From Gammaproteobacteria bacterium (GTDB lineage Bacteria > Pseudomonadota > Gammaproteobacteria > Pseudomonadales > Ketobacteraceae): a stretch of 64,000 bases of DNA. Shown here piece by piece: positions 1 through 64,000 of the stretch (positions are counted from its first letter, which is position 1; every line of letters starts with the position of its first letter). Where the stretch lies: positions 1-64,000 of the forward strand of contig JABLXQ010000008.1 of assembly GCA_013178375.1 (NCBI GenBank), in the 5' to 3' direction. The position numbers and the translations under genes are program-made. The notes beneath the pieces were generated by a model. It worked only from the letters and a program-made list of their open reading frames with translations, was not told the origin of the DNA and made no database searches.

Positions 1-116
1 TCCATTGCGGTTCTCCGTTACGTGTGCTTGGCGGCTCACGCTTCGGAGTTTCCGCGATGGACTCCAGGATATGTCAAACGTTTGCTGTCTCCCCGGCAGA
101 GCCGGGGGATTTCCCG
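1..116. other. Non-coding edge with GC-rich hairpin, possible mobile-element boundary
   Basis: No convincing frame runs through these bases. A perfect GC-rich hairpin (7-bp arms CCCCGGC/GCCGGGG, loop AGA) lies at 91-107. The adjacent esterase stops at 117, exactly where homologues would continue to the nucleophile elbow, so this segment looks foreign to that gene. An insertion-sequence end or its terminator is a possible explanation, but no transposase or terminal repeat can be seen because the window begins here. Confidence 0.35.
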
Positions 117-749
117 CTACGGGTTAAAAGCCGATGCATTTTCCTTCACCCACTTGAGCGCCTGAATCTGATCGAGCAGACCATAATTGCCATGACCGCC
201 ATCAGGATCTTCCTTGGCGAGCAATGGATGGGAAAGATAGCCGAGCACACCCAGGCGATAGTTGATATTGACCAGCACCACATTATTTTTTTCCGCAAAG
301 TTCTGGCCATCGTAAAACGGCCAGGAACCTGAACCCAGCAGCAACGCGCCACCGGTAATCCAGACCATCACCGGATAATTGCCCTCTTTCTTTGGCGTCC
401 AGACATTCAGATACAGGCAGTCTTCACTGTGCCGGACCGATGCGTTCAAGGGAATCGGAATAAGTTCCTGGCAGGTATTTCCGTATCGCTTCGCAGCCAG
501 TGTGTCGTTGCGGGGCGCAGGTGGCTTGGGAGGCTGCCAGCGCAGCTCATTCACAGGCGGGGACGCATAGGGAATGCCAAGATAACGGCAGGAAGCAGGT
601 AAAGCCGTGCCGTCCACCAGACCTTCGCTGGTCATGGCGGCGCACAAATCCTCATTGCTCTTGCTGTTGATCGCTGCGTGCGTTATGGATGCCGCAACCA
701 GCATTACCAACATGATCAGGACAGCGTAAATATTCTTGTAATTTTTCAT
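117..749 (-). pseudogene. Carboxylesterase (type-B, alpha/beta hydrolase), truncated
   Basis: The 210-residue product has a signal peptide (about residues 1-25, ending THA) and the N-terminal half of a type-B carboxylesterase: RYLGIPYASPP, the SEDCLYLNVWTP block, the oxyanion-region VWITGGALLLGSG and NYRLGVLGYL. Family members are usually about 500 residues or more. The frame ends at WVKENASAFNP, just before the expected GDP..VTxFGESAG nucleophile elbow, so the catalytic Ser, Glu and His are all missing. It sits 30 nt behind the SDR gene and was probably the last gene of the acyl-CoA synthetase operon, hydrolysing esters in the periplasm. Loss of function is inferred from the missing residues; the cause, possibly an insertion at about position 116, cannot be read from this window. 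Confidence 0.75.
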
Positions 750-779
750 GACATTGTCGTCCCTAGGTGAAAAATGGGG

Positions 780-1607
780 TCAGCGTAATTTCATGCCCTG
801 GTAGGCCATAAAAGAGGCCACCACTCTTGGTGTAAAGCGCAATACAAAGACCTGCAGTTTGTTGATGAAACCGGTAAGTACACTTGGCTTTCCTTTCAGC
901 GCCGCGTCCAATCCTATGCTGGCTACATCTGCGGGCTGCATGATCACCAGACGCTGATAAAGGGTGTAGCGATTGTTTTGCCCCGCCGCGTCAAAAAAGC
1001 TGGTTGCGGTAACACCAGGGCAGACCACTGTGCACGTCACGCCAGTACCTTTCAGTTCGCGGTTGAGCGATTCCCCCAGGCTCAGCACATAGGCTTTGCT
1101 GGCGGAATAGGCTGCGTAAAGCGGACCGGGCATAAATGAGGCGAGCGAACCGACCTGTATGATCATGCCGTAGCGGCGCTCAAGCATGGATGGCAGGAAA
1201 AGATGGGTAAGGTCGGTCAATGTATCAATATTCAGGCGTAACATTTTTCGAATCTGTTCGAGCGACTGACCGGAAAATTCGCCGTACATCCCAAGGCCAG
1301 CGTTGTTTACCAGAATATCGATCCTGACGCCGGCCTCGGTCAGTTTGTGAAAAAGCAATTCCCCGGCACCCGGCTCTCCCAGGTCCATGGCAATCACGCG
1401 AGCGTTGACCGGATAAGTGGCTTTAATAACATCCGCCAGTGCCTGCAATTTATCTTCCGATCGGGAAACCAGGACCAGATTGCAACCCATTGCCGCAAGC
1501 TGACGGGAAAAATCCGCGCCTATACCAATGGAGGCGCCCGTTACCAACGCATATTTATTTGTCAGTTTCACTTTCAATTCCATATTAGCGGATGACTTGT
1601 TCAGCAT
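780..1607 (-). CDS. Short-chain dehydrogenase/reductase (SDR)
   Basis: A classical NAD(P)-dependent SDR of 275 residues, likely cytoplasmic or membrane-associated. Visible are the cofactor glycine motif TGASIGIG, NNAGLG, the catalytic Ser in QVGSLAS and the YSASK Tyr/Lys pair. The ATG at 1607 overlaps the stop of the upstream acyl-CoA synthetase as TAATG, which implies translational coupling and decides this start; the frame is open further upstream to 1631 and an internal Met lies shortly downstream. The substrate is unknown. The operon suggests an acyl or hydroxyacyl compound. Resembles the YqjQ/DltE-type SDRs that accompany lipid genes. Confidence 0.85.
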   Translation of the reverse strand: MLNKSSANMELKVKLTNKYALVTGASIGIGADFSRQLAAMGCNLVLVSRSEDKLQALADVIKATYPVNARVIAMDLGEPGAGELLFHKLTEAGVRIDILVNNAGLGMYGEFSGQSLEQIRKMLRLNIDTLTDLTHLFLPSMLERRYGMIIQVGSLASFMPGPLYAAYSASKAYVLSLGESLNRELKGTGVTCTVVCPGVTATSFFDAAGQNNRYTLYQRLVIMQPADVASIGLDAALKGKPSVLTGFINKLQVFVLRFTPRVVASFMAYQGMKLR

Positions 1608-3445
1608 TAGATGCGCTGATCGCCGGAACAAATGGCTTTCAACGTTGCGCCGTCCAGACGCTTGTATTGGCGCTCCTGGCTTGCATACCAGAACACAGGA
1701 TCGTTCACTACGTCGAGGTCAAAACCGTCACGTTTGAGCTCGACCTTTCTGTTCTTGAAGGTGCCCGTAACTTCGTGCGCTTTACGTACCCGCAGGAAGA
1801 TGGGTATGGCATAGGATGGAAGGTGTTGTTGCAGTGTTTTGACCAGGGCGCCGGTATCGAATTGATCAAAATCCACATTCAGGGTGATCGCCGCCATTCC
1901 GGCCCGGCCACTGGTATTGGGCACACGGACCCCAAACACCACAGATTGGTCGATCTGCGAGTCCTTATTCAGAATGACCTCGACTTCAGTGGTCGCAACG
2001 TTTTCGCCTTTCCACCTGAACGTGTCACCCAAACGGTCCACAAACTGGATGTGACGAAAACCCTGATCGCGCACCAGATCACCGGTGTTAAACCAGCAAT
2101 CTCCTTTTTTCAAAACGTTTCTCAGCAGCTTCTTTTCACTGGCAGCACTGTCGGTGTAGCCATCGAACGGCGCAAAATCATTGATCTTTGTTATCAGCAG
2201 ACCCGCCCCCCCTTTCCTGACCTTGTAGTATTTGCCTTTTTGATTCCGCTGCGGAATTTCGCCTTCCGGGTCATAGCCGATTACCGCGTAGGGTAAAGGG
2301 CACATGCCGACCGTGCGATCCAGATTCAGATAGTTGATAAAAGCGAGGTTGCATTCACTGGCACCGTAAAACTCCGCAACTCGATGGATGCCAAAGCGCT
2401 GCTTGAACGCGTCCCAGATGTCCGGCCGCATGCCATTGCCGGCAATCACGCGCACTTCATGCTGTTTGTCCATGGGCGACGGCGGCTGATTCAGCAGATA
2501 GGTACAGAGCTCGCCGATGTAACAAAAGGCGGTGGCACGATAATGCCGGATTTCATCCCAAAAGCGCGAGACACTGAACTTGCGGGATAACGCCATGCAC
2601 GCACCGGCGCCCATTGCGGCTCCCCAACTGACAGTGAGTGCGTTGTTGTGATAGAACGGCAGCGTAACGTAAAGCACGTCAGTCGAACGCAATCGCGCCG
2701 AGAACAAACCCACACCGCACATTCCCATCAGCCAGCGATAATGGGTCATGATCGACGCCTTCGGCAGGCCGGTGGTGCCTGAAGTAAAAACGAAAAAGCA
2801 AGGCTGCTCCAGTGTAACGCTACTGGTTGAAGCAGGGTTGGAATCCGGCATGGTTGCCAGCGCCTGCCCGAAATCCACAAAGCCTTCGGGAACAGGTTTG
2901 TTGCTGGCAGCCAGGCAATAATAGGCTGCCGTGGTGTCGACGGTTGGATAGTGCGGTGTCGTAGCCAGCGCAGACACGCATTCTTCCGAAACAATGATCA
3001 GTTTTGGTTTGATCAGGTTAATGCTGTGCGACAGCACGTCGTCTCTCTGGTTGTGATTGAGGACTCCGGCAATGGCCCCCAGTTTCACGATCCCGGCGAT
3101 GCAGGCCAACAGCTCCGGATCGGTCTCCATCATGATGGCAACTGCATCACCACGCTGTATTCCCTGCCTCTGCAGCAATGCAGCCACCTGGTTGGACCGC
3201 GCATTGAGTTGCCGGTAGCTCCACTCCCCTGCATTGAAACGGATAGCAGGCCGCTCCGGAATTCTGGCCGCCTGGCTTTCCAGCAATTTGCCAATGGACC
3301 ATTTCTTTGTCGTCCTGGAGCGCAACGTTCCCAACAGGCCCAGCAAGACCGGCACCGGCTGCCTCAGAATGGAAATGTTTTCCCGAAACAGCGCTTTAAG
3401 AAATTGCAGAAATGAAATTGAATCCGTCGATGTTGACATGCGCAT
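1607..3445 (-). CDS. Long-chain acyl-CoA synthetase, FadD6/FATP type
   Basis: A 612-residue AMP-forming enzyme that activates long-chain fatty acids to acyl-CoA. The P-loop FTSGTTGLPKAS, the adenine-binding YGASE, the WFNTGD aspartate motif and the C-terminal GTFKNRKVEL lysine region are all present, as is the N-terminal region typical of the FATP/very-long-chain subgroup (length about 600). It lies 32 nt downstream of another SDR and is translationally coupled to a second SDR, so the operon likely activates a fatty acid and then modifies it. A second ATG lies two codons in (3439). Probably controlled by the divergent TetR gene. Confidence 0.9.
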   Translation of the reverse strand: MRMSTSTDSISFLQFLKALFRENISILRQPVPVLLGLLGTLRSRTTKKWSIGKLLESQAARIPERPAIRFNAGEWSYRQLNARSNQVAALLQRQGIQRGDAVAIMMETDPELLACIAGIVKLGAIAGVLNHNQRDDVLSHSINLIKPKLIIVSEECVSALATTPHYPTVDTTAAYYCLAASNKPVPEGFVDFGQALATMPDSNPASTSSVTLEQPCFFVFTSGTTGLPKASIMTHYRWLMGMCGVGLFSARLRSTDVLYVTLPFYHNNALTVSWGAAMGAGACMALSRKFSVSRFWDEIRHYRATAFCYIGELCTYLLNQPPSPMDKQHEVRVIAGNGMRPDIWDAFKQRFGIHRVAEFYGASECNLAFINYLNLDRTVGMCPLPYAVIGYDPEGEIPQRNQKGKYYKVRKGGAGLLITKINDFAPFDGYTDSAASEKKLLRNVLKKGDCWFNTGDLVRDQGFRHIQFVDRLGDTFRWKGENVATTEVEVILNKDSQIDQSVVFGVRVPNTSGRAGMAAITLNVDFDQFDTGALVKTLQQHLPSYAIPIFLRVRKAHEVTGTFKNRKVELKRDGFDLDVVNDPVFWYASQERQYKRLDGATLKAICSGDQRI

Positions 3446-3477
3446 TATCCGTTTTTATTGGCGTTTTTCCCGTTCCC

Positions 3478-4530
3478 TTAATCCGCGTTAACAGTCGCGC
3501 CCTGTTTAACGTTATTTTGAACCTGGGTTGTTTGCCGGGCCGCTTCGGTCTTTGTGGCCTGATAGCTCTCGGGCGGGGTTTCATGAATGATCTGGTAGGT
3601 GAAATTGATAAAATTCTCGGCGGTTTTGGGAAGCAGATAATACAAAAACAATCCCATCACACCCACGGCATCCACTTTTCGCTTGTTGCGCGTAATAACG
3701 ATATCCAGCATCCAGCGCACGGCTGTCTTCGGCGACAACTTCCAGGGCATGTATTTGTAGACTTTCGACGGCGCAATCATCGGCGTGCTGACGAGGGGAT
3801 AATTGATGGTGGATACGTTGATGTTGGTATGAGCCAATTCATTGGCTGTCACCCAGCTCCAGCCTTCCAGCGCCCACTTGGAACCAAGGTAGGCTGAAAA
3901 GCGGGCCGGACAGGTTTGAACGCCAAGAGTGGATACGTTGATGATATGGCCTTCATTACGGGCCAGCATGCCGGGCAGGATATTCATGGCCATGCGAATG
4001 GCCGCAAAATAGTTGATTTGCATGGTGCGCTGGTAATCGTGAAAGCGGTCCAGCGAGAACTTGACCGAGCGCCTGATCGAGCGTCCGGCGTTGTTGATCA
4101 GAATATCTATTTGCCCATGATCCGCCAGCGCTTCCCTGCAGATGCGGTCGCAATCCTCCAGATCCGAAAGATCACCCGGATAGGCATGGGCCTTACCGCC
4201 TTTCGCGATGATGTCTGCTGCCATGGCGTTCAGCTTCTCTGCAGAACGGGCGACCATCAGCACCTTGGCGCCCGCTTCGGCCAGCCGATAGGATGCCAGC
4301 TCACCAATTCCCGAGCTGGCTCCCGTGATGAGGACGGTCTTTCCCTTCAGCCGCTGGCGGAGTGCCTCGTTGAACGAAAAAATGCTTTTCGCATTCCAGA
4401 TGATGGACGCCAGATAATGCTGAAAATAGGGAAAGATTTTGGGGGATCTCAACTTCAGATCTTTCATCGATAGCATCCTGTGCAACGCCCTGGGTTTCGT
4501 GAAGATTGCAGAGCGGATTTCCGGCTGCAT
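3478..4530 (-). CDS. SDR family NAD(P)-dependent oxidoreductase
   Basis: A 350-residue SDR with a long N-terminal extension (about 60 residues) before TGASSGIG. NNAGRS, the catalytic serine in INVSTLG and YLGSK are intact. A hydrophobic C-terminal stretch around VMGLFLYYLLP suggests membrane association. First gene of the operon with the acyl-CoA synthetase. The start at 4530 is preceded by AGGGA at a good distance; ATGs at 4476 and 4467 would give a shorter protein closer to family length. Family relatives act on long-chain or steroid-like ketones, but the substrate cannot be read here. Confidence 0.85.
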   Translation of the reverse strand: MQPEIRSAIFTKPRALHRMLSMKDLKLRSPKIFPYFQHYLASIIWNAKSIFSFNEALRQRLKGKTVLITGASSGIGELASYRLAEAGAKVLMVARSAEKLNAMAADIIAKGGKAHAYPGDLSDLEDCDRICREALADHGQIDILINNAGRSIRRSVKFSLDRFHDYQRTMQINYFAAIRMAMNILPGMLARNEGHIINVSTLGVQTCPARFSAYLGSKWALEGWSWVTANELAHTNINVSTINYPLVSTPMIAPSKVYKYMPWKLSPKTAVRWMLDIVITRNKRKVDAVGVMGLFLYYLLPKTAENFINFTYQIIHETPPESYQATKTEAARQTTQVQNNVKQGATVNAD

Positions 4531-4567
4531 TCGTCCCTATACTTGATTCGTATTCGCGCCCATAATA

Positions 4568-4597
4568 ATCCGAGCTACAGCTCAGTAAAACTCGGAT
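4568..4597. promoter_or_regulatory. Nested dyads, candidate TetR operator
   Basis: Between the divergent SDR operon and TetR gene lie an outer inverted repeat ATCCGAG/CTCGGAT (4568-4574 and 4591-4597) and a near-palindrome GAGCT-AC-AGCTC (4572-4583). Placement in a 91-nt divergent promoter region is typical for an autoregulated TetR operator. No binding evidence exists; this is inferred from symmetry and position. Confidence 0.5.
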
Positions 4598-4621
4598 ATC
4601 AGGAAGCGGCAGGCAGTTACG

Positions 4622-5266
4622 ATGAATGAGCAAAAAGATATTGATTTCAATATGAAAAAGAAGCCTGCACAGGCACGTTCAAAGTCCACTGTGAGCGCCA
4701 TAATCCAAGCCTGCGCTCAGATTCTGGAGAAAGACGGGTACGGCGCACTCAGCACCAACGAGGTCGCCCGGGTCGCCGGTGTCAGTATTGGTTCTGTCTA
4801 TGAATATTTTCCGGGGAAGGAAGCCATCGTTGCGACAATGGCCAGGGCCATGCTTGAAAGCAACATGGACAAGCTCTACTCAGAGCTTTCGTCGAAGCAC
4901 GACAACGATTTTGAAACCGCAATGCGGCATTGGATTGGCACGCTGTTTGAGCTTGTAAAAAGCAACAAGAAAATACTCCAGGCGCTCATCTTCGAAGCGC
5001 CCTACATTTGGAAGCTTTTTCCCATCAACAATTTGCAGGTTCAGTTACTGCAGGTGGCATTAAAGGGGGCCGCCAGATCCCGGGATCAGTATCGGATCAT
5101 GGTCAGGCCAGAGGTTTTGTATTTGATATCCACATTAACGGCAGGAACACTGTTCAATCTCGCGTTCGCTCCGCCACCAGGACTGAAAAGCAATCTTGTG
5201 CTCGATGAATTGACGGCCAGAATCCTGGATTGGCTGAAGGATGGTTCGCCCGCTGCAGAAGCGTAA
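4622..5266 (+). CDS. TetR/AcrR family transcriptional regulator
   Basis: A 214-residue one-component repressor. The N-terminal helix-turn-helix (about residues 20-60) contains the family hallmarks ILEKDGYGALSTNEVARVAGVSIGSVYEYFPGKE in segments; the rest is a helical ligand domain. Divergently transcribed from the SDR/acyl-CoA synthetase operon with 91 nt between starts, so that operon is the likely target and an acyl compound the likely ligand (inference). A pair of nested dyads lies in the shared promoter region. Confidence 0.9.
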   Translation: MNEQKDIDFNMKKKPAQARSKSTVSAIIQACAQILEKDGYGALSTNEVARVAGVSIGSVYEYFPGKEAIVATMARAMLESNMDKLYSELSSKHDNDFETAMRHWIGTLFELVKSNKKILQALIFEAPYIWKLFPINNLQVQLLQVALKGAARSRDQYRIMVRPEVLYLISTLTAGTLFNLAFAPPPGLKSNLVLDELTARILDWLKDGSPAAEA

Positions 5267-5370
5267 CCATCCATCACGCCGTGCAAAAACCTGGCTTGTC
5301 AGATCGCCCCAACAATCATCTCGGCCAGGAGCTGCGACAGGCGCCCCGGAAAGTTTCAGTGACGACCGAT

Positions 5371-6630
5371 CTATTTGAGCAACGGTGAGCGCAGCGTCTC
5401 AGCGTCAGGACCTATCAGCGCCTCCACGGACTGTTTCAAATCGTCCAGTGACACTGTCCGTTTGGCCATCAGGTCACGGGTAACATTGTCGATAGAGGCT
5501 TTATTCTTGCTGCGACGCCGGATCTCCCTGTCCAGCTCGTCCAGCAGCACCACCGCGCGTGCCGTGAATGCACCGGTGGACTGCTGACTGCGCAGGTGCT
5601 TGACGTTTTTGCCCCATTTCGACAGCTTTTTGATTATATTTTTCCGGCGCTCCTTGCTCATGCCGCCTGCCCTGTAGAGCAGTTCAAAGGAATAGAATTC
5701 TGCCAACCCTTCCGCAATCCAGTCGTCATTGGTCTGGGCAGTTTTGACGCCATGGATACGCGTAATCATGTGAGTCAGTTCGTGTAACAACGGACTGGTT
5801 CCGTTTTCGCTGACGACGGGGCGATCCGCGTGCAGAAACAGCGAATTGGATGCGGAAAGCCCGCCACGCCACATGGGATCACCCATGCCGACGATCAGCA
5901 GTTTTCTGGGCGTTTTCTCAAACGCCTGATTCAGCTCAGGCCAGACAAATTTGAAAAAAGTCAGCACGTCCATTCGGCGCATCTGGCTGCCTTTGGGGGC
6001 GCTAACCGAGATAGCGGTTTTGCTGACTTTGGCTCTCCTTGTGCCCAGCGTGCCGGCGATCATCCAGCCGGTTGGCCGATCAAATTTGCGGTTGGGATTG
6101 TCGATGCGGAAAGTGTTGCCTTTAATTCGTGGCCAGCCCGTTTCGATGCTGGTCCAGTTGGGTGGCAATATCACGTCCAGTGTGGCAACAGCGTGCGCAC
6201 CGTCGACAAAATCGGCTTTGACTGCCGGAAAAATATCGTCCCCACGGAATAACGCCCATTCCTTTGTCATCATCGCGCCGAACTCTCCCGGGTTCCGCTC
6301 GCGCGTAACCTTGACTTTAAGCGACAACGTGGCCTTTGCTTTAGGCGGAACCCATCGCACGTCCGTTTCCGTCACCGACAAATCTCCGTTAGCCTGAATT
6401 TCCGTGTACAGGCCCGGCAGGTTCTGGAAACTGAGAGATCGAATCAGCTTGCCGTTGTTGTCCAGCGTAATGTTGACCAGGGCCTGGTCGGTGCCGGGGA
6501 GAAGCTCAAGTCTGTATTTGAGCTGGTAGGCCAGATCATTGTCGGCCAGCGCGATTGAGGAGGTGAGCAGATACAGACCCGACAGGGCCAGCACTGCGAA
6601 AATGTGTATCCGGCGTAATGCTGGGAGCAT
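5371..6630 (-). CDS. Secreted gluzincin-like zinc peptidase, uncharacterised
   Basis: A 419-residue exported protein. The signal peptide runs from MLPALRRIH to SSIALA; the frame opens 13 codons further upstream at 6669, without a good ribosome site. A HELTH zinc motif is followed about 20-25 residues later by DDWIAEGLAEFYS, supplying the third-ligand glutamate, which is the M1/M61 gluzincin arrangement. The N-terminal 200 residues are beta-rich, resembling the domain that precedes the catalytic domain in M61-type proteins. It stands alone, divergent from the GreA-like gene. Substrate and physiological role are unknown. Confidence 0.7.
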   Translation of the reverse strand: MLPALRRIHIFAVLALSGLYLLTSSIALADNDLAYQLKYRLELLPGTDQALVNITLDNNGKLIRSLSFQNLPGLYTEIQANGDLSVTETDVRWVPPKAKATLSLKVKVTRERNPGEFGAMMTKEWALFRGDDIFPAVKADFVDGAHAVATLDVILPPNWTSIETGWPRIKGNTFRIDNPNRKFDRPTGWMIAGTLGTRRAKVSKTAISVSAPKGSQMRRMDVLTFFKFVWPELNQAFEKTPRKLLIVGMGDPMWRGGLSASNSLFLHADRPVVSENGTSPLLHELTHMITRIHGVKTAQTNDDWIAEGLAEFYSFELLYRAGGMSKERRKNIIKKLSKWGKNVKHLRSQQSTGAFTARAVVLLDELDREIRRRSKNKASIDNVTRDLMAKRTVSLDDLKQSVEALIGPDAETLRSPLLK

Positions 6631-6811
6631 GTTCAACGTCTGCAATTGATAGATTGGGAGAGTAAACATTCTGTGTGCCGAAGCATATCATCTATTACTG
6701 TGTGCGGCGATGAATGAAACCTCACCAAACGGTTCAAGCCGGATACCAGATCCGTTATGATCGCAAAACAAACAACCGCCAATTTCATCACAGAAGGAGA
6801 GACATCAATCC

Positions 6812-7306
6812 GTGCCCGACCTATTTGACAAAAAACTGATTCATGAGGCGATCATCGATGCCTTGAAAAATCTCGTTGAAAACGCGAAAAGTGCCATGCT
6901 GCTTGCTTATGAAACGGCAACGCACGAAGAAAACATTGCGGAAAACAAATACGATACGCTTGGCCTGGAAGCAGCTTATCTGGCACAAGGCCAGGCCCGC
7001 AGACTGGCGGAGTGTGAAGCCGATCTGGCCGCTTTTCAAAATATCGCACCCAGGCCATTTGAAACGGGTGAGGCCGTTGCAATTGGCGCATTGGTTCACA
7101 TTGAAGACGAAGACGGCAACGGCCAGTATTTGTTTTTGGGTCCGGCTGCCGGTGGATTAAAAATAGTGTCGGGTGGATGCGACATCGTGGTTGTTACACC
7201 CTCTGCCCCGCTGGGCAAAGCATTGTTGAATACAGGTGCAGGCGACACGGTGACTTTGCACCTGGCGGCCACGCAGAAACAGTATGAGGTCGTGGCCATC
7301 TACTGA
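6812..7306 (+). CDS. GreA/GreB-family protein
   Basis: A 164-residue protein with an N-terminal helical pair and a C-terminal FKBP-like domain typical of transcript cleavage factors; the segment TPSAPLGKALLNTGAGD matches the GreA SPIGxALLGKxxGD signature. The NKYDTLGLEAAYLAQGQA stretch marks the shorter Gre-like family seen in pseudomonads. Starts at GTG with a strong AGAAGGAGAG site at 6792-6801. It may bind the RNA polymerase secondary channel, but whether it stimulates cleavage is not known because the usual acidic coiled-coil tip is not obvious. Monocistronic. Confidence 0.75.
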   Translation: MPDLFDKKLIHEAIIDALKNLVENAKSAMLLAYETATHEENIAENKYDTLGLEAAYLAQGQARRLAECEADLAAFQNIAPRPFETGEAVAIGALVHIEDEDGNGQYLFLGPAAGGLKIVSGGCDIVVVTPSAPLGKALLNTGAGDTVTLHLAATQKQYEVVAIY

Positions 7307-7386
7307 ACTCGCCTTCCTGCCACCTTCCCACCCGACCACAATAATGCAGTAGACTGCCCACCAGGCTCCTTTCGGAATTCCCAAAC

Positions 7387-8190
7387 ATGAAAACCATGAT
7401 GGCTTCCCAGGTTGAGATACGCTCTTTATCCCTTGGCGATCCCTGGCGCTGGCTGCAAAAAGGCTGGCAGGACTTCAAACAGGCGCCGCTGATTGGTATG
7501 GCACACGGGCTGGGTGTTTCCGCGTTCGGCCTGTTTTTGCTGTTGATCGCCTATAACCAGTTCTGGCTGCTGGCAGGAGCGTTTACCGCCTTTCTCGCGG
7601 TGGCGCCGGTTGTTGCGGTGGGATTGTATGCGGTGAGCCAGGCGCTGGAAAAAAACCAGCCCGCCACGTTTCGGCTGGTATTTCGCACCTGGTGGAGTTG
7701 GCGGGGCCGGCCTCATCATGACTGGCGGCTAGTGCGGTTTGGCTTGTTGCTGTGCCTGTCCGGCGCGGGATGGGTACTCACATCCGCTGCATTCATTACG
7801 CTGTTTGCACCGGAGCCGGTCAATCAGCCGCTGGATTTTCTGCGTCATGTGGTGCTGGCGCGTGACACTTATGTCTTCGAGGCATGGTGGATACTGGGGA
7901 TTACACTGGCGGCTCCGGTGTTTGCCTCCACCGTGATTACGCTGCCGCTGCTGCTGGATCGTCAGATTCCGATTCTGGACGCCGTTATTGTCAGCTGGAA
8001 AGTCGTCATTCAGAATCCGTTTCCGATGGCGCTGTGGGCTTTGCTGATCATGGTCAGCTCGATGCTGGGCATATTGGGTCTGGCCGGCAGTGTCATTGTG
8101 GTTCCGGTGTTGGGTCATGCCAGCTGGCATGCCTATCGGGATACCGTCGGTGCCGATCATCTGCCGTCAAGAACCAAAGGCCAATCGTGA
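7387..8190 (+). CDS. DUF2189 integral membrane protein
   Basis: A 267-residue polytopic inner-membrane protein with about six hydrophobic segments (first around HGLGVSAFGLFLLLIAY, last around AGSVIVVPVLGHASW). The WRWLQKGWQDFKQAPLIGM start and the GHASWHAYRD end are characteristic of DUF2189, whose function is unknown; in other proteobacteria such genes sit with cytochrome oxidase genes, not seen here. Its stop codon overlaps the GTG start of the next gene, so the two are co-translated. A second in-frame ATG lies four codons downstream. Confidence 0.8.
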   Translation: MKTMMASQVEIRSLSLGDPWRWLQKGWQDFKQAPLIGMAHGLGVSAFGLFLLLIAYNQFWLLAGAFTAFLAVAPVVAVGLYAVSQALEKNQPATFRLVFRTWWSWRGRPHHDWRLVRFGLLLCLSGAGWVLTSAAFITLFAPEPVNQPLDFLRHVVLARDTYVFEAWWILGITLAAPVFASTVITLPLLLDRQIPILDAVIVSWKVVIQNPFPMALWALLIMVSSMLGILGLAGSVIVVPVLGHASWHAYRDTVGADHLPSRTKGQS

Positions 8191-8408
8191 ACACCATACT
8201 GGGCTACACCGAGCAGGACATTGCCACCTTTGGTCTCACCATTGGCATGGCTGCTTTCATGCTGTACATGGTTTTCATCGTGGCCCAGCTGGCACGTGAA
8301 TCCAAAGCCGGGCGATTCGGGACATTTGTGCTGTTCCTGGTGCTGACACTGGGGATGATCGGCTTTGTGGCGAAGCTGCTCATCCAGTGGCTGCTGGATA
8401 TCGGCTAG
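8187..8408 (+). CDS. DUF2788 small membrane protein
   Basis: A 73-residue protein with two transmembrane helices (about residues 13-35 and 45-68) separated by the conserved loop ARESKAGRFGTFVLF. This loop identifies the DUF2788 family, function unknown. It starts at a GTG that overlaps the preceding TGA (GTGA), so translation is coupled to the DUF2189 gene. Its 3' end overlaps the 3' end of the convergent methyltransferase gene by 29 nt. Confidence 0.8.
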   Translation: MNTILGYTEQDIATFGLTIGMAAFMLYMVFIVAQLARESKAGRFGTFVLFLVLTLGMIGFVAKLLIQWLLDIG

Positions 8409-9189
8409 TGGCAACATACATGAGCCAATGGCTGTCAGGGACCCTGTCGTCTGGCTGCAGCGACTGGCCAAACGGATCGAGCACTTCCAGCACGGTAAAG
8501 CCCAGTGACTCCAGCTGGCGCCGCTGGGTGCGCTGGTCGATGTAGTAGTGTATGCAGCAGTAATCGTGCCCTGAATCACAATACAGAGCGTAGTCCGCCT
8601 CCTCACGCTGATACTGCTCGACCCTGGCTTTATTGGCCATGGAACGCAGCCAATTGCGGACGCGAATGGCGGAATCAACCGGGTTGCGCGACCAGGTGAT
8701 AGTGGGCTTGCGCAGGTTCGGCGCCAAATCCCGATTGTGGGAGGAAAACAGGAACATGCCACCGGGTTTCAGGACCCGGAAAATTTCCTGCAAACATCGC
8801 AAGCGGTCTTCGTGGGACAACGCGTCAACCACATTGTTGCTGCCAAAAATGAATTCGAACTCTCCATCCTGGAACGGCGACAGATCGCGGGCATCGCACA
8901 GAAATGCCGGAACCTGCGGCATCGTTTCATGCATCTGATCGATCATGACGGGCGAGTAATCTATCGCAACATATTTGCTCGCCAGCGGATACAGGTAGCG
9001 CGTAGTCCGGCCGGTGCCAACGCCGATATCCAGAACTGCGCGACCCGCAAAATAATCGTGGTATTTCAACAACGCCATCGATTCAGCAACATTCAGGATG
9101 CGGTTCGTATACGAGCGCTCCACACCCTTGCGGTGATAGACAACCTTGTTAATCAAATCCTGGGTCTTCGCTTCCAGTGCTTCGTTCAT
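8380..9189 (-). CDS. Class I SAM-dependent methyltransferase
   Basis: A 269-residue methyltransferase. Motif I is VLDIGVGTGR, followed by YVAIDYSP (acidic ribose-binding region), FEFIFGSNNVVDAL and the post-motif RVLKPGGMFLFSSH, all of the Methyltransf_11/25 type. The start at ATG 9189 has GGTGG six bases ahead; a GTG three codons earlier is the alternative. C-terminal sequence includes SGHDYCCIHYYIDQ, shared with a group of uncharacterised small-molecule methyltransferases. Substrate unknown; no operon partner. Confidence 0.85.
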   Translation of the reverse strand: MNEALEAKTQDLINKVVYHRKGVERSYTNRILNVAESMALLKYHDYFAGRAVLDIGVGTGRTTRYLYPLASKYVAIDYSPVMIDQMHETMPQVPAFLCDARDLSPFQDGEFEFIFGSNNVVDALSHEDRLRCLQEIFRVLKPGGMFLFSSHNRDLAPNLRKPTITWSRNPVDSAIRVRNWLRSMANKARVEQYQREEADYALYCDSGHDYCCIHYYIDQRTQRRQLESLGFTVLEVLDPFGQSLQPDDRVPDSHWLMYVATSRYPAATG

Positions 9190-9709
9190 TCGTTCCACCC
9201 ACGCAAGTTCTGCCAGTTGTTTGTTGTCTCCACGACCTTCGAATTCCTGTTCAAAGCAGTTCAGAACTCAATATTGACCAGACAGACTTGGCCGGTACTT
9301 TGGGCCAATCAATAACGTCATGTTGATGCTGATCAGGCAGGGGGCTCAAGAGCCATCAACCGATAGTAAAGACGATTTGACGATAGTCAAGTTTGCCCGT
9401 TAAAGGTTTGGTCAGGGCGTACTGCCCGCCACGGACAGGCTGGTTGCAGCATATTCTTCACAAGCCCGAGCCGCTGCCAGCGCCCCACTAGCGTGCAGCC
9501 AAAACGTCCGGTAAACAACTTGCTTTAAGAGCACAATTATCCTGTGGAAAAAACGGCCAAAACCTATGAGAATACGCCGGCCTTATAAACCCATAGTGAA
9601 AGGCAGCGACTCGGGTGCACCACATGCCCGTGAAATATCCCTTTAATAATGTGGACATATCGTTATTCAGCAATTCGCGCATCCGATCATCGGACGGGGA
9701 AAGCAGTAA
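9190..9709. other. Intergenic region without recognisable gene
   Basis: About 520 nt separate two divergent genes. Short frames here show no family resemblance. A direct repeat, CGATAGTA and CGATAGTC, occurs within 9361-9388. The segment is more A/T-rich than the surrounding genes and probably holds the two promoters; no clear -35/-10 pair is claimed. Confidence 0.5.
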
Positions 9710-10861
9710 ATGAAAACCAAAATTCCGGCTTTGGATGGATTACGCGGCATTGCCGTGTTATGGGTCATGCTTCACAACGGTTCTTTTTTTGCCGTTCTGG
9801 ATTTCGATACCGTTTTGGGAGGCAATCTGTGGCGATTGCTGCACGCCGGATGGCTGGGCGTACAACTGTTCTTTGTTTTATCCGGATTTCTGATTACGGG
9901 AATCCTGCTTGATGCCAAGGAACATAAATCCGGCAACATTTTCAAGAACTTCTACATGCGCCGCGTCCTGCGCATATTCCCGGTTTATTACGTCACGCTG
10001 ATCGCCATTGCCCTGTTTGCCTATTTTCAGGCAGGCGTTTCCGTCTGGGCCGATTCGATAGCAGACCACATGACCTGGTTTGCGCTCTACATGAACAACT
10101 GGCTTCATCCTTTCGTTCATTTCAAACTGGGGCACTTCTGGTCGCTCGCCGTGGAAGAACAATTCTATCTGCTCTGGCCATTTGTCGTCATATTTGTATC
10201 CAGGCAAATACTCCTGAAAATATGTCTATTGCTTATCGCCTTCGCCATGGCATTCAGATTTGGGATGGCCCTGATCGATCCACAGTTTGCAGTCGCCGAT
10301 GAAGGGGCTTACCTCTGGACACCTTGCAGGATCGACGCACTGGCCGTCGGTGCGCTTCTCGCCATTGTGATCAGGGAATACCCGTCGCATCAGAACCTGG
10401 GCCGGATTGTCAATCTGGCAACCATCGCCTCGCTGCTTTATTGCCTGGCCGTTATTTATCTAAAATATACGTTCAGCTCCGTGGAAGCAGACTGGACCAT
10501 GCTGAACCAGACGGTGGCAGCCATCCTGTTTGGTGCCTGTATTTACCATTGCATAACGCCGGCAGGAATCGGCATGGTACGGGATCTGTTTGTTCGCGCG
10601 GTTTCTGTCAGCTGGCTGCGAACATGCGGGAAGTACAGCTACGCCATGTATATCTTTCATGCCCCAATGGCGCTGCTGCTGAAGGAAAAGGTGTATCCGG
10701 GCATCAATGTCCATGTTGGGGGCGGGAATTTTTTTGGTGTGCCTTACTTTTTTGTCGTCGACACCATCCTGTTTGTTGCATGTACATTTGGATTGGCCAT
10801 CGTCAGCTGGATGCTCATCGAGAAGCCTTTTCTCGACGCGAAGAAAAAGTGGGAACTGTAG
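9710..10861 (+). CDS. Acyltransferase 3 family membrane protein (OafA/YrhL type)
   Basis: A 383-residue integral membrane acyltransferase with about ten helices. The N-terminus carries the family motif LDGLRGIAVLWVMLHN with its key His, then FFVLSGFLITG and FYMRRVLRIFPVYY, and HFWSLAVEEQFYLLWPF. Such enzymes transfer acyl groups to sugars of O-antigen, peptidoglycan or exported glycolipids at the inner membrane. A ribosome site GGGGAAAG precedes the ATG. No glycan cluster surrounds it, so the acceptor is unknown. Confidence 0.85.
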   Translation: MKTKIPALDGLRGIAVLWVMLHNGSFFAVLDFDTVLGGNLWRLLHAGWLGVQLFFVLSGFLITGILLDAKEHKSGNIFKNFYMRRVLRIFPVYYVTLIAIALFAYFQAGVSVWADSIADHMTWFALYMNNWLHPFVHFKLGHFWSLAVEEQFYLLWPFVVIFVSRQILLKICLLLIAFAMAFRFGMALIDPQFAVADEGAYLWTPCRIDALAVGALLAIVIREYPSHQNLGRIVNLATIASLLYCLAVIYLKYTFSSVEADWTMLNQTVAAILFGACIYHCITPAGIGMVRDLFVRAVSVSWLRTCGKYSYAMYIFHAPMALLLKEKVYPGINVHVGGGNFFGVPYFFVVDTILFVACTFGLAIVSWMLIEKPFLDAKKKWEL

Positions 10862-10915
10862 TCATCGCGCACTCGGTCTACACCTTCTTGCTGGTGCGAC
10901 CATTGCAGATCCGCT

Positions 10916-11344
10916 TTAGCCTGCAATGTGCGCTTTCAGATTGAACTCATCCGGCCGCACGACCACTTTGCGAATGCGGTAGTCATAAAACACGAATCCG
11001 GATTTGGCCCGGAACATTTCCACGCCGTCCTGCTTACGCACCGCACGCATCAGCATGTCGCCGCCGTACTTGTTGATATCGGCCAGTGCCAGCGTGAGCT
11101 CCAGTTCGTCATTATGAAAACCTTCCGCAATGTACATCAACATCAGGTCGGAATTGACGATACCGATCTCCCCTACCCTGCACCCGGGAAATCCCATGCT
11201 GTCAAACCAGGCATCGCGACAGTCACCCATGATGGTAACCACCTTGTCGTGGGCCAGATGCCCGCCGCTGTTTTCATGCTGTCTGGAAACGGTCATGCGA
11301 TAGGTAAAGATACTGTGATCGGGGATGCTGATCTGGACTCTCAT
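10916..11344 (-). CDS. Hotdog-fold acyl-CoA thioesterase family protein
   Basis: A 142-residue 4HBT-like protein. The segment ENSGGHLAHDKVVTIMGDCR corresponds to the family's (N/H)xGGHxxND block, followed by YIAEGFHNDELELTLAL and AKSGFVFYDY. Relatives hydrolyse acyl-CoA thioesters in the cytoplasm. Stands convergent to the acyltransferase and divergent from the UbiG-like gene. An 8-bp hairpin CATTGCAG/CTGCAATG (10901-10908, 10921-10928) overlaps its stop codon and may slow transcription from either side. Confidence 0.7.
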   Translation of the reverse strand: MRVQISIPDHSIFTYRMTVSRQHENSGGHLAHDKVVTIMGDCRDAWFDSMGFPGCRVGEIGIVNSDLMLMYIAEGFHNDELELTLALADINKYGGDMLMRAVRKQDGVEMFRAKSGFVFYDYRIRKVVVRPDEFNLKAHIAG

Positions 11345-11510
11345 TTCGAGGACTACCCACTACGGCTGGAATTGGCACCTGGCCTGGAACTGGCTTCAGC
11401 GCGCATTCTGGATCAGAACATCACCTGACTCAACATGTCAGCCCGCAGCGCCAAAACCCCGTGTTGCGCCCCTCGCCCTTGACTTCCCGCGGCTTCCGCC
11501 TTAGGTTTAA

Positions 11511-11525
11511 GTCAATATAATTGAC
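11511..11525. promoter_or_regulatory. Inverted repeat GTCAAT-N3-ATTGAC, candidate operator
   Basis: A perfect 6-bp dyad with a 3-nt spacer lies 38 nt upstream of the UbiG-like gene in the divergent promoter region shared with the thioesterase gene. Position suggests repressor binding over the promoter; no regulator is assigned. Confidence 0.35.
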
Positions 11526-11562
11526 AATATTTGGTTGTACTGCGCAGACAGGGAGAGGGGAA

Positions 11563-12351
11563 ATGGGTAGCACGCAAACGGCGGATAACAGCCTGTATGA
11601 CACACTGTCGGACAGCTGGTGGGATGAGCGCAGCCTGCTCAATCTGCTGAAAACCACGGTGAATCCCTGGCGGGTGCCATACTTCGCCCGACTGCTGGCG
11701 CAACATGCCGCCATCGATTCTCCCCTCAATCTGCTCGATGTGGGCTGTGGCGGCGGCCTGCTGGCGGAAGAGTTTGCCAGCCTGAATTGCTACGTGACTG
11801 GCATCGATCCCTCGGAACAATCGCTGGTCACCGCCCGCGCGCATGCGCAGCAGCAAGGGCTGGAAATCGCCTATCACTGTGGCTTCGGTGACGCGTTGCC
11901 GTTCCCCGAGGCGTCCTTCGATGTGGTCAGCTGCTGCGATGTGCTCGAACACATCGAGGACTGGCAAGCCACCATTGCGGAGATCAGCCGCGTGCTCAAA
12001 CCCGGCGGGCTGTTTCTGTTCGACACGATCAATCGCACGTCTTACAGCTGGCTGGTCAATATAGTGATTGCCCAGGAACTTCCGCTGACCCGTTTCATGC
12101 CCCGCAACATGCATGTGTGGCACATGTTCATTACCCCCGACGAGCTCCGCTCAGGCCTGCGCAAGCACGGTCTTCACCAGCGCGATCTGGTGGGCGCTTC
12201 GCCCAAGGGTTCGCCGCTGCATGCACTCAAAGCCATTCGCGGATTCAAGCGCGGCCACATGACGGCGGAAGAAGTCGGCGCCGTCGCGTCCATGCGTCCT
12301 TCCCGCAACGTGCGGGGCAGCTACATGGGGTACGCCGTAAAGCCCCGTTGA
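11563..12351 (+). CDS. SAM-dependent methyltransferase, UbiG-like
   Basis: A 262-residue methyltransferase whose motif I, LLDVGCGGGLLAEEFA, and VTGIDPSEQSL strongly resemble UbiG, the ubiquinone O-methyltransferase. The C-terminal half (FMPRNMHVWHMFITPDEL) also follows UbiG's layout, so a polyketide, quinone-like or phenolic substrate is plausible. ATG 11563 follows GAGAGGGG; a TTG 14 codons upstream is less likely. It lies 64 nt upstream of the multicopper oxidase and could be cotranscribed. UbiG itself is normally shorter and next to gph or gyrA, so this may be a paralogue. Confidence 0.75.
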   Translation: MGSTQTADNSLYDTLSDSWWDERSLLNLLKTTVNPWRVPYFARLLAQHAAIDSPLNLLDVGCGGGLLAEEFASLNCYVTGIDPSEQSLVTARAHAQQQGLEIAYHCGFGDALPFPEASFDVVSCCDVLEHIEDWQATIAEISRVLKPGGLFLFDTINRTSYSWLVNIVIAQELPLTRFMPRNMHVWHMFITPDELRSGLRKHGLHQRDLVGASPKGSPLHALKAIRGFKRGHMTAEEVGAVASMRPSRNVRGSYMGYAVKPR

Positions 12352-12415
12352 GGGCGATTGTGAGTATTGTAGCCCGCTGGAAGTCGTTCCATAACAATAA
12401 GAAAGGAGATCCACC

Positions 12416-14191
12416 ATGGGGTCTTTCAAAATTACACGACGGACAGTGCTGGGTGCGGGTGCTGCAACCGCTGCAGGACTGGTGAGCGGCAGCAGTTCGG
12501 CCGACAGTGGCCGGCATCGGCAACCCACCGTGGCGGCAGTGCCGCTGCCGCTACTGTTCCACTCGCCCACGCTGCAACCTTATGTGGATGAATTACCGGT
12601 ACCACCGCAGCGACGGCTGGGCGGCACTGTAGTGATCGGCGAGGCGTTGCACCAGTTTCATCGCGATCTGGCGCCTGCGCGGTCCTGGGGTTATGCGGGA
12701 GCAACCCATATGGGCCCAACCTTCATCGCACGGCGCGGAGAAAACATTCCCACCGTTTTCGACAACCAACTGCAGGATCATATTTTCGCGAAGGATATTG
12801 ATCTGTCCCACCACGGCACCTGCGCGATCGACCTGCTGGTACCGCCGGTGTCGGTGCATTTGCATGGCGCACCCAATGCGCCCGAGCACGACGGCAATGC
12901 CATGGACCTGTTCCGCCCCGGCACCAGCCGCGTGTATGAATTCAACAATGATATTCAGGCCTGCACGCTCTGGCTGCACGACCATGCCATGGGCAACACC
13001 CGGTTGAATGTGTACGGCGGCCTGGCCGCGCAATACTGGGTGCGGGATGAGTGGGACACCGGTGCGGCCGACAATCCACTGGGATTGCCTTCCGGCGATT
13101 ATGAAATTCCGCTCACTGTTCAGGACAAGATGTTCTGGGACGACGGCATGCCGCGCTTCTATGCGACGCCCACAGTGCCGCGCAACTGGTGGCAGGGTGG
13201 CTTTTGCGGCGACGTCATGTGCGTGAATGGCAAGGTGTGGCCGAACCTGAACGTGGACCGTGGGTTGTACCGGTTTCGTCTGCTGAACGGATCGTCTCTC
13301 AGCACCTACACTTTCTATTTTTCCAATCGCATGAACTTCCACGTGATCGGCACCGACGGCGGCCTGCTGGATGCGCCGGTGCCAACCCATCAGCTCACCG
13401 TGGGCGTGGGGGAGCGTTTCGATATTCTGGTGGATTTTTCCGGTCTGGAAGCGGGTACAAAAATCCAGCTGCTGAATGACGAACAGATTGTCTGGGCGGG
13501 GCAGATGCTGGGTTCGAAGATGATTCCCAACATCATGCAATTCACGGTGCAGGACAAAACCGGATTCCAGGGCCCGGTGCCCGCCTCATTGCGCGGCGGA
13601 GCAGGGCAGCCGGAAAAACTGCCCGCGCTGAAAAAGCCGGCGTTCGTGCGTCACGCCACGCTGAACTGGCTGCTGGATACGCGCATTCCGTTCTCGGACA
13701 TGAACATCAATAACATGCGTTACGAGGACGAGCCGGTGGAAATGCCGGTGCAGGGGCGGATCGAGCAGTGGGATTTCATCAACAATTCTCCCTGGGACCA
13801 CACGATGCATTTGCATCTGGTGCAGTTCCGCATCATCGGCCGGCAGGATTACTGGCCGTTGCTGTATATCTTTTTCAATCCGCCACCGCCCAGAAAGGGC
13901 AAACGCTGGGCACCGCCAGCCGACCGCTTCAAACGCAGACGCCCCATGGATCGGCCGCTGCCGGTGGAAGATGGCTGGAAAGATACGGTGCGCTGCCCTC
14001 CGGGACAGATCACCCGCATTCTGGTGCGCTTTCCCACAGCAGATGAACTGGGATTCGATCCTGACCGGGTGTTTGGCTGGGACGAACTGGGCTGGCCGCT
14101 GCAAGGCTATGGCTGGCACTGTCACATCATGGATCATGAAGACCATGAGATGATGCTGCGCTATAGACTGGTGGCGCCGGAGCAGGAATAG
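12416..14191 (+). CDS. Multicopper oxidase, Tat-exported
   Basis: A 591-residue periplasmic copper oxidase. The leader ITRRTVLGAGAATAAG is a twin-arginine signal. Four copper motifs are intact: H148-L-H150, H188-D-H190, H462..H465-L-H467, and H568-C569-H570 with H574 and axial M579, giving the type 1 site and the trinuclear cluster. The sequence layout is of the CotA/bilirubin-oxidase group with a long central domain. A strong AAAGGAG site precedes the ATG. Substrate could be a phenol, bilin or metal ion; a methionine-rich segment typical of CueO is not visible, so copper detoxification is less likely. Confidence 0.9.
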   Translation: MGSFKITRRTVLGAGAATAAGLVSGSSSADSGRHRQPTVAAVPLPLLFHSPTLQPYVDELPVPPQRRLGGTVVIGEALHQFHRDLAPARSWGYAGATHMGPTFIARRGENIPTVFDNQLQDHIFAKDIDLSHHGTCAIDLLVPPVSVHLHGAPNAPEHDGNAMDLFRPGTSRVYEFNNDIQACTLWLHDHAMGNTRLNVYGGLAAQYWVRDEWDTGAADNPLGLPSGDYEIPLTVQDKMFWDDGMPRFYATPTVPRNWWQGGFCGDVMCVNGKVWPNLNVDRGLYRFRLLNGSSLSTYTFYFSNRMNFHVIGTDGGLLDAPVPTHQLTVGVGERFDILVDFSGLEAGTKIQLLNDEQIVWAGQMLGSKMIPNIMQFTVQDKTGFQGPVPASLRGGAGQPEKLPALKKPAFVRHATLNWLLDTRIPFSDMNINNMRYEDEPVEMPVQGRIEQWDFINNSPWDHTMHLHLVQFRIIGRQDYWPLLYIFFNPPPPRKGKRWAPPADRFKRRRPMDRPLPVEDGWKDTVRCPPGQITRILVRFPTADELGFDPDRVFGWDELGWPLQGYGWHCHIMDHEDHEMMLRYRLVAPEQE

Positions 14192-14447
14192 TTTCACAAC
14201 CCGGCCTGGCTCCGCTGCAATTCGTCACAAAATCCCTGCCGGCATTGCCTGTCGCAAGGGTGCAGTTGTGAACAGCGCGTCACTGCAATGCATTACAGCC
14301 AGCGGCTGCAATCGCCCATTACCATCACCTCGCTGCTCATCCACCACCCGGGCCCGTGCGGGCGCTCGCCTGCATATTTGGTTGCAGCCTCAAATAAAGG
14401 CATGGAAGTACAGGGTTGTGGATTCCTCACACTACACGGAGAAAAAC

Positions 14448-16448
14448 ATGATCGATCCCCAGCGCGCATCACGCCGGCGCCAGCCTGTCATTGCCATGCT
14501 CACCTGGATGTTGCTCGCCTTGCTGGCGACCAATAGCGCCCTGGCCGGCATCATCAAGGACGAAAAAAATCTGGGCTGGTATTCTCACCGCGATCTAACC
14601 AGCACTGAATTCTCAAACTATTTCGCCCAGTACAGTCGCCAGAATCTGATCATGATCGATATGGACGCCTATCCTGTGGACGGCAAGTTGCGCTATTCCA
14701 TGATCTGGCAAACCAACACCGACAAGCGCGGCTGGTATGAACACCGCGACATGACCAGCGATCAATACCATGCCAAATGGGTGGAGCTGAAGAACAAGGG
14801 ATTCCGTCCGCTGGACGTTGAAAATTACATGCTGGGCAACACAAGCTATTGGGCCGGTATCTGGGTGAAGAATATTGAAGGCTGGGGTTGGCTGTCGAAG
14901 CGCGGACTCACCAGCGCCGAACATGCGCAGCTGTTTGATGACATGACAAAACAGCGCTACCGCATCGTCGATATCGAAGTGAACAACACCTCCGGGGGTC
15001 TGCGTTATTCCAGCATCTGGTACCAGAACGTGGATGGCCGCCCCTGGGTCCAACTGCGCGACATGACGCGGGACCAATATCAACAGAACATCGACGATTA
15101 CAGCAAGAAAGGTTTCGTGGTGGTGGATTACGAATCGTACCAGACGTCGAATGGCCAGCGTTACGCCGCCATCTGGGAACAGAAGCCCGGTTTCGCCTGG
15201 CAGGTGCGCACCGACCGCACCAAGCAGGAATATATCAACCTATGGCACCAGTACGCGGATGAAGGTTATCGTCTGATTGATTTCGAACGCTACGACACGC
15301 CCAAAGGCCCGCGCTATGGCGGCATCTGGGCAGAAAACAGCAACCGTTTCCAGTACAGCCGCAAAAGCCAGCTCGACACTGCCATCCAGCAATACCTGAA
15401 CACCAACAACCTGCCCGGCATTTCGGTGGCGATCATCCAGAACGGCAACACGCTGTACCGGCGCGGTTTTGGTTTTGCCGATGTGAACGACAATGTCACT
15501 GCCCATTCCAAAACCGTGTATATGGCGGCATCGGTGTCCAAAGTGTTCGGCGGCACGCTGGCTGCAAAACTGGAAGATGAAGGCCAGCTGCGCGATGGCA
15601 CGGTGTTCAGTCTGGACCTGACCCAGCCCACTTCAACCTACATTGCCGGCCTGCCAGCGCTGCACACCCATACTGTGGATGAATTGCTGTCGCACCTGAG
15701 TTGTGTCGGCCACTACAATGAAATGCCGAACCAGAACACCCATTACAGCAACGCCACCGATGCCGCGCAAAGCATCTGGAATACCACGCTGCTGGCAGGG
15801 TGCACACCGGGCAACAACTGGAATTATTCCACCCATGCCTTCACCTTTGTGGGTGCCGTGCTGGAAGGTGCCACCGGCGCCACGCTCAACAATCTGCTGG
15901 AAGACGAATTGTTCGCACCCTATGACCTGACCAGCATCCGGGTGATGTATGCCGACAACAATCTGCCCGCAAACAGCCTGCGTGCCACCCCGTACACCAC
16001 ACGGGACAGCGTCGATACCAGCGTGACACCGTTTGGCGATCCACCGAATGCAGCGTCCAATCCCAATGTGGAAACCAGCTATTCCGACAACAGCTGGAAA
16101 GTGCTGGGCGGCGGCATTGAAACCAGCACCTATGACCTGGCGCGCTTCGGCTGGAAAGTGCTGAACGCAGAAATCCTCTCGGCCAATGCGCGTGACAATC
16201 GACTGTGGACGCGGGTGAATCCATCATTCACTCACGGCCTGTCCTGGTCCATCACCACCGACAATAGCAGCCGTAATGTGGCGGAATGGAACGGCACCTG
16301 GACCGGCTCACGGACCTTCCTGCGGGACTATCAGGACGATGGCCTGGTGATTGCCGTGATGTCGAACCGCACCACCCACCGCACCGATCTGAGCGCGGAC
16401 GTCAGCAACCTCACCAACACGCTGGGCAATATTGTGTTGGCACCCTGA
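14448..16448 (+). CDS. Secreted serine hydrolase (beta-lactamase fold) with five N-terminal tandem repeats
   Basis: A 666-residue exported protein. After a signal peptide ending at about NSALA (residue 33) come five repeats of about 50 residues (about 44-300), each with W-x-x-x-R-D-x-T near its start and a YxxIW-type end; these match the bacterial tandem repeat domain 1 (BTRD1) found in polyglycine hydrolases. The C-terminal half is a class-C beta-lactamase/PBP-like domain with S362-V-S-K365, Y460-S-T and HGLSW near the end. It likely cleaves peptides or esters outside the cell. The ATG 14448 follows CACGGAG; the frame continues upstream to 14268 without a leader. Confidence 0.85.
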   Translation: MIDPQRASRRRQPVIAMLTWMLLALLATNSALAGIIKDEKNLGWYSHRDLTSTEFSNYFAQYSRQNLIMIDMDAYPVDGKLRYSMIWQTNTDKRGWYEHRDMTSDQYHAKWVELKNKGFRPLDVENYMLGNTSYWAGIWVKNIEGWGWLSKRGLTSAEHAQLFDDMTKQRYRIVDIEVNNTSGGLRYSSIWYQNVDGRPWVQLRDMTRDQYQQNIDDYSKKGFVVVDYESYQTSNGQRYAAIWEQKPGFAWQVRTDRTKQEYINLWHQYADEGYRLIDFERYDTPKGPRYGGIWAENSNRFQYSRKSQLDTAIQQYLNTNNLPGISVAIIQNGNTLYRRGFGFADVNDNVTAHSKTVYMAASVSKVFGGTLAAKLEDEGQLRDGTVFSLDLTQPTSTYIAGLPALHTHTVDELLSHLSCVGHYNEMPNQNTHYSNATDAAQSIWNTTLLAGCTPGNNWNYSTHAFTFVGAVLEGATGATLNNLLEDELFAPYDLTSIRVMYADNNLPANSLRATPYTTRDSVDTSVTPFGDPPNAASNPNVETSYSDNSWKVLGGGIETSTYDLARFGWKVLNAEILSANARDNRLWTRVNPSFTHGLSWSITTDNSSRNVAEWNGTWTGSRTFLRDYQDDGLVIAVMSNRTTHRTDLSADVSNLTNTLGNIVLAP

Positions 16449-16455
16449 AAACAAC

Positions 16456-16499
16456 GCGGGGAAAATCCATCGCTGTCCGGATTTTCCCCGCATCTTTAT
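16456..16499 (+). terminator. Rho-independent-type terminator
   Basis: A 13-bp perfect stem GCGGGGAAAATCC/GGATTTTCCCCGC (16456-16468 and 16479-16491) with a 10-nt loop follows the serine hydrolase stop by 7 nt, then ATCTTTATT. It also faces the end of the convergent PF10118 gene and may work in both directions. Confidence 0.8.
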
Positions 16500-16547
16500 T
16501 GACGCTTGCAGTGCACGTGCCCTTTATGAAATCACGCTGCACGCTTG

Positions 16548-17453
16548 TCAGTGCGCAACCGCTTGCAAATTCCTCACCTGATCGCGCAACGTTCCATTTT
16601 CACCGAACAGGTTTTCCCGCCACGCTTCCACCAGTGCAGTAGTGTCTTTCTTGTTGGGATGATAATCCTTGCGCGCGAACAGCCCCATCTTCGGCAGAAT
16701 GCGGCTCACCAATCCCCGCTTGCCCAGCACCAGTTCCAGCCCCCGGCCCAGATCGCGACGGTCGAACAGTTTGCGTTCCCGCGCCAGCAGATAGATCCAG
16801 CTGCCCAGCACAGCAGGCACCATCACAATCGCCACCAGCGGAAACGCAAGTACCCGTTCAGTTCGACTGTTGCCGATCGTCTCGTACACGTCATACGCCA
16901 CTGATTTATGTTCCAGTTCCTCCATGGCATGCCACAGCCACAGCTGCAGCATTTCGCCGTCGGATCTTGACTGGAACCGCTTGTCCGTCAACAGCTGTTC
17001 GCCCAGCAGCGCAGTGAAATGCTCCATGTAGGTGGTGCAGGCCAGTTGCTGGCTGGGGGAGAAACGCTCCAGCAGATTCAGAGCAATACGCACGGCCCGA
17101 TCCGGCACTTTGGTGTTGATGCCTTGCTGGTTGAACAGTGCATTCAGCCGCTCGTGCTCGCGGCCGTGAATCGCTTCCTGCCCCATGAAGCCGGCCACCT
17201 GCGCTCTTAGTTGCGGATCGGTGATGCGGTCGCGATACCGCCGTACCGACTCCATGAAGAAACGCTCGCCCGGCGGAAAGAAGGCCGACAGCACGGCGAT
17301 GAAGGTAGTGGCCGTGGCGTTGTTGTCCAGGAAATAGCGCGGCGCAGCGGGAAGGCGGAAATCCAGCTGGCGCGGCGGGATACCGACACTGGCGCCGGCG
17401 AGACGGCGGCCTTGCGGAGCGGACTGGGTGGCAGATGCGGAAAAGGTGTTCAT
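16548..17453 (-). CDS. PF10118 ferritin-like metal-dependent hydrolase
   Basis: A 301-residue protein of the predicted metal-dependent hydrolase family PF10118. Helical metal-ligand motifs are visible: GQEAIHGREHERLN, TYMEHFTALLGE and WHAMEELEHKSVAYDVYE, typical of a ferritin-like di-iron site. One hydrophobic helix lies near VLAFPLVAIVMVPAVLGSW. ATG 17453 has CTGGAGG ahead of it and is preferred over the longer frame. Divergent from an AraC regulator 99 nt away, which probably controls it. Family members often sit with lipid and aldehyde enzymes; the reaction is unknown. Confidence 0.8.
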   Translation of the reverse strand: MNTFSASATQSAPQGRRLAGASVGIPPRQLDFRLPAAPRYFLDNNATATTFIAVLSAFFPPGERFFMESVRRYRDRITDPQLRAQVAGFMGQEAIHGREHERLNALFNQQGINTKVPDRAVRIALNLLERFSPSQQLACTTYMEHFTALLGEQLLTDKRFQSRSDGEMLQLWLWHAMEELEHKSVAYDVYETIGNSRTERVLAFPLVAIVMVPAVLGSWIYLLARERKLFDRRDLGRGLELVLGKRGLVSRILPKMGLFARKDYHPNKKDTTALVEAWRENLFGENGTLRDQVRNLQAVAH

Positions 17454-17552
17454 GAAACCTCCAGCTGATAGACACGACAAGGCCAGTATTACTTGTGCGC
17501 CCGGGCACCAGAAGGTTATCTTCAGACATTAATCGGTCATTGGAGGCCACCC

Positions 17553-18584
17553 GTGACAATCGCAATTCCCACCGCAGACGGTGTGCTGCTGGCCCAGTAC
17601 GGCGAACAGTTGTGCATTCGAATGGGAAAATGGGGAGTATCCGCCGACCGCGTGCTGGCGGGCACCGGGCTGACCCTGGAAATGCTGAAGGAACCCGGCC
17701 GGCACCTGTCATTGGCGGCCACGTTGAAGCTGCTGGCCAACGTGCGGCAGATAGATCCGGCGCCGGATCTGGGCATACGCCTGGGGGCACCCATGAACCT
17801 GGGCAGCCACGGTTTTCTGGGGTATGCCTTCCAGTCCAGCCGCACGCTCGGGGATGCCTTCGATCTGGTGGTGCGGTTCGTGCGCACCCGCACCAGCCTG
17901 CTGGACACCCGCATCGAACGTCAGGGCAACCGCGCCGCACTGGTGCTGGAGGAACGCTACGACCTGGGCGACAATGCCACCCTGGTGGCCGACGCCATCA
18001 TCACGTCCATTCTCGGTATTGGCAGGCACCTGTTCGGCGCCATGCTGGCCCACCAGATTGAGATCTGCCTGCCCTACCCTGAACAATCCCAGCACAGCGC
18101 CTGGCGCGAACACACGGGCATCACATTGCGTTTCAACAGCGCCGTGTTGCAGGTGCGTTATCCCGCCCAGTGGCTGGATATGCCACTGAGCACCGCCGAT
18201 CCCCAGCTGGCTGCCCTGGCCGCCGCGCGTTGCGAAGAGGAACTGCGACTGGCCGGCGAAAACCGCGACATCGTCACCCGCGTGCGCGAAATCGCACGGC
18301 GTTATCTGGCGGAAGAAAATTCGCTGGAACGGGTAGCAGATGAATTGCACCTGACAACGCGCACCCTGCGTCGTCGACTGCAGCAGGCGGGCACCAGTTA
18401 TCAGGGTTTGATGGATCAGCTTCGGCAACGGCTGGCGACGGATTACCTGCTGCATTCGCAACGCTCTGTCGATGAAATTGCGACATTGCTGGGCTACAAC
18501 GATCCATCCAATTTCGGCCGCGCTTTTCGACGCTGGACCGGGGAATCACCGCGGGATTTTCGCAATCGGCGCACGCAGTTGTAG
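17553..18584 (+). CDS. AraC family transcriptional regulator (OruR/ArgR-like)
   Basis: A 343-residue regulator with the Arabinose_bd-like N-terminal domain (GAPMNLGSHGFLGYAFQSS is characteristic) and a C-terminal double helix-turn-helix (LERVADELHLTTRTLRRRLQ and IATLLGYNDPSNFGRAFRRW). GTG 17553 is preceded by TTGGAGG, better than the upstream ATG at 17493. It is divergent from the PF10118 gene, the likely target. Relatives respond to amino acids, lipids or alkanes; the ligand here is unknown. Confidence 0.88.
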   Translation: MTIAIPTADGVLLAQYGEQLCIRMGKWGVSADRVLAGTGLTLEMLKEPGRHLSLAATLKLLANVRQIDPAPDLGIRLGAPMNLGSHGFLGYAFQSSRTLGDAFDLVVRFVRTRTSLLDTRIERQGNRAALVLEERYDLGDNATLVADAIITSILGIGRHLFGAMLAHQIEICLPYPEQSQHSAWREHTGITLRFNSAVLQVRYPAQWLDMPLSTADPQLAALAAARCEEELRLAGENRDIVTRVREIARRYLAEENSLERVADELHLTTRTLRRRLQQAGTSYQGLMDQLRQRLATDYLLHSQRSVDEIATLLGYNDPSNFGRAFRRWTGESPRDFRNRRTQL

Positions 18585-18609
18585 CGGCGGCCATGTCAGC
18601 AGCGGCACC

Positions 18610-19416
18610 CTACTCCTGTTTGCGCCGCTCCACTTCCTGCAGCAGACGATCCAGCTTGGCCTCAATCAGATCCAACCGGTCTTCCACCAGCATCAGTTTC
18701 CTCAGTTCCCGTTCTTCCAGGCGCAATTCCTTTTTCGTACTGCGCGACATCAGGTAGGCCGAAATATTCGCCGTGATCAACGACAGCATGGAAATTCCCA
18801 TCAACATCAGCACCACCGCGAACACCCGCCCGGATGCTGTCTGCGGCACCAAATCTCCGTACCCCACCGTGGTCACCGTCACCCAGGCCCACCAGATCCC
18901 GTCCCAGGTATTGTCAATAGCGGGATCGAGGGTGGAAATCACCACGCCACCGCCGCTCACAAACACCACAACCACCAGCAGTGTTTTACCCAGGTGATTC
19001 TGCGCCAGCACCGCCCGCACCATGCTGACGTTGTGCACGAACAGTCCCACCAGAAACAACAGACGCAGGAAACGCAGGGCACCCAGCTCATGCACCGTGT
19101 ATTGCAGAAACGGAACAGCGGAAGCGATGATCACGAGGTTGGCCCAGTTGCGTTTCAGGTGCCGCCACTTGTCGTCGCACAGATACACCAGCCAGCTGGT
19201 TTCCATCAGGAAAAAAGTCCAGACAAACCAGTCGCTGATATCGCGGTCACGCGGACCCATGACCCCCTTGGCAGACAGATACCATTCCAGCACGATCCAG
19301 AGCGCCATCAGCAGCATGGGGATTTCCAGCTTTTCCCCCCAATACAGCGCCCGGGTGTTTTCCTGGGGATACACGCCGCCAAACCCCAGCAGAACATCAA
19401 CGTTCTTTTTAGCCAT
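18610..19416 (-). CDS. Voltage-gated-type potassium channel
   Basis: A 268-residue ion channel with six membrane segments, a pore loop and a charged C-terminal coiled coil. The selectivity filter TVTTVGYGD is canonical for K+. The fourth segment region ALRFLRLLFLVGLF holds arginines at three-to-four-residue spacing, resembling a short voltage sensor. ATG 19416 follows ACAGGA; the frame is open for a further 93 codons upstream but those are arginine-rich nonsense. It lies 86 nt downstream of the ALDH7 gene, same strand, probably with its own promoter. Confidence 0.85.
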   Translation of the reverse strand: MAKKNVDVLLGFGGVYPQENTRALYWGEKLEIPMLLMALWIVLEWYLSAKGVMGPRDRDISDWFVWTFFLMETSWLVYLCDDKWRHLKRNWANLVIIASAVPFLQYTVHELGALRFLRLLFLVGLFVHNVSMVRAVLAQNHLGKTLLVVVVFVSGGGVVISTLDPAIDNTWDGIWWAWVTVTTVGYGDLVPQTASGRVFAVVLMLMGISMLSLITANISAYLMSRSTKKELRLEERELRKLMLVEDRLDLIEAKLDRLLQEVERRKQE

Positions 19417-19502
19417 TCCTGTCAACACCGCATCGCAGTCGCAAAGCCAGTACTGTAACAAACGCACCGTTGCGACGCGATGATCCTGCGCAAAGATGAG
19501 TG

Positions 19503-21050
19503 TCAGAGTTCGAAACGGATACCCTGCGCCAACGGAATGTCGGTGCCGTGGTTGATGGTGTTGGTGCTGCGTCGCATATAGTTCTTCCACGCATCCGATC
19601 CGGATTCCCGTCCGCCGCCGGTGTCTTTCTCGCCGCCGAATGCGCCGCCGATTTCCGCGCCGGAGGTACCGATATTCACGTTGGCAATACCGCAATCCGA
19701 CCCGGTCACTGCCAGAAACTGTTCCGCTTCCCGCAGATCATTGGTGAAAATCGCCGACGACAATCCCTGTGGCACATTGTTGTGCCAGTCCAGCGCCTGG
19801 CGCAGATCGAGAAACCGCACCACATACAGCAAAGGCGCGAAGGTTTCCTGCTGCAGGATTTCCGCATCCGGCGCGATGGCGATCACAGCAGGATTCACGT
19901 AGTAGCCACCGGCCGGCACATCAGCCTTGAGACGTTCTCCGCCATACAACAATTGCCCACCCTGAGCCTCGGCCGCCTTGATCGCCTGCTGGAAGCGGGT
20001 AAATGAAGCCTTGTCGATAAGCGGACCACACAGCACCTGTTCGTCGCGCGGATCGCCGATGCGCAACGTTTTCAGCGCTGCAATCAGTTTGGTTTCGAAA
20101 TAATTGGCGATGGATTCGTGCAGGAACAGCCGGCGCAAACTGGTGCAGCGCTGACCGCTGGTGCCGACAAAAGAAAAGGTCACGCCTTTCAGCGCCAGAT
20201 CCAGATCCGCTTTCTTCGACACAATGATGCCGTTATTCCCACCCAGCTCCAGCAAACTGCGACCCAGCCGTGCAGCCACCGTCTGCGCCACGCTGCGCCC
20301 CATCGCCACCGAGCCGGTGGCCGACACCAGCGCCACCTGCTGATGAGCCGCCAGTGCTTCGCCCACGTCCGCACCGCCGACAATTACGCTCGACAGCGAT
20401 TCAAACTGGTCCATGCCGCAGGTTTTCACTGCTTCCTGCAATAACTGCTGGCAGGCCAGCGCGCACAGCGGCGTTTTCTCCGACGGCTTCCACACCAGCG
20501 TGTTGCCGCACACCAGCGCCAGCGTTGCATTCCACGCCCACACGGCCATGGGAAAATTGAAGGCGGTGATGATGCCGACCACACCCAGCGGATGCCACTG
20601 CTCCATCATGCGATGCTGGGGCCGCTCGCTGGCAATGGTAAGCCCGGTGAGCTGGCGCGACAGGCCCACCGCGAAATCGCAAATGTCGATCAGCTCCTGC
20701 ACCTCGCCCAGAGCTTCCTGCATCGTCTTGCCCGCTTCCAGTACGATAAAGCGGGCAAGATAAATTTTGCATTCGCGCGCGATCTCGCCCATCACCCGCA
20801 CCAGCTCACCGCGCCGGGGCGCCGGCAGCTGGCGCCAGTCCAAAAAACAGTGGTGGGCTTCACTTACCAGCGCATTGATCTTGTCGGGGGACGCATAACC
20901 GATCTTGGCCAGACTGCTGCCATCGATGGGTGAATTCACATTCTGCTGCTGCGGAGTAAATCCCATCCGGCTGCCGCAGGCCCAGGCGGGAAACGCCTGA
21001 TCGGCGTGCCAGAATTCTGCCAATTCCTGAATCGCTGCATTCCATACCAT
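19503..21050 (-). CDS. amaB: ALDH7-like aldehyde dehydrogenase, probable alpha-aminoadipate semialdehyde dehydrogenase
   Basis: A 515-residue NAD(P)-dependent dehydrogenase. ELGGNN carries the general base Glu, GTSGQRCTSLRR the catalytic Cys in the antiquitin (ALDH7) style, and GEKDTGGGRESGSDAWKNYMRR the C-terminal signature of that family. ALDH7 members oxidise alpha-aminoadipate semialdehyde (AASA) to 2-aminoadipate in lysine breakdown. It is the third gene of a compact set with a lysine/saccharopine dehydrogenase-like gene and a HglS-like gene, 24 nt after the former, which supports that role. An AGGAGA site precedes the ATG. The symbol follows the pseudomonad AASA dehydrogenase and is tentative. 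Confidence 0.85.
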   Translation of the reverse strand: MVWNAAIQELAEFWHADQAFPAWACGSRMGFTPQQQNVNSPIDGSSLAKIGYASPDKINALVSEAHHCFLDWRQLPAPRRGELVRVMGEIARECKIYLARFIVLEAGKTMQEALGEVQELIDICDFAVGLSRQLTGLTIASERPQHRMMEQWHPLGVVGIITAFNFPMAVWAWNATLALVCGNTLVWKPSEKTPLCALACQQLLQEAVKTCGMDQFESLSSVIVGGADVGEALAAHQQVALVSATGSVAMGRSVAQTVAARLGRSLLELGGNNGIIVSKKADLDLALKGVTFSFVGTSGQRCTSLRRLFLHESIANYFETKLIAALKTLRIGDPRDEQVLCGPLIDKASFTRFQQAIKAAEAQGGQLLYGGERLKADVPAGGYYVNPAVIAIAPDAEILQQETFAPLLYVVRFLDLRQALDWHNNVPQGLSSAIFTNDLREAEQFLAVTGSDCGIANVNIGTSGAEIGGAFGGEKDTGGGRESGSDAWKNYMRRSTNTINHGTDIPLAQGIRFEL

Positions 21051-21074
21051 GTTGTTGTTCTCCTGTGTGCGCCT

Positions 21075-22193
21075 TCAGGCGTGCACGATCGGCTCTGCCG
21101 TTTTGTAGACCTCGCCAAATTCAGTGGCCAGAAAATCAGACAGGCGCACATCTTCCTGCCGCACGAAACCCTGTTGTGGAATACGGCCGGCAAAAAACAG
21201 ATCCACCACCGCGCACAGACTGGACGCAGTAGTCAGCTGGATCGAACTCCAGGTCTCGCCGTGAAATTTTTTGTGGTAAATCTTGCGGGCATCGGTCATC
21301 TGCTCGAACTGGCCATTGCGCCAACCCTGCACCGAGGCAAAGGTCAGCACCACATCCTGCCGCGTCATGGGCACGGCTTCTTCCAGAATGGATTTGAGCA
21401 TGGCGCGCTTGCGTGTGTCGCCCAGCTGCAATTCGCGGATCAGAAAATGCATCAGGTACTGGTGACCGCGATAACGCACAGTTTTGTAATTCAGTTCGCG
21501 CACCTGTCCCTGCAGGGTTTCGCACAGGGTGCCCAAACCGCCCGACGTATTGAAGGCTTCATACACCACGCCGTCGAGGGAAATCTGCTCCAACCCTTCC
21601 AGCGCCACCAGATTCATGGTCTGGTGATCCTGGATCGCCTCGCACAGATTGCAGTATTCGTTGATCAGGCCGTCGGTAGACCAGGTGAGGTTGTACATCA
21701 TGCGGTTGGTGGGATACTTGGGCAGCGCGCCCACCCGCATTTTCACGGAATCCAGCTTGTCGAAATGACGGCAGATATCCCAGGCCAGAATGCCGATAAA
21801 ACCCGGCGCCAGCCCGCACTGAGGCATGAAGATCTGGCCTGGACTGGCCTTCTCCGCCAGCGCCCGGATACGACGGGTGGTTTCCACATCCTCGGTCAGA
21901 TCGAAATAGCTGCAGCCGGCTTCGGCGCAGGTACTGGCGATCAGCGGATTCACATCATAGGAACAGGCCGACACCACCGCATTCCAGCCCTGGATGGCCT
22001 GCCGCAGCAGCGTGGCGTCGTGCACATCGAAGCTGGCGGTCTCGACACCCTTCAGGTGGGCAACGGATTCCAGCAGCGGCGTATGCTGCTCCACCACTTT
22101 CAGTTTGAACCGCCCTGCCGCATGCAACAGCTTGACGATGGCGGAACCGATCTTGCCACACCCCACCACGACCACACTGCCAACGATCGCCAT
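21075..22193 (-). CDS. Lysine 6-dehydrogenase / saccharopine dehydrogenase-like enzyme
   Basis: A 372-residue Rossmann enzyme with VVVGCGKIGSAIV at the N-terminus. EAFNTSGGLGTL, YKTVRYRGH and CGLAPGFIGIL correspond to conserved stretches of lysine 6-dehydrogenase, which oxidises lysine directly to AASA and belongs to the saccharopine dehydrogenase fold. No lysine-ketoglutarate reductase domain is present, which favours direct oxidation over the saccharopine route. The start at 22193 lies 4 nt after the stop of the HglS-like gene. Saccharopine or carboxynorspermidine dehydrogenase activity remains possible. Confidence 0.75.
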   Translation of the reverse strand: MAIVGSVVVVGCGKIGSAIVKLLHAAGRFKLKVVEQHTPLLESVAHLKGVETASFDVHDATLLRQAIQGWNAVVSACSYDVNPLIASTCAEAGCSYFDLTEDVETTRRIRALAEKASPGQIFMPQCGLAPGFIGILAWDICRHFDKLDSVKMRVGALPKYPTNRMMYNLTWSTDGLINEYCNLCEAIQDHQTMNLVALEGLEQISLDGVVYEAFNTSGGLGTLCETLQGQVRELNYKTVRYRGHQYLMHFLIRELQLGDTRKRAMLKSILEEAVPMTRQDVVLTFASVQGWRNGQFEQMTDARKIYHKKFHGETWSSIQLTTASSLCAVVDLFFAGRIPQQGFVRQEDVRLSDFLATEFGEVYKTAEPIVHA

Positions 22194-22197
22194 GATC

Positions 22198-23007
22198 CTA
22201 TCCCGTGCGCTGATGAAAAGTGGATTCGAAAATCCGGTCGGCGCTTTGCTCGACAAACCCCTGATACAAGGCGCCATCACTTAAAGGATAGCGCAAGGCG
22301 AATTCGTAATAGCAGGTTTTAACGGGATGCACGTCTCCATCCGCGAAACGGTACTCCATTTCGTCCGCCAGGGTGGACGCCTGCTGCAGCCCCACCGCCG
22401 CCGATCCCTTGATCAGCCCACCACTTTCGTTCAGGTGCAGCCCCAGTTCCCCGACAATGTCCAGCACCGCATCCAGCGACGGTGTCCGCGCCAGATGATT
22501 CACGCTGATGGTGAAATGATTGGCGCAATAACCCATCACCATCAGCCAGGCGGCGTATTCACTTTCCTGCAGCAGCTGCTGGTATTCGGGGTAGGAAATG
22601 CGCGGCCACAGGATACCCTCCCAGAAAAATGAAGGGTCCTCCGGCTCCGGCAGCTCGCCAATGCCCAGCCGGCGCAGGATGATATTGCGCGCGGTTTCCG
22701 ACAGCTGGTCCAGCAGCAGTTCACTGAGAAAGATTTTCGGCTGCAGCGGATCAGGATGACGGTAGGCAATCGCCTCCAGTTTCTTCTGGGGAAAACGGTA
22801 ACGGTCAAACGGGGCATACCCCAGTTGCGCCAGCAGCGGTTCCAGATGGGCAATATCCAAGGGGGAATGACGAAAGGTGCGAAACGCCACATGATCATTG
22901 ACCACCACACCATTGCGGGCCTGCACGGCCTCGAATATGCGCTGGGCCTGCGGCGTCACTGCCGTGTACTGCTCCCACAAGCGCTGGAAAAACACCGAAC
23001 AATCCAT
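22198..23007 (-). CDS. DUF1338 protein, probable 2-oxoadipate dioxygenase/decarboxylase (HglS-like)
   Basis: A 269-residue member of DUF1338, whose characterised member HglS converts 2-oxoadipate to 2-hydroxyglutarate with Fe(II) and O2 in Pseudomonas lysine catabolism. Candidate active-site residues line up: H39 and R43 (DHVAFRTF), H164 (NHFTISVNH) and E235 (CYYEFALRY). HglS is considerably longer; this is the short form of the family. AGGAGG stands ahead of ATG 23007. First gene of the lysine set. Assignment of the reaction is by family and context. Confidence 0.78.
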   Translation of the reverse strand: MDCSVFFQRLWEQYTAVTPQAQRIFEAVQARNGVVVNDHVAFRTFRHSPLDIAHLEPLLAQLGYAPFDRYRFPQKKLEAIAYRHPDPLQPKIFLSELLLDQLSETARNIILRRLGIGELPEPEDPSFFWEGILWPRISYPEYQQLLQESEYAAWLMVMGYCANHFTISVNHLARTPSLDAVLDIVGELGLHLNESGGLIKGSAAVGLQQASTLADEMEYRFADGDVHPVKTCYYEFALRYPLSDGALYQGFVEQSADRIFESTFHQRTG

Positions 23008-23136
23008 ACGCGACCTCCTGCGACAAAACAGCTGCGCAGCAGCCTGTTTCATCACAATAGGGGTGGCCGGAGGATTTTAGAAAGACTCAGATATTGCCAG
23101 CCGTAATCGGCTTATGCGCTGCAATGCTAAGGAAGA

Positions 23137-23346
23137 TCAATCCCGCCCCAGCAGGGTCAGTACGATGGTCGCCACCAGGCTCACCAGAGCCATTGACGTG
23201 AACGGAATGAACAGCGAGCCGTTCCCCGACTCGACCCGGATATCGCCCGGCAACTTGCCGAACCAACTCAACAGGCCCGGGGCATAAAGCACGACCAGCC
23301 CCGCCGCCACCAGCAGAAAACCCAACATCAGCATGCCCTTACCCAT
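23137..23346 (-). CDS. DUF2905 small membrane protein
   Basis: A 69-residue protein with two transmembrane helices (about 4-24 and 48-66) around the conserved loop WFGKLPGDIRVE, which is the DUF2905 hallmark. Function unknown; widely distributed in bacteria. It has its own short upstream region and no partner. Confidence 0.8.
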   Translation of the reverse strand: MGKGMLMLGFLLVAAGLVVLYAPGLLSWFGKLPGDIRVESGNGSLFIPFTSMALVSLVATIVLTLLGRD

Positions 23347-23513
23347 ATTCCACCCCCTGCGGTGTGCAATGGATGTCCGTATCCGGCTGCCAATCCTTTA
23401 TGACGTTTTCATTAATTTAGGAAGATGATTCTAATTTTTCTGTATACCTTGACGATCATATTGCCCCCACCGCCCTTTTAAAACCCTGTTTGAACACTTA
23501 TCGAGGAATGGCC

Positions 23514-23933
23514 ATGATCCAGGACAAAGTGAAAACCCAGATCGAACAACTGAAAAAGCAAAGCGAAAAACTGCAAGCCGGCCTGAACAAGCGGCTGGAC
23601 GACGCCAAGTCCGAGGGCCAGCGCATTCTTCTGGAACTGGGTGTAACAACCGATCCCAAGCAATTGACTTTGAACGAATTGGTGACCGAACTGCGTGCCG
23701 CCAACCCCACCGTGAAGGAATTCATCCGCAAGCTGGACGTCGCCACTTACGACAACCGCTTCCGCCTGAACTGGGACACCAGCATGATTTCTGCCTATGC
23801 CAAACAGCAGGCAGAAAAGAGCTATATCAAGGACTTGAAACCGAAACTGGAAGAAGTCCGCAACACCGTAACCGAACAACTGAAGGAAGTGCAGGCCAAG
23901 GCCAAAGAGCTGAAGGCCCGCATCTCCGCCTGA
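23514..23933 (+). CDS. Predicted coiled-coil protein, unrecognised
   Basis: A 139-residue, highly charged, lysine-rich protein. Residues about 1-40 and 100-139 are predicted coiled coils (QIEQLKKQSEKLQ, KEVQAKAKELKAR); a globular middle has LTLNELVTELRAANP. There is no signal peptide. Amphipathic helices of this kind recall phasins that coat polyhydroxyalkanoate granules, but no PHA gene is near, so that is only a possibility. ATGs at 23490 and 23508 are alternatives; 23514 has the best spacing from CGAGG. Followed by a strong terminator, so it is monocistronic. Confidence 0.6.
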   Translation: MIQDKVKTQIEQLKKQSEKLQAGLNKRLDDAKSEGQRILLELGVTTDPKQLTLNELVTELRAANPTVKEFIRKLDVATYDNRFRLNWDTSMISAYAKQQAEKSYIKDLKPKLEEVRNTVTEQLKEVQAKAKELKARISA

Positions 23934-24008
23934 TCCGAATTGCCGACCTTATTGCTTTACCTTTTGCGTAATCCTTTACGCGCTTTTGAAACTCATCTCC
24001 TGCGTTTC

Positions 24009-24032
24009 AGCCCCCTCCCCGGGGGCTTTTTT
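24009..24032 (+). terminator. Intrinsic terminator
   Basis: The stem AGCCCCC/GGGGGCT (24009-24015 and 24021-24027) runs into a run of T to 24032, 75 nt after the coiled-coil gene's stop. Confidence 0.88.
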
Positions 24033-24091
24033 GTTTCCGGGCGTACACAACTGCTAGACTGATGCCTTACTAAAATGCCGGGAAGCATCGC

Positions 24092-24484
24092 ATGGAATGC
24101 CTTGAAATCAACCCGCCCAAAACCGTACTGGACTGGTTACCCCTGACCCAGTCCGACGACGAAGTAGCCCCCAAAAAAGGTGTTGTGCGTTGCCGCTCCT
24201 GCCGCGCCTACATCACCGAAAACCAGTTCCTGATCCCTGTGGACGGCGAATGCAGCCATTTTTTCAAGAATCCCGTGGGACAGGGGTTTGATATCCAGAC
24301 CTATGTAATGGCAGAAGGCTGCATCGTCAGCGGCAAGCCCACCGAGTTCTTCACCTGGTTCCCCGGCCACGCCTGGCAGTACGCCTACTGCAAGGGCTGC
24401 AACAACCACCTGGGCTGGTATTTCAGCTGTGACGGCATGACGGGGTTTTACGGCCTGATCATCGATCAGTTATTGCTGGAATGA
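24092..24484 (+). CDS. Free-standing CULT (cereblon thalidomide-binding-type) domain protein
   Basis: A 130-residue protein that is essentially one CULT domain, the zinc-bound ligand-binding fold of human cereblon's C-terminal part. C34-x2-C37 and C100-x2-C103 supply the zinc site. W89 (FTWFPG), W95 and W109 (HLGWYF) form the aromatic cage; their spacings (6 and 14 residues, and 5 from the second Trp to the third Cys) equal those of human W380, W386, W400 and C391. No Lon-like domain or signal peptide is present. Bacterial single-domain homologues such as the Magnetospirillum protein bind uracil- and imide-like ligands in vitro; the natural role is unknown. Convergent with yfbR. Confidence 0.9.
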   Translation: MECLEINPPKTVLDWLPLTQSDDEVAPKKGVVRCRSCRAYITENQFLIPVDGECSHFFKNPVGQGFDIQTYVMAEGCIVSGKPTEFFTWFPGHAWQYAYCKGCNNHLGWYFSCDGMTGFYGLIIDQLLLE

Positions 24485-24503
24485 AGGGCGGGCAGGAACG
24501 GCC

Positions 24504-25115
24504 TCAACCCAGCTCGTCCAGGGTCAGCCGGTAACTGGGCAGGAATTTTTCCAGAAAGAAATTCACTTCCGGCATCGCGTATTCGGCCAGCATGCCTTCC
24601 ACCCGCTCTCGCGCCACCTGGAATTCGTGATTGTTGGATTCCACTTCCTGAATACATTTGATATAGGCCGCCAGCACATCCGCCGCCTTGACGATGCGTT
24701 TCAGGTCGCGACTCATGGCGGCATCGTCGATCAGCGGTGCGTAGTCCGCCTGCAATTGCTCCGGCAGCATGGTCAGCAGTTTTGCTTTCGCGGCTTTTTC
24801 CACTTCCTTGTAGGCTTCCGCAATCGTCGGGTTGAAATACTTGATCGGCCCGGGCAGATCGCCGGTCAGCACTTCCGACGCGTCATGGAACAGCGCCACC
24901 ACCGCCAGCTGGTTGGCATCGACATTGCCGCCGAAATAACGGTTGCGGATCAACGCCAAGGCATGGGCAATCACGGCCACATCAAAACTGTGCTCCTTGA
25001 CGTTTTCGGTTTCGACATTGCGTTTCAGGCCCCAGCGCACGATGTACTTGAGCTTGGCCACGTAAGCGAAGAAGTGAAACAAGGGGGAGTCCTCCGGGGA
25101 GACCCGGCGCGCCAT
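24504..25115 (-). CDS. yfbR: 5'-deoxynucleotidase, YfbR-like HD domain
   Basis: A 203-residue HD-domain phosphohydrolase that dephosphorylates deoxynucleoside monophosphates. NVETENVKEHSFDVAVIAH carries the first metal His, LFHDASEV the HD pair, and TGDLPGPIKYFNP the YfbR signature that follows it. It lies 25 nt downstream of the PIN-PhoH gene and is likely cotranscribed with it. Shares a 20-nt convergent gap with the CULT gene. Confidence 0.9.
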   Translation of the reverse strand: MARRVSPEDSPLFHFFAYVAKLKYIVRWGLKRNVETENVKEHSFDVAVIAHALALIRNRYFGGNVDANQLAVVALFHDASEVLTGDLPGPIKYFNPTIAEAYKEVEKAAKAKLLTMLPEQLQADYAPLIDDAAMSRDLKRIVKAADVLAAYIKCIQEVESNNHEFQVARERVEGMLAEYAMPEVNFFLEKFLPSYRLTLDELG

Positions 25116-25139
25116 TGCAGCGCGCCAGGGTGGATCGTT

Positions 25140-26525
25140 TTACAGATTGGCTTCAGCGTATTCTGCCAGCAAGGACCGGGGGATGCCATTCAGACGCAGG
25201 CTGGTGCCATGCTTGAAGCCCTTGAAGCGCTCCGTCATGTAGGTGAGGCCGGAGCTGATGGGGCTCAGATAAGGCGTGTCGATCTGCGCCAGGTTGCCCA
25301 GGCACACGACCTTGCTGCCCTCGCCGGCCCGCGTGATGATGGCTTTCATCTGGTGCGGTGTGAGGTTCTGCGATTCGTCGATCAGGATCATGCTTTTCTG
25401 GAAGCTGCGACCGCGAATGTAGTTCAGCGCCTTGAACTGGATATTGGCGCGCTCCTTCACATACTCGATGCTGCCGGACGGACTTTCATCCTGCAGGTGC
25501 AGCGCCTCGATGTTGTCGGTGATCGCACCCAGCCACGGGTCCATTTTTTCCTCTTCGGTACCCGGCAGGAAGCCCTGTTCCTCCGCCAGCGGCGGCGTGG
25601 AACGGGTGACGATGATCTTGTTGTAGAGCTTGCGCGCCACGGTCAGTTCGATCGCGGCGGCCAGTGCCAGGATGGTTTTGCCGGAACCCGCCGGGCCGGT
25701 GAGATTCACCAGATGGATATCCGGGTCCATCAGCGCATGCAGCGCCATGGCCTGGTAAATATTGCGCGGCTTCAGGCCCCAGGCGCTCTGGTTCATGACG
25801 GCTTCACGCTTGATATGCTTGATCAGCACATGCTCGTCGGTGACTTCCTCGATGCGGGCCAGAAAATCCTGTTCGTCCAGCACGTACTGGTTGATATGCA
25901 ACTGGGCATCGAACACGTCGCGGGACAGGGAATGAAAAGTGGCATCCTGGCGCTGGATCGTATCCACATGGGCCACACCGTCCCAGAACGAGCCGGGAAA
26001 CTGGTGGTAGCCGGTGGTGAGCTGGCGGATGTCGGAAATCAGCTGGTCGTTGTGATAATCCTCGGCCTGCAGGTTACAGCCGCGTGCCTTCAGGCGCATG
26101 TTGATGTCTTTCGTCACCAGCACGTAGCGCACAGCTGGATTTTCCAGTTGCATCTGCACAATGCGGTTGATAATGCGGTTGTCGTTGTTGTCGTTCGACA
26201 GGCAGGCTTCCGGCGGTTCACCGGTGCGGTTCATGAGAATCGACAACGTGCCGCGCTGGATATTGCCTTCACGCGGAATCGGTACGCCACGGGCGACCTG
26301 ATCGGTGGGGCTTTCCCCGATAACCCGGTCAATCAGGCGGATGGCAGAGCGGCAGTCAGCGGCAATGGATTTATGCCCGTTCTTGAGCTTGTCCAGCTCT
26401 TCCAGAACGGTCATGGGAATCACTACCTGGTGTTCGTCGAAATTGAGAATGGCGTTGGGATCGTGGATGAGAACGTTGGTATCGATGATGTAAGCTTTCT
26501 TGGTACTTTCAACTCGTGCACTCAT
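25140..26525 (-). CDS. PIN-PhoH family ATPase/ribonuclease (YlaK type)
   Basis: A 461-residue fusion of an N-terminal PIN nuclease domain (YIIDTNVLIHDP gives the first acidic residues, ADCRSAIRLID a later one) and a C-terminal PhoH ATPase with Walker A LTGPAGSGKTILA and Walker B SMILIDESQNL. Such proteins are thought to be RNA helicase/nucleases acting on mRNA. ATG 26525 has GAGGA at proper distance; the ATG two codons earlier abuts it. Heads the pair with yfbR. Confidence 0.9.
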   Translation of the reverse strand: MSARVESTKKAYIIDTNVLIHDPNAILNFDEHQVVIPMTVLEELDKLKNGHKSIAADCRSAIRLIDRVIGESPTDQVARGVPIPREGNIQRGTLSILMNRTGEPPEACLSNDNNDNRIINRIVQMQLENPAVRYVLVTKDINMRLKARGCNLQAEDYHNDQLISDIRQLTTGYHQFPGSFWDGVAHVDTIQRQDATFHSLSRDVFDAQLHINQYVLDEQDFLARIEEVTDEHVLIKHIKREAVMNQSAWGLKPRNIYQAMALHALMDPDIHLVNLTGPAGSGKTILALAAAIELTVARKLYNKIIVTRSTPPLAEEQGFLPGTEEEKMDPWLGAITDNIEALHLQDESPSGSIEYVKERANIQFKALNYIRGRSFQKSMILIDESQNLTPHQMKAIITRAGEGSKVVCLGNLAQIDTPYLSPISSGLTYMTERFKGFKHGTSLRLNGIPRSLLAEYAEANL

Positions 26526-27046
26526 TAGCATTCCTCAAGAAGATACTCGAACACAGCGGCCACAGGTCGTGCAGGTCTTGCGTGTTGTTGATATCACCTC
26601 CCCTGGTTGAATTGCCCAAACGAATGAGGTATTGCATCCCGATGATATTTCCCCTGATTTTTCTCCTTGAGGATTTTTGCGGAACAAGGGTTCCCGCGTG
26701 AGTGAAAGTTTGCTTTAATCGATAGTAACAATGTAGTTCACACAATTTGCCAAGCGCAAACTTTTTCTTTGCCAAGTTTTTGATTTGATTGGCAAAGGCG
26801 AAGTTCACACTTTTCTGACACCTGATTTACCCGAATTCCCTGACAATTTTGTGACGCCGGAGCCCTTGCTGGTTCTGGCTCGAACGGATGTCCCCGCGCC
26901 GGTCACCACTTCAGGCTGTTCAGTTTTCAAGCGGCTGGATATACTCCCAGACCTATAAAGAACAAAAGACCGGTGACACCTCCCGATCCAACACAACAAT
27001 AAAAAGGATGCGCCATGCACGTTGCGGCACGGCGTTTTGAAGGGGC
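26526..27046. other. Intergenic region with TTTGCCAA repeats
   Basis: About 520 nt between divergent genes. A 9-bp dyad CTTTGCCAA/TTGGCAAAG occupies 26767-26775 and 26789-26797 with a 13-nt spacer, and a third TTGCCAAG copy lies about 20 nt before it. The octamer GTTCACAC occurs on both sides of this block. It may be an operator for the kinase gene or PhoH gene; no coding frame is credible. Confidence 0.45.
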
Positions 27047-29203
27047 ATGGACTCGATCATCAAGCTTTCGACAACCGATACAGGCGACGATACCGGCTTT
27101 GCGTCACCCGCCAGCCTGCTGCAACTGGTCAGCCTGCCCCGACTGGCGCTGCACCATACCCGCGTCTGCCATCAACCCCACTCCGATTACCAGCAGCTGT
27201 GCACCCTGCTGCAATACGACCCCGCCCTCACCTTGCGTTATCTCTGCACGCTGCAGTCCGTCAGCGCAGGGCCCCAGCCTGAATCCATCAGCGCGCGCAT
27301 TGCGCTGGGCAGCAAGGATCTGCTGAGCCGGACCCTGCTGTGCGGCGACAGGTTCGATGAAAAATTCGCTGCCGGCTTCTGGCGAGGTGCCGAGCAATTC
27401 ATGCTGCAGCACTGGCTGGAATCGGTGCAGTGTGCGTTCCTGTCCCGGGCCCTGGCGCGAGCGATGGAACTGCCGAATTGCGATGACGTGTTTTTTGCCG
27501 GCCTTCTATACCGCTGCGGCGAACTGGCCCTGCTGACGCAGGAACGTCAGGACTATCTGCACCTGCTTGCCCACTGCGCCGATGACGAGGAACGCCGCCA
27601 GCAGGAACAGATCCAGTACCAGACCCAGCACATGTGGGTCAGCCAGCGCATCCTGAAACTGCTGGACTTCCCCCACGCTTTCCGCGACGCAACCCTGTAC
27701 TACCATCTGCCACCCAACAGCATCATCGCCGCCCATCCGGTAACGCGCATCGTGTATGTGGCGCACCGCATCGTCACCGGACAGGTAACCCGTTTCAACG
27801 AAGCGGTCGCGCTGGCACGACAGGTTCTGGACCTGCAGGCCCAGCACATCGAAATGCTGCTGGAAGGCGCACTGAACCAGGCCCAGGAAGCCCAGGAATC
27901 CCTGGCCCTGCAAGTGAACGAGCGGCTGGTGCGCCAAACCCTGTTGCCGCCCATGCCGCCGGCTGATGCCGGCAACAACCTGCACAGCGATCTGGAACAG
28001 TTGCGGGTGGAACGGGTGGCGCTTAAAAACATTCTGAGCGCCGCGTCGATGCTGGATCAGGCGGCAGACCTTGGCACGCTGCAGGAAACCATCGGCCGGC
28101 TGGCCTACCTGCTGTTCGGCTGCCGTCACGTCATGCTGTTCCGCCACCAGCCGGAGCAAGACGCGCTGCAGGGCGAAAACAGCCTGAGCCCCTCCGCCTT
28201 CGAAAATCTGCTGCGGCTGCCATTGAAACAGCCCAGCCTGCCCACGGACTGTTTCCGCCAGCAACAGCCCACCGACAACTTTCGTAACGAGGCGACCCAA
28301 CCGGCCGTGGTGGATCTGGAGCTGATGCAGTTGTCAGGCTGCCAGTCCCTGGTGGCATTGCCGCTGACCCTGGAACAACGGCGCTGGGGCTGCATGGTGC
28401 TGGCCTTCGAGCCAGACATCCAGAACCGCTTCAACATGTTGCAGCGTGCGCTCCTGTTTTACGCACAGCAGGTGCAGCAGGCGCTGGAACGACGCGATCA
28501 AAGGATGCACTGGCAACACGACCTTGCCCACTTTGAGCGCAAACTGTTTGAACATCGGCTGAAAAGGATCGCCCACGAGGTCAACAACCCTCTGAGCATC
28601 GCACAAAATCATCTGCATATAGTACAAATGAACGAGGCGCTACCGCCGGCAGTGCGGGATCATCTGGAAACCGTCATCGAACAGATCGAGGGTAGTAGCC
28701 GGATTTTACAAGCCGGCGTCGAACGACTGGATGGAACGGATTCCCGCCTGATCACGGTCAGCATCAACGAACTGATCGTGGATCTCGTCCATATGTTCAC
28801 TACGCAGGACGACACCGATTTCGAATTCAAAACGTATCTGGACGAAACACTGCCCACTATCTATATTGATGACAATTATTTACGGCAGGCGCTCATCAAC
28901 CTGATAAAAAATGCAATGGAGTGTTGCGAGGATGGGGGAATCATTCGCATCACTACACGGGGGCGTATCGTCATCAATGGACGCCAGCACGTAACCGTGC
29001 AGATTCAGGACAATGGCCCCGGCATTCCGGATCATCAGCTGGAAACACTGTTTCATCCTGGACCGAGCAGCAAGGAAGGTCGCCACGCCGGCATCGGTCT
29101 GGCCATCGTCAAGGATCTGGTTGAGGAAATGAGGGGCCTGGTTTCGTTTCAACGCAGCGAAGACGGGCAATCCACATTCTCCATTTACCTGCCCGTACAA
29201 TAA
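27047..29203 (+). CDS. HDOD-domain sensor histidine kinase
   Basis: A 718-residue cytoplasmic kinase. Residues about 20-260 are HDOD-like, a degenerate HD signalling domain (YDPALTLRYL, FFAGLLYRCGELAL), about 330-490 a GAF-like sensor, then the H-box RIAHEVNNPLSI with phosphorylatable H510, and a HATPase with the N box INLIKNAMECC, G1 DNGPGIP and G2 GIGLAIV. There is no transmembrane segment, so it senses an internal cue. The response regulator 53 nt downstream is the likely partner. HDOD plus kinase is an uncommon combination. Confidence 0.88.
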   Translation: MDSIIKLSTTDTGDDTGFASPASLLQLVSLPRLALHHTRVCHQPHSDYQQLCTLLQYDPALTLRYLCTLQSVSAGPQPESISARIALGSKDLLSRTLLCGDRFDEKFAAGFWRGAEQFMLQHWLESVQCAFLSRALARAMELPNCDDVFFAGLLYRCGELALLTQERQDYLHLLAHCADDEERRQQEQIQYQTQHMWVSQRILKLLDFPHAFRDATLYYHLPPNSIIAAHPVTRIVYVAHRIVTGQVTRFNEAVALARQVLDLQAQHIEMLLEGALNQAQEAQESLALQVNERLVRQTLLPPMPPADAGNNLHSDLEQLRVERVALKNILSAASMLDQAADLGTLQETIGRLAYLLFGCRHVMLFRHQPEQDALQGENSLSPSAFENLLRLPLKQPSLPTDCFRQQQPTDNFRNEATQPAVVDLELMQLSGCQSLVALPLTLEQRRWGCMVLAFEPDIQNRFNMLQRALLFYAQQVQQALERRDQRMHWQHDLAHFERKLFEHRLKRIAHEVNNPLSIAQNHLHIVQMNEALPPAVRDHLETVIEQIEGSSRILQAGVERLDGTDSRLITVSINELIVDLVHMFTTQDDTDFEFKTYLDETLPTIYIDDNYLRQALINLIKNAMECCEDGGIIRITTRGRIVINGRQHVTVQIQDNGPGIPDHQLETLFHPGPSSKEGRHAGIGLAIVKDLVEEMRGLVSFQRSEDGQSTFSIYLPVQ

Positions 29204-29256
29204 AAATAACCGAACAGGAAACTGGCAAGCCGACCTTTCGCCAGCAAGGAACGACC

Positions 29257-31410
29257 ATGACGATGTCCACCCGGCAGCGTGCCTATCCACATCACATACT
29301 CGCGATCGACGACAAGGCCGATCTGCTGGCCAGTCTGAAATCCCTGCTGGAAATCCATGGCTTCCGCGTTTCCACCGCCAACTCCACCGAACAGGCCATC
29401 GACAGCCTGAAAAAAAGCAATTTCGACCTGGTCCTGCTGGACATCCTGATGCCGCAACTGAGCGGCCATGAAGTGCTGCGCTTCGTACAGGAAAAACGTG
29501 CCGACATTCCAGTGATCGTGATCAGCGGCGACTACTCCTTTTCCTCGGTGTCTACTGTGCTCAAGCGCGGTGCCTGCGACTTCATCCGCAAACCCTATGT
29601 GGCAGAAGAGCTGATCAACGCCATCGACAATGCGCTGGACAAGCGCCGGCTGGAATTCGAATTCAAAACCATGCAGCAACGCATCCAGCAGTCAGAGAAG
29701 ATGCACCGCTTCATGGTGAACAACTCACCGGACATCATCTACATCCTGAACGAACGCGGCCACATCACCTTTATCAACGACAGCGTGGAAAAGCTGCTGA
29801 ACCTGCCCAAGGATGAACTGGTGGGCAGCCATTTCAGCGCACTGACCGGCGACGATGAATCCCGCAACCATCCGTTCACGTTCAATGAACGGCGCGCCAG
29901 TGGCCGCAAGACCCAGAACCGCGAAATGCACCTGCGCAAACGTCTGTGCATCAATGGCGATGGCAGCACCACCAGCCTGTCGGTGCCGTTCGAGATCAAT
30001 GCCATGGGCATCTACGAGGTAGAAAAGCTTACCGGCAAACGCCAGTTCCGCGGCACCTACGGCATTGCGCGGGACATTACCGATCGCAAGCAGGCGGAAA
30101 ATTTCATGCGCTTCCAGGCGTATCACGACCTGCTGACCGGCCTGCCCAACCGTTCCCTGTTCCGCGACCGGCTGTCGCTGGCCATTTCCCACGCCAAGCG
30201 CGCCGGGACCCGTGCGGCTGTCATGTTTCTGGATCTGGACCGCTTCAAGATCATCAACGACACCCTGGGCCACAATATCGGTGACCTACTGATCCAGGCG
30301 GTTTCACGCCGCATCAGCGAGTGCCTGCGGGAAGGCGACACCCTGTCCCGCTTTGGCGGCGACGAATTCACCCTGCTGCTGCCCAACCTGAAAGCCCAGA
30401 ACGACGCCGCCATCATCGCGCGCAAAATCACGTCTGAACTGAAGCAGGTGTTTTTCATCGAGCAACATGAGATCGTGATATCCGGGTCCATCGGCATTGC
30501 CATGTATCCCGAGCATGGCGAACAGATCGATGCCCTGATCCAGAATGCCGATATTGCCATGTACCACACCAAGTCCCACGGCAAGAACGGGCACCAGTTT
30601 TTCAGCGAGCAGATGAACCAGGCGTTCGCCGACAAGCTGTCGATCGAGCGCGACCTGCGTGGCTGCCTGGAGCAGCACCAACTGTTTCTGGAATATCAGC
30701 CGATCATCAATGTCAGCACCGGCAACGTGTATGCGCTGGAAGCCTATCTGCGCTGGAAGCATCCACAACGGGGGCTGGTGTTGCCCAAGGAGTTTCTGAA
30801 AATTGCCGAGGAAACTGGCCAGCTGATCGATATCGGCGCCTGGGTGGTGAACCGGGTGTGCGAGGATCTGCAGCAGTGGCAGAATCCGATCCTGAAAATC
30901 GCCATCAACTTCAATCCGCTGCAGGTTGAGCACCCGGATTTTGAAAACATGCTGATGTGCGCCATGCAGAAATACAATGTGTCGCCCAACCAGATCGAGA
31001 TCGAGATCACCGAGCAGTTGCTGATCCGCGACCAGACCAGCATTGCCGCCAAACTGCGCCGGCTGACGCGGCTCGGCTTCTCCATCGCGGTGGACAACTT
31101 CGGCACCGGCTTCTCCTCGCTCAGCTGCCTGCACCAGCTGCCCATCAACACCATCAAGCTGGACCAGTCCTTCATCCGTCATATCGGCGACGACACCAAG
31201 AGCGGCGACGCCTGCATCGTCAACGCCATCGCGGCCATGGCCAATGGCCTCAACCTGAATCTGGTGGCCGAAGGGGTGGAAACACTGGCGCAGAAGAACT
31301 ACCTCACCCACCTGGGCTGTTACACCATGCAGGGTTATCTGTTCCAGCACCCGGTGAGCAGCGAGGAAGCGCGCAACATTACCATCGCCCCGCTGCTGCT
31401 GGCGCAATAG
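29257..31410 (+). CDS. Response regulator with PAS, GGDEF and degenerate EAL domains
   Basis: A 717-residue c-di-GMP regulator. The receiver domain has D18-D19 and phosphoacceptor D62 (LLDILMP) plus K in IRKPY. A PAS domain (about 150-290) with its C-terminal PAC block follows. GGDEF is canonical (367-371) with an intact I-site R358-x-x-D361, so diguanylate cyclase activity with feedback inhibition is expected. The EAL domain retains ITEQLL and AEGVE, but its name motif reads E495-A-Y497 and the metal-site DDFGTG reads D613-N614-FGTG, so phosphodiesterase activity is doubtful. Forms a two-component pair with the HDOD kinase. Confidence 0.9.
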   Translation: MTMSTRQRAYPHHILAIDDKADLLASLKSLLEIHGFRVSTANSTEQAIDSLKKSNFDLVLLDILMPQLSGHEVLRFVQEKRADIPVIVISGDYSFSSVSTVLKRGACDFIRKPYVAEELINAIDNALDKRRLEFEFKTMQQRIQQSEKMHRFMVNNSPDIIYILNERGHITFINDSVEKLLNLPKDELVGSHFSALTGDDESRNHPFTFNERRASGRKTQNREMHLRKRLCINGDGSTTSLSVPFEINAMGIYEVEKLTGKRQFRGTYGIARDITDRKQAENFMRFQAYHDLLTGLPNRSLFRDRLSLAISHAKRAGTRAAVMFLDLDRFKIINDTLGHNIGDLLIQAVSRRISECLREGDTLSRFGGDEFTLLLPNLKAQNDAAIIARKITSELKQVFFIEQHEIVISGSIGIAMYPEHGEQIDALIQNADIAMYHTKSHGKNGHQFFSEQMNQAFADKLSIERDLRGCLEQHQLFLEYQPIINVSTGNVYALEAYLRWKHPQRGLVLPKEFLKIAEETGQLIDIGAWVVNRVCEDLQQWQNPILKIAINFNPLQVEHPDFENMLMCAMQKYNVSPNQIEIEITEQLLIRDQTSIAAKLRRLTRLGFSIAVDNFGTGFSSLSCLHQLPINTIKLDQSFIRHIGDDTKSGDACIVNAIAAMANGLNLNLVAEGVETLAQKNYLTHLGCYTMQGYLFQHPVSSEEARNITIAPLLLAQ

Positions 31411-31430
31411 GACGTCCTGCCGGCTCGAAA

Positions 31431-31486
31431 AAAATGATCGGGATCATTTTGTCTATAACCGTTTCCTGACATGATCAACTGATCAT
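31431..31486. promoter_or_regulatory. Two ATGATC/GATCAT dyads upstream of the CoA-transferase
   Basis: AAAATGATC-GG-GATCATTTT (31431-31450) is a perfect 9-bp dyad, and ATGATCA-AC-TGATCAT (31471-31486) a perfect 7-bp dyad; both share the half-site ATGATC. They flank about 20 nt that could hold a promoter, 20-75 nt before the CoA-transferase ATG. The layout suggests a repressor or activator with two sites. The first could alternatively be a weak terminator for the preceding gene. Confidence 0.5.
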
Positions 31487-31505
31487 CGCCAGGGAAATTG
31501 CATGC

Positions 31506-33683
31506 ATGAAAAAGAATCCTGCCATCGTCGATTCCGTCGAACGCTGCGTCGATCTGATCATTGAAACCGTGGGCTCCGACATCCGGGTAGGCCTGCCGCT
31601 GGGATTGGGAAAACCACCGGAATTCATCAATGCCCTGTATGCGCGGGTGAAGTCCAACCCATCTCTGCGGTTGACCATCCTCACTGCGCTGTCGCTGGAA
31701 GTACCTCCCGCCGGCAGTGGCGTGCAGCGCAATTTCATGGAGCCTTTCCTCGAACGCGTGTTTGGCAATTATCCCGGCCTGGATTACATGCGGGATCTGC
31801 GCAAGGGCGCCGTGCCGGCCAACGTGGAAATCCACGAATTCTTTTTCAAATCCGGATCGATGCTCGACAATAATCTGGCCCAGCAGAATTACATTTGCAC
31901 CAACTACACCCACGCGCCACGCGATATCCTGGCCCGGGGCGTTAACGTGCTGGCCCAGATGATCGCGCACCGGGTGCGAGATGGCGTCGACCAGTACAGC
32001 CTGAGCTGCAATCCGGAAACCATCCGCGACATCGTGCCTTCCCTGCGCAAACAGCAACAGCAGGGAGTACCTACCATGATCATCGGCCAGGTCAACGACA
32101 ACCTGCCGTTCATGGTGAATGATGCGCAGGTGGACGCGGATTACTTCGATATCATCGTCAACAATCCCCGCTACCATTCCACTTTGTTCGGCCCGCCCAA
32201 CATGCCGGTGAGCACCATCGATTACATGATCGGGCTGCACACCAGCACGCTGATTGCCGATGGCGGCACACTGCAGATCGGTATCGGTTCCCTGGGCGAC
32301 GCCATCGTGCACGCCTGCGAGATGCGGCAGCAGAACAACACGGCCTACCGGGGCATCCTGCACAACCTGGGTATCGAAGCGAAATGCGGTGATCTGATCA
32401 AGCGTGAAGGCGGACTCGATCCGTTCGTCACCGGCCTGTACGGCAATAGTGAAATGTTCGTGGGTGGGTTTTACTTCCTTATCAAGTCCGGCATTCTGCG
32501 GCGCAAGGTGTATGAGCACGAAGGACTGCAGCGGCTGCTGAACGAAGGCAAGCTGCAGGAAAAGCTGCAGCCGGATACGCTGGACATGCTGTGGCAGGAA
32601 GGCGTCATCCACAGCCACCTGAGCCGGAAGGATCTGGAATTCATGCAGTATTTCGGCATTCTGCCGGCAACGCTGCAGCTGGAACAGCACGCGCTGGTGA
32701 CGCCGGAAGGTCAACGCTTCTCCATCGATCTGCGCGACGACGCCAACCGCCAGGCCTTGGCGCAGGCCTGTCTGGGACAGCAGTTGAAACACGGCCGCAT
32801 CATGCACGGCGGATTCTTCCTGGGCCCGAAAGCGTTCTACGAAGGCCTGAAGCAATTCGACGACGAGATGCTGGAATCGATCAACATGACCAACATCAGC
32901 TACGTCAACCAGTTATATGGAAGTGAACAGGTAAAGCGGTTGCAACGGCATAAATCGCGTTTCATGAACACGGTTTTCCTGGCGCACATGCTGGGCGGAG
33001 CGACGTCCGACGGACTGGACAACGGCAAGGTGGTGAGTGGTGTGGGTGGCCAGTACAATTTCGTGGCGCAGGCCCATGAACTGGAAGGCGGCCGTTCGAT
33101 CCTGATGCTGAAAAGTACGCGGGTGAAGGATACGCACACCCAGTCCAACGTGGTGTGGAATTATGGCCATACCACCATTCCCCGTCACCTGCGCGACATC
33201 TATGTCACTGAATATGGCATCGCCGATGTGCGCGGAAAATCGGATCGCGATGTAGTGAGTGCCATGCTCAACATTGCTGATTCGCGCTTCCAGCCGGAGC
33301 TGATGAAAAAGGCGATCCAGGTGGGCAAACTGCCCGCTACCCATTCGATTCCGGAAATCTACCGCCACAACACGCCGGAGCGGCTGGAGCAGATCATTCA
33401 GCCATTCCGCGACCAGGGTCTGTTCCCGACCTTCCCCTGCGGTACCGACTTCACCATGGATGAACTGGTGATCGCCCGCTGCCTGAAAGCGGTAAAGGCC
33501 CGCACCACAAGCAAGTCGGTGCTGGCACGGGCCGCACTCAAGGCGATGCGCAATGGCAATGCAGCGGCGGACCCGAAATACCTGCCGTATCTGGAACGGG
33601 TGAAACTGACCAATCCCACCAATCTGCAGGATCGTATCGCGCGGGTGTTACTGCTGGAAGAACTGGCTGGAGCCCTGAAATAG
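31506..33683 (+). CDS. Acetyl-CoA hydrolase/CoA-transferase family protein
   Basis: A 725-residue protein of the acetyl-CoA hydrolase/transferase family, which moves CoA between short acids or hydrolyses acyl-Co[16 protein letters not shown] is the nucleotide/CoA region of the N-terminal half; the C-terminal domain shows [21 protein letters not shown] and [17 protein letters not shown]. Typical members have 430-650 residues; the excess lies in a middle segment of about 150 residues (near 380-500). Two palindromes precede it. Monocistronic. Substrate acid not determinable. Confidence 0.85.
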
Positions 33684-33700
33684 ACGGGCTATTTAACGCA

Positions 33701-33726
33701 CGAGCGCAACTCAGCTGTTGCGCTCG
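33701..33726. terminator. Hairpin between convergent genes, possible bidirectional terminator
   Basis: CGAGCGCAAC/GTTGCGCTCG (33701-33710 and 33717-33726), a 10-bp perfect stem with a 6-nt loop, sits between the CoA-transferase and the DHOD-like gene and includes the latter's stop codon. It lacks a clean T run. Confidence 0.5.
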
Positions 33727-34616
33727 ATCACGCTGATGTAGTTAGAGCGTTCATACGCTGACGGATCAGCCAGATGTCCGTAGCTCATTTTGCCGCGCAC
33801 ATCGTCCACTGACGCGTAGCCCTTGGTCTGCATCCACTCTTCCATGCCCCGCAGCAGGCGGCCCACTTCGTCCACGCCACGCTGGAACAGCACGCTGCAC
33901 AGCTGCACCGCGTCGGCACCCACCAGTAACGCTTTCAGGATATCAGCCGGTTCGTGAAAACCGCCGGTCGCCGCCAGCGACAGCTTCACCTGCTCGCGCA
34001 GGATCGCGATCCAGCGAATCCGCAGCAGGGCTTCGTCAGACGTGCTCAGATGCAGGGTGGGAGTGATGGTGAGGGTATCCAGATCGATGTCCGGCAGGTA
34101 AAAACGATTGAACAGCACCACACCGTCGATACCGGTATCTTCAAGACGCTTCACCAGATGGGCGATGGAAGAAAACTGGTGGGTAAGTTTCACCGAAACG
34201 GGAATGCCAATGTGGGAACGCAGCTTGTACACCAGATCGATATAACGGCGCTCGATGTTGTCACTGCTTTCCTGCACGCTGGCGGCAATGTAGTAGATGT
34301 TCAGTTCCAGCGCGTCGCAGCCGCTTTGCTCCAGCTGTGCCGCCTGTTCCAGCCAGCCGCCCTCGGTAATGCCGTTGAGGCTGCCGATCACCGGAATCGA
34401 CAACGCATCCTTGTAGCGGCGGATGCGATCCAGGTAGCTGGGCAACTGCTGCGGATCGGCCTGCACCGCTTCTTCGAACAGGGACGGCAGAATCAGCGCA
34501 CCGATGCCCGCCGCCTCCAGTTGCTGCGCCGATGCCAACTCCGCCGTCAGCGGCGACGCCGAGGCGATCAGCGGGTTTTTCAGGGTCAGTCCACAATAGC
34601 GGGTCGTAAAGTCCAT
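33711..34616 (-). CDS. Dihydroorotate dehydrogenase-like flavoprotein
   Basis: A 301-residue TIM-barrel protein of the PyrD-like group: NPLIASASPLT at the start, ELNIYYIA, PVSVKLT with the FMN-contacting Lys, and AATGGFHEPADILKALLVGADAVQLCS for the phosphate site. The sequence belongs to the DHOD-like paralogues often found near pyruvate:ferredoxin oxidoreductase genes rather than in pyrimidine synthesis, so its substrate is uncertain. ATG 34616 is preferred over the TTG 12 codons upstream. Here it follows a ThDP enzyme by 154 nt on the same strand. Confidence 0.8.
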   Translation of the reverse strand: MDFTTRYCGLTLKNPLIASASPLTAELASAQQLEAAGIGALILPSLFEEAVQADPQQLPSYLDRIRRYKDALSIPVIGSLNGITEGGWLEQAAQLEQSGCDALELNIYYIAASVQESSDNIERRYIDLVYKLRSHIGIPVSVKLTHQFSSIAHLVKRLEDTGIDGVVLFNRFYLPDIDLDTLTITPTLHLSTSDEALLRIRWIAILREQVKLSLAATGGFHEPADILKALLVGADAVQLCSVLFQRGVDEVGRLLRGMEEWMQTKGYASVDDVRGKMSYGHLADPSAYERSNYISVIERNS

Positions 34617-34770
34617 GACGGCGGCATCCTCGGGCACAGCAATATACTTCAAAGTATATCTGCTTTGGCCAAACCATCATGACACAGGACAACCCCCGGT
34701 CATCCACTATCCATTTTTGGCGCCAAAACCAGATACTTAGCGCTGCTGCCCGGGAATCAGCCTGCCAGAT

Positions 34771-36507
34771 TTAACCCGTGACCCGCCGCATCAGCGCCCG
34801 GCCGATAAAGCGCGCCTTGGTGCCCAGATTGAACCGCTTCAGGTTGGTGCCGACGATGCCCTCGGTAAAGCGGGTCCGCTTGGAATAGTCGATCTTCACA
34901 TCCACGATCACCGGCACATTGTCCCGCGCCATCTGCAGTGCCTTGGTCACCACATCGTCGCAATCCACGTTGCGCTCCAGTGCCAGGAAGCGCGCACCGG
35001 TGGCCCGCGCCACGCCGGACACATCCAGCCCGTTCAGCACCGTGCAGGTTTTGCGGTTGTAGGGAATTTCCTGGGCCTGGGAAATCTGCGACAGCTCACC
35101 GTCATGAAACACGAAAAATACCGAACCCAGTTTCAGGTTGGTGGCAGTGAGGATTTCCATGCAGGTCATGGTGAAGGCGCCGTCGCCGATGATGCCCACC
35201 ACCTGTTTGTCGGGGTTGGCCAGCTTGGTGCCGATCACCGCCGGCACGGCGTAACCCATGCAGTTGAAATCGGTCGGCGAAATCATGTGCTTGCTGCGGT
35301 GGATCGGCATCAGTTCGGCAGTCAGGAAGGTGTGGTTGCCATCATCCACCACCACGAAGTCTTCATCGTCCAGCGCCTTGCGCAGGCTGCGGAAGAAATG
35401 CAGCGGATTCACCCGGTCACCGCTGTCGTGCTGCAGCCAGACCTGGGTGTAGGCGTCCTTGTCCTTCAGGATCTGCTCGCGGATGTTATTGCGTTCGTTC
35501 ACCGGTTCCGGCAGTTTTTGCATTGCATCCCACAACAGCTCCAGCACCTGGGCCGCATCTCCCTCCAGCGCCACCCTGGCCGGATAATTGGCGTGAAACA
35601 CCCGCGGATTGATATCGATGTGGATCAGGTTGTCGGTCACTTTCACGCCAAAACTGCCAGTAGCGATTTCACCAAAGCGGGTGCCGATCGCCAGCATGCA
35701 GTCGCAATTGCGGAACGCATTTTCGGCAGCGGGAACTGACGACGGTCCAAAACTCATGCCGGTGTGCAGTGGATGATTGGCGGGAAACACGCTCAGGCCC
35801 TGCAATGTGGTACTCACCGGCGCATTCAGGTATTCGGCGATGCGGGCTACCTGATCCGTGGCATCCCGTGCGCCCCAGCCCACAAAAATACCAGGGTTCT
35901 TCGCCTGTGCCAGCAATTCCGCTGCCTTGGTCACCAGCGCGGCTTCTACCAATACGGGTTGCGGCGGTGCAGGTTCAAACGGCGGCAGACCATCCACTTC
36001 CCCGGTAAACAGCTGGATGTTCACCGGCACTTCCACGAATACCGGCCCGGGCTCGCCTTCGTTGGCAATCCGGTAAGCTTCAAAAATGGTGGGAATGATT
36101 TCGGAATGACGGCTGATCTTGAAGGTTTTCTTAGTGATCTCGTTGAGAAAATTCTGCTGATCCATTTCATGCAGCTGATAGGTGTAAGGCACGTCGGTGC
36201 GCACGCCGCCGGAAATCACCAGCATGGGAATACCATCTAGATACGCCTCGCCGATGCCCGCTGACGCATAGGCCGCTCCCGCCGCCGGCACGATCACCAG
36301 CGTGCCGATGCTGGACGATGTACGGCTGATGGCATCCGCCATGAAGGCGCCACCGGCCTCGTGCGTCACCAATATCGGCTGGATGCTGTCGGAATTGTTC
36401 AGCTCGTCATACAGCTCGGTGTTGTGCACGCCGGGAATGCCGAAGGTGTAGCGTACGCCGATCTGTTCCAGCGCATATCGAACCAGCCACGCACCTGTTT
36501 TTTTCAT
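34771..36507 (-). CDS. Thiamine diphosphate-dependent enzyme, acetolactate synthase-like
   Basis: A 578-residue three-domain ThDP enzyme. The cofactor-activating Glu is in VTHEAGGAFMADA; the ThDP/Mg motif begins GDGAFTMTCMEILTAT. The usual NN that ends this motif in acetolactate synthase reads H-D (FHDGELSQI), a variant of an uncharacterised subgroup, so acetolactate synthesis should not be assumed. A decarboxylase, lyase or C-C hydrolase is possible. It lies 54 nt after a COG3573 flavoprotein gene on the same strand, suggesting they act together. Confidence 0.85.
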   Translation of the reverse strand: MKKTGAWLVRYALEQIGVRYTFGIPGVHNTELYDELNNSDSIQPILVTHEAGGAFMADAISRTSSSIGTLVIVPAAGAAYASAGIGEAYLDGIPMLVISGGVRTDVPYTYQLHEMDQQNFLNEITKKTFKISRHSEIIPTIFEAYRIANEGEPGPVFVEVPVNIQLFTGEVDGLPPFEPAPPQPVLVEAALVTKAAELLAQAKNPGIFVGWGARDATDQVARIAEYLNAPVSTTLQGLSVFPANHPLHTGMSFGPSSVPAAENAFRNCDCMLAIGTRFGEIATGSFGVKVTDNLIHIDINPRVFHANYPARVALEGDAAQVLELLWDAMQKLPEPVNERNNIREQILKDKDAYTQVWLQHDSGDRVNPLHFFRSLRKALDDEDFVVVDDGNHTFLTAELMPIHRSKHMISPTDFNCMGYAVPAVIGTKLANPDKQVVGIIGDGAFTMTCMEILTATNLKLGSVFFVFHDGELSQISQAQEIPYNRKTCTVLNGLDVSGVARATGARFLALERNVDCDDVVTKALQMARDNVPVIVDVKIDYSKRTRFTEGIVGTNLKRFNLGTKARFIGRALMRRVTG

Positions 36508-36561
36508 TGTTGTTTCCTGTCGAATCAGTGAAGAAAAATAATCAAAACAAAATGGTTTCAA

Positions 36562-38184
36562 TCAGGGTCCGGAAACGCCGCCGATGGCGCGCCCCGCAAT
36601 CCGTCCGGTGAGAATACAGGAGGACAAAAACGTCCCCTCGAGTGAACGCTTGCCGCTGATGCCGCCGCCGCCAAATCCCGCTGCTTCACCCGCTGCATAC
36701 AGATTGGCGATGGGTGTTCCCGCTGCGCTCAAAACGCGACACTGGTCATCGGTCTGGATGCCACCCATGCTCTTGCGGCTGATAATGAATTCACGCATTG
36801 CCACCAGCGGCCCTGCATCCTTATCCAGGATTTTCTGGTATTTGAGCGTACGCACCTTGTCACCCTTCCAGCGCCGCGCGTGCTCGATGCGGCGTAGCTG
36901 ATCATCATTGTGAAAGGTTTCACCACGATTGATGACCGCATCATACTGCTGAATATCCGCAAGCATGCCGGCGGCGTCAATACGCGGCCCCAGGCTGAGG
37001 GCATCCATCTTCCGCACCAGCTCGTCGAACGTCTCGGCCTGCACCACGTCCTCGCATTCATTCACCAGATAGTCATACAGACCGTCATTGCCCAGCAGGA
37101 TTTCCTTCATGAAGGCCACCGGTTTGCGATCGCGGAAGGCGGGATTGTGCTCGGAGCCGGAAATGGAGATTTCCTTGCGTGCGATCTTGCGGTTCAGCAC
37201 CTGCCAGGTGTAGCCGTGGGGCAGATGGCAGATGCGCTCGCACAGGCCGTGGGTATCGAAGCCGGTCACCAGCGGATGCGGCCCGATGCGGCGGCCGGTG
37301 GCATCCATCCAAAGTGCTGATTTAGGGGGAATCAGGCTTAGTCCGTGCTCCGGCATGCGCGGTTTGGGATGACGGATGCCGGCAGCGTAGTTCCACTGCC
37401 AGTCCAGATGGGTGATATTGCCGCCAATCTTTTCCACCGCGTCGTGCAGCTTGCCGTCGGCATAGGGGTGCGAGCCGTTCAGGATCACCGCAGGGGGCCG
37501 GTTCCAGGTGGGCGGCCAGTGCTGGCGCACCTTTTCCAGCGAGCCGTTGATGCCGCCGGTGGCCACCAGGGTGACATCGGCACGCACACTGAAATCCTGG
37601 CCACTGCTTTCATCCACGCCGATACAGCCGGTGACAGCGCCCACCGTCTGCACCAGTTCATCCACCCGGTGGCGGAAGCGGATCTGCAGCTGACCGGCAT
37701 TGCTATGCGACCGCAACTGCCCCGCCAGCACCCGCACCAGTTCCCAGCCCGTGCCCCAGACGATGTGATAACGCGGCACCGAATTGCCCGGCTGGAATTC
37801 GCCCCGCTCCACCCAGTTCACGGCAGGAAAGAAACGCACCTTGTGCGCCATCAGCCAGCGATAAATGTCCTCGTGATTGCGTTGCGCATACAGTTGCGCC
37901 CAGCGCAGGGGCCAGCGATCCTCCGGCGCGAAGTCGGCGAACGACAGCCAGTCCCGCAGCAGCAGATCAGCATCGTCGCGAATGCCATTGAGCTTCTGCA
38001 GCGGCGTGCCGGACAGCGCCATTCCGCCAAACGCGTCCTTCGCCAGACCACCGAAACGGCTTTCCTCGTCACGGTCCAGGATCAGCACCCGCCGGCCGCG
38101 CTCCAGCAATTCCAGCGCCGCCGCGATCCCCGCCAGCCCACCGCCGATGATCAGCACATCCGTTTCCAGGTTTTTTTTCGTCAT
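36562..38184 (-). CDS. FAD-binding dehydrogenase (COG3573, fumarate reductase/KstD-like)
   Basis: A 540-residue flavoprotein. The N-terminal dinucleotide fold is DVLIIGGGLAGIAAALELLERG followed by an acidic ILDRDEE; a second FAD segment is ANLYAAGEAAGFGGGGISG near the C-terminus, typical of the fumarate reductase/3-ketosteroid dehydrogenase group. No haem or signal peptide. ATG 38184 has CGAGG in front; a GTG lies two codons earlier. The partner ThDP gene follows closely. The family's substrate is not established. Confidence 0.85.
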   Translation of the reverse strand: MTKKNLETDVLIIGGGLAGIAAALELLERGRRVLILDRDEESRFGGLAKDAFGGMALSGTPLQKLNGIRDDADLLLRDWLSFADFAPEDRWPLRWAQLYAQRNHEDIYRWLMAHKVRFFPAVNWVERGEFQPGNSVPRYHIVWGTGWELVRVLAGQLRSHSNAGQLQIRFRHRVDELVQTVGAVTGCIGVDESSGQDFSVRADVTLVATGGINGSLEKVRQHWPPTWNRPPAVILNGSHPYADGKLHDAVEKIGGNITHLDWQWNYAAGIRHPKPRMPEHGLSLIPPKSALWMDATGRRIGPHPLVTGFDTHGLCERICHLPHGYTWQVLNRKIARKEISISGSEHNPAFRDRKPVAFMKEILLGNDGLYDYLVNECEDVVQAETFDELVRKMDALSLGPRIDAAGMLADIQQYDAVINRGETFHNDDQLRRIEHARRWKGDKVRTLKYQKILDKDAGPLVAMREFIISRKSMGGIQTDDQCRVLSAAGTPIANLYAAGEAAGFGGGGISGKRSLEGTFLSSCILTGRIAGRAIGGVSGP

Positions 38185-38505
38185 TTGCACCTCGCAATCC
38201 TGCGCCTTGCTGCACTGTAGCCATGGTGGCGAACCTTGCCGGCCCCCGCAATTACCGCAGCGGCCACCCTGGCCGACGCTGGCGGCCAGCGCGCCAGACC
38301 CTTGATTCAGATCATGTTATGCGCCCCGGGACATTGCCCGCCCAAAGCCGGACAAAACCGCACAAACCATTTTTAAATCAGTAAGTTGAATTAACTACAA
38401 ACCGTGACAAACCGCGAATTGCTCACTTTCATGCGCACGCGTAGAATGAGGCGATTACCTACAATAAAAGCAACTGCTTTAATTCTTGTTCAGAGGCCCT
38501 TCCGC
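38185..38505. other. Divergent promoter region, no gene
   Basis: About 320 nt between the flavoprotein gene and the aldehyde dehydrogenase. The half near 38370-38480 is A/T-rich (GTTGAATTAACTAC, ACAATAAAAGC) and probably carries the dehydrogenase promoter. Nothing else is recognisable. Confidence 0.5.
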
Positions 38506-40098
38506 ATGACCGCACCCCAAGACATCCAAGAGCCCGGCCTGACCATCGCCTACAACCCTGCCACCGGCAAAGAAATCGGCCATGTCCCCAACACCGATCT
38601 GAACAAGCTCCCCGAGATGTTCGCCCACGCGCGCAGTGCGCAGAAAATCTGGGCCAAGCGCACGTTCAAGGAACGGGCACGGGCACTGCGCAAAATGCGC
38701 GACTACATCGTGGCAAATGCGGATGAGCTGAGCGACATCGTCAGCAAAAGCAACGGCAAAACCCGCATCGATGCCCTGGCCACCGAAGTGCTGCCCTGCA
38801 GCCTGGCCTGTGACTGGTACAGTCGCCACGCGGAAAAAGTCCTGAAGGACAAAAAACTTCCCATCGACAGTATCCTCTTCTTCAACAAGCGCACCGTGAT
38901 GCAGCGCAAGGCACTGGGCGTGGTGGGCATCATCAGCCCCTGGAACTATCCGTTATCGATTCCGTTCGGCGAAGTGGTGATGGGCCTGATGGCGGGCAAC
39001 GCGATCCTGCTGAAAGTCGCTGCCGCCACCCCGCTGGTGGGCGAGGCCATCAACCGCATCATCGAGGCCGCCAACCTGCCCAAGGGCCTGTTCCAGCAGA
39101 TCGTGGGTTCGGGCGGCGCGGTATCCAACGCCTTTTTCGAACAGGGCATCGACAAGATTTTCTTCACCGGATCGGTGGACGTGGGCAAGCAGCTGATGGA
39201 GCAGGCGTCGAAAACCCTGACGCCGCTGTCGCTGGAACTGGGCGGCAATGATCCCATGCTGGTGTTCGAGGATGCCGATCTGGAGCGCGCCACCAACGGA
39301 GCGGCCTGGGCCGGTTACCAGAACGCGGGCCAGTCCTGCGGCGGCGTGGAGCGTGTGTACGTGCACGAATCCATCTATGACGAATTCCTGCAGCTGATGA
39401 TCGAGAAAACCAAAGCGCTGCGTCACGGCGTGGGCCAGGGCTTCAACGTGGACATGGGTTCGATGACCACCCGCGGCCAGCTCAACACCGTGCGCAAGCA
39501 TGTGGACGAGGCGGTTAAAAAAGGCGCCCGCATCGTGGCGCAATCGCAACCGGTGGGCCCGCAGAACGGCCACTTCTACCCCGCCACCCTGATGGTGGAC
39601 ACCACTGACGACATGCTGCTGATCCGCGACGAAACCTTCGGGCCGGTGATTCCGGTGATGAAGTTCGCCACCGAGGACGAAGCCATCGCCATGGCCAACA
39701 ATTCCCACCTGGCGCTGACGTCCTCCATCTGGACCAAGGATTTGGACCGTGCCAAGCGCGTGGCCGGACTGCTGGAATCCGGCGTTACCACCATCAACGA
39801 TCACCTGTACACGCACGGGCTGTCGGAAATGCCCTGGGGTGGCTGGAAGCATTCGGGATTGGGTCGCACCCATGGTCATGAAGGTCTGCTGGAGATGACC
39901 CATGCCAAGGCAGTCAATTGGGACATCATTCCGAGCAAGCGCAATATCTGGTGGTATCCGTCCAACGAGGAGACTTACAAAGGCCTGCTAAATGCACAAC
40001 GTTTTGTGTATCCGCGTGATGCGAAGGAATTTGTAAGCAGCGCTGCGAAGCTGACGCCGTTTCTGGTGAAGAAGATGTTTACGCGGTGGAAGATCTGA
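38506..40098 (+). CDS. Aldehyde dehydrogenase family protein
   Basis: A 530-residue NAD(P)+-dependent dehydrogenase. SPWNYPLSIP, the FFTGSVDVGK cofactor loop, LELGGNDPML with the base Glu and NAGQSCGGVERVYV with the catalytic Cys are intact. A C-terminal tail of about 40 basic and hydrophobic residues (TPFLVKKMFTRWKI) beyond the usual end may attach it to the membrane, as in fatty aldehyde dehydrogenases (inference). ATG 38506 follows AGAGG; the frame extends to 38404. Ends before the cloverleaf repeat. Confidence 0.88.
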   Translation: MTAPQDIQEPGLTIAYNPATGKEIGHVPNTDLNKLPEMFAHARSAQKIWAKRTFKERARALRKMRDYIVANADELSDIVSKSNGKTRIDALATEVLPCSLACDWYSRHAEKVLKDKKLPIDSILFFNKRTVMQRKALGVVGIISPWNYPLSIPFGEVVMGLMAGNAILLKVAAATPLVGEAINRIIEAANLPKGLFQQIVGSGGAVSNAFFEQGIDKIFFTGSVDVGKQLMEQASKTLTPLSLELGGNDPMLVFEDADLERATNGAAWAGYQNAGQSCGGVERVYVHESIYDEFLQLMIEKTKALRHGVGQGFNVDMGSMTTRGQLNTVRKHVDEAVKKGARIVAQSQPVGPQNGHFYPATLMVDTTDDMLLIRDETFGPVIPVMKFATEDEAIAMANNSHLALTSSIWTKDLDRAKRVAGLLESGVTTINDHLYTHGLSEMPWGGWKHSGLGRTHGHEGLLEMTHAKAVNWDIIPSKRNIWWYPSNEETYKGLLNAQRFVYPRDAKEFVSSAAKLTPFLVKKMFTRWKI

Positions 40099-40148
40099 GG
40101 GTTTTTCTCAATCGGGGTTGAAAGGTTTGGCAGTTTCTTTCGAAGTAC

Positions 40149-40260
40149 GCGCAGGTGGCGGGTAAAGGTTTCCGGACACGCCACAAGTACATCCCTGTAG
40201 GCTCGACAGCGGCCATCCATGGCCGCTGACGTTCCGGAAACCTTTACCCGCCCCCTGCGC
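40149..40260. repeat. Cloverleaf-like inverted repeat between convergent genes
   Basis: Outer arms of 28 bp (40149-40176 and 40233-40260, one mismatch) enclose two smaller hairpins, TACA-TCCC-TGTA (40188-40199) and CAGCGGCCA-TCCA-TGGCCGCTG (40207-40228). The inner motif with ATCC/TCCA loops resembles palindromic intergenic repeats common in marine gammaproteobacteria. It lies between the aldehyde dehydrogenase and amidase stops and might end transcription from both. No second copy was seen in this window. Confidence 0.85.
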
Positions 40261-40288
40261 TCTGTGCGTCCGATTAAATTTCTCTCAC

Positions 40289-41764
40289 TTAATACCCCGG
40301 CGGCACCACAAACCCACCTACCACCTTCGCCATCAACGCCGCAAATTTGATGGTGGTTTTATCCTGGAATGGCGCCCCCACAACCTGCACGTTCACCGGT
40401 AAATTGTCCGACGTCACGCCCACCGGCGCGCTGGTGGCCGGCAGCCCCATCAGAGTGGCCGGTGAAATCCAGATCAGCATGTCGGCATAGTGACGCTTCT
40501 CACCGTTGATGGTGATCTTGCGCAGCGGCATCTCCGGCTGATGCTGGTGCGGCAACGCGGTGGTGGCCGCCGGCGGCATCAGGATCACGTCAAACTCGTC
40601 GAATACTTTCAGGAATTTCTCACGAATGCGGCGGCGCTTTTCATCGGCCCGCAGCCAGTCCACATGGCTCTGCGCCGCGCCCGTGAAGAAATGCTCGAAT
40701 CCCTTGGGCGTATCGAAATGCTGGCCGATTTTTTCCAGCAGTGGCGCCGCCAGCCCCATCAGGCGACGCTCCACTTTCTTGCGCGACGCCCCCATGATAC
40801 TGCCCATCAGGTTCATGTACGTCGGATAGAAATCCGCAAGACCCAATCCCAGCGGCGAACCCAGCGTCACCTTCACGCCGGCATTTTCCAGCGCGATTTT
40901 CATTTGGCCATAAACCGCTGTCATGCGCTGGTCGATGGGGCACAGCGGATCATCAATCCACAGCAGCACACGGAAATCCTCTATCTTTTTCTGTTTCGCC
41001 GCCGGCAGTTTCAGCTGCCAGCCCGGCTGCATCAGCGGCGACGGACCCGCCACCACGTCCAGCAGCAATTGCAGATCCTCCGCCGTACGCGCCATGGGGC
41101 CGGCCACCGCCAGATCCGGTTCGCCCAGCCCACCCGGCGGACCCGGAATATGGCCCCGCAGGGACACGATGCCATGCGTGACCTTGTGCCCGTACACGCC
41201 GCAGAAATGCGCCGGAATGCGAATGGAACCACCGATGTCGCTGCCCAGTTCCAACGCGGAAAATCCCGCCGCCAACGATGCGGCCGAACCACCGGACGAG
41301 CCGCCAGGCGTCAGCGCCTTGTTCCAGGGATTGTGGGTGGTGCCGTACACCTTGTTGTAACTTTGCAGGTCCGACGCGAATACCGGCACGTTGGTTTTGC
41401 CGATGATGATGGCGCCGGCATCCAGCAGATGTTTGATCGCCACCGCCGGCTTCTTCGGCATATGGTTGCGCAACGACGACGCGCCCGCCGTGCAGGGCAT
41501 GCCCGGCACTTCATAGGTGTCCTTCACCGTGATCGGCAGACCATGCAGCGGGCCCCAGGATTCCCCTTTCGCCCGCGCCGCGTCCGCGTCATCTGCCCGC
41601 TGGCGTGCGTTGGCAAAATCATTCGCCACCACTGCGTTGAGCTCGGGATTGAAGCGTTCGATGCGGGCGATAGAGCTTTCCAGCAGTTCGCGGCTGCTGA
41701 TCTCGCCTTTCTGCAGGCTTTGCAGCAATTGCCGGGCGCTGCCATAAATCCAGTCGTTACTCAC
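40289..41764 (-). CDS. Amidase signature family protein
   Basis: A 491-residue hydrolase with the Ser-cisSer-Lys triad: Lys in PITVKDTY, cis-Ser in TPGGSSGGSAAS and nucleophile Ser in GSDIGGSIRIPA. These enzymes cleave carboxylic amides, including fatty acid amides and aryl amides. GTG 41764 is preceded by AAGGGG at good distance; the upstream extension to 41869 has no family resemblance. Follows the HTH gene by about 130 nt on the same strand. Substrate unknown. Confidence 0.88.
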   Translation of the reverse strand: MSNDWIYGSARQLLQSLQKGEISSRELLESSIARIERFNPELNAVVANDFANARQRADDADAARAKGESWGPLHGLPITVKDTYEVPGMPCTAGASSLRNHMPKKPAVAIKHLLDAGAIIIGKTNVPVFASDLQSYNKVYGTTHNPWNKALTPGGSSGGSAASLAAGFSALELGSDIGGSIRIPAHFCGVYGHKVTHGIVSLRGHIPGPPGGLGEPDLAVAGPMARTAEDLQLLLDVVAGPSPLMQPGWQLKLPAAKQKKIEDFRVLLWIDDPLCPIDQRMTAVYGQMKIALENAGVKVTLGSPLGLGLADFYPTYMNLMGSIMGASRKKVERRLMGLAAPLLEKIGQHFDTPKGFEHFFTGAAQSHVDWLRADEKRRRIREKFLKVFDEFDVILMPPAATTALPHQHQPEMPLRKITINGEKRHYADMLIWISPATLMGLPATSAPVGVTSDNLPVNVQVVGAPFQDKTTIKFAALMAKVVGGFVVPPGY

Positions 41765-41891
41765 GGGGTTCCCCTTTGCATACCAGAATGTCAACCTGAC
41801 GAAAGGGTAACGGCATTGCACACGCTTGCAAATGACAGAACACGTCATATTTCCGGTCACGCTGACCAATGCTCACAATGCATGACCTTCA

Positions 41892-42641
41892 TCAGAAAGG
41901 CTTGTCGGTATCGGCCCGGCGATGCTGGCGGAATATTTCCAGCTCCCAGGGCCGCATGGCCAGTACCAGGCTAGTCCCGAACCGGTCTGCCAGCGGCAGC
42001 GCCTGATCTTCCTGGTGCAGGCTGCGAAAATCCTGCGCCAGCCGCTGCATTTTCTGCTGCAGCTGGCCATTGGATTCCCGCGACAGCATGCCGGTCACGA
42101 ACAGCCGCAGCTCCCCCGGCTTTTCAAAGGTGCAGCGGAAAAAATCGTTCTGCACCTGGGCTTCGAAAAAGCGCTGAATCGGCCCGCCCTTGTGCCACTG
42201 GAAATCCGTCGACGCCAGAGGCCGGATGCGATTGCCGGGCATCAGTTCGATCAGTTTCATGCGGTCCAGCCGCGCCAGCCGCTGGATCAGCTCCGGCTCC
42301 TTGATCCTGTAAGTGGCCAGAATGTCGCGAAAACTCCAGCGGTTCAGCGCCGACACCGCCACAATCAGCAGCTTGGGGTCGGACACCAGTTCCTCTTCCT
42401 GCTCCCGTTCCAGCTGGTGAATTTCCTTGTCCGCCTGCATCCGCCGCACCAGATCCGTGATCTCGATGCCCGCCAGTTCGCACACCTGATCCAGCCGCTG
42501 CACTGAAAACTGCTTGTCGGCAAACAGCCGCTTCACGCTGGGCAGCGACAGCTCCAGCCGTTGCGCCACCTCGGCATAGGTAATCCCCTGCTCCCGCAGC
42601 ACGCGTTTCAGGGCATCGATCAGGGCAGTGGTCTGGGCCAT
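41892..42641 (-). CDS. HTH transcriptional regulator, XRE type
   Basis: A 249-residue regulator with an N-terminal Cro/CI-like helix-turn-helix (ITYAEVAQRLELSLPSVKRLF, read in two parts) and a C-terminal domain of unknown type that begins near SALNRWSFRDILATYRIKE and may sense a ligand. ATG 42641 has GTGAGG ahead. It is divergent from the YiaA/PspA pair across 148 nt that contain two dyads, so it likely represses itself and that pair (inference). Confidence 0.82.
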   Translation of the reverse strand: MAQTTALIDALKRVLREQGITYAEVAQRLELSLPSVKRLFADKQFSVQRLDQVCELAGIEITDLVRRMQADKEIHQLEREQEEELVSDPKLLIVAVSALNRWSFRDILATYRIKEPELIQRLARLDRMKLIELMPGNRIRPLASTDFQWHKGGPIQRFFEAQVQNDFFRCTFEKPGELRLFVTGMLSRESNGQLQQKMQRLAQDFRSLHQEDQALPLADRFGTSLVLAMRPWELEIFRQHRRADTDKPF

Positions 42642-42663
42642 GGGCACCTCACTTCGCGCGAAA

Positions 42664-42704
42664 AGGTATCAACATACGATACCTATAGTAGCACATATCG
42701 CTAC
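42664..42704. promoter_or_regulatory. Two equally spaced dyads, candidate XRE operators
   Basis: AGGTATC-N7-GATACCT (42664-42670, 42678-42684) and GTAGC-N7-GCTAC (42688-42692, 42700-42704) have the same 7-nt spacer and centres 22 nt apart, so two dimers would bind the same helix face. They lie 23 nt from the HTH start codon. Confidence 0.6.
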
Positions 42705-42789
42705 ATTCAAGGCTTTGGTAGCCATATCCAACACCCCGCCCGATACTGACCCCGCTGCTTTCAACAACCCTCTGACCGGAGCAAACCCC

Positions 42790-43059
42790 ATGCTGGACAA
42801 CATCCAAAGCAACTCAAACGGCTGGCTGTTCTTTGTGAAAACCTCATTCGCCATCGCCCTGCTGGCCACCACTGCAGGCATCCTGTTCACCCCGATCGAC
42901 CTGCTGGTGAAAGGCTATCTGGGCATCTGCGCGCTGTTCCTGGTGAGCACCACCATCACGCTGTCAAAAACCATGCGCGACGAACACGAAAGCCAGCGCC
43001 TGATTCACAAGATTTCCGAAGCCAAAACCAAACAACTGATCAAGGAATTTGCGGAGTAA
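42790..43059 (+). CDS. YiaA/YiaB-type inner-membrane protein
   Basis: An 89-residue protein with two transmembrane helices (about 15-35 and 42-60) and the YiaAB-domain end TLSKTMRDEHE. Its function is unknown. ATG 42790 follows GGAG; the frame is open upstream without meaning. It precedes pspA-like by 5 nt, so the two are one operon. Confidence 0.8.
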   Translation: MLDNIQSNSNGWLFFVKTSFAIALLATTAGILFTPIDLLVKGYLGICALFLVSTTITLSKTMRDEHESQRLIHKISEAKTKQLIKEFAE

Positions 43060-43064
43060 TCGCC

Positions 43065-43757
43065 ATGAGCCTCTGGATGAAATTACACACATTGTTTCGC
43101 GCCACCGCCACCGAACCGCTGGAGCACATCGTCGACGTCAACGCGATTCGCATCTTCGAACAGGAAATTCGTGACGCCGAGAACGCCATCGTGCAGGCCA
43201 AATATCAGTTGGCCACGGTGATGGCGGAGAAAAAACAACTGCAGCGCCACAACCAGGCGCTGGAGGAAAACATCGCCAACAAGGAACGCCAAACGCTGGT
43301 GGCGCTGGAGAAAAATGAAGAAGCACTGGCCCAGGACATCGCCGCGCTGATCGCCGATGACGAATCGCTGCTGGCAGACCAGCGCAAGCAGGCGGACTAC
43401 CTGCAGCAGCAGGAAACCCATCTGAAACGGCAATTGCGTATCGCCGCGCAGTCGATCCAGAAATACCAGCGCGAACTCGCGCTGGCGAAAGCCAACAACA
43501 GTGCGCAAAAAGCACTGGGACAACTGAAAGGCTATTCGAGCGGTTTGAATACATCCATGCAGGACATGGCGTCCTCGCTGGAACGGATTCAGAAACGGCA
43601 GAATCGTGCCGTGGACATGGACGCGGCACTGAGCGAGATCAATGCCGAAATGTCCGGGGAACAACTGGATGCGCGCCTGAAACAGGCGGGTATCAAAACC
43701 GGCAAGCACGATGCCGAGGCAGTGTTGGAGCGGCTCAGAAAGCAGCGAGCGGCCTGA
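43065..43757 (+). CDS. PspA/IM30 family protein
   Basis: A 230-residue, almost fully helical coiled-coil protein of the PspA/IM30/ESCRT-III-like superfamily; the region EQEIRDAENAIVQAKYQLATVMA is the conserved start of helix 1-2. Such proteins assemble on the inner membrane and protect it during stress. It lacks an N-terminal amphipathic helix as clear as that of E. coli PspA. Cotranscribed with the YiaA-like gene, with no pspF or pspBC nearby; control is more likely by the divergent HTH protein. Two hairpins follow. Confidence 0.82.
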   Translation: MSLWMKLHTLFRATATEPLEHIVDVNAIRIFEQEIRDAENAIVQAKYQLATVMAEKKQLQRHNQALEENIANKERQTLVALEKNEEALAQDIAALIADDESLLADQRKQADYLQQQETHLKRQLRIAAQSIQKYQRELALAKANNSAQKALGQLKGYSSGLNTSMQDMASSLERIQKRQNRAVDMDAALSEINAEMSGEQLDARLKQAGIKTGKHDAEAVLERLRKQRAA

Positions 43758-43762
43758 CGGAC

Positions 43763-43826
43763 CGGCGACAAACAGCCTTGTTGTCGCCGGGACGAAGGGG
43801 GCGTGGCGACACGCCCCCGATTTTTT
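43763..43826 (+). terminator. Tandem hairpins ending in a T run
   Basis: CCGGCGACAA/TTGTCGCCGG (43763-43772, 43782-43791) is followed by GGGGCGTG/CACGCCCC (43798-43805, 43810-43817) and TTTTTT (43821-43826). The second is a classic intrinsic terminator for the yiaA-pspA operon. Confidence 0.88.
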
Positions 43827-43876
43827 CTGATCGAACTACCTGTTCCACTTTTAAAGATAACAGCAGAGGAAAACCC

Positions 43877-44719
43877 ATGCGACTCGATTACCGCCACATC
43901 ATTCTGCTGGTGATTTTCGCCGGCGGACTCTCAGCCACCTTGCTGGCACCGCCGTTTGCGCAATCGCCCGACTATCACCAGTTTGCCGATGATCGCGTGC
44001 TGTGGGGCATTCCACTGGCGGCAGATGTGTTATCGAATATCGCGTTCATGCTGGCAGGCATGACTGGGTTGCTGCGCCTGAAACAGTTGCGCATGACACC
44101 GTTGCAACCACTTCCAGACACGCTCCGTTTCTGGATGGCACTTTACTGCATCAGCCTGATCGCCACCGGACTAGGCTCGCTGTACTACCACGCAGCGCCA
44201 GATAACCTGCGCCTTTTCTGGGACCGCCTGCCCATGACGATCACCTTCAGCCTGTTTTTCTGCCTGGTGCTGGCGTCACACATTTCGCTGACCGTTGCCA
44301 AAAAATGCCTGCTGCCGATGCTGACGCTCGGCACACTCGCCACGCTGCATTGGCGCTTCACTGAACTGCAGGGCCGGGGTGATCTGCGCTTTTACGCTGC
44401 CTTCCAGTTTCTGCCGCTGGTATTGGTGATACTGATGCTGGCGCTGTTCGAAAGCCGCTGGCTGAAAAAACGCTGGCTGGTGGCCACGGTACTGGCGTAT
44501 TTCGTCGCCAAGATTTTCGAATTGAACGACGCCGCCCTCTATGAGCTGACAGGCGTTGTCAGCGGCCACACGCTCAAGCATCTGGCCGCTGCACTGGGCG
44601 CCTGGTGGGTGATCCGGTCCAGCCTGAATATTACAGCTGTGCCGCCAGGCGCGCCCCTTCATCGATTGCCCTCTTGGCGTCGAGATGCACCGTGTTCAAC
44701 GCACCACCGATCAGGCTAA
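43877..44719 (+). CDS. CREST-superfamily membrane hydrolase, alkaline ceramidase-like
   Basis: A 280-residue polytopic protein with seven or so helices. Metal-site residues of the CREST hydrolases are visible: GLGSLYYHAAPD (Ser, His), FWDRLPM (Asp) and the late SGHTLKHLAA pair of His. Family members hydrolyse ceramides or similar amides in the membrane; a true sphingolipid substrate is uncertain in this bacterium. GAGGAAA precedes ATG 43877. The last about 30 residues overlap the 3' end of fadH on the other strand by 89 nt and look out of character, so a frameshift near the end or stop loss is possible. Confidence 0.72.
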   Translation: MRLDYRHIILLVIFAGGLSATLLAPPFAQSPDYHQFADDRVLWGIPLAADVLSNIAFMLAGMTGLLRLKQLRMTPLQPLPDTLRFWMALYCISLIATGLGSLYYHAAPDNLRLFWDRLPMTITFSLFFCLVLASHISLTVAKKCLLPMLTLGTLATLHWRFTELQGRGDLRFYAAFQFLPLVLVILMLALFESRWLKKRWLVATVLAYFVAKIFELNDAALYELTGVVSGHTLKHLAAALGAWWVIRSSLNITAVPPGAPLHRLPSWRRDAPCSTHHRSG

Positions 44720-46658
44720 CTTGCACCTCATTGCCCTTCAACTCATCCGCCAGCTCATTTCGCGATTGCTGGCCTGCGCACACGACAAGACTGTCCGCCG
44801 CAAAAAAATGGGGCACACCGTTGATCATCGCATGCAGACCGTTGTCATCGATTTTCTGATAGTTGACGCCTCCCAGCATTTTCACGCCCCGCTGTTCCAG
44901 CGTGGTAATGTGAATCCAGCCAGTGGTTCTGCCCAGCGACGTACCGATGCGGGTTTTCTTGCGCTGCAAAAGCGTGACCCTGCGATCCTGCCTGCCAATT
45001 TTCGGTGCCGTCGCAATGCCTCCACGCGCTGCAAGATTCATGTCGATGCCCCATTTCAGCATGAAGCGCTCGATATTGTCCGCGCTGTCATCCTCTTTTT
45101 CATGCGTCAGCAATTCGGCGATGTCGATCCCAATGCCACCCGCCCCGATGATCACCACTTTCTCACCCACGGGCTTACCTTCCAGCACATCCAGATAGCT
45201 CATCACCTTTGGATTTTCAATACCGGGTATCAGCGGGGATTTCGGGCGCACACCAGTGGCCACCACCACATGATCGAAGCCAGCGGATTGCAGTGTCGCA
45301 GCGGCAACGGCGTGATTCAATTTCAGCTCGACGCCGTTGCGCTCGATTTCGCGGCTGAAATAACGCAGAGTCTCACTGAACTCCTGCTTGCCGGGAATCC
45401 GCATGGCCAGATTGAACTGACCGCCGATTCTGTCACCGGCCTCAAACAGCGTAACCTGGTGACCACGTCGCGCGGCGATGGTTGCGCACGCAAGGCCGGA
45501 CGGCCCGGCGCCCACCACTGCGACGCGTTTTTTAATCGTTGCCGGCAGATAATTCAGCTCGGTTTCGTTGCAGGCCCGTGGATTGACCATGCAGGTTGCA
45601 ACTTTCAGGTTGAACACATGATCCAGACAGGCCTGGTTGCAACCGATGCAGGTATTGATATCCTCGCTGCGCCCCTGCTCCGCTTTCAGCAAAAATTCCG
45701 GATCGGCCAGAAACGGTCGCGCCAATGACACCAGATCCGCGTCACCGCGGGCCAATATCTCCTCGGCAATCTCCGGCGTATTGATGCGGTTGGTAGCCAC
45801 CAGCGGCAGATTGACATGAGTGCGCAATTTCTCGGTCACCCAGGAAAATGCGCCCCTGGGCACCATGCCGGCAATGGTGGGAATCCGGGATTCGTGCCAC
45901 CCGATACCGGTATTGATCACGTTGGCTCCGGCATTTTCAATGGCCACCGCCAGCTGCACGATTTCGTCGAAACTGGAACCACCTTCAATCAGATCCAGCA
46001 TGGACAACCGATAGATGATCAGAAAATCCGGGCCCACCGATTTGCGGATCATTTTAACAATGGTCACCACAAACTTGATCCGGTTTTCGTAACTGCCGCC
46101 CCATTCATCCGTACGATGATTGGTGTGGCGTGAGATGAACTGGTTGATCAGATAGCCTTCCGACCCCATGACTTCCACACCATCATAGCCCGCATCGCGT
46201 GCCAGCATCGCAGAGCGCACAAAATCGATGATCTGCTGTTTGACTTCCGCGCCGGTCAGTTCGTAGGGAGGAATGGGATTGATGGGTGCCGTGATCGCCG
46301 ATGGCGCCACCAGATGGGTGCCAAATGCATACCGGCCCGTGTGCAGCAACTGCAGGCAGATATAACCACCGGCTTCGTGAACGGCCTGGGTCAGTGGAAC
46401 GTGCAACTTGACATGCTCGGCGTTGGTCAGCAGGGTTCCGCCTTGCACATTGGGCGCGCTTTTATTCGGCCCCACGCCGCCGGACACAATCAGCCCGACA
46501 CCACCTTTTACCCTCTCAAGATAGTATGCGCGCAAACGTTCCCAGCCGCCGCTGGCCTCCTCCAGATTGGTGTGCATTGATCCCATGATGACGCGATTTT
46601 TCAGCTCCAGATGACCCAGTTTGATCGGCTGGAACAAATGCGGATACAGTGTGCTCAT
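44631..46658 (-). CDS. fadH: NADPH-dependent 2,4-dienoyl-CoA reductase
   Basis: A 675-residue iron-sulphur flavoenzyme that reduces 2,4-dienoyl-CoA during breakdown of unsaturated fatty acids. The N-terminal Old-Yellow-Enzyme barrel starts LFQPIKLGHLELKNR; the 4Fe-4S cluster is bound by CIGCNQAC and the later ATCMVNP Cys; the FAD fold is VAVVGAGPSGLACA and the NADPH fold VVIIGAGGIGID. Full family length. It is a single gene preceded by a long gene-free stretch. Confidence 0.95.
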   Translation of the reverse strand: MSTLYPHLFQPIKLGHLELKNRVIMGSMHTNLEEASGGWERLRAYYLERVKGGVGLIVSGGVGPNKSAPNVQGGTLLTNAEHVKLHVPLTQAVHEAGGYICLQLLHTGRYAFGTHLVAPSAITAPINPIPPYELTGAEVKQQIIDFVRSAMLARDAGYDGVEVMGSEGYLINQFISRHTNHRTDEWGGSYENRIKFVVTIVKMIRKSVGPDFLIIYRLSMLDLIEGGSSFDEIVQLAVAIENAGANVINTGIGWHESRIPTIAGMVPRGAFSWVTEKLRTHVNLPLVATNRINTPEIAEEILARGDADLVSLARPFLADPEFLLKAEQGRSEDINTCIGCNQACLDHVFNLKVATCMVNPRACNETELNYLPATIKKRVAVVGAGPSGLACATIAARRGHQVTLFEAGDRIGGQFNLAMRIPGKQEFSETLRYFSREIERNGVELKLNHAVAAATLQSAGFDHVVVATGVRPKSPLIPGIENPKVMSYLDVLEGKPVGEKVVIIGAGGIGIDIAELLTHEKEDDSADNIERFMLKWGIDMNLAARGGIATAPKIGRQDRRVTLLQRKKTRIGTSLGRTTGWIHITTLEQRGVKMLGGVNYQKIDDNGLHAMINGVPHFFAADSLVVCAGQQSRNELADELKGNEVQVSLIGGALNTVHLDAKRAIDEGARLAAQL

Positions 46659-47848
46659 CTCACTTCCCCGTCGTGTTGGAAACTGCTATTTCATTGATGA
46701 ATGTTGTTGTTTTTCTAGCTCAGTGAAATTTTTACAGCATTTCCGAACAGCGTTGGACAAGCACAGACCCGCACCGGAATTTGATCGCAACCCGGCGAAG
46801 GAAGCTGAAATACTGGCTTTGTCCAAAAGGAAAACAGCGGCTTTTTTTCAGAATGTTTACAGATTTCATGGCAACGTCACTGTCAGCATAAATCCATGTT
46901 AGAGGTGTTTCCGAAACAGGCTACTACGATAATTTGCGCGCGGTAAATGGGAGGACAACGACGCCAAAACAAAAAATTCTTGGCAAATAGCCACCTTTGA
47001 CAATTGTGGCCACAATTTACCGTAGATTATTGAGCAACCCCAAAACGAGTCCATCCCGACTGGATCAGTGCAGACGCCCCCATCAGCAAATGTCTGAAAT
47101 CTGTAGACGCCCATTTGCACTACTGGTTGTTGCTACAAATAGGGCCCGCCCTGTTCAAACGTCGCATCGTAACCGTTCTACAGTGTCACCCAGTCGCTCA
47201 CCTGGCAACAGATTCGCCACCTCTGTGGCCGGTAATAATTGCACTGGTGAGCGCCTTGATTCAGGTACCCGCCATGCCGGAAAAAATCACACTCTGAAAC
47301 GGCTGCGGATCGCCGGCCACCTGAAGCGTGTTGATCCAGTGGCCATGGGACTGCCCCGTGTTCTCCTGCAGGTCGCGGTCGAAAGGGAATTCACTGTTGC
47401 CCGGTCCGGAATCAGCACCGGGACAAAGGCCAGCATCCAGGCGCATGCAATCTGATCCGACGTTTTACAACCGGCCAGCCCAAGGCTCACACAAAAACAC
47501 AACAACAGTCCCAATTTTCATCCCTGCATACAGCCGCCTTTTGTTTTATCCACTGATCAAATAGCAGCACACGGTACTGCGCGGCGCTCACTGTAAGAAA
47601 ATTCCGTGGCCCCGCAACATTGACAAAACGGCTATTTATTTCAATTTTCGACGACCCGCGACATTCACTGCAAATCCGGCCGGAATTGCATAAACGGATG
47701 ACCAGTCAGAACAAATACCGCTGTCGAAAAAATGCAGCAATTCACACTTGCAGGCTGCACAATCATTGCCTTGTCATTGATAGTTCATTCAGTACAATGG
47801 CTTTCGAGGAACGTCTGTTCCAATCCACCGCGCACAGGGAGTGATGCC
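46659..47848. other. Gene-poor region with a palindrome and a decayed frame
   Basis: About 1.2 kb lacking a convincing intact gene. AATTGTGGCCACAATT at 47002-47017 is a perfect 16-bp palindrome, suitable as an operator. A decayed lipoprotein frame occupies 47261-47514 on the minus strand. The part next to 47849 (A/T-rich) must hold the epimerase gene promoter. The open frames on the plus strand have arginine- and serine-rich translations without family features. Confidence 0.5.
47261..47514 (-). pseudogene. Possible frameshifted small lipoprotein
   Basis: A frame beginning with TTG at 47514 gives a lipoprotein-type leader with lipobox GLAGC. A second frame from about 47445 to 47261 continues with a hydrophilic, protein-like stretch (FPFDRDLQENTGQSHGHW, then QVAGDPQPFQS) ending in a stop. 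One frameshift near 47440 would join them into a lipoprotein of about 85 residues. Without homologues this stays tentative. Confidence 0.35.
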
Positions 47849-48877
47849 ATGTACGAATTCAAATCCGCATTTGTCACCGGAAGCACCGGCCTGCTGGGAA
47901 ACAATCTGGTACGGCTGCTGTTGGAAAAGGGAATCCGCGTCAAGGCACTGGCCCGCTCGGCCGAAAAAGCCAGAACGCAGTTTGCAGGGCTGAAAGTGGA
48001 GATCGTGATCGGCGACATGAACAACGTGGACGCCTTCCGCCAGCACCTGAAGGATGTTGATGTGCTGTTTCACACCGCCGCGTTTTTTCGCGACAGTTAC
48101 AAAGGCGGCAAGCACTGGGACGAGCTTTATCAGATCAACGTCGTGGGTACGCAGAAACTGCTTGAAGCGGCGCGCGAAGCCGGCATTCGCCGCGTGGTGC
48201 ACACCTCCAGCGTGGCTGTGCTCACGGGGCCGAAAGGTTCGCTGATCAACGAAACCATGGACCGCAACATCGAGGAAGCGGACGACTATTACAAGAGCAA
48301 GATTCTGTCGGAAAATACCGTACGCGATTTCATGCGCGCAAATCCGGACATGCACATCACCTTCGTGCTGCCGGGCTGGATGTTCGGGCCGGGCGATATT
48401 GGCCCTACCTCCTCAGGTCAACTGGTGCAGGATTTTCTGCAGCGGAAACTGCCGGGCATCCCTCCCGGTTCATTCAGTGTGGTGGACGCCCGCGACGTGG
48501 CCTTTGCCGAATTCCAGGCCGCCCGCATCGGCCGCAGTGGCGAACGCTATCTGGCAGCGGGACGCAACATGAACATGCGCCAACTGGCGGAAAAACTCTC
48601 CGAAGTGTCCGGTCAGCAAGGCCCCACCCGCAGCATTCCCTACGCCATCATCTACACCATAGCGCTGCTGAGCGAAGTCTATGCACTGGTCACGCACAAA
48701 CCCATTCTGATCAGTCTGGGGTCCATCAAGATTCTGAAAAGCGAGGAAGGCAGAACCAGCTTCGATCCGGCCAAAAGCCGGCAGGAACTGGGGCTGGAAT
48801 TCCGGCCGGTGGAGGAAACTCTGCGGGATGTGCTGCAGGATCTGGGCACTCGAGGAATCAGCCCATTGCCGGCCTGA
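47849..48877 (+). CDS. NAD-dependent epimerase/dehydratase family protein
   Basis: A 342-residue extended SDR of the dihydroflavonol reductase/3-beta-HSD type: VTGSTGLLGNNLV binds the cofactor, HTSSVAVL holds the Ser and YYKSK the Tyr/Lys pair, and PGWMFGPGD the following structural motif. It likely reduces or oxidises a hydrophobic alcohol/ketone. GGGAGTG precedes ATG 47849. A short hydrophobic stretch (SIPYAIIYTIALLSEVYAL) near residue 270 may contact the membrane. Convergent with the nitronate monooxygenase gene. Confidence 0.85.
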   Translation: MYEFKSAFVTGSTGLLGNNLVRLLLEKGIRVKALARSAEKARTQFAGLKVEIVIGDMNNVDAFRQHLKDVDVLFHTAAFFRDSYKGGKHWDELYQINVVGTQKLLEAAREAGIRRVVHTSSVAVLTGPKGSLINETMDRNIEEADDYYKSKILSENTVRDFMRANPDMHITFVLPGWMFGPGDIGPTSSGQLVQDFLQRKLPGIPPGSFSVVDARDVAFAEFQAARIGRSGERYLAAGRNMNMRQLAEKLSEVSGQQGPTRSIPYAIIYTIALLSEVYALVTHKPILISLGSIKILKSEEGRTSFDPAKSRQELGLEFRPVEETLRDVLQDLGTRGISPLPA

Positions 48878-48907
48878 TTCCACCTCGTACTGATTGAAGT
48901 ACTGCCT

Positions 48908-49870
48908 TCAACCGGCGCAGATACGTTGTTTTGCCGCCTGATATTCCGTGCGCAAGCGCTGGACATATTCGGCGACAGAGCTGACTTCCTTGACGGCGCC
49001 AATGCCCTGACCAGAGCCCCAGATATCCTTCCAGGCCTTGGCCTTGGTGTTGCCGCCGGAACCGAAATTCATCGCAGTGGGATCGGATTCCGGCAAGTTG
49101 TCCGGGTCCATTCCCGCAGCAATGATGGAAGCGCGCAGATAGTTGCCATGCACGCCGGTAAACAGATTGGAATACACGATATCGCCTGCAGCGCCTTCCA
49201 CGATCCCCCGCTTGTAGGCCTCATCCGCATTCGCTTCCCGGGTGGCGATGAAAGCCGATCCGATATAGCCCAGATCAGCGCCCATCGCCTGCGCCGCCAG
49301 CACCGCGCTACCCGTGGCAATGCTGCCGGACAGCGCGATGGGGCCATCAAACCACTCACGGGTTTCCTGCACCAGCGCGAATGGTGACTGCTTGCCGGCA
49401 TGGCCGCCGGCGCCTGCGCACACCAGAATCAAACCATCAGCGCCTTTCTCGATAGCCTTGCGCGCAAACGTCTGGTCGATCACATCGTGCAGCACAATGC
49501 CACCGTAGGAATGAATCGCGTCGTTCACATCGCGGCGCGCACCCAGAGACGTGATCACGATAGGCACCTTGTATTTCACACACATTTCCACATCATGCTG
49601 CAGCCGGTCATTGGATTTGTGCACGATCTGGTTTACCGCGAACGGCGCTGCCGGCAGGTCCGGATGCGCTGTATCGTGCGCCGCCAGTTCCGACTGAATC
49701 CGTTGCAGCCATTCCTCCAGCACCGGGCCGGGGCGCGCGTTCAGCGCAGGAAAGGAACCGACGATGCCGGCCTTGCACTGCTCGATCACCAGAGTCGGAT
49801 TTGACACTATGAACAACGGGGACGCGATGACAGGCAGACGCAGACGATCGAAAACAGCAGGTAACGACAT
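48908..49870 (-). CDS. Nitronate monooxygenase (2-nitropropane dioxygenase family)
   Basis: A 320-residue FMN-dependent TIM-barrel enzyme that oxidises alkyl nitronates or is an enoyl-reductase-like relative. LRLPVIASPLFIVSNP opens the barrel, CAGAGGHAGKQSPFALV is the FMN-phosphate/catalytic His block, and LSGSIATGSAVLAAQAMGADLGYIGSAF follows. CGAGGAG precedes ATG 49870. Single gene. Paralogues of this type are common in lipid-degrading proteobacteria with unknown physiological substrates. Confidence 0.88.
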   Translation of the reverse strand: MSLPAVFDRLRLPVIASPLFIVSNPTLVIEQCKAGIVGSFPALNARPGPVLEEWLQRIQSELAAHDTAHPDLPAAPFAVNQIVHKSNDRLQHDVEMCVKYKVPIVITSLGARRDVNDAIHSYGGIVLHDVIDQTFARKAIEKGADGLILVCAGAGGHAGKQSPFALVQETREWFDGPIALSGSIATGSAVLAAQAMGADLGYIGSAFIATREANADEAYKRGIVEGAAGDIVYSNLFTGVHGNYLRASIIAAGMDPDNLPESDPTAMNFGSGGNTKAKAWKDIWGSGQGIGAVKEVSSVAEYVQRLRTEYQAAKQRICAG

Positions 49871-50182
49871 GGGGATACTCCTCGTGTGGATGCCCTTCAC
49901 TTTAATTCGGCGCCACTGGAATTCAACCGGGCCCCATGAGCCGCGCACGACACTTTATTCACCCGGCCGGCGGTCGCTGGTCTCCCGTCGATACCAGCTG
50001 CTGAAGCCGGCTGCCAGCAAAAAATCCGGCAACAGGAACACAAACTGCAGCTTGATCCGGCAGCGTCCGCGTGGGAAAAGACCGGCGGATTCCTGGCTGA
50101 CTGCTTCATTTCCTCACGGAATCATGTTCTCATGTGCGGATGAATTTGCTGGCCGACATATAGGCCGTTGGACGCCATCTTG
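49871..50182. other. Divergent intergenic region
   Basis: About 310 nt between the nitronate monooxygenase gene and the GMC operon. No frame is convincing and no strong ribosome site precedes the GMC start, which may also be a TTG at 50168. Confidence 0.4.
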
Positions 50183-51604
50183 ATGAAATACAATGTAATT
50201 CTGGTGGGTACGAGCTTTGCCTCATCATTCTTCCTGCATCGTCTGCTGCAACAGACCACCAAGCCCCTCAACGTATTGGTGCTGGAACGGGGCCCGTTGA
50301 TTCCCCATGGGGAACAAGTCCAGAAACGCCGTCTGCCGGACGCCATCAAGCAACACCTGGTATTCGACGAGCGCAAGCATCGCTGGATCACCAACGTGAT
50401 GTTTGGCGGCAACTCCAACTGCTGGTTCGGCTGCACCCCCCGCATGCTGCCCAATGATTTCAAATTGCGGCAGACCTATGGCGTCGGCTACGACTGGCCG
50501 CTGGACTACGCAACGCTCGAACCCTACTACTACGCCGCCGAGGACCTCATGTCCGTCGCCGGGCCGGACATCACACCCTTTCCCAAAGCCAGACCCTATC
50601 CGCAGCCGCCGCACCTGCTGAACGATTTCGACAAAGCCATTGCACAGCAATTTCCGGACAGCTTTTTCGTCCTGCCCACGGCCCGCGCACGGGTCAACGG
50701 TCCCCGTCCGGCCTGCTGTGCCAGCGGCGTCTGCTCCATCTGCCCGATCGACTCGAAATTTACCGTCCTCAATGGTTTCCGCGATCTGTATACCGATCCC
50801 CGCGTTACCCTGAAAATGAACAGCCAGGCCGTGCGCATCAAATTCAATGGCGCGCAGGCGGAAGGCATTTACGCACTGTGCGACGGCAAGGAAGAATACT
50901 TCGCGGCCGACGCCATCGCCCTGGGAGCCAACGCCGTTTACAACCCCCAAATCCTGCTGAAATCCGGCGACACCTCCCCGCTGCTGGGCAAGGGCATCAA
51001 CGAACAGATGTCGTTTACGGTCGACATCTTTCTCGACGGCCTGAACAATTACCAGGGCAGCACCAGCCTCACCGGCCACGGCTACATGTTTTACGACGGC
51101 GCCCACCGCGCAGAGCGGGCAGCCTGCATGGTGGAAACCTCGAATATTCCGATCCTGCGCCCGGAACTGGGCAAGTGGACCCAACGCGGCCGCGTCAAAT
51201 TCATCTTCGAAGATATTCCCCAGGACAAAAATTTCATCAGCATCACGAATCTGAACGGCACGGAAAAAGCACTGGTAAATTACCAGGGGCACAGCGATTA
51301 CACGCAAAAAGGCATCGACTTCGCCCGGGACACGGGCGTCAATCAGCTGTTGCAGAATCTGCCGGTGGAACGCTATCACATCAGCGAACTGAACAAGACC
51401 GAGGCACACGCCCTGGGCACGCAGCGTATGGGCGACGACCCGGCCACCAGCGTCGTGGACCGCAATCTGGTGCACCACCGCTATCGCAATCTGCTCTGTC
51501 TGGGTTCTGGCGTCTTCCCCTCCAGCGCGCCGGCCAACCCGACACTGACCCTCAGCGCGCTGTCGTTGCGGGCGGCGGACTTTTTTGCGCAAGAGGCACT
51601 ATGA
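50183..51604 (+). CDS. GMC-type flavoprotein dehydrogenase with Fe-S-type cysteine motif
   Basis: A 473-residue GMC oxidoreductase. The FAD phosphate loop is unusual (VGTSFASSFF instead of GxGxxG), but FGGNSNCWFG, the C-terminal LGSGVFPSSAPANPTLTLSAL and the active-site His in EAHALGTQRMGDD are typical. C178-C179-x4-C184-x2-C187-P-I mirrors the cysteine cluster that binds 3Fe-4S in bacterial FAD glucose dehydrogenase, suggesting electron transfer to a quinone or cytochrome rather than O2. It has no signal peptide; the next gene overlaps it by ATGA and encodes a Tat-like leader protein, possibly its export partner. Confidence 0.82.
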   Translation: MKYNVILVGTSFASSFFLHRLLQQTTKPLNVLVLERGPLIPHGEQVQKRRLPDAIKQHLVFDERKHRWITNVMFGGNSNCWFGCTPRMLPNDFKLRQTYGVGYDWPLDYATLEPYYYAAEDLMSVAGPDITPFPKARPYPQPPHLLNDFDKAIAQQFPDSFFVLPTARARVNGPRPACCASGVCSICPIDSKFTVLNGFRDLYTDPRVTLKMNSQAVRIKFNGAQAEGIYALCDGKEEYFAADAIALGANAVYNPQILLKSGDTSPLLGKGINEQMSFTVDIFLDGLNNYQGSTSLTGHGYMFYDGAHRAERAACMVETSNIPILRPELGKWTQRGRVKFIFEDIPQDKNFISITNLNGTEKALVNYQGHSDYTQKGIDFARDTGVNQLLQNLPVERYHISELNKTEAHALGTQRMGDDPATSVVDRNLVHHRYRNLLCLGSGVFPSSAPANPTLTLSALSLRAADFFAQEAL

Positions 51605-52092
51605 CGAAGCGGGTCAATATAAAACTGTCGCGACGGCTGTTCATCTTTTCCGGCATTGGCGTAGGCACCGGGCTGGGGCTGGCCACGTTTTCAACGTTCA
51701 GAACACTGCGCACGCCCCCGCATGCGCAATTCGTCAAACTGATCAGAACCCAACTGCACTACGCCACGATCAGCGACGAGGATCTGCTGCGGTACTACCA
51801 GGATTACCGGGCCAACATTCTGATAACGCGCGCGCCGGTGGGAATCAAATCTTTCAAACAGCTGGATTATTACGTGCTGCTGCCGGAATCGATCCGCGAC
51901 CGACTGCCGCTGCCACGCCGGTTCAGATCGCTGGTGGAAGACATCATCTCCACGTTCATCAAATCCTCCGATCTGCTGGACGTGTGCGCCAACGGCTGCA
52001 CTACCGGGACATCAATCCCGGTGCGTTACCTGGCCTTCCATACGCCGTATGAACGGGCCTGCACTTACCAATTTTTCAAGGGCGCGCCCTGA
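51601..52092 (+). CDS. Small Tat-leader-like protein, putative subunit of the GMC dehydrogenase
   Basis: A 163-residue protein without a recognised family. KLSRRLFIFSGIGVGTGLGLA resembles a twin-arginine leader or anchor, read in parts. The mature part is basic and ends with DVCANGC, two cysteines. It overlaps the GMC gene by 4 nt and touches the next gene, so it is made in step with both. The layout equals that of gluconate/glucose dehydrogenases, where a small Tat subunit carries the FAD subunit across the membrane; the same role is inferred here. Confidence 0.7.
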   Translation: MTKRVNIKLSRRLFIFSGIGVGTGLGLATFSTFRTLRTPPHAQFVKLIRTQLHYATISDEDLLRYYQDYRANILITRAPVGIKSFKQLDYYVLLPESIRDRLPLPRRFRSLVEDIISTFIKSSDLLDVCANGCTTGTSIPVRYLAFHTPYERACTYQFFKGAP

Positions 52093-53892
52093 ATGAAGCC
52101 CTCGACTGACCAACGGCTTTCATGGCTGGTCGTACTGGGTTTTTCGCTGCTGCTGTTGCTGCCAGCGCTGCTGCCCGCGCTCAAATTCCTGCAGGATTCC
52201 GATCCAGCCCGCATCGTCAACGTGCTGTATGACGACACCTACTATTACCTGCAGATCGCCTACAACCTGGCCCACCACGGCCACTCCAGTTTCGACGGTA
52301 TCACCACCACCAATGGTTACCAGCCGCTCTGGCTGCTGCTGCTCACACTGCTGGCCAAACTGACAGGGCCGGACAAAACAATATTTTTCTGGGCCAGCGT
52401 TGCACTGACGCAACTCCTGGCGCTGTACGCAATCTGGATGGCGCCGAAACTGGTCAGCGGAAAGGAATTCAGGCCGTTCTATCTGACCCTGCTCATGGCC
52501 TTCATCATCCTCCAGTTCAACACAATCTATACCAAGGGCCTGGAAACCGTCCTGACGCCATTTTTCATCATTTACCTGCTGATGCGATTGGCGAAGCCGG
52601 ATGAGATGCTGGAAAAAACCACGCCACTGGGTCTGGTGTTTGCGTTCGCATTTCTGGTCCGGCTCGACGCCATTGCTGTCGTGCCGGCTTATCTGCTGTT
52701 CGATTTCATGCTCAACCGGCGCCGCCTGCAGCCGCACTATCTGATCCGCCTGACCCGCGTGCTGACGCCCCTTGTCGTCACCGGCCTGATCTATGCCGCA
52801 CTGAACCAGTACTGGTTCGGCACGCCGGTGCCCGTCAGCGGCCTCGCCAAGGCACTGGACACCGGACGCTTCAGCAATTTCGGCATCCTCTACAACTATC
52901 TGATGAGTTGCCTGCCGCTGTTTCCCATACGCTCGGAATGGCCGCCACTGCTGTTCTGGGGAGCAGTCGTCGTGATCGAATTATTACGTCACCGCCTGTG
53001 CGGCCGCTTGCAGGCCCACGGCATCCCCCTGCTCTTCCTGCTGCTGTGCGCGGGCATCCAGTATTTCTATTACGCCAGCTTCTCCGGCTGGAATATCTGG
53101 CCCTGGTATCTGTACTACACGCCATTCATTCTGCTATTTGTCATCGCCAGAACGGCGACCAGCCTGCTAATCCTGGCGCGGCAGCTGCGCGTTGGCGGAA
53201 AACTGCTGGCGGAAGATAGCAGCGGATTTACGCAAACCCGCCTGCACACTGGAATTGCAATCGCCTTGTTGCTGATAGCGGGGCTGTACACCGCAGCCGA
53301 CAAACTCAGGGCCGGCCTCCAGACTGCCGATCCGGCGCGCCTTACCTACGCCAAACTGAGCGTGCAGCAATGCGACCTGTACCGCGACAGGACCGTCGCC
53401 TTCGGCGACCGCGCCGGCAGCCTGGGCTACTGGTGCCCCACCCGCGTCGTGCAGACCGAAGGGCTGGTGATGTCACGGGATTTCCTGCACGCCCGCGCGG
53501 CAGGCACAGGCGAACAATGGCTGGACGACCACTACGACATCGATCTCTACGTCGTGGATCGAGACCGGATTCCCGTCAAAAGCGGCACACCGGATGTCTA
53601 CATCGTAGTGGACCCGATCCAGGGACGCACCGCGCACAAAGCCCTGTTGCACTATTGCTTCCCCGCGACCGCACTGCTGGATTCCAGCCGTTACGGCGCC
53701 GACGCCAGCCGCTTCATCTTCGATTACCGGCAAAAAATTCCCTGCGACGCGGAAGCAGAACGCATCATTGCCGACATCCAGACACGCGAAGGCATGCGCC
53801 GCTACTCACTGCCGGCGGAATATCGCAACAGCCGGCTGAAAACCTGGCTGGAAAATATCGACCGGCAGCTGGCCGATCTGCAGAAACCTTAA
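52093..53892 (+). CDS. Polytopic GT-C-like membrane glycosyltransferase
   Basis: A 599-residue inner-membrane protein with about ten helices in residues 10-420 and a hydrophilic periplasmic C-terminal third. The first loop contains YDDTYYYLQIA, an acidic pair typical of GT-C enzymes that use polyprenyl-phosphate sugars, followed by TTTNGYQPLWLLLLTL. Its ATG directly follows the stop of the small subunit gene, so it belongs to the GMC operon. What is glycosylated is unknown. Followed by a terminator. Confidence 0.7.
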   Translation: MKPSTDQRLSWLVVLGFSLLLLLPALLPALKFLQDSDPARIVNVLYDDTYYYLQIAYNLAHHGHSSFDGITTTNGYQPLWLLLLTLLAKLTGPDKTIFFWASVALTQLLALYAIWMAPKLVSGKEFRPFYLTLLMAFIILQFNTIYTKGLETVLTPFFIIYLLMRLAKPDEMLEKTTPLGLVFAFAFLVRLDAIAVVPAYLLFDFMLNRRRLQPHYLIRLTRVLTPLVVTGLIYAALNQYWFGTPVPVSGLAKALDTGRFSNFGILYNYLMSCLPLFPIRSEWPPLLFWGAVVVIELLRHRLCGRLQAHGIPLLFLLLCAGIQYFYYASFSGWNIWPWYLYYTPFILLFVIARTATSLLILARQLRVGGKLLAEDSSGFTQTRLHTGIAIALLLIAGLYTAADKLRAGLQTADPARLTYAKLSVQQCDLYRDRTVAFGDRAGSLGYWCPTRVVQTEGLVMSRDFLHARAAGTGEQWLDDHYDIDLYVVDRDRIPVKSGTPDVYIVVDPIQGRTAHKALLHYCFPATALLDSSRYGADASRFIFDYRQKIPCDAEAERIIADIQTREGMRRYSLPAEYRNSRLKTWLENIDRQLADLQKP

Positions 53893-53934
53893 TTCCAGCC
53901 CTCAAAATCCAGCCCCCCAAATCCAGCCCAAACA

Positions 53935-53964
53935 AAAAGCCCCGGCGCAGAGGCCAGGGCTTTT
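53935..53964. terminator. Bidirectional-type terminator
   Basis: AAAAGCCC/GGGCTTTT (53935-53942, 53957-53964) separates the GMC operon from convergent purC, with T runs on both strands. Before it, 53893-53934 holds three loose copies of ATCCAGCCC. Confidence 0.8.
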
Positions 53965-53991
53965 GTAAAACGAAAACCAGTAAAACAACAA

Positions 53992-54705
53992 TCAGTCGAA
54001 CTTGACGCCCAACCGGTGTCCCACTTCCTCGTAGGATTCCACCACACCGCCCAGACCCTGGCGAAAGCGGTCCTTGTCCAGCTTCTTGCGGGTGTCCTTG
54101 TCCCACAGGCGGCAACCATCGGGCGAGAACTCGTCGCCCAGAATCACGCGGCCGTCATACACACCGAATTCCAGCTTGTAATCCACCAGCAGCATGCCGC
54201 CATCCAGGAACAGCTGCTTGAGCACGCCGTTCACCTTGAAGGTCAGTTCCTTCATTTTCTCCACCTGCTCCGGCGTAGCCCAGCCGAAACTGCGGATGTG
54301 GTATTCGTTCACCATGGGATCGCCCAGGGCGTCGTTTTTCAGGAAAAACTCAAACGTCGGCGGGCTCAGATCCTGCCCTTCCGCCACACCCAGACGCTTG
54401 CAGATGCTGCCGGCGGAAATGTTGCGCACCACGCATTCCAGCGGAATCATCTCCAGCTTCTTCACCAGGGACTCGGTGTCGTTCAGCAGTTTGATGAAAT
54501 GCGTTTCGATGCCTGCTGCTTCCAGCTTCTGCATGATGAACGCATTGAACTTGTTGTTGACCATGCCCTTGCGATCCAGCTGCTCGACTTTCTTGCCGTC
54601 GAACGCAGAGGTGTCATTGCGATACAGCATGACATAGACGTTGGCATCATCGGTGGTGAAAACGGATTTGGCTTTACCCTTGTAAAGCTCCTGACGCTTT
54701 TCCAT
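53992..54705 (-). CDS. purC: Phosphoribosylaminoimidazole-succinocarboxamide synthase
   Basis: A 237-residue purine enzyme joining CAIR and aspartate with [17 protein letters not shown] is the nucleotide-binding start, [14 protein letters not shown] and VDYKLEFG...[13 protein letters not shown] are the PurC signatures. Standard length. It is the last gene of the dapA-bamC-MBL-purC run, 51 nt after the MBL gene. Confidence 0.96.
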
Positions 54706-54756
54706 TGTTATTACCTTTACGCAATACCCGGTTGGTTAGGATTCAAGATGTACATT

Positions 54757-55587
54757 TCAGATTTCAAAATCGATGGCCAGCTGGCGCGGCGGCACCGGCT
54801 TGGCGGAATTCTGCTTGCGACTGATGCTGCACCAGTCCAGCCCACTCTTCTGACCCGCCACCTGGATGATGCCCTCCGTCGCGGACCTCGCATCCAGTAA
54901 CGCCTGCACCGCCAGCGCCGGCGTGTTGTTGGTCTGGCTGATGTGGGTCACGATCAGGTGTTGCAACCCGTCATGTCCCACCTGCCGCAACATATCGGCC
55001 GCCTGCTGGTTGTTCAAGTGTCCCAGCGCACCGGCCACCCGCCGCTTGAGCTGCGCAGGATAAGGCCCCTCCGCCAGCATCCGCAAGTCGTGGTTGCACT
55101 CCAGCATCAGCGCATCACAACCCTGATAACTCGTCACCATCTGCCGGTTGATTGAACCGGCATCGGTGAGAATACCCAGACGCGCGCTGGCGGTGGCAAA
55201 CACAAACTGACAGGGCTCGCGGGCATCGTGCGGCACGGGAACCGGTTCAATCTGCATTCCGGCCAGACTGAACGTCGTACCGGGCTCAATCAGATTGAGC
55301 AGACTCTCATCCAGCTCACCGTTGAGCCGTGCACTGAAAGTGCCCCAGGTGGTGTACACCGGCAGCCGGTAACGATTGGCCAGCCGGGCGACACCCTTTA
55401 TATGATCACTGTGCTCGTGGGTCACCAGAATGCCGGCCAGATCGTCCGTGGACAAGCCCCGCGCCTGCAACCGGGCGACCGTTTCCCGGCCTGAAAAACC
55501 ACAATCCAGCAGTACCGTTCCCTCGCTGCCATTGGCGATCAGCGTACCGTTGCCGTCGCTGCCGCTGCCAATGGAAGCGAACCGCAC
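54757..55587 (-). CDS. MBL-fold metallohydrolase (YycJ-like)
   Basis: A 276-residue metallo-beta-lactamase-fold hydrolase: VTHEHSDHIKG is the HxHxDH zinc motif, DAGSINRQM and LGHLNNQQ supply later ligands, and ECNHD sits between. YycJ relatives are 5'-3' DNA exonucleases. Starts at GTG, sharing one base with the bamC stop (TAGTG), so translation is coupled to bamC. Same order as in pseudomonads. Confidence 0.9.
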   Translation of the reverse strand: MRFASIGSGSDGNGTLIANGSEGTVLLDCGFSGRETVARLQARGLSTDDLAGILVTHEHSDHIKGVARLANRYRLPVYTTWGTFSARLNGELDESLLNLIEPGTTFSLAGMQIEPVPVPHDAREPCQFVFATASARLGILTDAGSINRQMVTSYQGCDALMLECNHDLRMLAEGPYPAQLKRRVAGALGHLNNQQAADMLRQVGHDGLQHLIVTHISQTNNTPALAVQALLDARSATEGIIQVAGQKSGLDWCSISRKQNSAKPVPPRQLAIDFEI

Positions 55588-56705
55588 TACTCCAGGCTCT
55601 CCCGCAGACGGTTGAGAATGCGGGCCGAATCTTCCTTTGGTGCCAGCGCATCATCATCCAGCTGCACCGACACCTGCACACCGGTCTCGGAACGGGACAG
55701 TCTCAATTGCAGCGGCTGTTCATCGTCGTCATCCGGATCGGCCTTGCCCAGATAATAAATGCCCAGACTGCGATCAAGGTCGTCAGTCGGAATGCGAGCC
55801 CGCTGCAGCGCCATGCCCACTTCCTGCCAGGCGCGGTTGAAATCCTGGTTGATCACCAGAACCGGATAACCGTTGCCGTCATAGGTCATGACGAATTTCG
55901 GCAACGCTTTCAGATCCTGCGACAGTACCGACACGCCCACCTGACGGCCGCCCTCGCCGAGGAAATCCATCAGTTCGTTGTAGAGGATCTCCACCATCTC
56001 AGGATCTTCCGGTTCGTCCGGCCATTCGATCTCGTCTGCGGTAGGCAGTGAATCGCTGCTGCGGCTGGTTTCGATCTGGTTGATGGTGACTATCGTGTCC
56101 CCGTCATCCTTCCCGGACGACATGGACAGATGGAATCGAACCCGCTCATTGTCTTCACCCCAGGAGAACCAGCCGAAGAAGGAGTCCCAGAAACCAGGTC
56201 CGTCATCTTCTTCGCCATCCGGACCGCCTTCACGGGTGCCAAACTCATCCTCATCGTGGCGACGGGGTTTCAGCCAGCCGGTTTCCAGGGTGCCTTTGGC
56301 GGCATCCTCGTGATCAATGGTGAATCCGTTGGAAATCAGAAAATCCCGCAACTGGGGCCACAGCGTAGCCGCAGGCTGCTCAACCACCAGCCACTGCCGC
56401 TCATCCTCGTCGGCGCGCAACTCAAGGCCTGCGGATTCATCCACGCTCACCAGGGCCTGGGGCCGGGGCAGATCGTCGCTGTCCTTGGGTACATAGAAAT
56501 TGCCCTGGCCCAGCGTCGGAATCGGATAACGCTGCTTGAGTTCCTTCGCCTCCATCCCGGACGGTACTTTCAGCGACTCAATGCTTTGCGCATCCTTGTA
56601 ATCCATGGCGCGCTCGCGGAACTGGCCTTCCTCGCCAAACAGCCAGGCACAGCCGGAAATCGCCAGCAGCACGGGTAAAACCAGCGCGTGTTGCATCAAA
56701 CGCAT
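55587..56705 (-). CDS. bamC: Outer-membrane assembly lipoprotein BamC
   Basis: A 372-residue lipoprotein with lipobox ISGC (signal MRLMQHALVLPVLLA). The conserved BamC stretch is QRYPIPTLG near the N-terminus, and the C-terminal two helix-grip domains are recognisable (VLVINQDFNRAWQEVG). An insert rich in Asp/Glu (DGEEDDGPG...) near residue 180 is longer than in E. coli. It lies 22 nt after dapA, the classical order. Part of the BAM complex that folds outer-membrane proteins. Confidence 0.93.
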   Translation of the reverse strand: MRLMQHALVLPVLLAISGCAWLFGEEGQFRERAMDYKDAQSIESLKVPSGMEAKELKQRYPIPTLGQGNFYVPKDSDDLPRPQALVSVDESAGLELRADEDERQWLVVEQPAATLWPQLRDFLISNGFTIDHEDAAKGTLETGWLKPRRHDEDEFGTREGGPDGEEDDGPGFWDSFFGWFSWGEDNERVRFHLSMSSGKDDGDTIVTINQIETSRSSDSLPTADEIEWPDEPEDPEMVEILYNELMDFLGEGGRQVGVSVLSQDLKALPKFVMTYDGNGYPVLVINQDFNRAWQEVGMALQRARIPTDDLDRSLGIYYLGKADPDDDDEQPLQLRLSRSETGVQVSVQLDDDALAPKEDSARILNRLRESLE

Positions 56706-56727
56706 GAACGTCTCCGAAGAGCTGGAA

Positions 56728-57603
56728 TCAGACAAGGCCCGCTTTTTTCAGCGCATCAGTCACGGGCTGGTGGAATTTTTCCGACAGGGGCGTCAGCGGC
56801 AGGCGGATGCCCGGGCCGATCAGTCCCATGCGTTGCAGGGCCCATTTCACCGGAATCGGATTCGCTTCCAGGAACAGGTTCTGGTGCAGGTCGGTCAGGG
56901 GGGTATTGATGGCCTCGGCACGGGCACGGTCACCCGCCAGAGCAGCGGCGCACAGATCGGCCATCGCCCTGGGCGCCACGTTGGCTGTCACGGAAATGTT
57001 GCCCTTGGCACCCAGCAGGATCAATTCGTAGGCAGTGGCGTCATCGCCGGAATAGAGCAGGATCTGGTCGCCACACAGTTCCAGGATCTTGCGGCCACGA
57101 GCCAGATCGCCGGTGGCTTCCTTGATCGCCACCACGTTGGGGTGAACGGCGATGCGGGCCACGGTTTCGGGCAACATGTCACAGGCGGTACGGCCTGGCA
57201 CGTTATAGAGCATCTGGGGAATGTCCACCGCATCGGCAATCGCCATGTGGTGGCGGTACAGACCTTCCTGGGTGGGCTTGTTGTAATAAGGCGTCACCAG
57301 GAGACAGGCATCGGCGCCAACGGACTTGGCTTCCTGGGTGAGTTCTATGGCTTCCCGGGTACTGTTGGCACCGGTGCCGGCAATGACAGGAATACGGCGG
57401 TCGGAGCGCTCGACAGTGAAACGGATGACATCACAATGTTCGTCGACGTCCAGGGTGGCGGATTCACCGGTGGTGCCCACCGCCACAATGGCGCTGGTAC
57501 CCTGCTCAATGTGCCAGTCGATGAGACGGGCCAGTGCATCCCAGTCGATACTGTCATCCGCGTGCATTGGCGTCACCAACGCGACGATGCTTCCTGTAAT
57601 CAT
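56728..57603 (-). CDS. dapA: 4-hydroxy-tetrahydrodipicolinate synthase
   Basis: A 291-residue aldolase that condenses pyruvate with aspartate semialdehyde in lysine/diaminopimelate synthesis. GTTGESATL, the Tyr in YYNKPTQEGLY and the Schiff-base Lys in VVAIKEATGDL are canonical. ATG 57603 chosen from family length. First gene of the run leading to purC; divergent from gcvR. Confidence 0.96.
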   Translation of the reverse strand: MITGSIVALVTPMHADDSIDWDALARLIDWHIEQGTSAIVAVGTTGESATLDVDEHCDVIRFTVERSDRRIPVIAGTGANSTREAIELTQEAKSVGADACLLVTPYYNKPTQEGLYRHHMAIADAVDIPQMLYNVPGRTACDMLPETVARIAVHPNVVAIKEATGDLARGRKILELCGDQILLYSGDDATAYELILLGAKGNISVTANVAPRAMADLCAAALAGDRARAEAINTPLTDLHQNLFLEANPIPVKWALQRMGLIGPGIRLPLTPLSEKFHQPVTDALKKAGLV

Positions 57604-57891
57604 GTTTGTTCCGTTCTCCACCCTGTCAAGCAAGCGGCTATGGTACTGATGCACCGGAGCAATAACAAGCGCCCGCCCCGTTGGTGCCGCAATTCGCGCC
57701 CGGTTCGGGCAAAATCCGCGATCAATCTGAATATTTGCAGCATTTTCAGCTAGTTGTTCCCCAAATCGGATGCTAAACTCCTAGCAAGCATTCACTTGGT
57801 CATATGCGCACCGGTTTTGGTTCCGCAATTCCCGTTCCCAACCGGGAAAAGACCAGAAGAACGGACAGAATGAACAGAACGGAAAGCTGAC

Positions 57892-58419
57892 ATGCAGGAA
57901 TTTCTGGTCGTATCCGCCATTGGCGAAGACAAACCCGGCATCATCAATGCGCTGTCGCAGGTCGCGACGGAATCGGGCTGCAACATTCTGGACACCCGCA
58001 TGACCGTGCTGGGCGGCGAGTTCGCCCTGCTGATGATGCTCAACGGCGCCGAAGCCGCCATCATCAAAGCCTCTGACCAATTCCCGGCAGTGGCCGACCG
58101 TTTCGGCCTCACCACCATTCTGAAACGCACCCAGCCACGTCGCGTCAATCAGGCTGCCCGGCCCTACCGCGTCAACGTGGTGGCCCTGGATCATCCGGGC
58201 ATCGTGCGTGAAATCGCCGGTTTTTTTGGCAATCGCCAAATCAACATTGAAGAAATGGAAACCGGCACCTATGCTGCTGCCCATACGGGTACACCCATGT
58301 TTTCTCTGGAAATGACCGTAAATGTTCCGGCAACGATCCCGATTGCGGGGCTTAAAGACGCGTTCGTGACCTTCTGCGACGAACGCAACCTGGATGCATC
58401 GATCGAGCCGCGCAGATAA
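57892..58419 (+). CDS. gcvR: Glycine cleavage system regulator, double ACT domain
   Basis: A 175-residue protein of two ACT domains (EDKPGIINALSQVATESGC in the first, DHPGIVREIAGFF in the second). In E. coli GcvR binds GcvA to repress gcvTHP; pseudomonads have this paralogue next to bcp, as here. Divergent from dapA, 58 nt before bcp. Confidence 0.88.
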   Translation: MQEFLVVSAIGEDKPGIINALSQVATESGCNILDTRMTVLGGEFALLMMLNGAEAAIIKASDQFPAVADRFGLTTILKRTQPRRVNQAARPYRVNVVALDHPGIVREIAGFFGNRQINIEEMETGTYAAAHTGTPMFSLEMTVNVPATIPIAGLKDAFVTFCDERNLDASIEPRR

Positions 58420-58477
58420 GCCGGTGCGGCTCGTGTTCCACTCACAAAAAGAACCAAGACAGGCTTAGGAGGAGTCA

Positions 58478-58948
58478 ATGGCAACCGTAGAACTCGATAA
58501 ACCGGTTCCGGATTTCGCGGCACAGGCCACCGGCATGAAAGACATCGTGCTTTCAAAGCTGAATGGCTGGAAGGTCGTGCTCTATTTCTATCCCAAGGAC
58601 AACACCCCCGGCTGCACCACCGAGGGACTGGATTTTCGCGAGTTTTACGCTGATTTCCTGAAAGCCAAAACCCTGGTGTTCGGGGTCTCCAAGGACACGC
58701 TGAAATCCCATGAACAGTTCAAGGCCCAGCACAACCTGCCGTTTGAACTGATCTCCGACACCGATGCCTATCTGTGCCGCATGTTCGAGGTGATCCAGCT
58801 GATCAACCTGCAGGGCAAGCAGATCCCGGGCGTGGAACGCAGCACCTTCCTGATCGACTCCAGTGGCGTACTGCGCCGGGAGTGGCGCAAGGTGCGGGTG
58901 AACGGTCATGTGGAAGAAGTGCTGGAAGCGGCGGAAGGTATCAACTGA
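58478..58948 (+). CDS. bcp: Peroxiredoxin, Bcp/PrxQ type
   Basis: A 156-residue thiol peroxidase with peroxidatic C46 in KDNTPGCTTEG. The resolving Cys that lies five residues later in E. coli Bcp is absent (Leu/Gly there); C100 may take that role, or it is a one-Cys form. TTAGGAGGAG precedes the ATG. Followed by a terminator. Confidence 0.9.
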   Translation: MATVELDKPVPDFAAQATGMKDIVLSKLNGWKVVLYFYPKDNTPGCTTEGLDFREFYADFLKAKTLVFGVSKDTLKSHEQFKAQHNLPFELISDTDAYLCRMFEVIQLINLQGKQIPGVERSTFLIDSSGVLRREWRKVRVNGHVEEVLEAAEGIN

Positions 58949-58994
58949 TCCGGTTTCAGACGGTCTGCGGCAGTTGACGCTGTAAAAAGCAAAG

Positions 58995-59022
58995 AGGGCG
59001 GCCCCTGCGAGCCGCCCTTTTT
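58995..59022. terminator. Intrinsic terminator between bcp and perM
   Basis: AGGGCGGC/GCCGCCCT (58995-59002, 59011-59018) followed by TTTTTAT; serves bcp and, in weaker form, the convergent perM gene. Confidence 0.85.
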
Positions 59023-59056
59023 ATATGTGCGTTTTTTGCCCACCAAACGAGTGCAC

Positions 59057-60151
59057 TCACTCCTCGGTGACGTCGAGCCATTCCGTCGAGTTGGGCGGCA
59101 ACTCACGGCGCGGCCAGGAACTGAAGACTGCTTTCACCAGAGTCGCCAGCGGAATCGCAAAGAACACGCCCCACAACCCCCAGAAACCGCCAAACACCAG
59201 CACTGCCGTGATAATGGCCACCGGATGCATGTTCACCGCCTCGGAAAACAGCAGCGGCACCAGCACGTTGCCGTCCAGCCCCTGAATGACGGTGTACACG
59301 ATCATCACCCACATGAATTCCGAACTGAGGCCGAACTGGAAGTAGGCCACCACCGCCACCGGTATGGTCACCACCACGGCGCCGATATAGGGCACCACCA
59401 CACTTAGCCCCACCAGCAGCCCCAGCAATGCCGCATAGTTCACCCCCATCACCACCAGGGCGATGTACGTCACGCCACCGCAGATCAGGATCTCGATGGC
59501 CTTGCCCCGCACATAGTTGGAGATCTGCGTGTCCATTTCCGTCATCACCCGGGAAATGAAAGGACGATTCTCCGGCAGGAAGCTGACGGCCCAGGCGATC
59601 AGGCGCTCCTTGTCTTTCAGGAAGAAGAACACCAGCAGGGGCACCAGTACGAGGAAGATCAGCACGCCCATCAGGTTTTCGAAATTGGCCAGGGAGACAC
59701 TGAGCACCGACTGCACCACATCGGTCACGGCCTTGGTGGTATAACTGCTGAGCTCCCTGGCGGCATCCGGCGACACCAGTTCCGGATAACGCTCCGGCAG
59801 CATACCCAGAAATACGTTGGCCTCCACCAGCAGGCGCGGCAACTGTTCGTTGACCAACCGCTCCAGCTGGCCCCAGGTCAGCGGCACCAGCACGAACAGG
59901 AACGCTACCTGCGAAGCGAGGAACAATATATAGGTGGAAAGAAAGGCCACCAGCGGCGGCACCCGGTGCCGTTTCAGGTTATTGATCAGGCCTTGCAGCA
60001 GGTAGGACAGCACAATGGCTGTCAGCACCGGTGCCAGCACCGTTCCCATGGTGATCAGGATCGTGAAGCCAACGACCAGCACCACCATCAGCAACACGGC
60101 TTCCTGGTCGGAAAAGTACTGCTTGTACCAGTGACTGAAAAACTGAAGCAT
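59057..60151 (-). CDS. perM: AI-2E/PerM family transporter
   Basis: A 364-residue membrane protein of the AI-2E exporter family with seven to eight helices and the typical long central loop; GLLVGLSVVVPYIGAVVV and DGNVLVPLLFSEAVNMHPVAII are the signatures. Substrate is not established for PerM members. It begins 9 nt downstream of the tusA-like gene. Confidence 0.88.
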   Translation of the reverse strand: MLQFFSHWYKQYFSDQEAVLLMVVLVVGFTILITMGTVLAPVLTAIVLSYLLQGLINNLKRHRVPPLVAFLSTYILFLASQVAFLFVLVPLTWGQLERLVNEQLPRLLVEANVFLGMLPERYPELVSPDAARELSSYTTKAVTDVVQSVLSVSLANFENLMGVLIFLVLVPLLVFFFLKDKERLIAWAVSFLPENRPFISRVMTEMDTQISNYVRGKAIEILICGGVTYIALVVMGVNYAALLGLLVGLSVVVPYIGAVVVTIPVAVVAYFQFGLSSEFMWVMIVYTVIQGLDGNVLVPLLFSEAVNMHPVAIITAVLVFGGFWGLWGVFFAIPLATLVKAVFSSWPRRELPPNSTEWLDVTEE

Positions 60152-60160
60152 GCCGCTCCC

Positions 60161-60394
60161 TTATTGGTTGCCCTTCTCGATCAGGAACTGGAACTCGCCC
60201 CCCTGTTCGACACTCTGCAACAACCGGTGGCCCGCCTGGGCGGCAAACGCGCTGAAATCCCGCACTGATCCGGGATCGGTGGTCAGCACCTTGATCTGCT
60301 GGCCCGGCTGCATCCGGTTGAGCTGCTGTTTCAGTTTCAGCAAGGGAAGCGGACACTGCAAACCACGGGTGTCCAACTGAGTGATGTCGTTCAT
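60161..60394 (-). CDS. TusA-family sulphur carrier
   Basis: A 77-residue protein with the CPxP motif at C14 (LQCPLPLLKLKQ), the site that carries a persulphide. The P. aeruginosa gene at this same position, between bepA and perM, has been linked to molybdenum homeostasis rather than tRNA thiolation, which may hold here. Cotranscribed with perM. Confidence 0.88.
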   Translation of the reverse strand: MNDITQLDTRGLQCPLPLLKLKQQLNRMQPGQQIKVLTTDPGSVRDFSAFAAQAGHRLLQSVEQGGEFQFLIEKGNQ

Positions 60395-60592
60395 GGGGCG
60401 GAATGTGGCACTTTTGCTCGGAATAGAAGTCTCACTATAGCCAAGCGAACCCGGTTTTGGTACATGCCGATCCCATTAAGTAAATGATCTTTTTGGCTTT
60501 GTGCACCGAATACGATCTGCTACCCTTGATTGGCCGGTCAGCGGATTTTCACCCTCCTTCAACACTTTTCGATCGTAAGCCATCCAATTCAC

Positions 60593-62047
60593 ATGATGCT
60601 GCAGTTGCCATTCCGAATCCTCGTCTGGCTGAGCGCCCTGATTGTCAGCCAGCTGTTATGGGCTGCCGCGCTCCAGGCGGAAGAATTGCCCCGGCTGGGG
60701 GACTCCACTTCATCGGTGGTCAGCCCCGAGCAGGAGTATCGGCTGGGCCGGGCCTGGCTGCGGCAATTGCGGGCCCAGGCGCCCATCATCCAGGACCCGC
60801 TGATTCACGAGTATTTCTACGATCTGGTTTACCGGCTGGCGGCCAACAGCGAGATCCAGCGGCCGGACCTGGAAACCATCGTCCTCAACAGCCCCGATAT
60901 CAACGCCTTCGCCGTACCCGGCGGCATCATCGGGTTGAACGGCGGCCTGCTGCTGAACGCCCGCACCGAGGACGAACTGGCCGGCGTTATCGCCCACGAA
61001 TTGGCGCACCTTAGCCAGCGCCATTTTGCGCGGGCCATGGAACGGTCGCAGAGCACGTCCTGGGCCGGGCTGGCGGCGCTGCTGGCCAGCGTGGTGATCG
61101 CCGCCACTGCCGGGGGCGACGCAGGCATGGCCGCCCTGGCCACCACCCAGGCCGCGTCGATCGAATCCCAGCTGCGGTTCAGCCGCAACAATGAACAGGA
61201 AGCCGACCGCATCGGCATGCAGACCCTGGCCCGCTCCGGCATGAACCCGGGCGCCATGGCAGATTTCTTCGAAGCACTGCAACGCAGCATGCGCTATTCC
61301 GGCGAACTGCCGCCCGAATTCCTGTTGACCCACCCGGTCACAGAATCCCGCATTACCGATGCCCGCGCCCGGGCGGCGCAGTTGCCGGCGATGCCGGCCA
61401 GCAACTCGCTGGAGTTCGGGCTGATGAAGATGCGCACCTCGGTCATGTTCGCCCGCGACACCTCGGCCACCATCAACGACCTGCTCAACCAGCGCAAGTC
61501 CGGCACGGAATTTCTGGAAGTGAACGAGTACGGACTGGCCTGCGCCTATTCCAAGGCCAATCAGCTGGACCAGGCACTGACGACCATCAATGGCCTGTTG
61601 CTGCGGCGCCCGGATCGCATCACCTATATCGCCACCAAGGCCGAGATCCTGAACCAGAGCGGCCGCTACAAGGATTCGATCCAGCTGCTGGAATCCGCCC
61701 TCAAATACAGCCCGGAAAATTATGTGCTCACCATTCACTACGCCAACGCGCTGATCAAAAGCAACCGGGCGGCAGCCGCGGTGGATCTGCTGCGCTACCA
61801 GCTGACCCAGCACGAGTCCTGGCCGTTACTGTGGAGCATTCTGGCGGAAGCCTACGGCAAGTCGGACGACCGGCTCGGCGTCTATCAGGCGCGGGCGGAA
61901 TACTATTACCTGCACGGCCGCACGATGACCGCGCTGGAACAACTGCAATATGCATTGCCGCTGGCTGAGAAGCAGTTTCAGATGGCCGCAAAAATAAACG
62001 CCCGCATGGAGGAAATGCGGGCGTCCGAGTTTGATATGCGACTGTGA
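60593..62047 (+). CDS. bepA: Periplasmic M48 protease/chaperone with TPRs, BepA-like
   Basis: A 484-residue secreted protein: signal peptide to about AAALQAEE, M48 zinc site AHELAHLSQRH with the third ligand in NNEQEADRIG, and a C-terminal helical TPR part from about residue 310. BepA controls LptD and BAM assembly at the outer membrane, fitting the nearby bamC. ATGs at 60593 and 60596 are equivalent choices. Convergent with nadA. Confidence 0.92.
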   Translation: MMLQLPFRILVWLSALIVSQLLWAAALQAEELPRLGDSTSSVVSPEQEYRLGRAWLRQLRAQAPIIQDPLIHEYFYDLVYRLAANSEIQRPDLETIVLNSPDINAFAVPGGIIGLNGGLLLNARTEDELAGVIAHELAHLSQRHFARAMERSQSTSWAGLAALLASVVIAATAGGDAGMAALATTQAASIESQLRFSRNNEQEADRIGMQTLARSGMNPGAMADFFEALQRSMRYSGELPPEFLLTHPVTESRITDARARAAQLPAMPASNSLEFGLMKMRTSVMFARDTSATINDLLNQRKSGTEFLEVNEYGLACAYSKANQLDQALTTINGLLLRRPDRITYIATKAEILNQSGRYKDSIQLLESALKYSPENYVLTIHYANALIKSNRAAAAVDLLRYQLTQHESWPLLWSILAEAYGKSDDRLGVYQARAEYYYLHGRTMTALEQLQYALPLAEKQFQMAAKINARMEEMRASEFDMRL

Positions 62048-62050
62048 CGG

Positions 62051-63109
62051 TCAGGCGTTGCCTTTTACCGTCTTTTTGAGGGTGCGGGCAAAGTCCAGCA
62101 TGCGGTTCAACGGGATCATCGCCTGTTCGATCAGCGCCGGGTCCACCGTCACTTCGTTGCGATGAGTCTCCAGTTCCTGCGCCAGCACATCCAGGGTGTT
62201 CATCGCCATCCAGGGGCAATGGGCACAGGAGCGGCAGGTGGCGCCATTGCCGGCAGTAGGCGCCTCGATGAACGTTTTGCCCGGCGCCTGCTGCTGCATC
62301 TTGTAGAAAATGCCGCGATCCGTGGCGACGATGAAGGTGGGATTGGGCAGGTTTTTCGCGGCATTGATCAGCTGTGAAGTTGAGCCCACCACGTCCGCCA
62401 GTTTCACCACCGCTTCCGGCGATTCCGGGTGCACCAGGATCGCTGCATCGGGATAGACCCGCTTCATATCTTCCAGCGCCTTTGCCTTGAACTCTTCGTG
62501 CACGATGCAGGAACCGTCCCACAGCAACATGTCGGCACCGGTTACGCGTTGCACATAGGCGCCCAGATGTTTGTCCGGCGCCCAGATGATTTTCTTGCCC
62601 TGATCGTGCAGGTGTTGCACCAGATCCACGGCGATGCTGGAGGTCACCACCCAGTCTGCCCGTGCCTTCACGGCGGCAGAGGTATTGGCATAGACCACCA
62701 CTTCACGATCCGGATGCTGATCGCAGAAAGCGGAAAACTCATCGATCGGACAGCCCAGGTCCAGCGAACAGGTGGCTTCCAGAGTGGGCATCAGCACGGT
62801 TTTTTCGGGGCTGAGAATTTTTGCGGTTTCGCCCATGAACTTCACGCCGGCCACCACCAGGGTTTTAGCGGGATGCTCCTTGCCAAAACGGGCCATTTCC
62901 AGCGAATCCGACACACAGCCGCCGGTCTCCTCCGCCAGGGCCTGCAGTTCCGGCGCGGTGTAGTAATGTGCCACCAGCACCGCGTTCTGATCTTTCAGCA
63001 TCTGCTTGATACGGTCGCGGTACAGGGCCTGTTGTTGCTCGTCCAGGACCGGCGGCGCGTGCAGCGTGTCCAGGTGATAACGAACGAATTGGGAAACGGA
63101 ATCAGTCAT
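62051..63109 (-). CDS. nadA: Quinolinate synthase A
   Basis: A 352-residue 4Fe-4S enzyme condensing iminoaspartate and DHAP for NAD synthesis. The conserved cysteine regions [16 protein letters not shown] and [32 protein letters not shown] and [12 protein letters not shown] are all visible. Standard length. Only 3 nt separate its stop from bepA's stop. Confidence 0.96.
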
Positions 63110-63433
63110 GGGGAAACCTCGGAACAGGCGTTATCCTGGCGGCGGTGCAAAAAAGGCGGGCCATCATATCACACCGCTTTCGCTGCGATGGGACTGCAGG
63201 AATGATGGGGGCGCCGGAACCTCATTTAAAGGGCGGTTCTGGCCACGGAATCGGCAGCATCTGATTTACCTTTTGAATTTCATTCATTTAGATCCTGCAC
63301 GAATGCAGCAATCGGCCGTACCACGGCTAGAATTGAAAGATCAATTGGGCTATTTTAGGTCCGCATGCCGCTGGACTCATGATGTTATAGCCCGCCAACG
63401 TCCAACACCGGCCCACTCAAGACGAAGACGACG
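63110..63433. other. Divergent promoter region between nadA and the FHA gene
   Basis: About 320 nt, A/T-rich around 63260-63300 and 63320-63360. It must contain promoters for nadA and for the presumed type VI cluster. No gene seen. Confidence 0.5.
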
Positions 63434-64000
63434 ATGAAACTAGTGTTAACCGTCACCCAGTCGCCTGCCGACAACAATATCACCGGCCAGACGTTCAGCG
63501 TCGATGCCACAGGCGCCACCCTTGGCCGTGGCCCCGCCAACAGTTGGGTTTTGAATGATGGTGCGCGGATCGTATCCACCCACCACGCCAGCATCGCACT
63601 GCAACAAGGCCAGTTTGTCCTGACCGATCACAGCACCAATGGCACCTTTGTCAACAACGGCAGCGCCGCACTGGGCCAGGGCAATTCAACGCCCTTGCAA
63701 AGCAACGATCTGATCCGCATCGGCAAATACGAGTTGCGGGTGACCATCGCCAGCGAAGCACCCGCCGTCGCCGCACGCAACGCGATTCCCGACAGTTTTC
63801 TGGATGAGCTGTCGAACAAACCGCCCAAGCCGGTTGCACCGCCCGGACCGGTCGCACCGTCGGCGCTGGATGATTTCGACAAATGGCTGGAACCCCAGTC
63901 CAATGCAGCGGGCGCCGGACCCGCCTGGGGCACCTCCAACATCGAATACGGCGTGACACCCGACGTGAGTGACGAAGTGGACCCGCTGGCCGCCATCGAC
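63434..64000 (+). CDS. FHA-domain protein, TagH-like, partial at window end
   Basis: The first 189 residues of a longer protein. The FHA phosphothreonine-binding domain occupies about 1-105: GRGPANSWVLND, STHHASI and DHSTNGTFVNN are the Gly-Arg, Ser-x-x-His and Asn contact motifs. IPDSFLDEL and a Pro/Ala/Asp-rich linker follow, the layout of type VI secretion TagH/ImpI. No stop before the edge. The ATG at 63434 lies behind GAAGACG. Function in T6SS is inferred from resemblance; no other secretion gene is visible in the window. Confidence 0.75.
   Translation, partial: MKLVLTVTQSPADNNITGQTFSVDATGATLGRGPANSWVLNDGARIVSTHHASIALQQGQFVLTDHSTNGTFVNNGSAALGQGNSTPLQSNDLIRIGKYELRVTIASEAPAVAARNAIPDSFLDELSNKPPKPVAPPGPVAPSALDDFDKWLEPQSNAAGAGPAWGTSNIEYGVTPDVSDEVDPLAAID

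Follow-up and report, generated by a model that had tools for sequence, protein, structure and literature searches.

What a bacterium does with a free-standing cereblon-like CULT domain is the question raised by this locus. The window, that is, the whole stretch of DNA analysed (64,000 nucleotides of a gammaproteobacterial contig), carries an open reading frame which the original prediction had described as a single-domain CULT protein. The CULT family was defined by Lupas et al. 2015 (PMC4287342). Bacterial proteins consisting wholly of this domain were found mainly in deltaproteobacteria, and also in a few alpha- and gammaproteobacteria and one spirochaete (PMC4287342). The single-domain make-up is the published norm for bacterial CULT proteins and so not an unusual trait, and the window protein is a further member of this group, known since 2015. 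By its description it can be likened to the CULT protein of Gammaproteobacterium BDW918 (WP_008249149.1, Lupas et al. 2015), a published single-domain gammaproteobacterial member. The view that the physiological function of bacterial CULT proteins is unsettled agrees with the literature searched.

The CULT gene and its product

The reading frame, its strand and the predicted positions of the zinc-site cysteines and the cage tryptophans were all confirmed. The features of the gene and of the encoded protein are the following.

24092..24484, + strand: CULT protein gene, intact open reading frame with ATG start, 130 codons and stop
24092..24181, + strand: N-terminal tail (residues 1-30), predicted to be disordered, with the family-specific elements CLEI.PP and WL
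24191..24202, + strand: first zinc CxxC (C34, C37), invariant in 165/165 lineages
24269..24280, + strand: NPxG hairpin motif (N60, P61, V62, G63); N in 164/165, P in 163/165 and G in 162/165 lineages
24347..24376, + strand: loop with F86, F87, T88 and W89 up to W95, aligned with the human 377-386 region
24389..24400, + strand: second zinc CxxC (C100, C103), invariant in 165/165 lineages
24416..24424, + strand: cage base W109 and F111 (human W400 and F402); W in 165/165, F in 92 and Y in 72 of 165 lineages

The genome contains a single CULT copy. Its same-genus orthologue is 75% identical, the pN/pS of the pair is 0.23, and homologues occur in several phyla; the window CULT is a real gene and it is under purifying selection. 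Human cereblon possesses LON and DDB1-binding domains, while the window protein is without both; a Pfam search of its 130 amino acids revealed no LON domain, and the protein thus lacks the LON-CULT fusion of cereblon proper. The absence of a Lon-like partner had been predicted correctly. The description of the protein as only a CULT domain stood as far as a second domain is concerned, but it had omitted the tail of about 30 residues, predicted to be disordered, which is the only other part of the protein.

No NCBIfam model matched the window CULT, and its Pfam match to Yippee-Mis18 (PF03226) was sub-threshold, 23.3 bits against a cut-off of 26.6. Such a match, and the fact that aromatic cages commonly bind cations, would fit a yippee-type structural zinc protein, the cage of which binds a modified side chain (methyl-lysine-like) and not an imide. 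This explanation is very improbable, since the CULT tri-Trp cage and the NPxG motif are conserved throughout the 165 lineages, and when such cations were tried on cereblon in vitro the outcome was inconclusive (PMC4449219).

Fold and binding pocket

Among solved structures the best match was MsCI4 (MGR_0879), cereblon isoform 4 of Magnetospirillum gryphiswaldense (phmmer E 4e-21), followed by human and chicken cereblon (E about 1e-9 to 1e-11). An AlphaFold2 model was built on an alignment of 58 sequences; the pLDDT was 93-98 for residues 31-130, and the preceding tail was disordered. The top Foldseek match of the model was 5amh. In the comparison suggested with the original prediction, the model superposed both on MsCI4 (VIA, Z 19.7, rmsd 1.1 A, 101 residues) and on the human CRBN TBD (VIA, Z 18.2), and the CULT fold was kept. 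The best 50 VIA matches were cereblon entries only, and the deoxyuridine complex 4v31 was among the VIA structural matches. Thus the window protein, as modelled, has the beta-tent fold of the CULT family.

The ligand contacts of MsCI4 comprise Trp79, Trp85 and Trp99 (human Trp380, 386 and 400), the backbone of Phe77 (His378) and of Trp79, Glu76 (Glu377), Pro51, Ala52 (His353), and Tyr101 in place of the human Phe (PMC8900816). These positions map without a gap onto W89, W95, W109, F87, F86, P61, V62 and F111 of the window protein. The two proteins share the single domain, the zinc site and the tri-Trp cage, they are about 34-36% identical with no gap through residue 113, and their spacing is the same from residue 25 to 113. 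The features that define the family were all present: Trp at the positions of MsCI4 79/85/99, two CxxC pairs, and the NPxG motif at the inserted hairpin named in PMC4449219. The likeness to human cereblon (Z about 18) includes the equivalents of W380/W386/W400, the zinc site and the Phe402 equivalent.

The earlier statement that the spacing of the human pocket is reproduced exactly was, however, too strong. The aligned human segment is two residues longer (window 33-114 = 82, human chain 7-90 = 84), and human Glu377, His378 and Tyr384 are replaced by Phe86, Phe87 and His93. Relative to MsCI4 the changes are Glu76, Tyr83 and Tyr101 to Phe86, His93 and Phe111, the last being the human residue. 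Conservation was evaluated on one representative per lineage at 60% identity, giving 165 bacterial lineages. Both CxxC pairs, the three cage Trp residues, F90 and G108 were invariant in all 165, while Glu is the commonest residue at position 86 (104/165) and Tyr at position 93 (90/165). As judged from the alignment, the cage is conserved and the rim differs from that of the human protein. Since the equivalents of E377 and Y384 are changed, the affinity or the exit-vector preference may differ. Sequence, model and conservation together support the assignment to the CULT family with an intact zinc site and tri-Trp cage.

Distribution of the family

One peptide pattern gave 163 relatives in 84,980 GTDB genomes. 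Profile searches were positive in 22/58 close relatives and in 21/398 members of the phylum; in the phyla of L075, L054, L055 and L056 the counts were 39/395, 7/247, 45/195 and 32/247, respectively, and in the class of L072 71/145. Plasmid, phage and viral collections yielded no CULT homologue, and horizontal mobility of the gene was rejected on this basis. Among the 80 full-length bacterial CULT proteins listed, no added domain of the LON-CULT type was seen when they were judged by eye. The in-frame stops apparent in some listed homologues were discarded as a feature; those that were read through proved to be the terminal stop.

Candidate ligands

The invariance of the cage across 165 lineages means that the ligand must matter. 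We infer the ligand class of the window protein, its physiological ligand and any downstream step. Eukaryotic cereblon recognises C-terminal cyclic imides, which leads to degradation, and PCMT1 is able to create such ends, according to PMC13001092 and its references. Since the cage is invariant and the eukaryotic counterpart has such a role, the preferred reading is that the window protein is a cytosolic protein that reads cyclic imides at the C-termini of proteins which have been damaged or cleaved, for which we consider the case evenly balanced. The zinc-pinned beta-tent would present W89, W95 and W109 and take up a five- or six-membered cyclic imide, hydrogen-bonded to the F87 and W89 backbone. 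The natural ligand would likely be the cyclic imide that forms at a protein or peptide C-terminus when the chain is cleaved or cyclised at Asn or Gln, and its recognition would amount to the reading of damaged C-termini. Hand-over to an AAA+ protease would be the likeliest downstream step, though at below even odds. The loci surveyed showed no pcm (PIMT) gene in the vicinity of CULT.

Binding of thalidomide and uridine by MsCI4 has been demonstrated by thermal shift and NMR; uridine was bound with low micromolar affinity, thymidine and cytidine were not (PMC4449219). An imide peptide is thus not a unique candidate for the ligand. These data and the deoxyuridine complex mentioned above favour a sensor or buffer of uridine or of other pyrimidine, dihydrouracil or hydantoin-type metabolites, possibly tied to nucleotide turnover by YfbR, as the gene next to CULT might imply. 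The features of the neighbourhood are the following.

23511..23933, + strand: upstream coiled-coil-type helical protein of 140-147 amino acids, sub-threshold DUF6447 match (Pfam scan)
24009..24034, + strand: intrinsic-terminator-like hairpin in the gap between the coiled-coil gene and CULT (consensus scan only)
24504..25115, - strand: yfbR 5'-deoxynucleotidase, convergent (Pfam PF12917, E 6.5e-76)

The neighbours are those originally predicted, a helical ORF that precedes CULT on its own strand, and the convergent yfbR, whose stop codon lies 20 nt beyond that of CULT. The further idea of a nucleotide ligand, suggested by yfbR, was not borne out. Being convergent, yfbR is not co-transcribed with CULT, and in the synteny survey of homologues proposed earlier, which covered 236 loci and counted lineages, it gave no support to a nucleotide link: the conserved pairing of CULT with the coiled-coil gene (10 loci) and with yfbR (9 loci) is confined to the family of the window protein. 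YfbR was therefore rejected as a functional partner. The top neighbour families include no other recurring pyrimidine gene, and the authors of the MsCI4 study found no biological context for uridine binding (PMC4449219). A pyrimidine sensor is thus quite unlikely, and less likely than either delivery to an AAA+ protease or the cyclic-imide reader.

The coiled-coil gene, which precedes CULT throughout the family, was also rejected as an operon partner, owing to the terminator-like hairpin and to the family-restricted pairing. The hairpin, found by a consensus scan only, suggests that CULT is probably a transcription unit of its own. Further upstream (19503-23055) lie lysine-catabolism-type genes, namely an aldehyde dehydrogenase, a saccharopine-dehydrogenase-like gene and HglS; genes of this type were also seen near CULT in several relatives.

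AAA+ protease genes near CULT

The survey revealed no universally conserved neighbour that would point to a pathway. In a few unrelated lineages, CULT was found close to genes of AAA+ proteases. In L099 (9974-13346) CULT, clpS and clpA follow each other in this order on one strand. The clpA gene is convergent to CULT at 13-14 nt in L054 and L199, it lies at most 3.3 kb away in L055, L197 and L201, and 7.4 kb away in L263. Directly downstream of CULT and on the same strand, lon occurs in L072 (1026-4316, full length) and in L249 (190-2408, its frame breaking near 2408). This lon encodes the LON_substr_bdg domain, the domain fused to CULT in eukaryotic cereblon (PMC4287342).

These arrangements suggest an extension of the cyclic-imide reader, and compatible with it: CULT would capture C-terminal cyclic-imide degrons, and its disordered tail would dock on ClpA, Lon or another unfoldase, so that bacterial CULT would be a ubiquitin-free counterpart of cereblon. 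Precedents for such adaptors are ClpS, which acts on N-degrons, and SspB, which acts on ssrA tags. At the level of hypothesis the likeness lies in a small domain which binds a degron and has a flexible tail attached; the folds of ClpS and SspB are unrelated to CULT, and the adaptor role of CULT is putative. A proposal of a role for bacterial CULT in AAA+ proteolysis was not found in the literature searched, most subscription journals being outside its scope.

Five AAA+ protease genes were near CULT in 7 lineages within 5 kb and in 4 within 600 nt, compared with 4 and 1 lineages for 25 control genes, the motif searches differing in sensitivity from gene to gene. The binomial p was 0.0006 raw and 0.03 with related loci collapsed for 5 kb, and 0.003 for 600 nt; since the idea of the contrast came from the sighting of clpA, these values are optimistic. 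The contrast was framed post hoc, and Lon was checked afterwards in the fixed panel. In a pre-stated retest on 20 fresh CULT loci neither a protease nor a control gene was nearby. The adjacency of lon was missing in the sampled relatives of L072 and L249; ClpX, FtsH and HslU were never near CULT in the survey, and neither clp nor lon was near it in the window's own family. RimO, a candidate for a cross-phylum neighbour, was rejected because two of its matches were MiaB/MtaB-like paralogues.

An MsrB-type gene also recurs, 3-8 kb from CULT in five lineages (L053, L084, L191, L212, L267), which is probably due to chance; some recurrence by chance is accordingly to be expected in such counts. MsrB shares the beta-tent fold.

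The N-terminal tail

Bacterial CULT domains are preceded by tails of 20-60 residues. A hydrophobic-hydrophobic-[RK] pattern was first seen in 21/46 tails, against 9.0 in shuffled ones. In lineages not used before, the form h[FL][RK] was present in 54 of 122 tails (18.9 +- 3.7 when shuffled), while matching acidic and Ser/Thr control patterns were not enriched in the tails. With start codons assigned mechanically, some of the tails extend too far, and the signal should be weaker for it. We know of no description of this motif. It is often followed by x-P, as in YLFRVPPEK; examples are L101 (9911-10030), L119, L157 and L273. Docking of the tail on its own CULT domain was rejected, the tails being of low confidence in two AF2 models.

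The enrichment in independent lineages favours a docking role of the tail in the adaptor scheme. The motif is absent from the window protein and its family, where all 12 of 12 tails carry L[DE][HNKI] instead. Taking the neighbouring genes, the retest and the tails together, we regard an AAA+ adaptor function as rather unlikely for the window protein. In general terms, it is doubtful that bacterial CULT proteins are C-degron adaptors which capture proteins with a cyclic-imide end and hand them over to ClpAP or Lon by means of a motif in the disordered tail.

If the adaptor explanation were true, it would represent a ubiquitin-independent pathway, ancestral or parallel to that of cereblon, and the LON-CULT fusion of the eukaryotic protein would be accounted for. 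A protease link would tie the target of thalidomide to bacterial protein quality control and would open a route to targeted degradation in bacteria. Drug design uses one bacterial cereblon-like protein as a standard model. The present analysis adds a CULT survey and two leads on bacterial CULT function, the protease linkage and the tail motif; delivery to AAA+ proteases is a tentative proposal, testable but unproven.

Further conserved gene arrangements

Two other arrangements were noted in the survey. A Desulfobulbus-type group has a conserved block in which CULT is preceded by hemC and a cobA/hemD-like gene, the gene names being judged from sequence (L074, L084, L090, L097, L115, L121, L123, L173, L174, L179). 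In one spirochaete group (L235, L238, L239, L244, L246, L252) 2 nt separate the end of CULT from a convergent anti-sigma-factor-like gene, beyond which lies an ECF-sigma-like gene.
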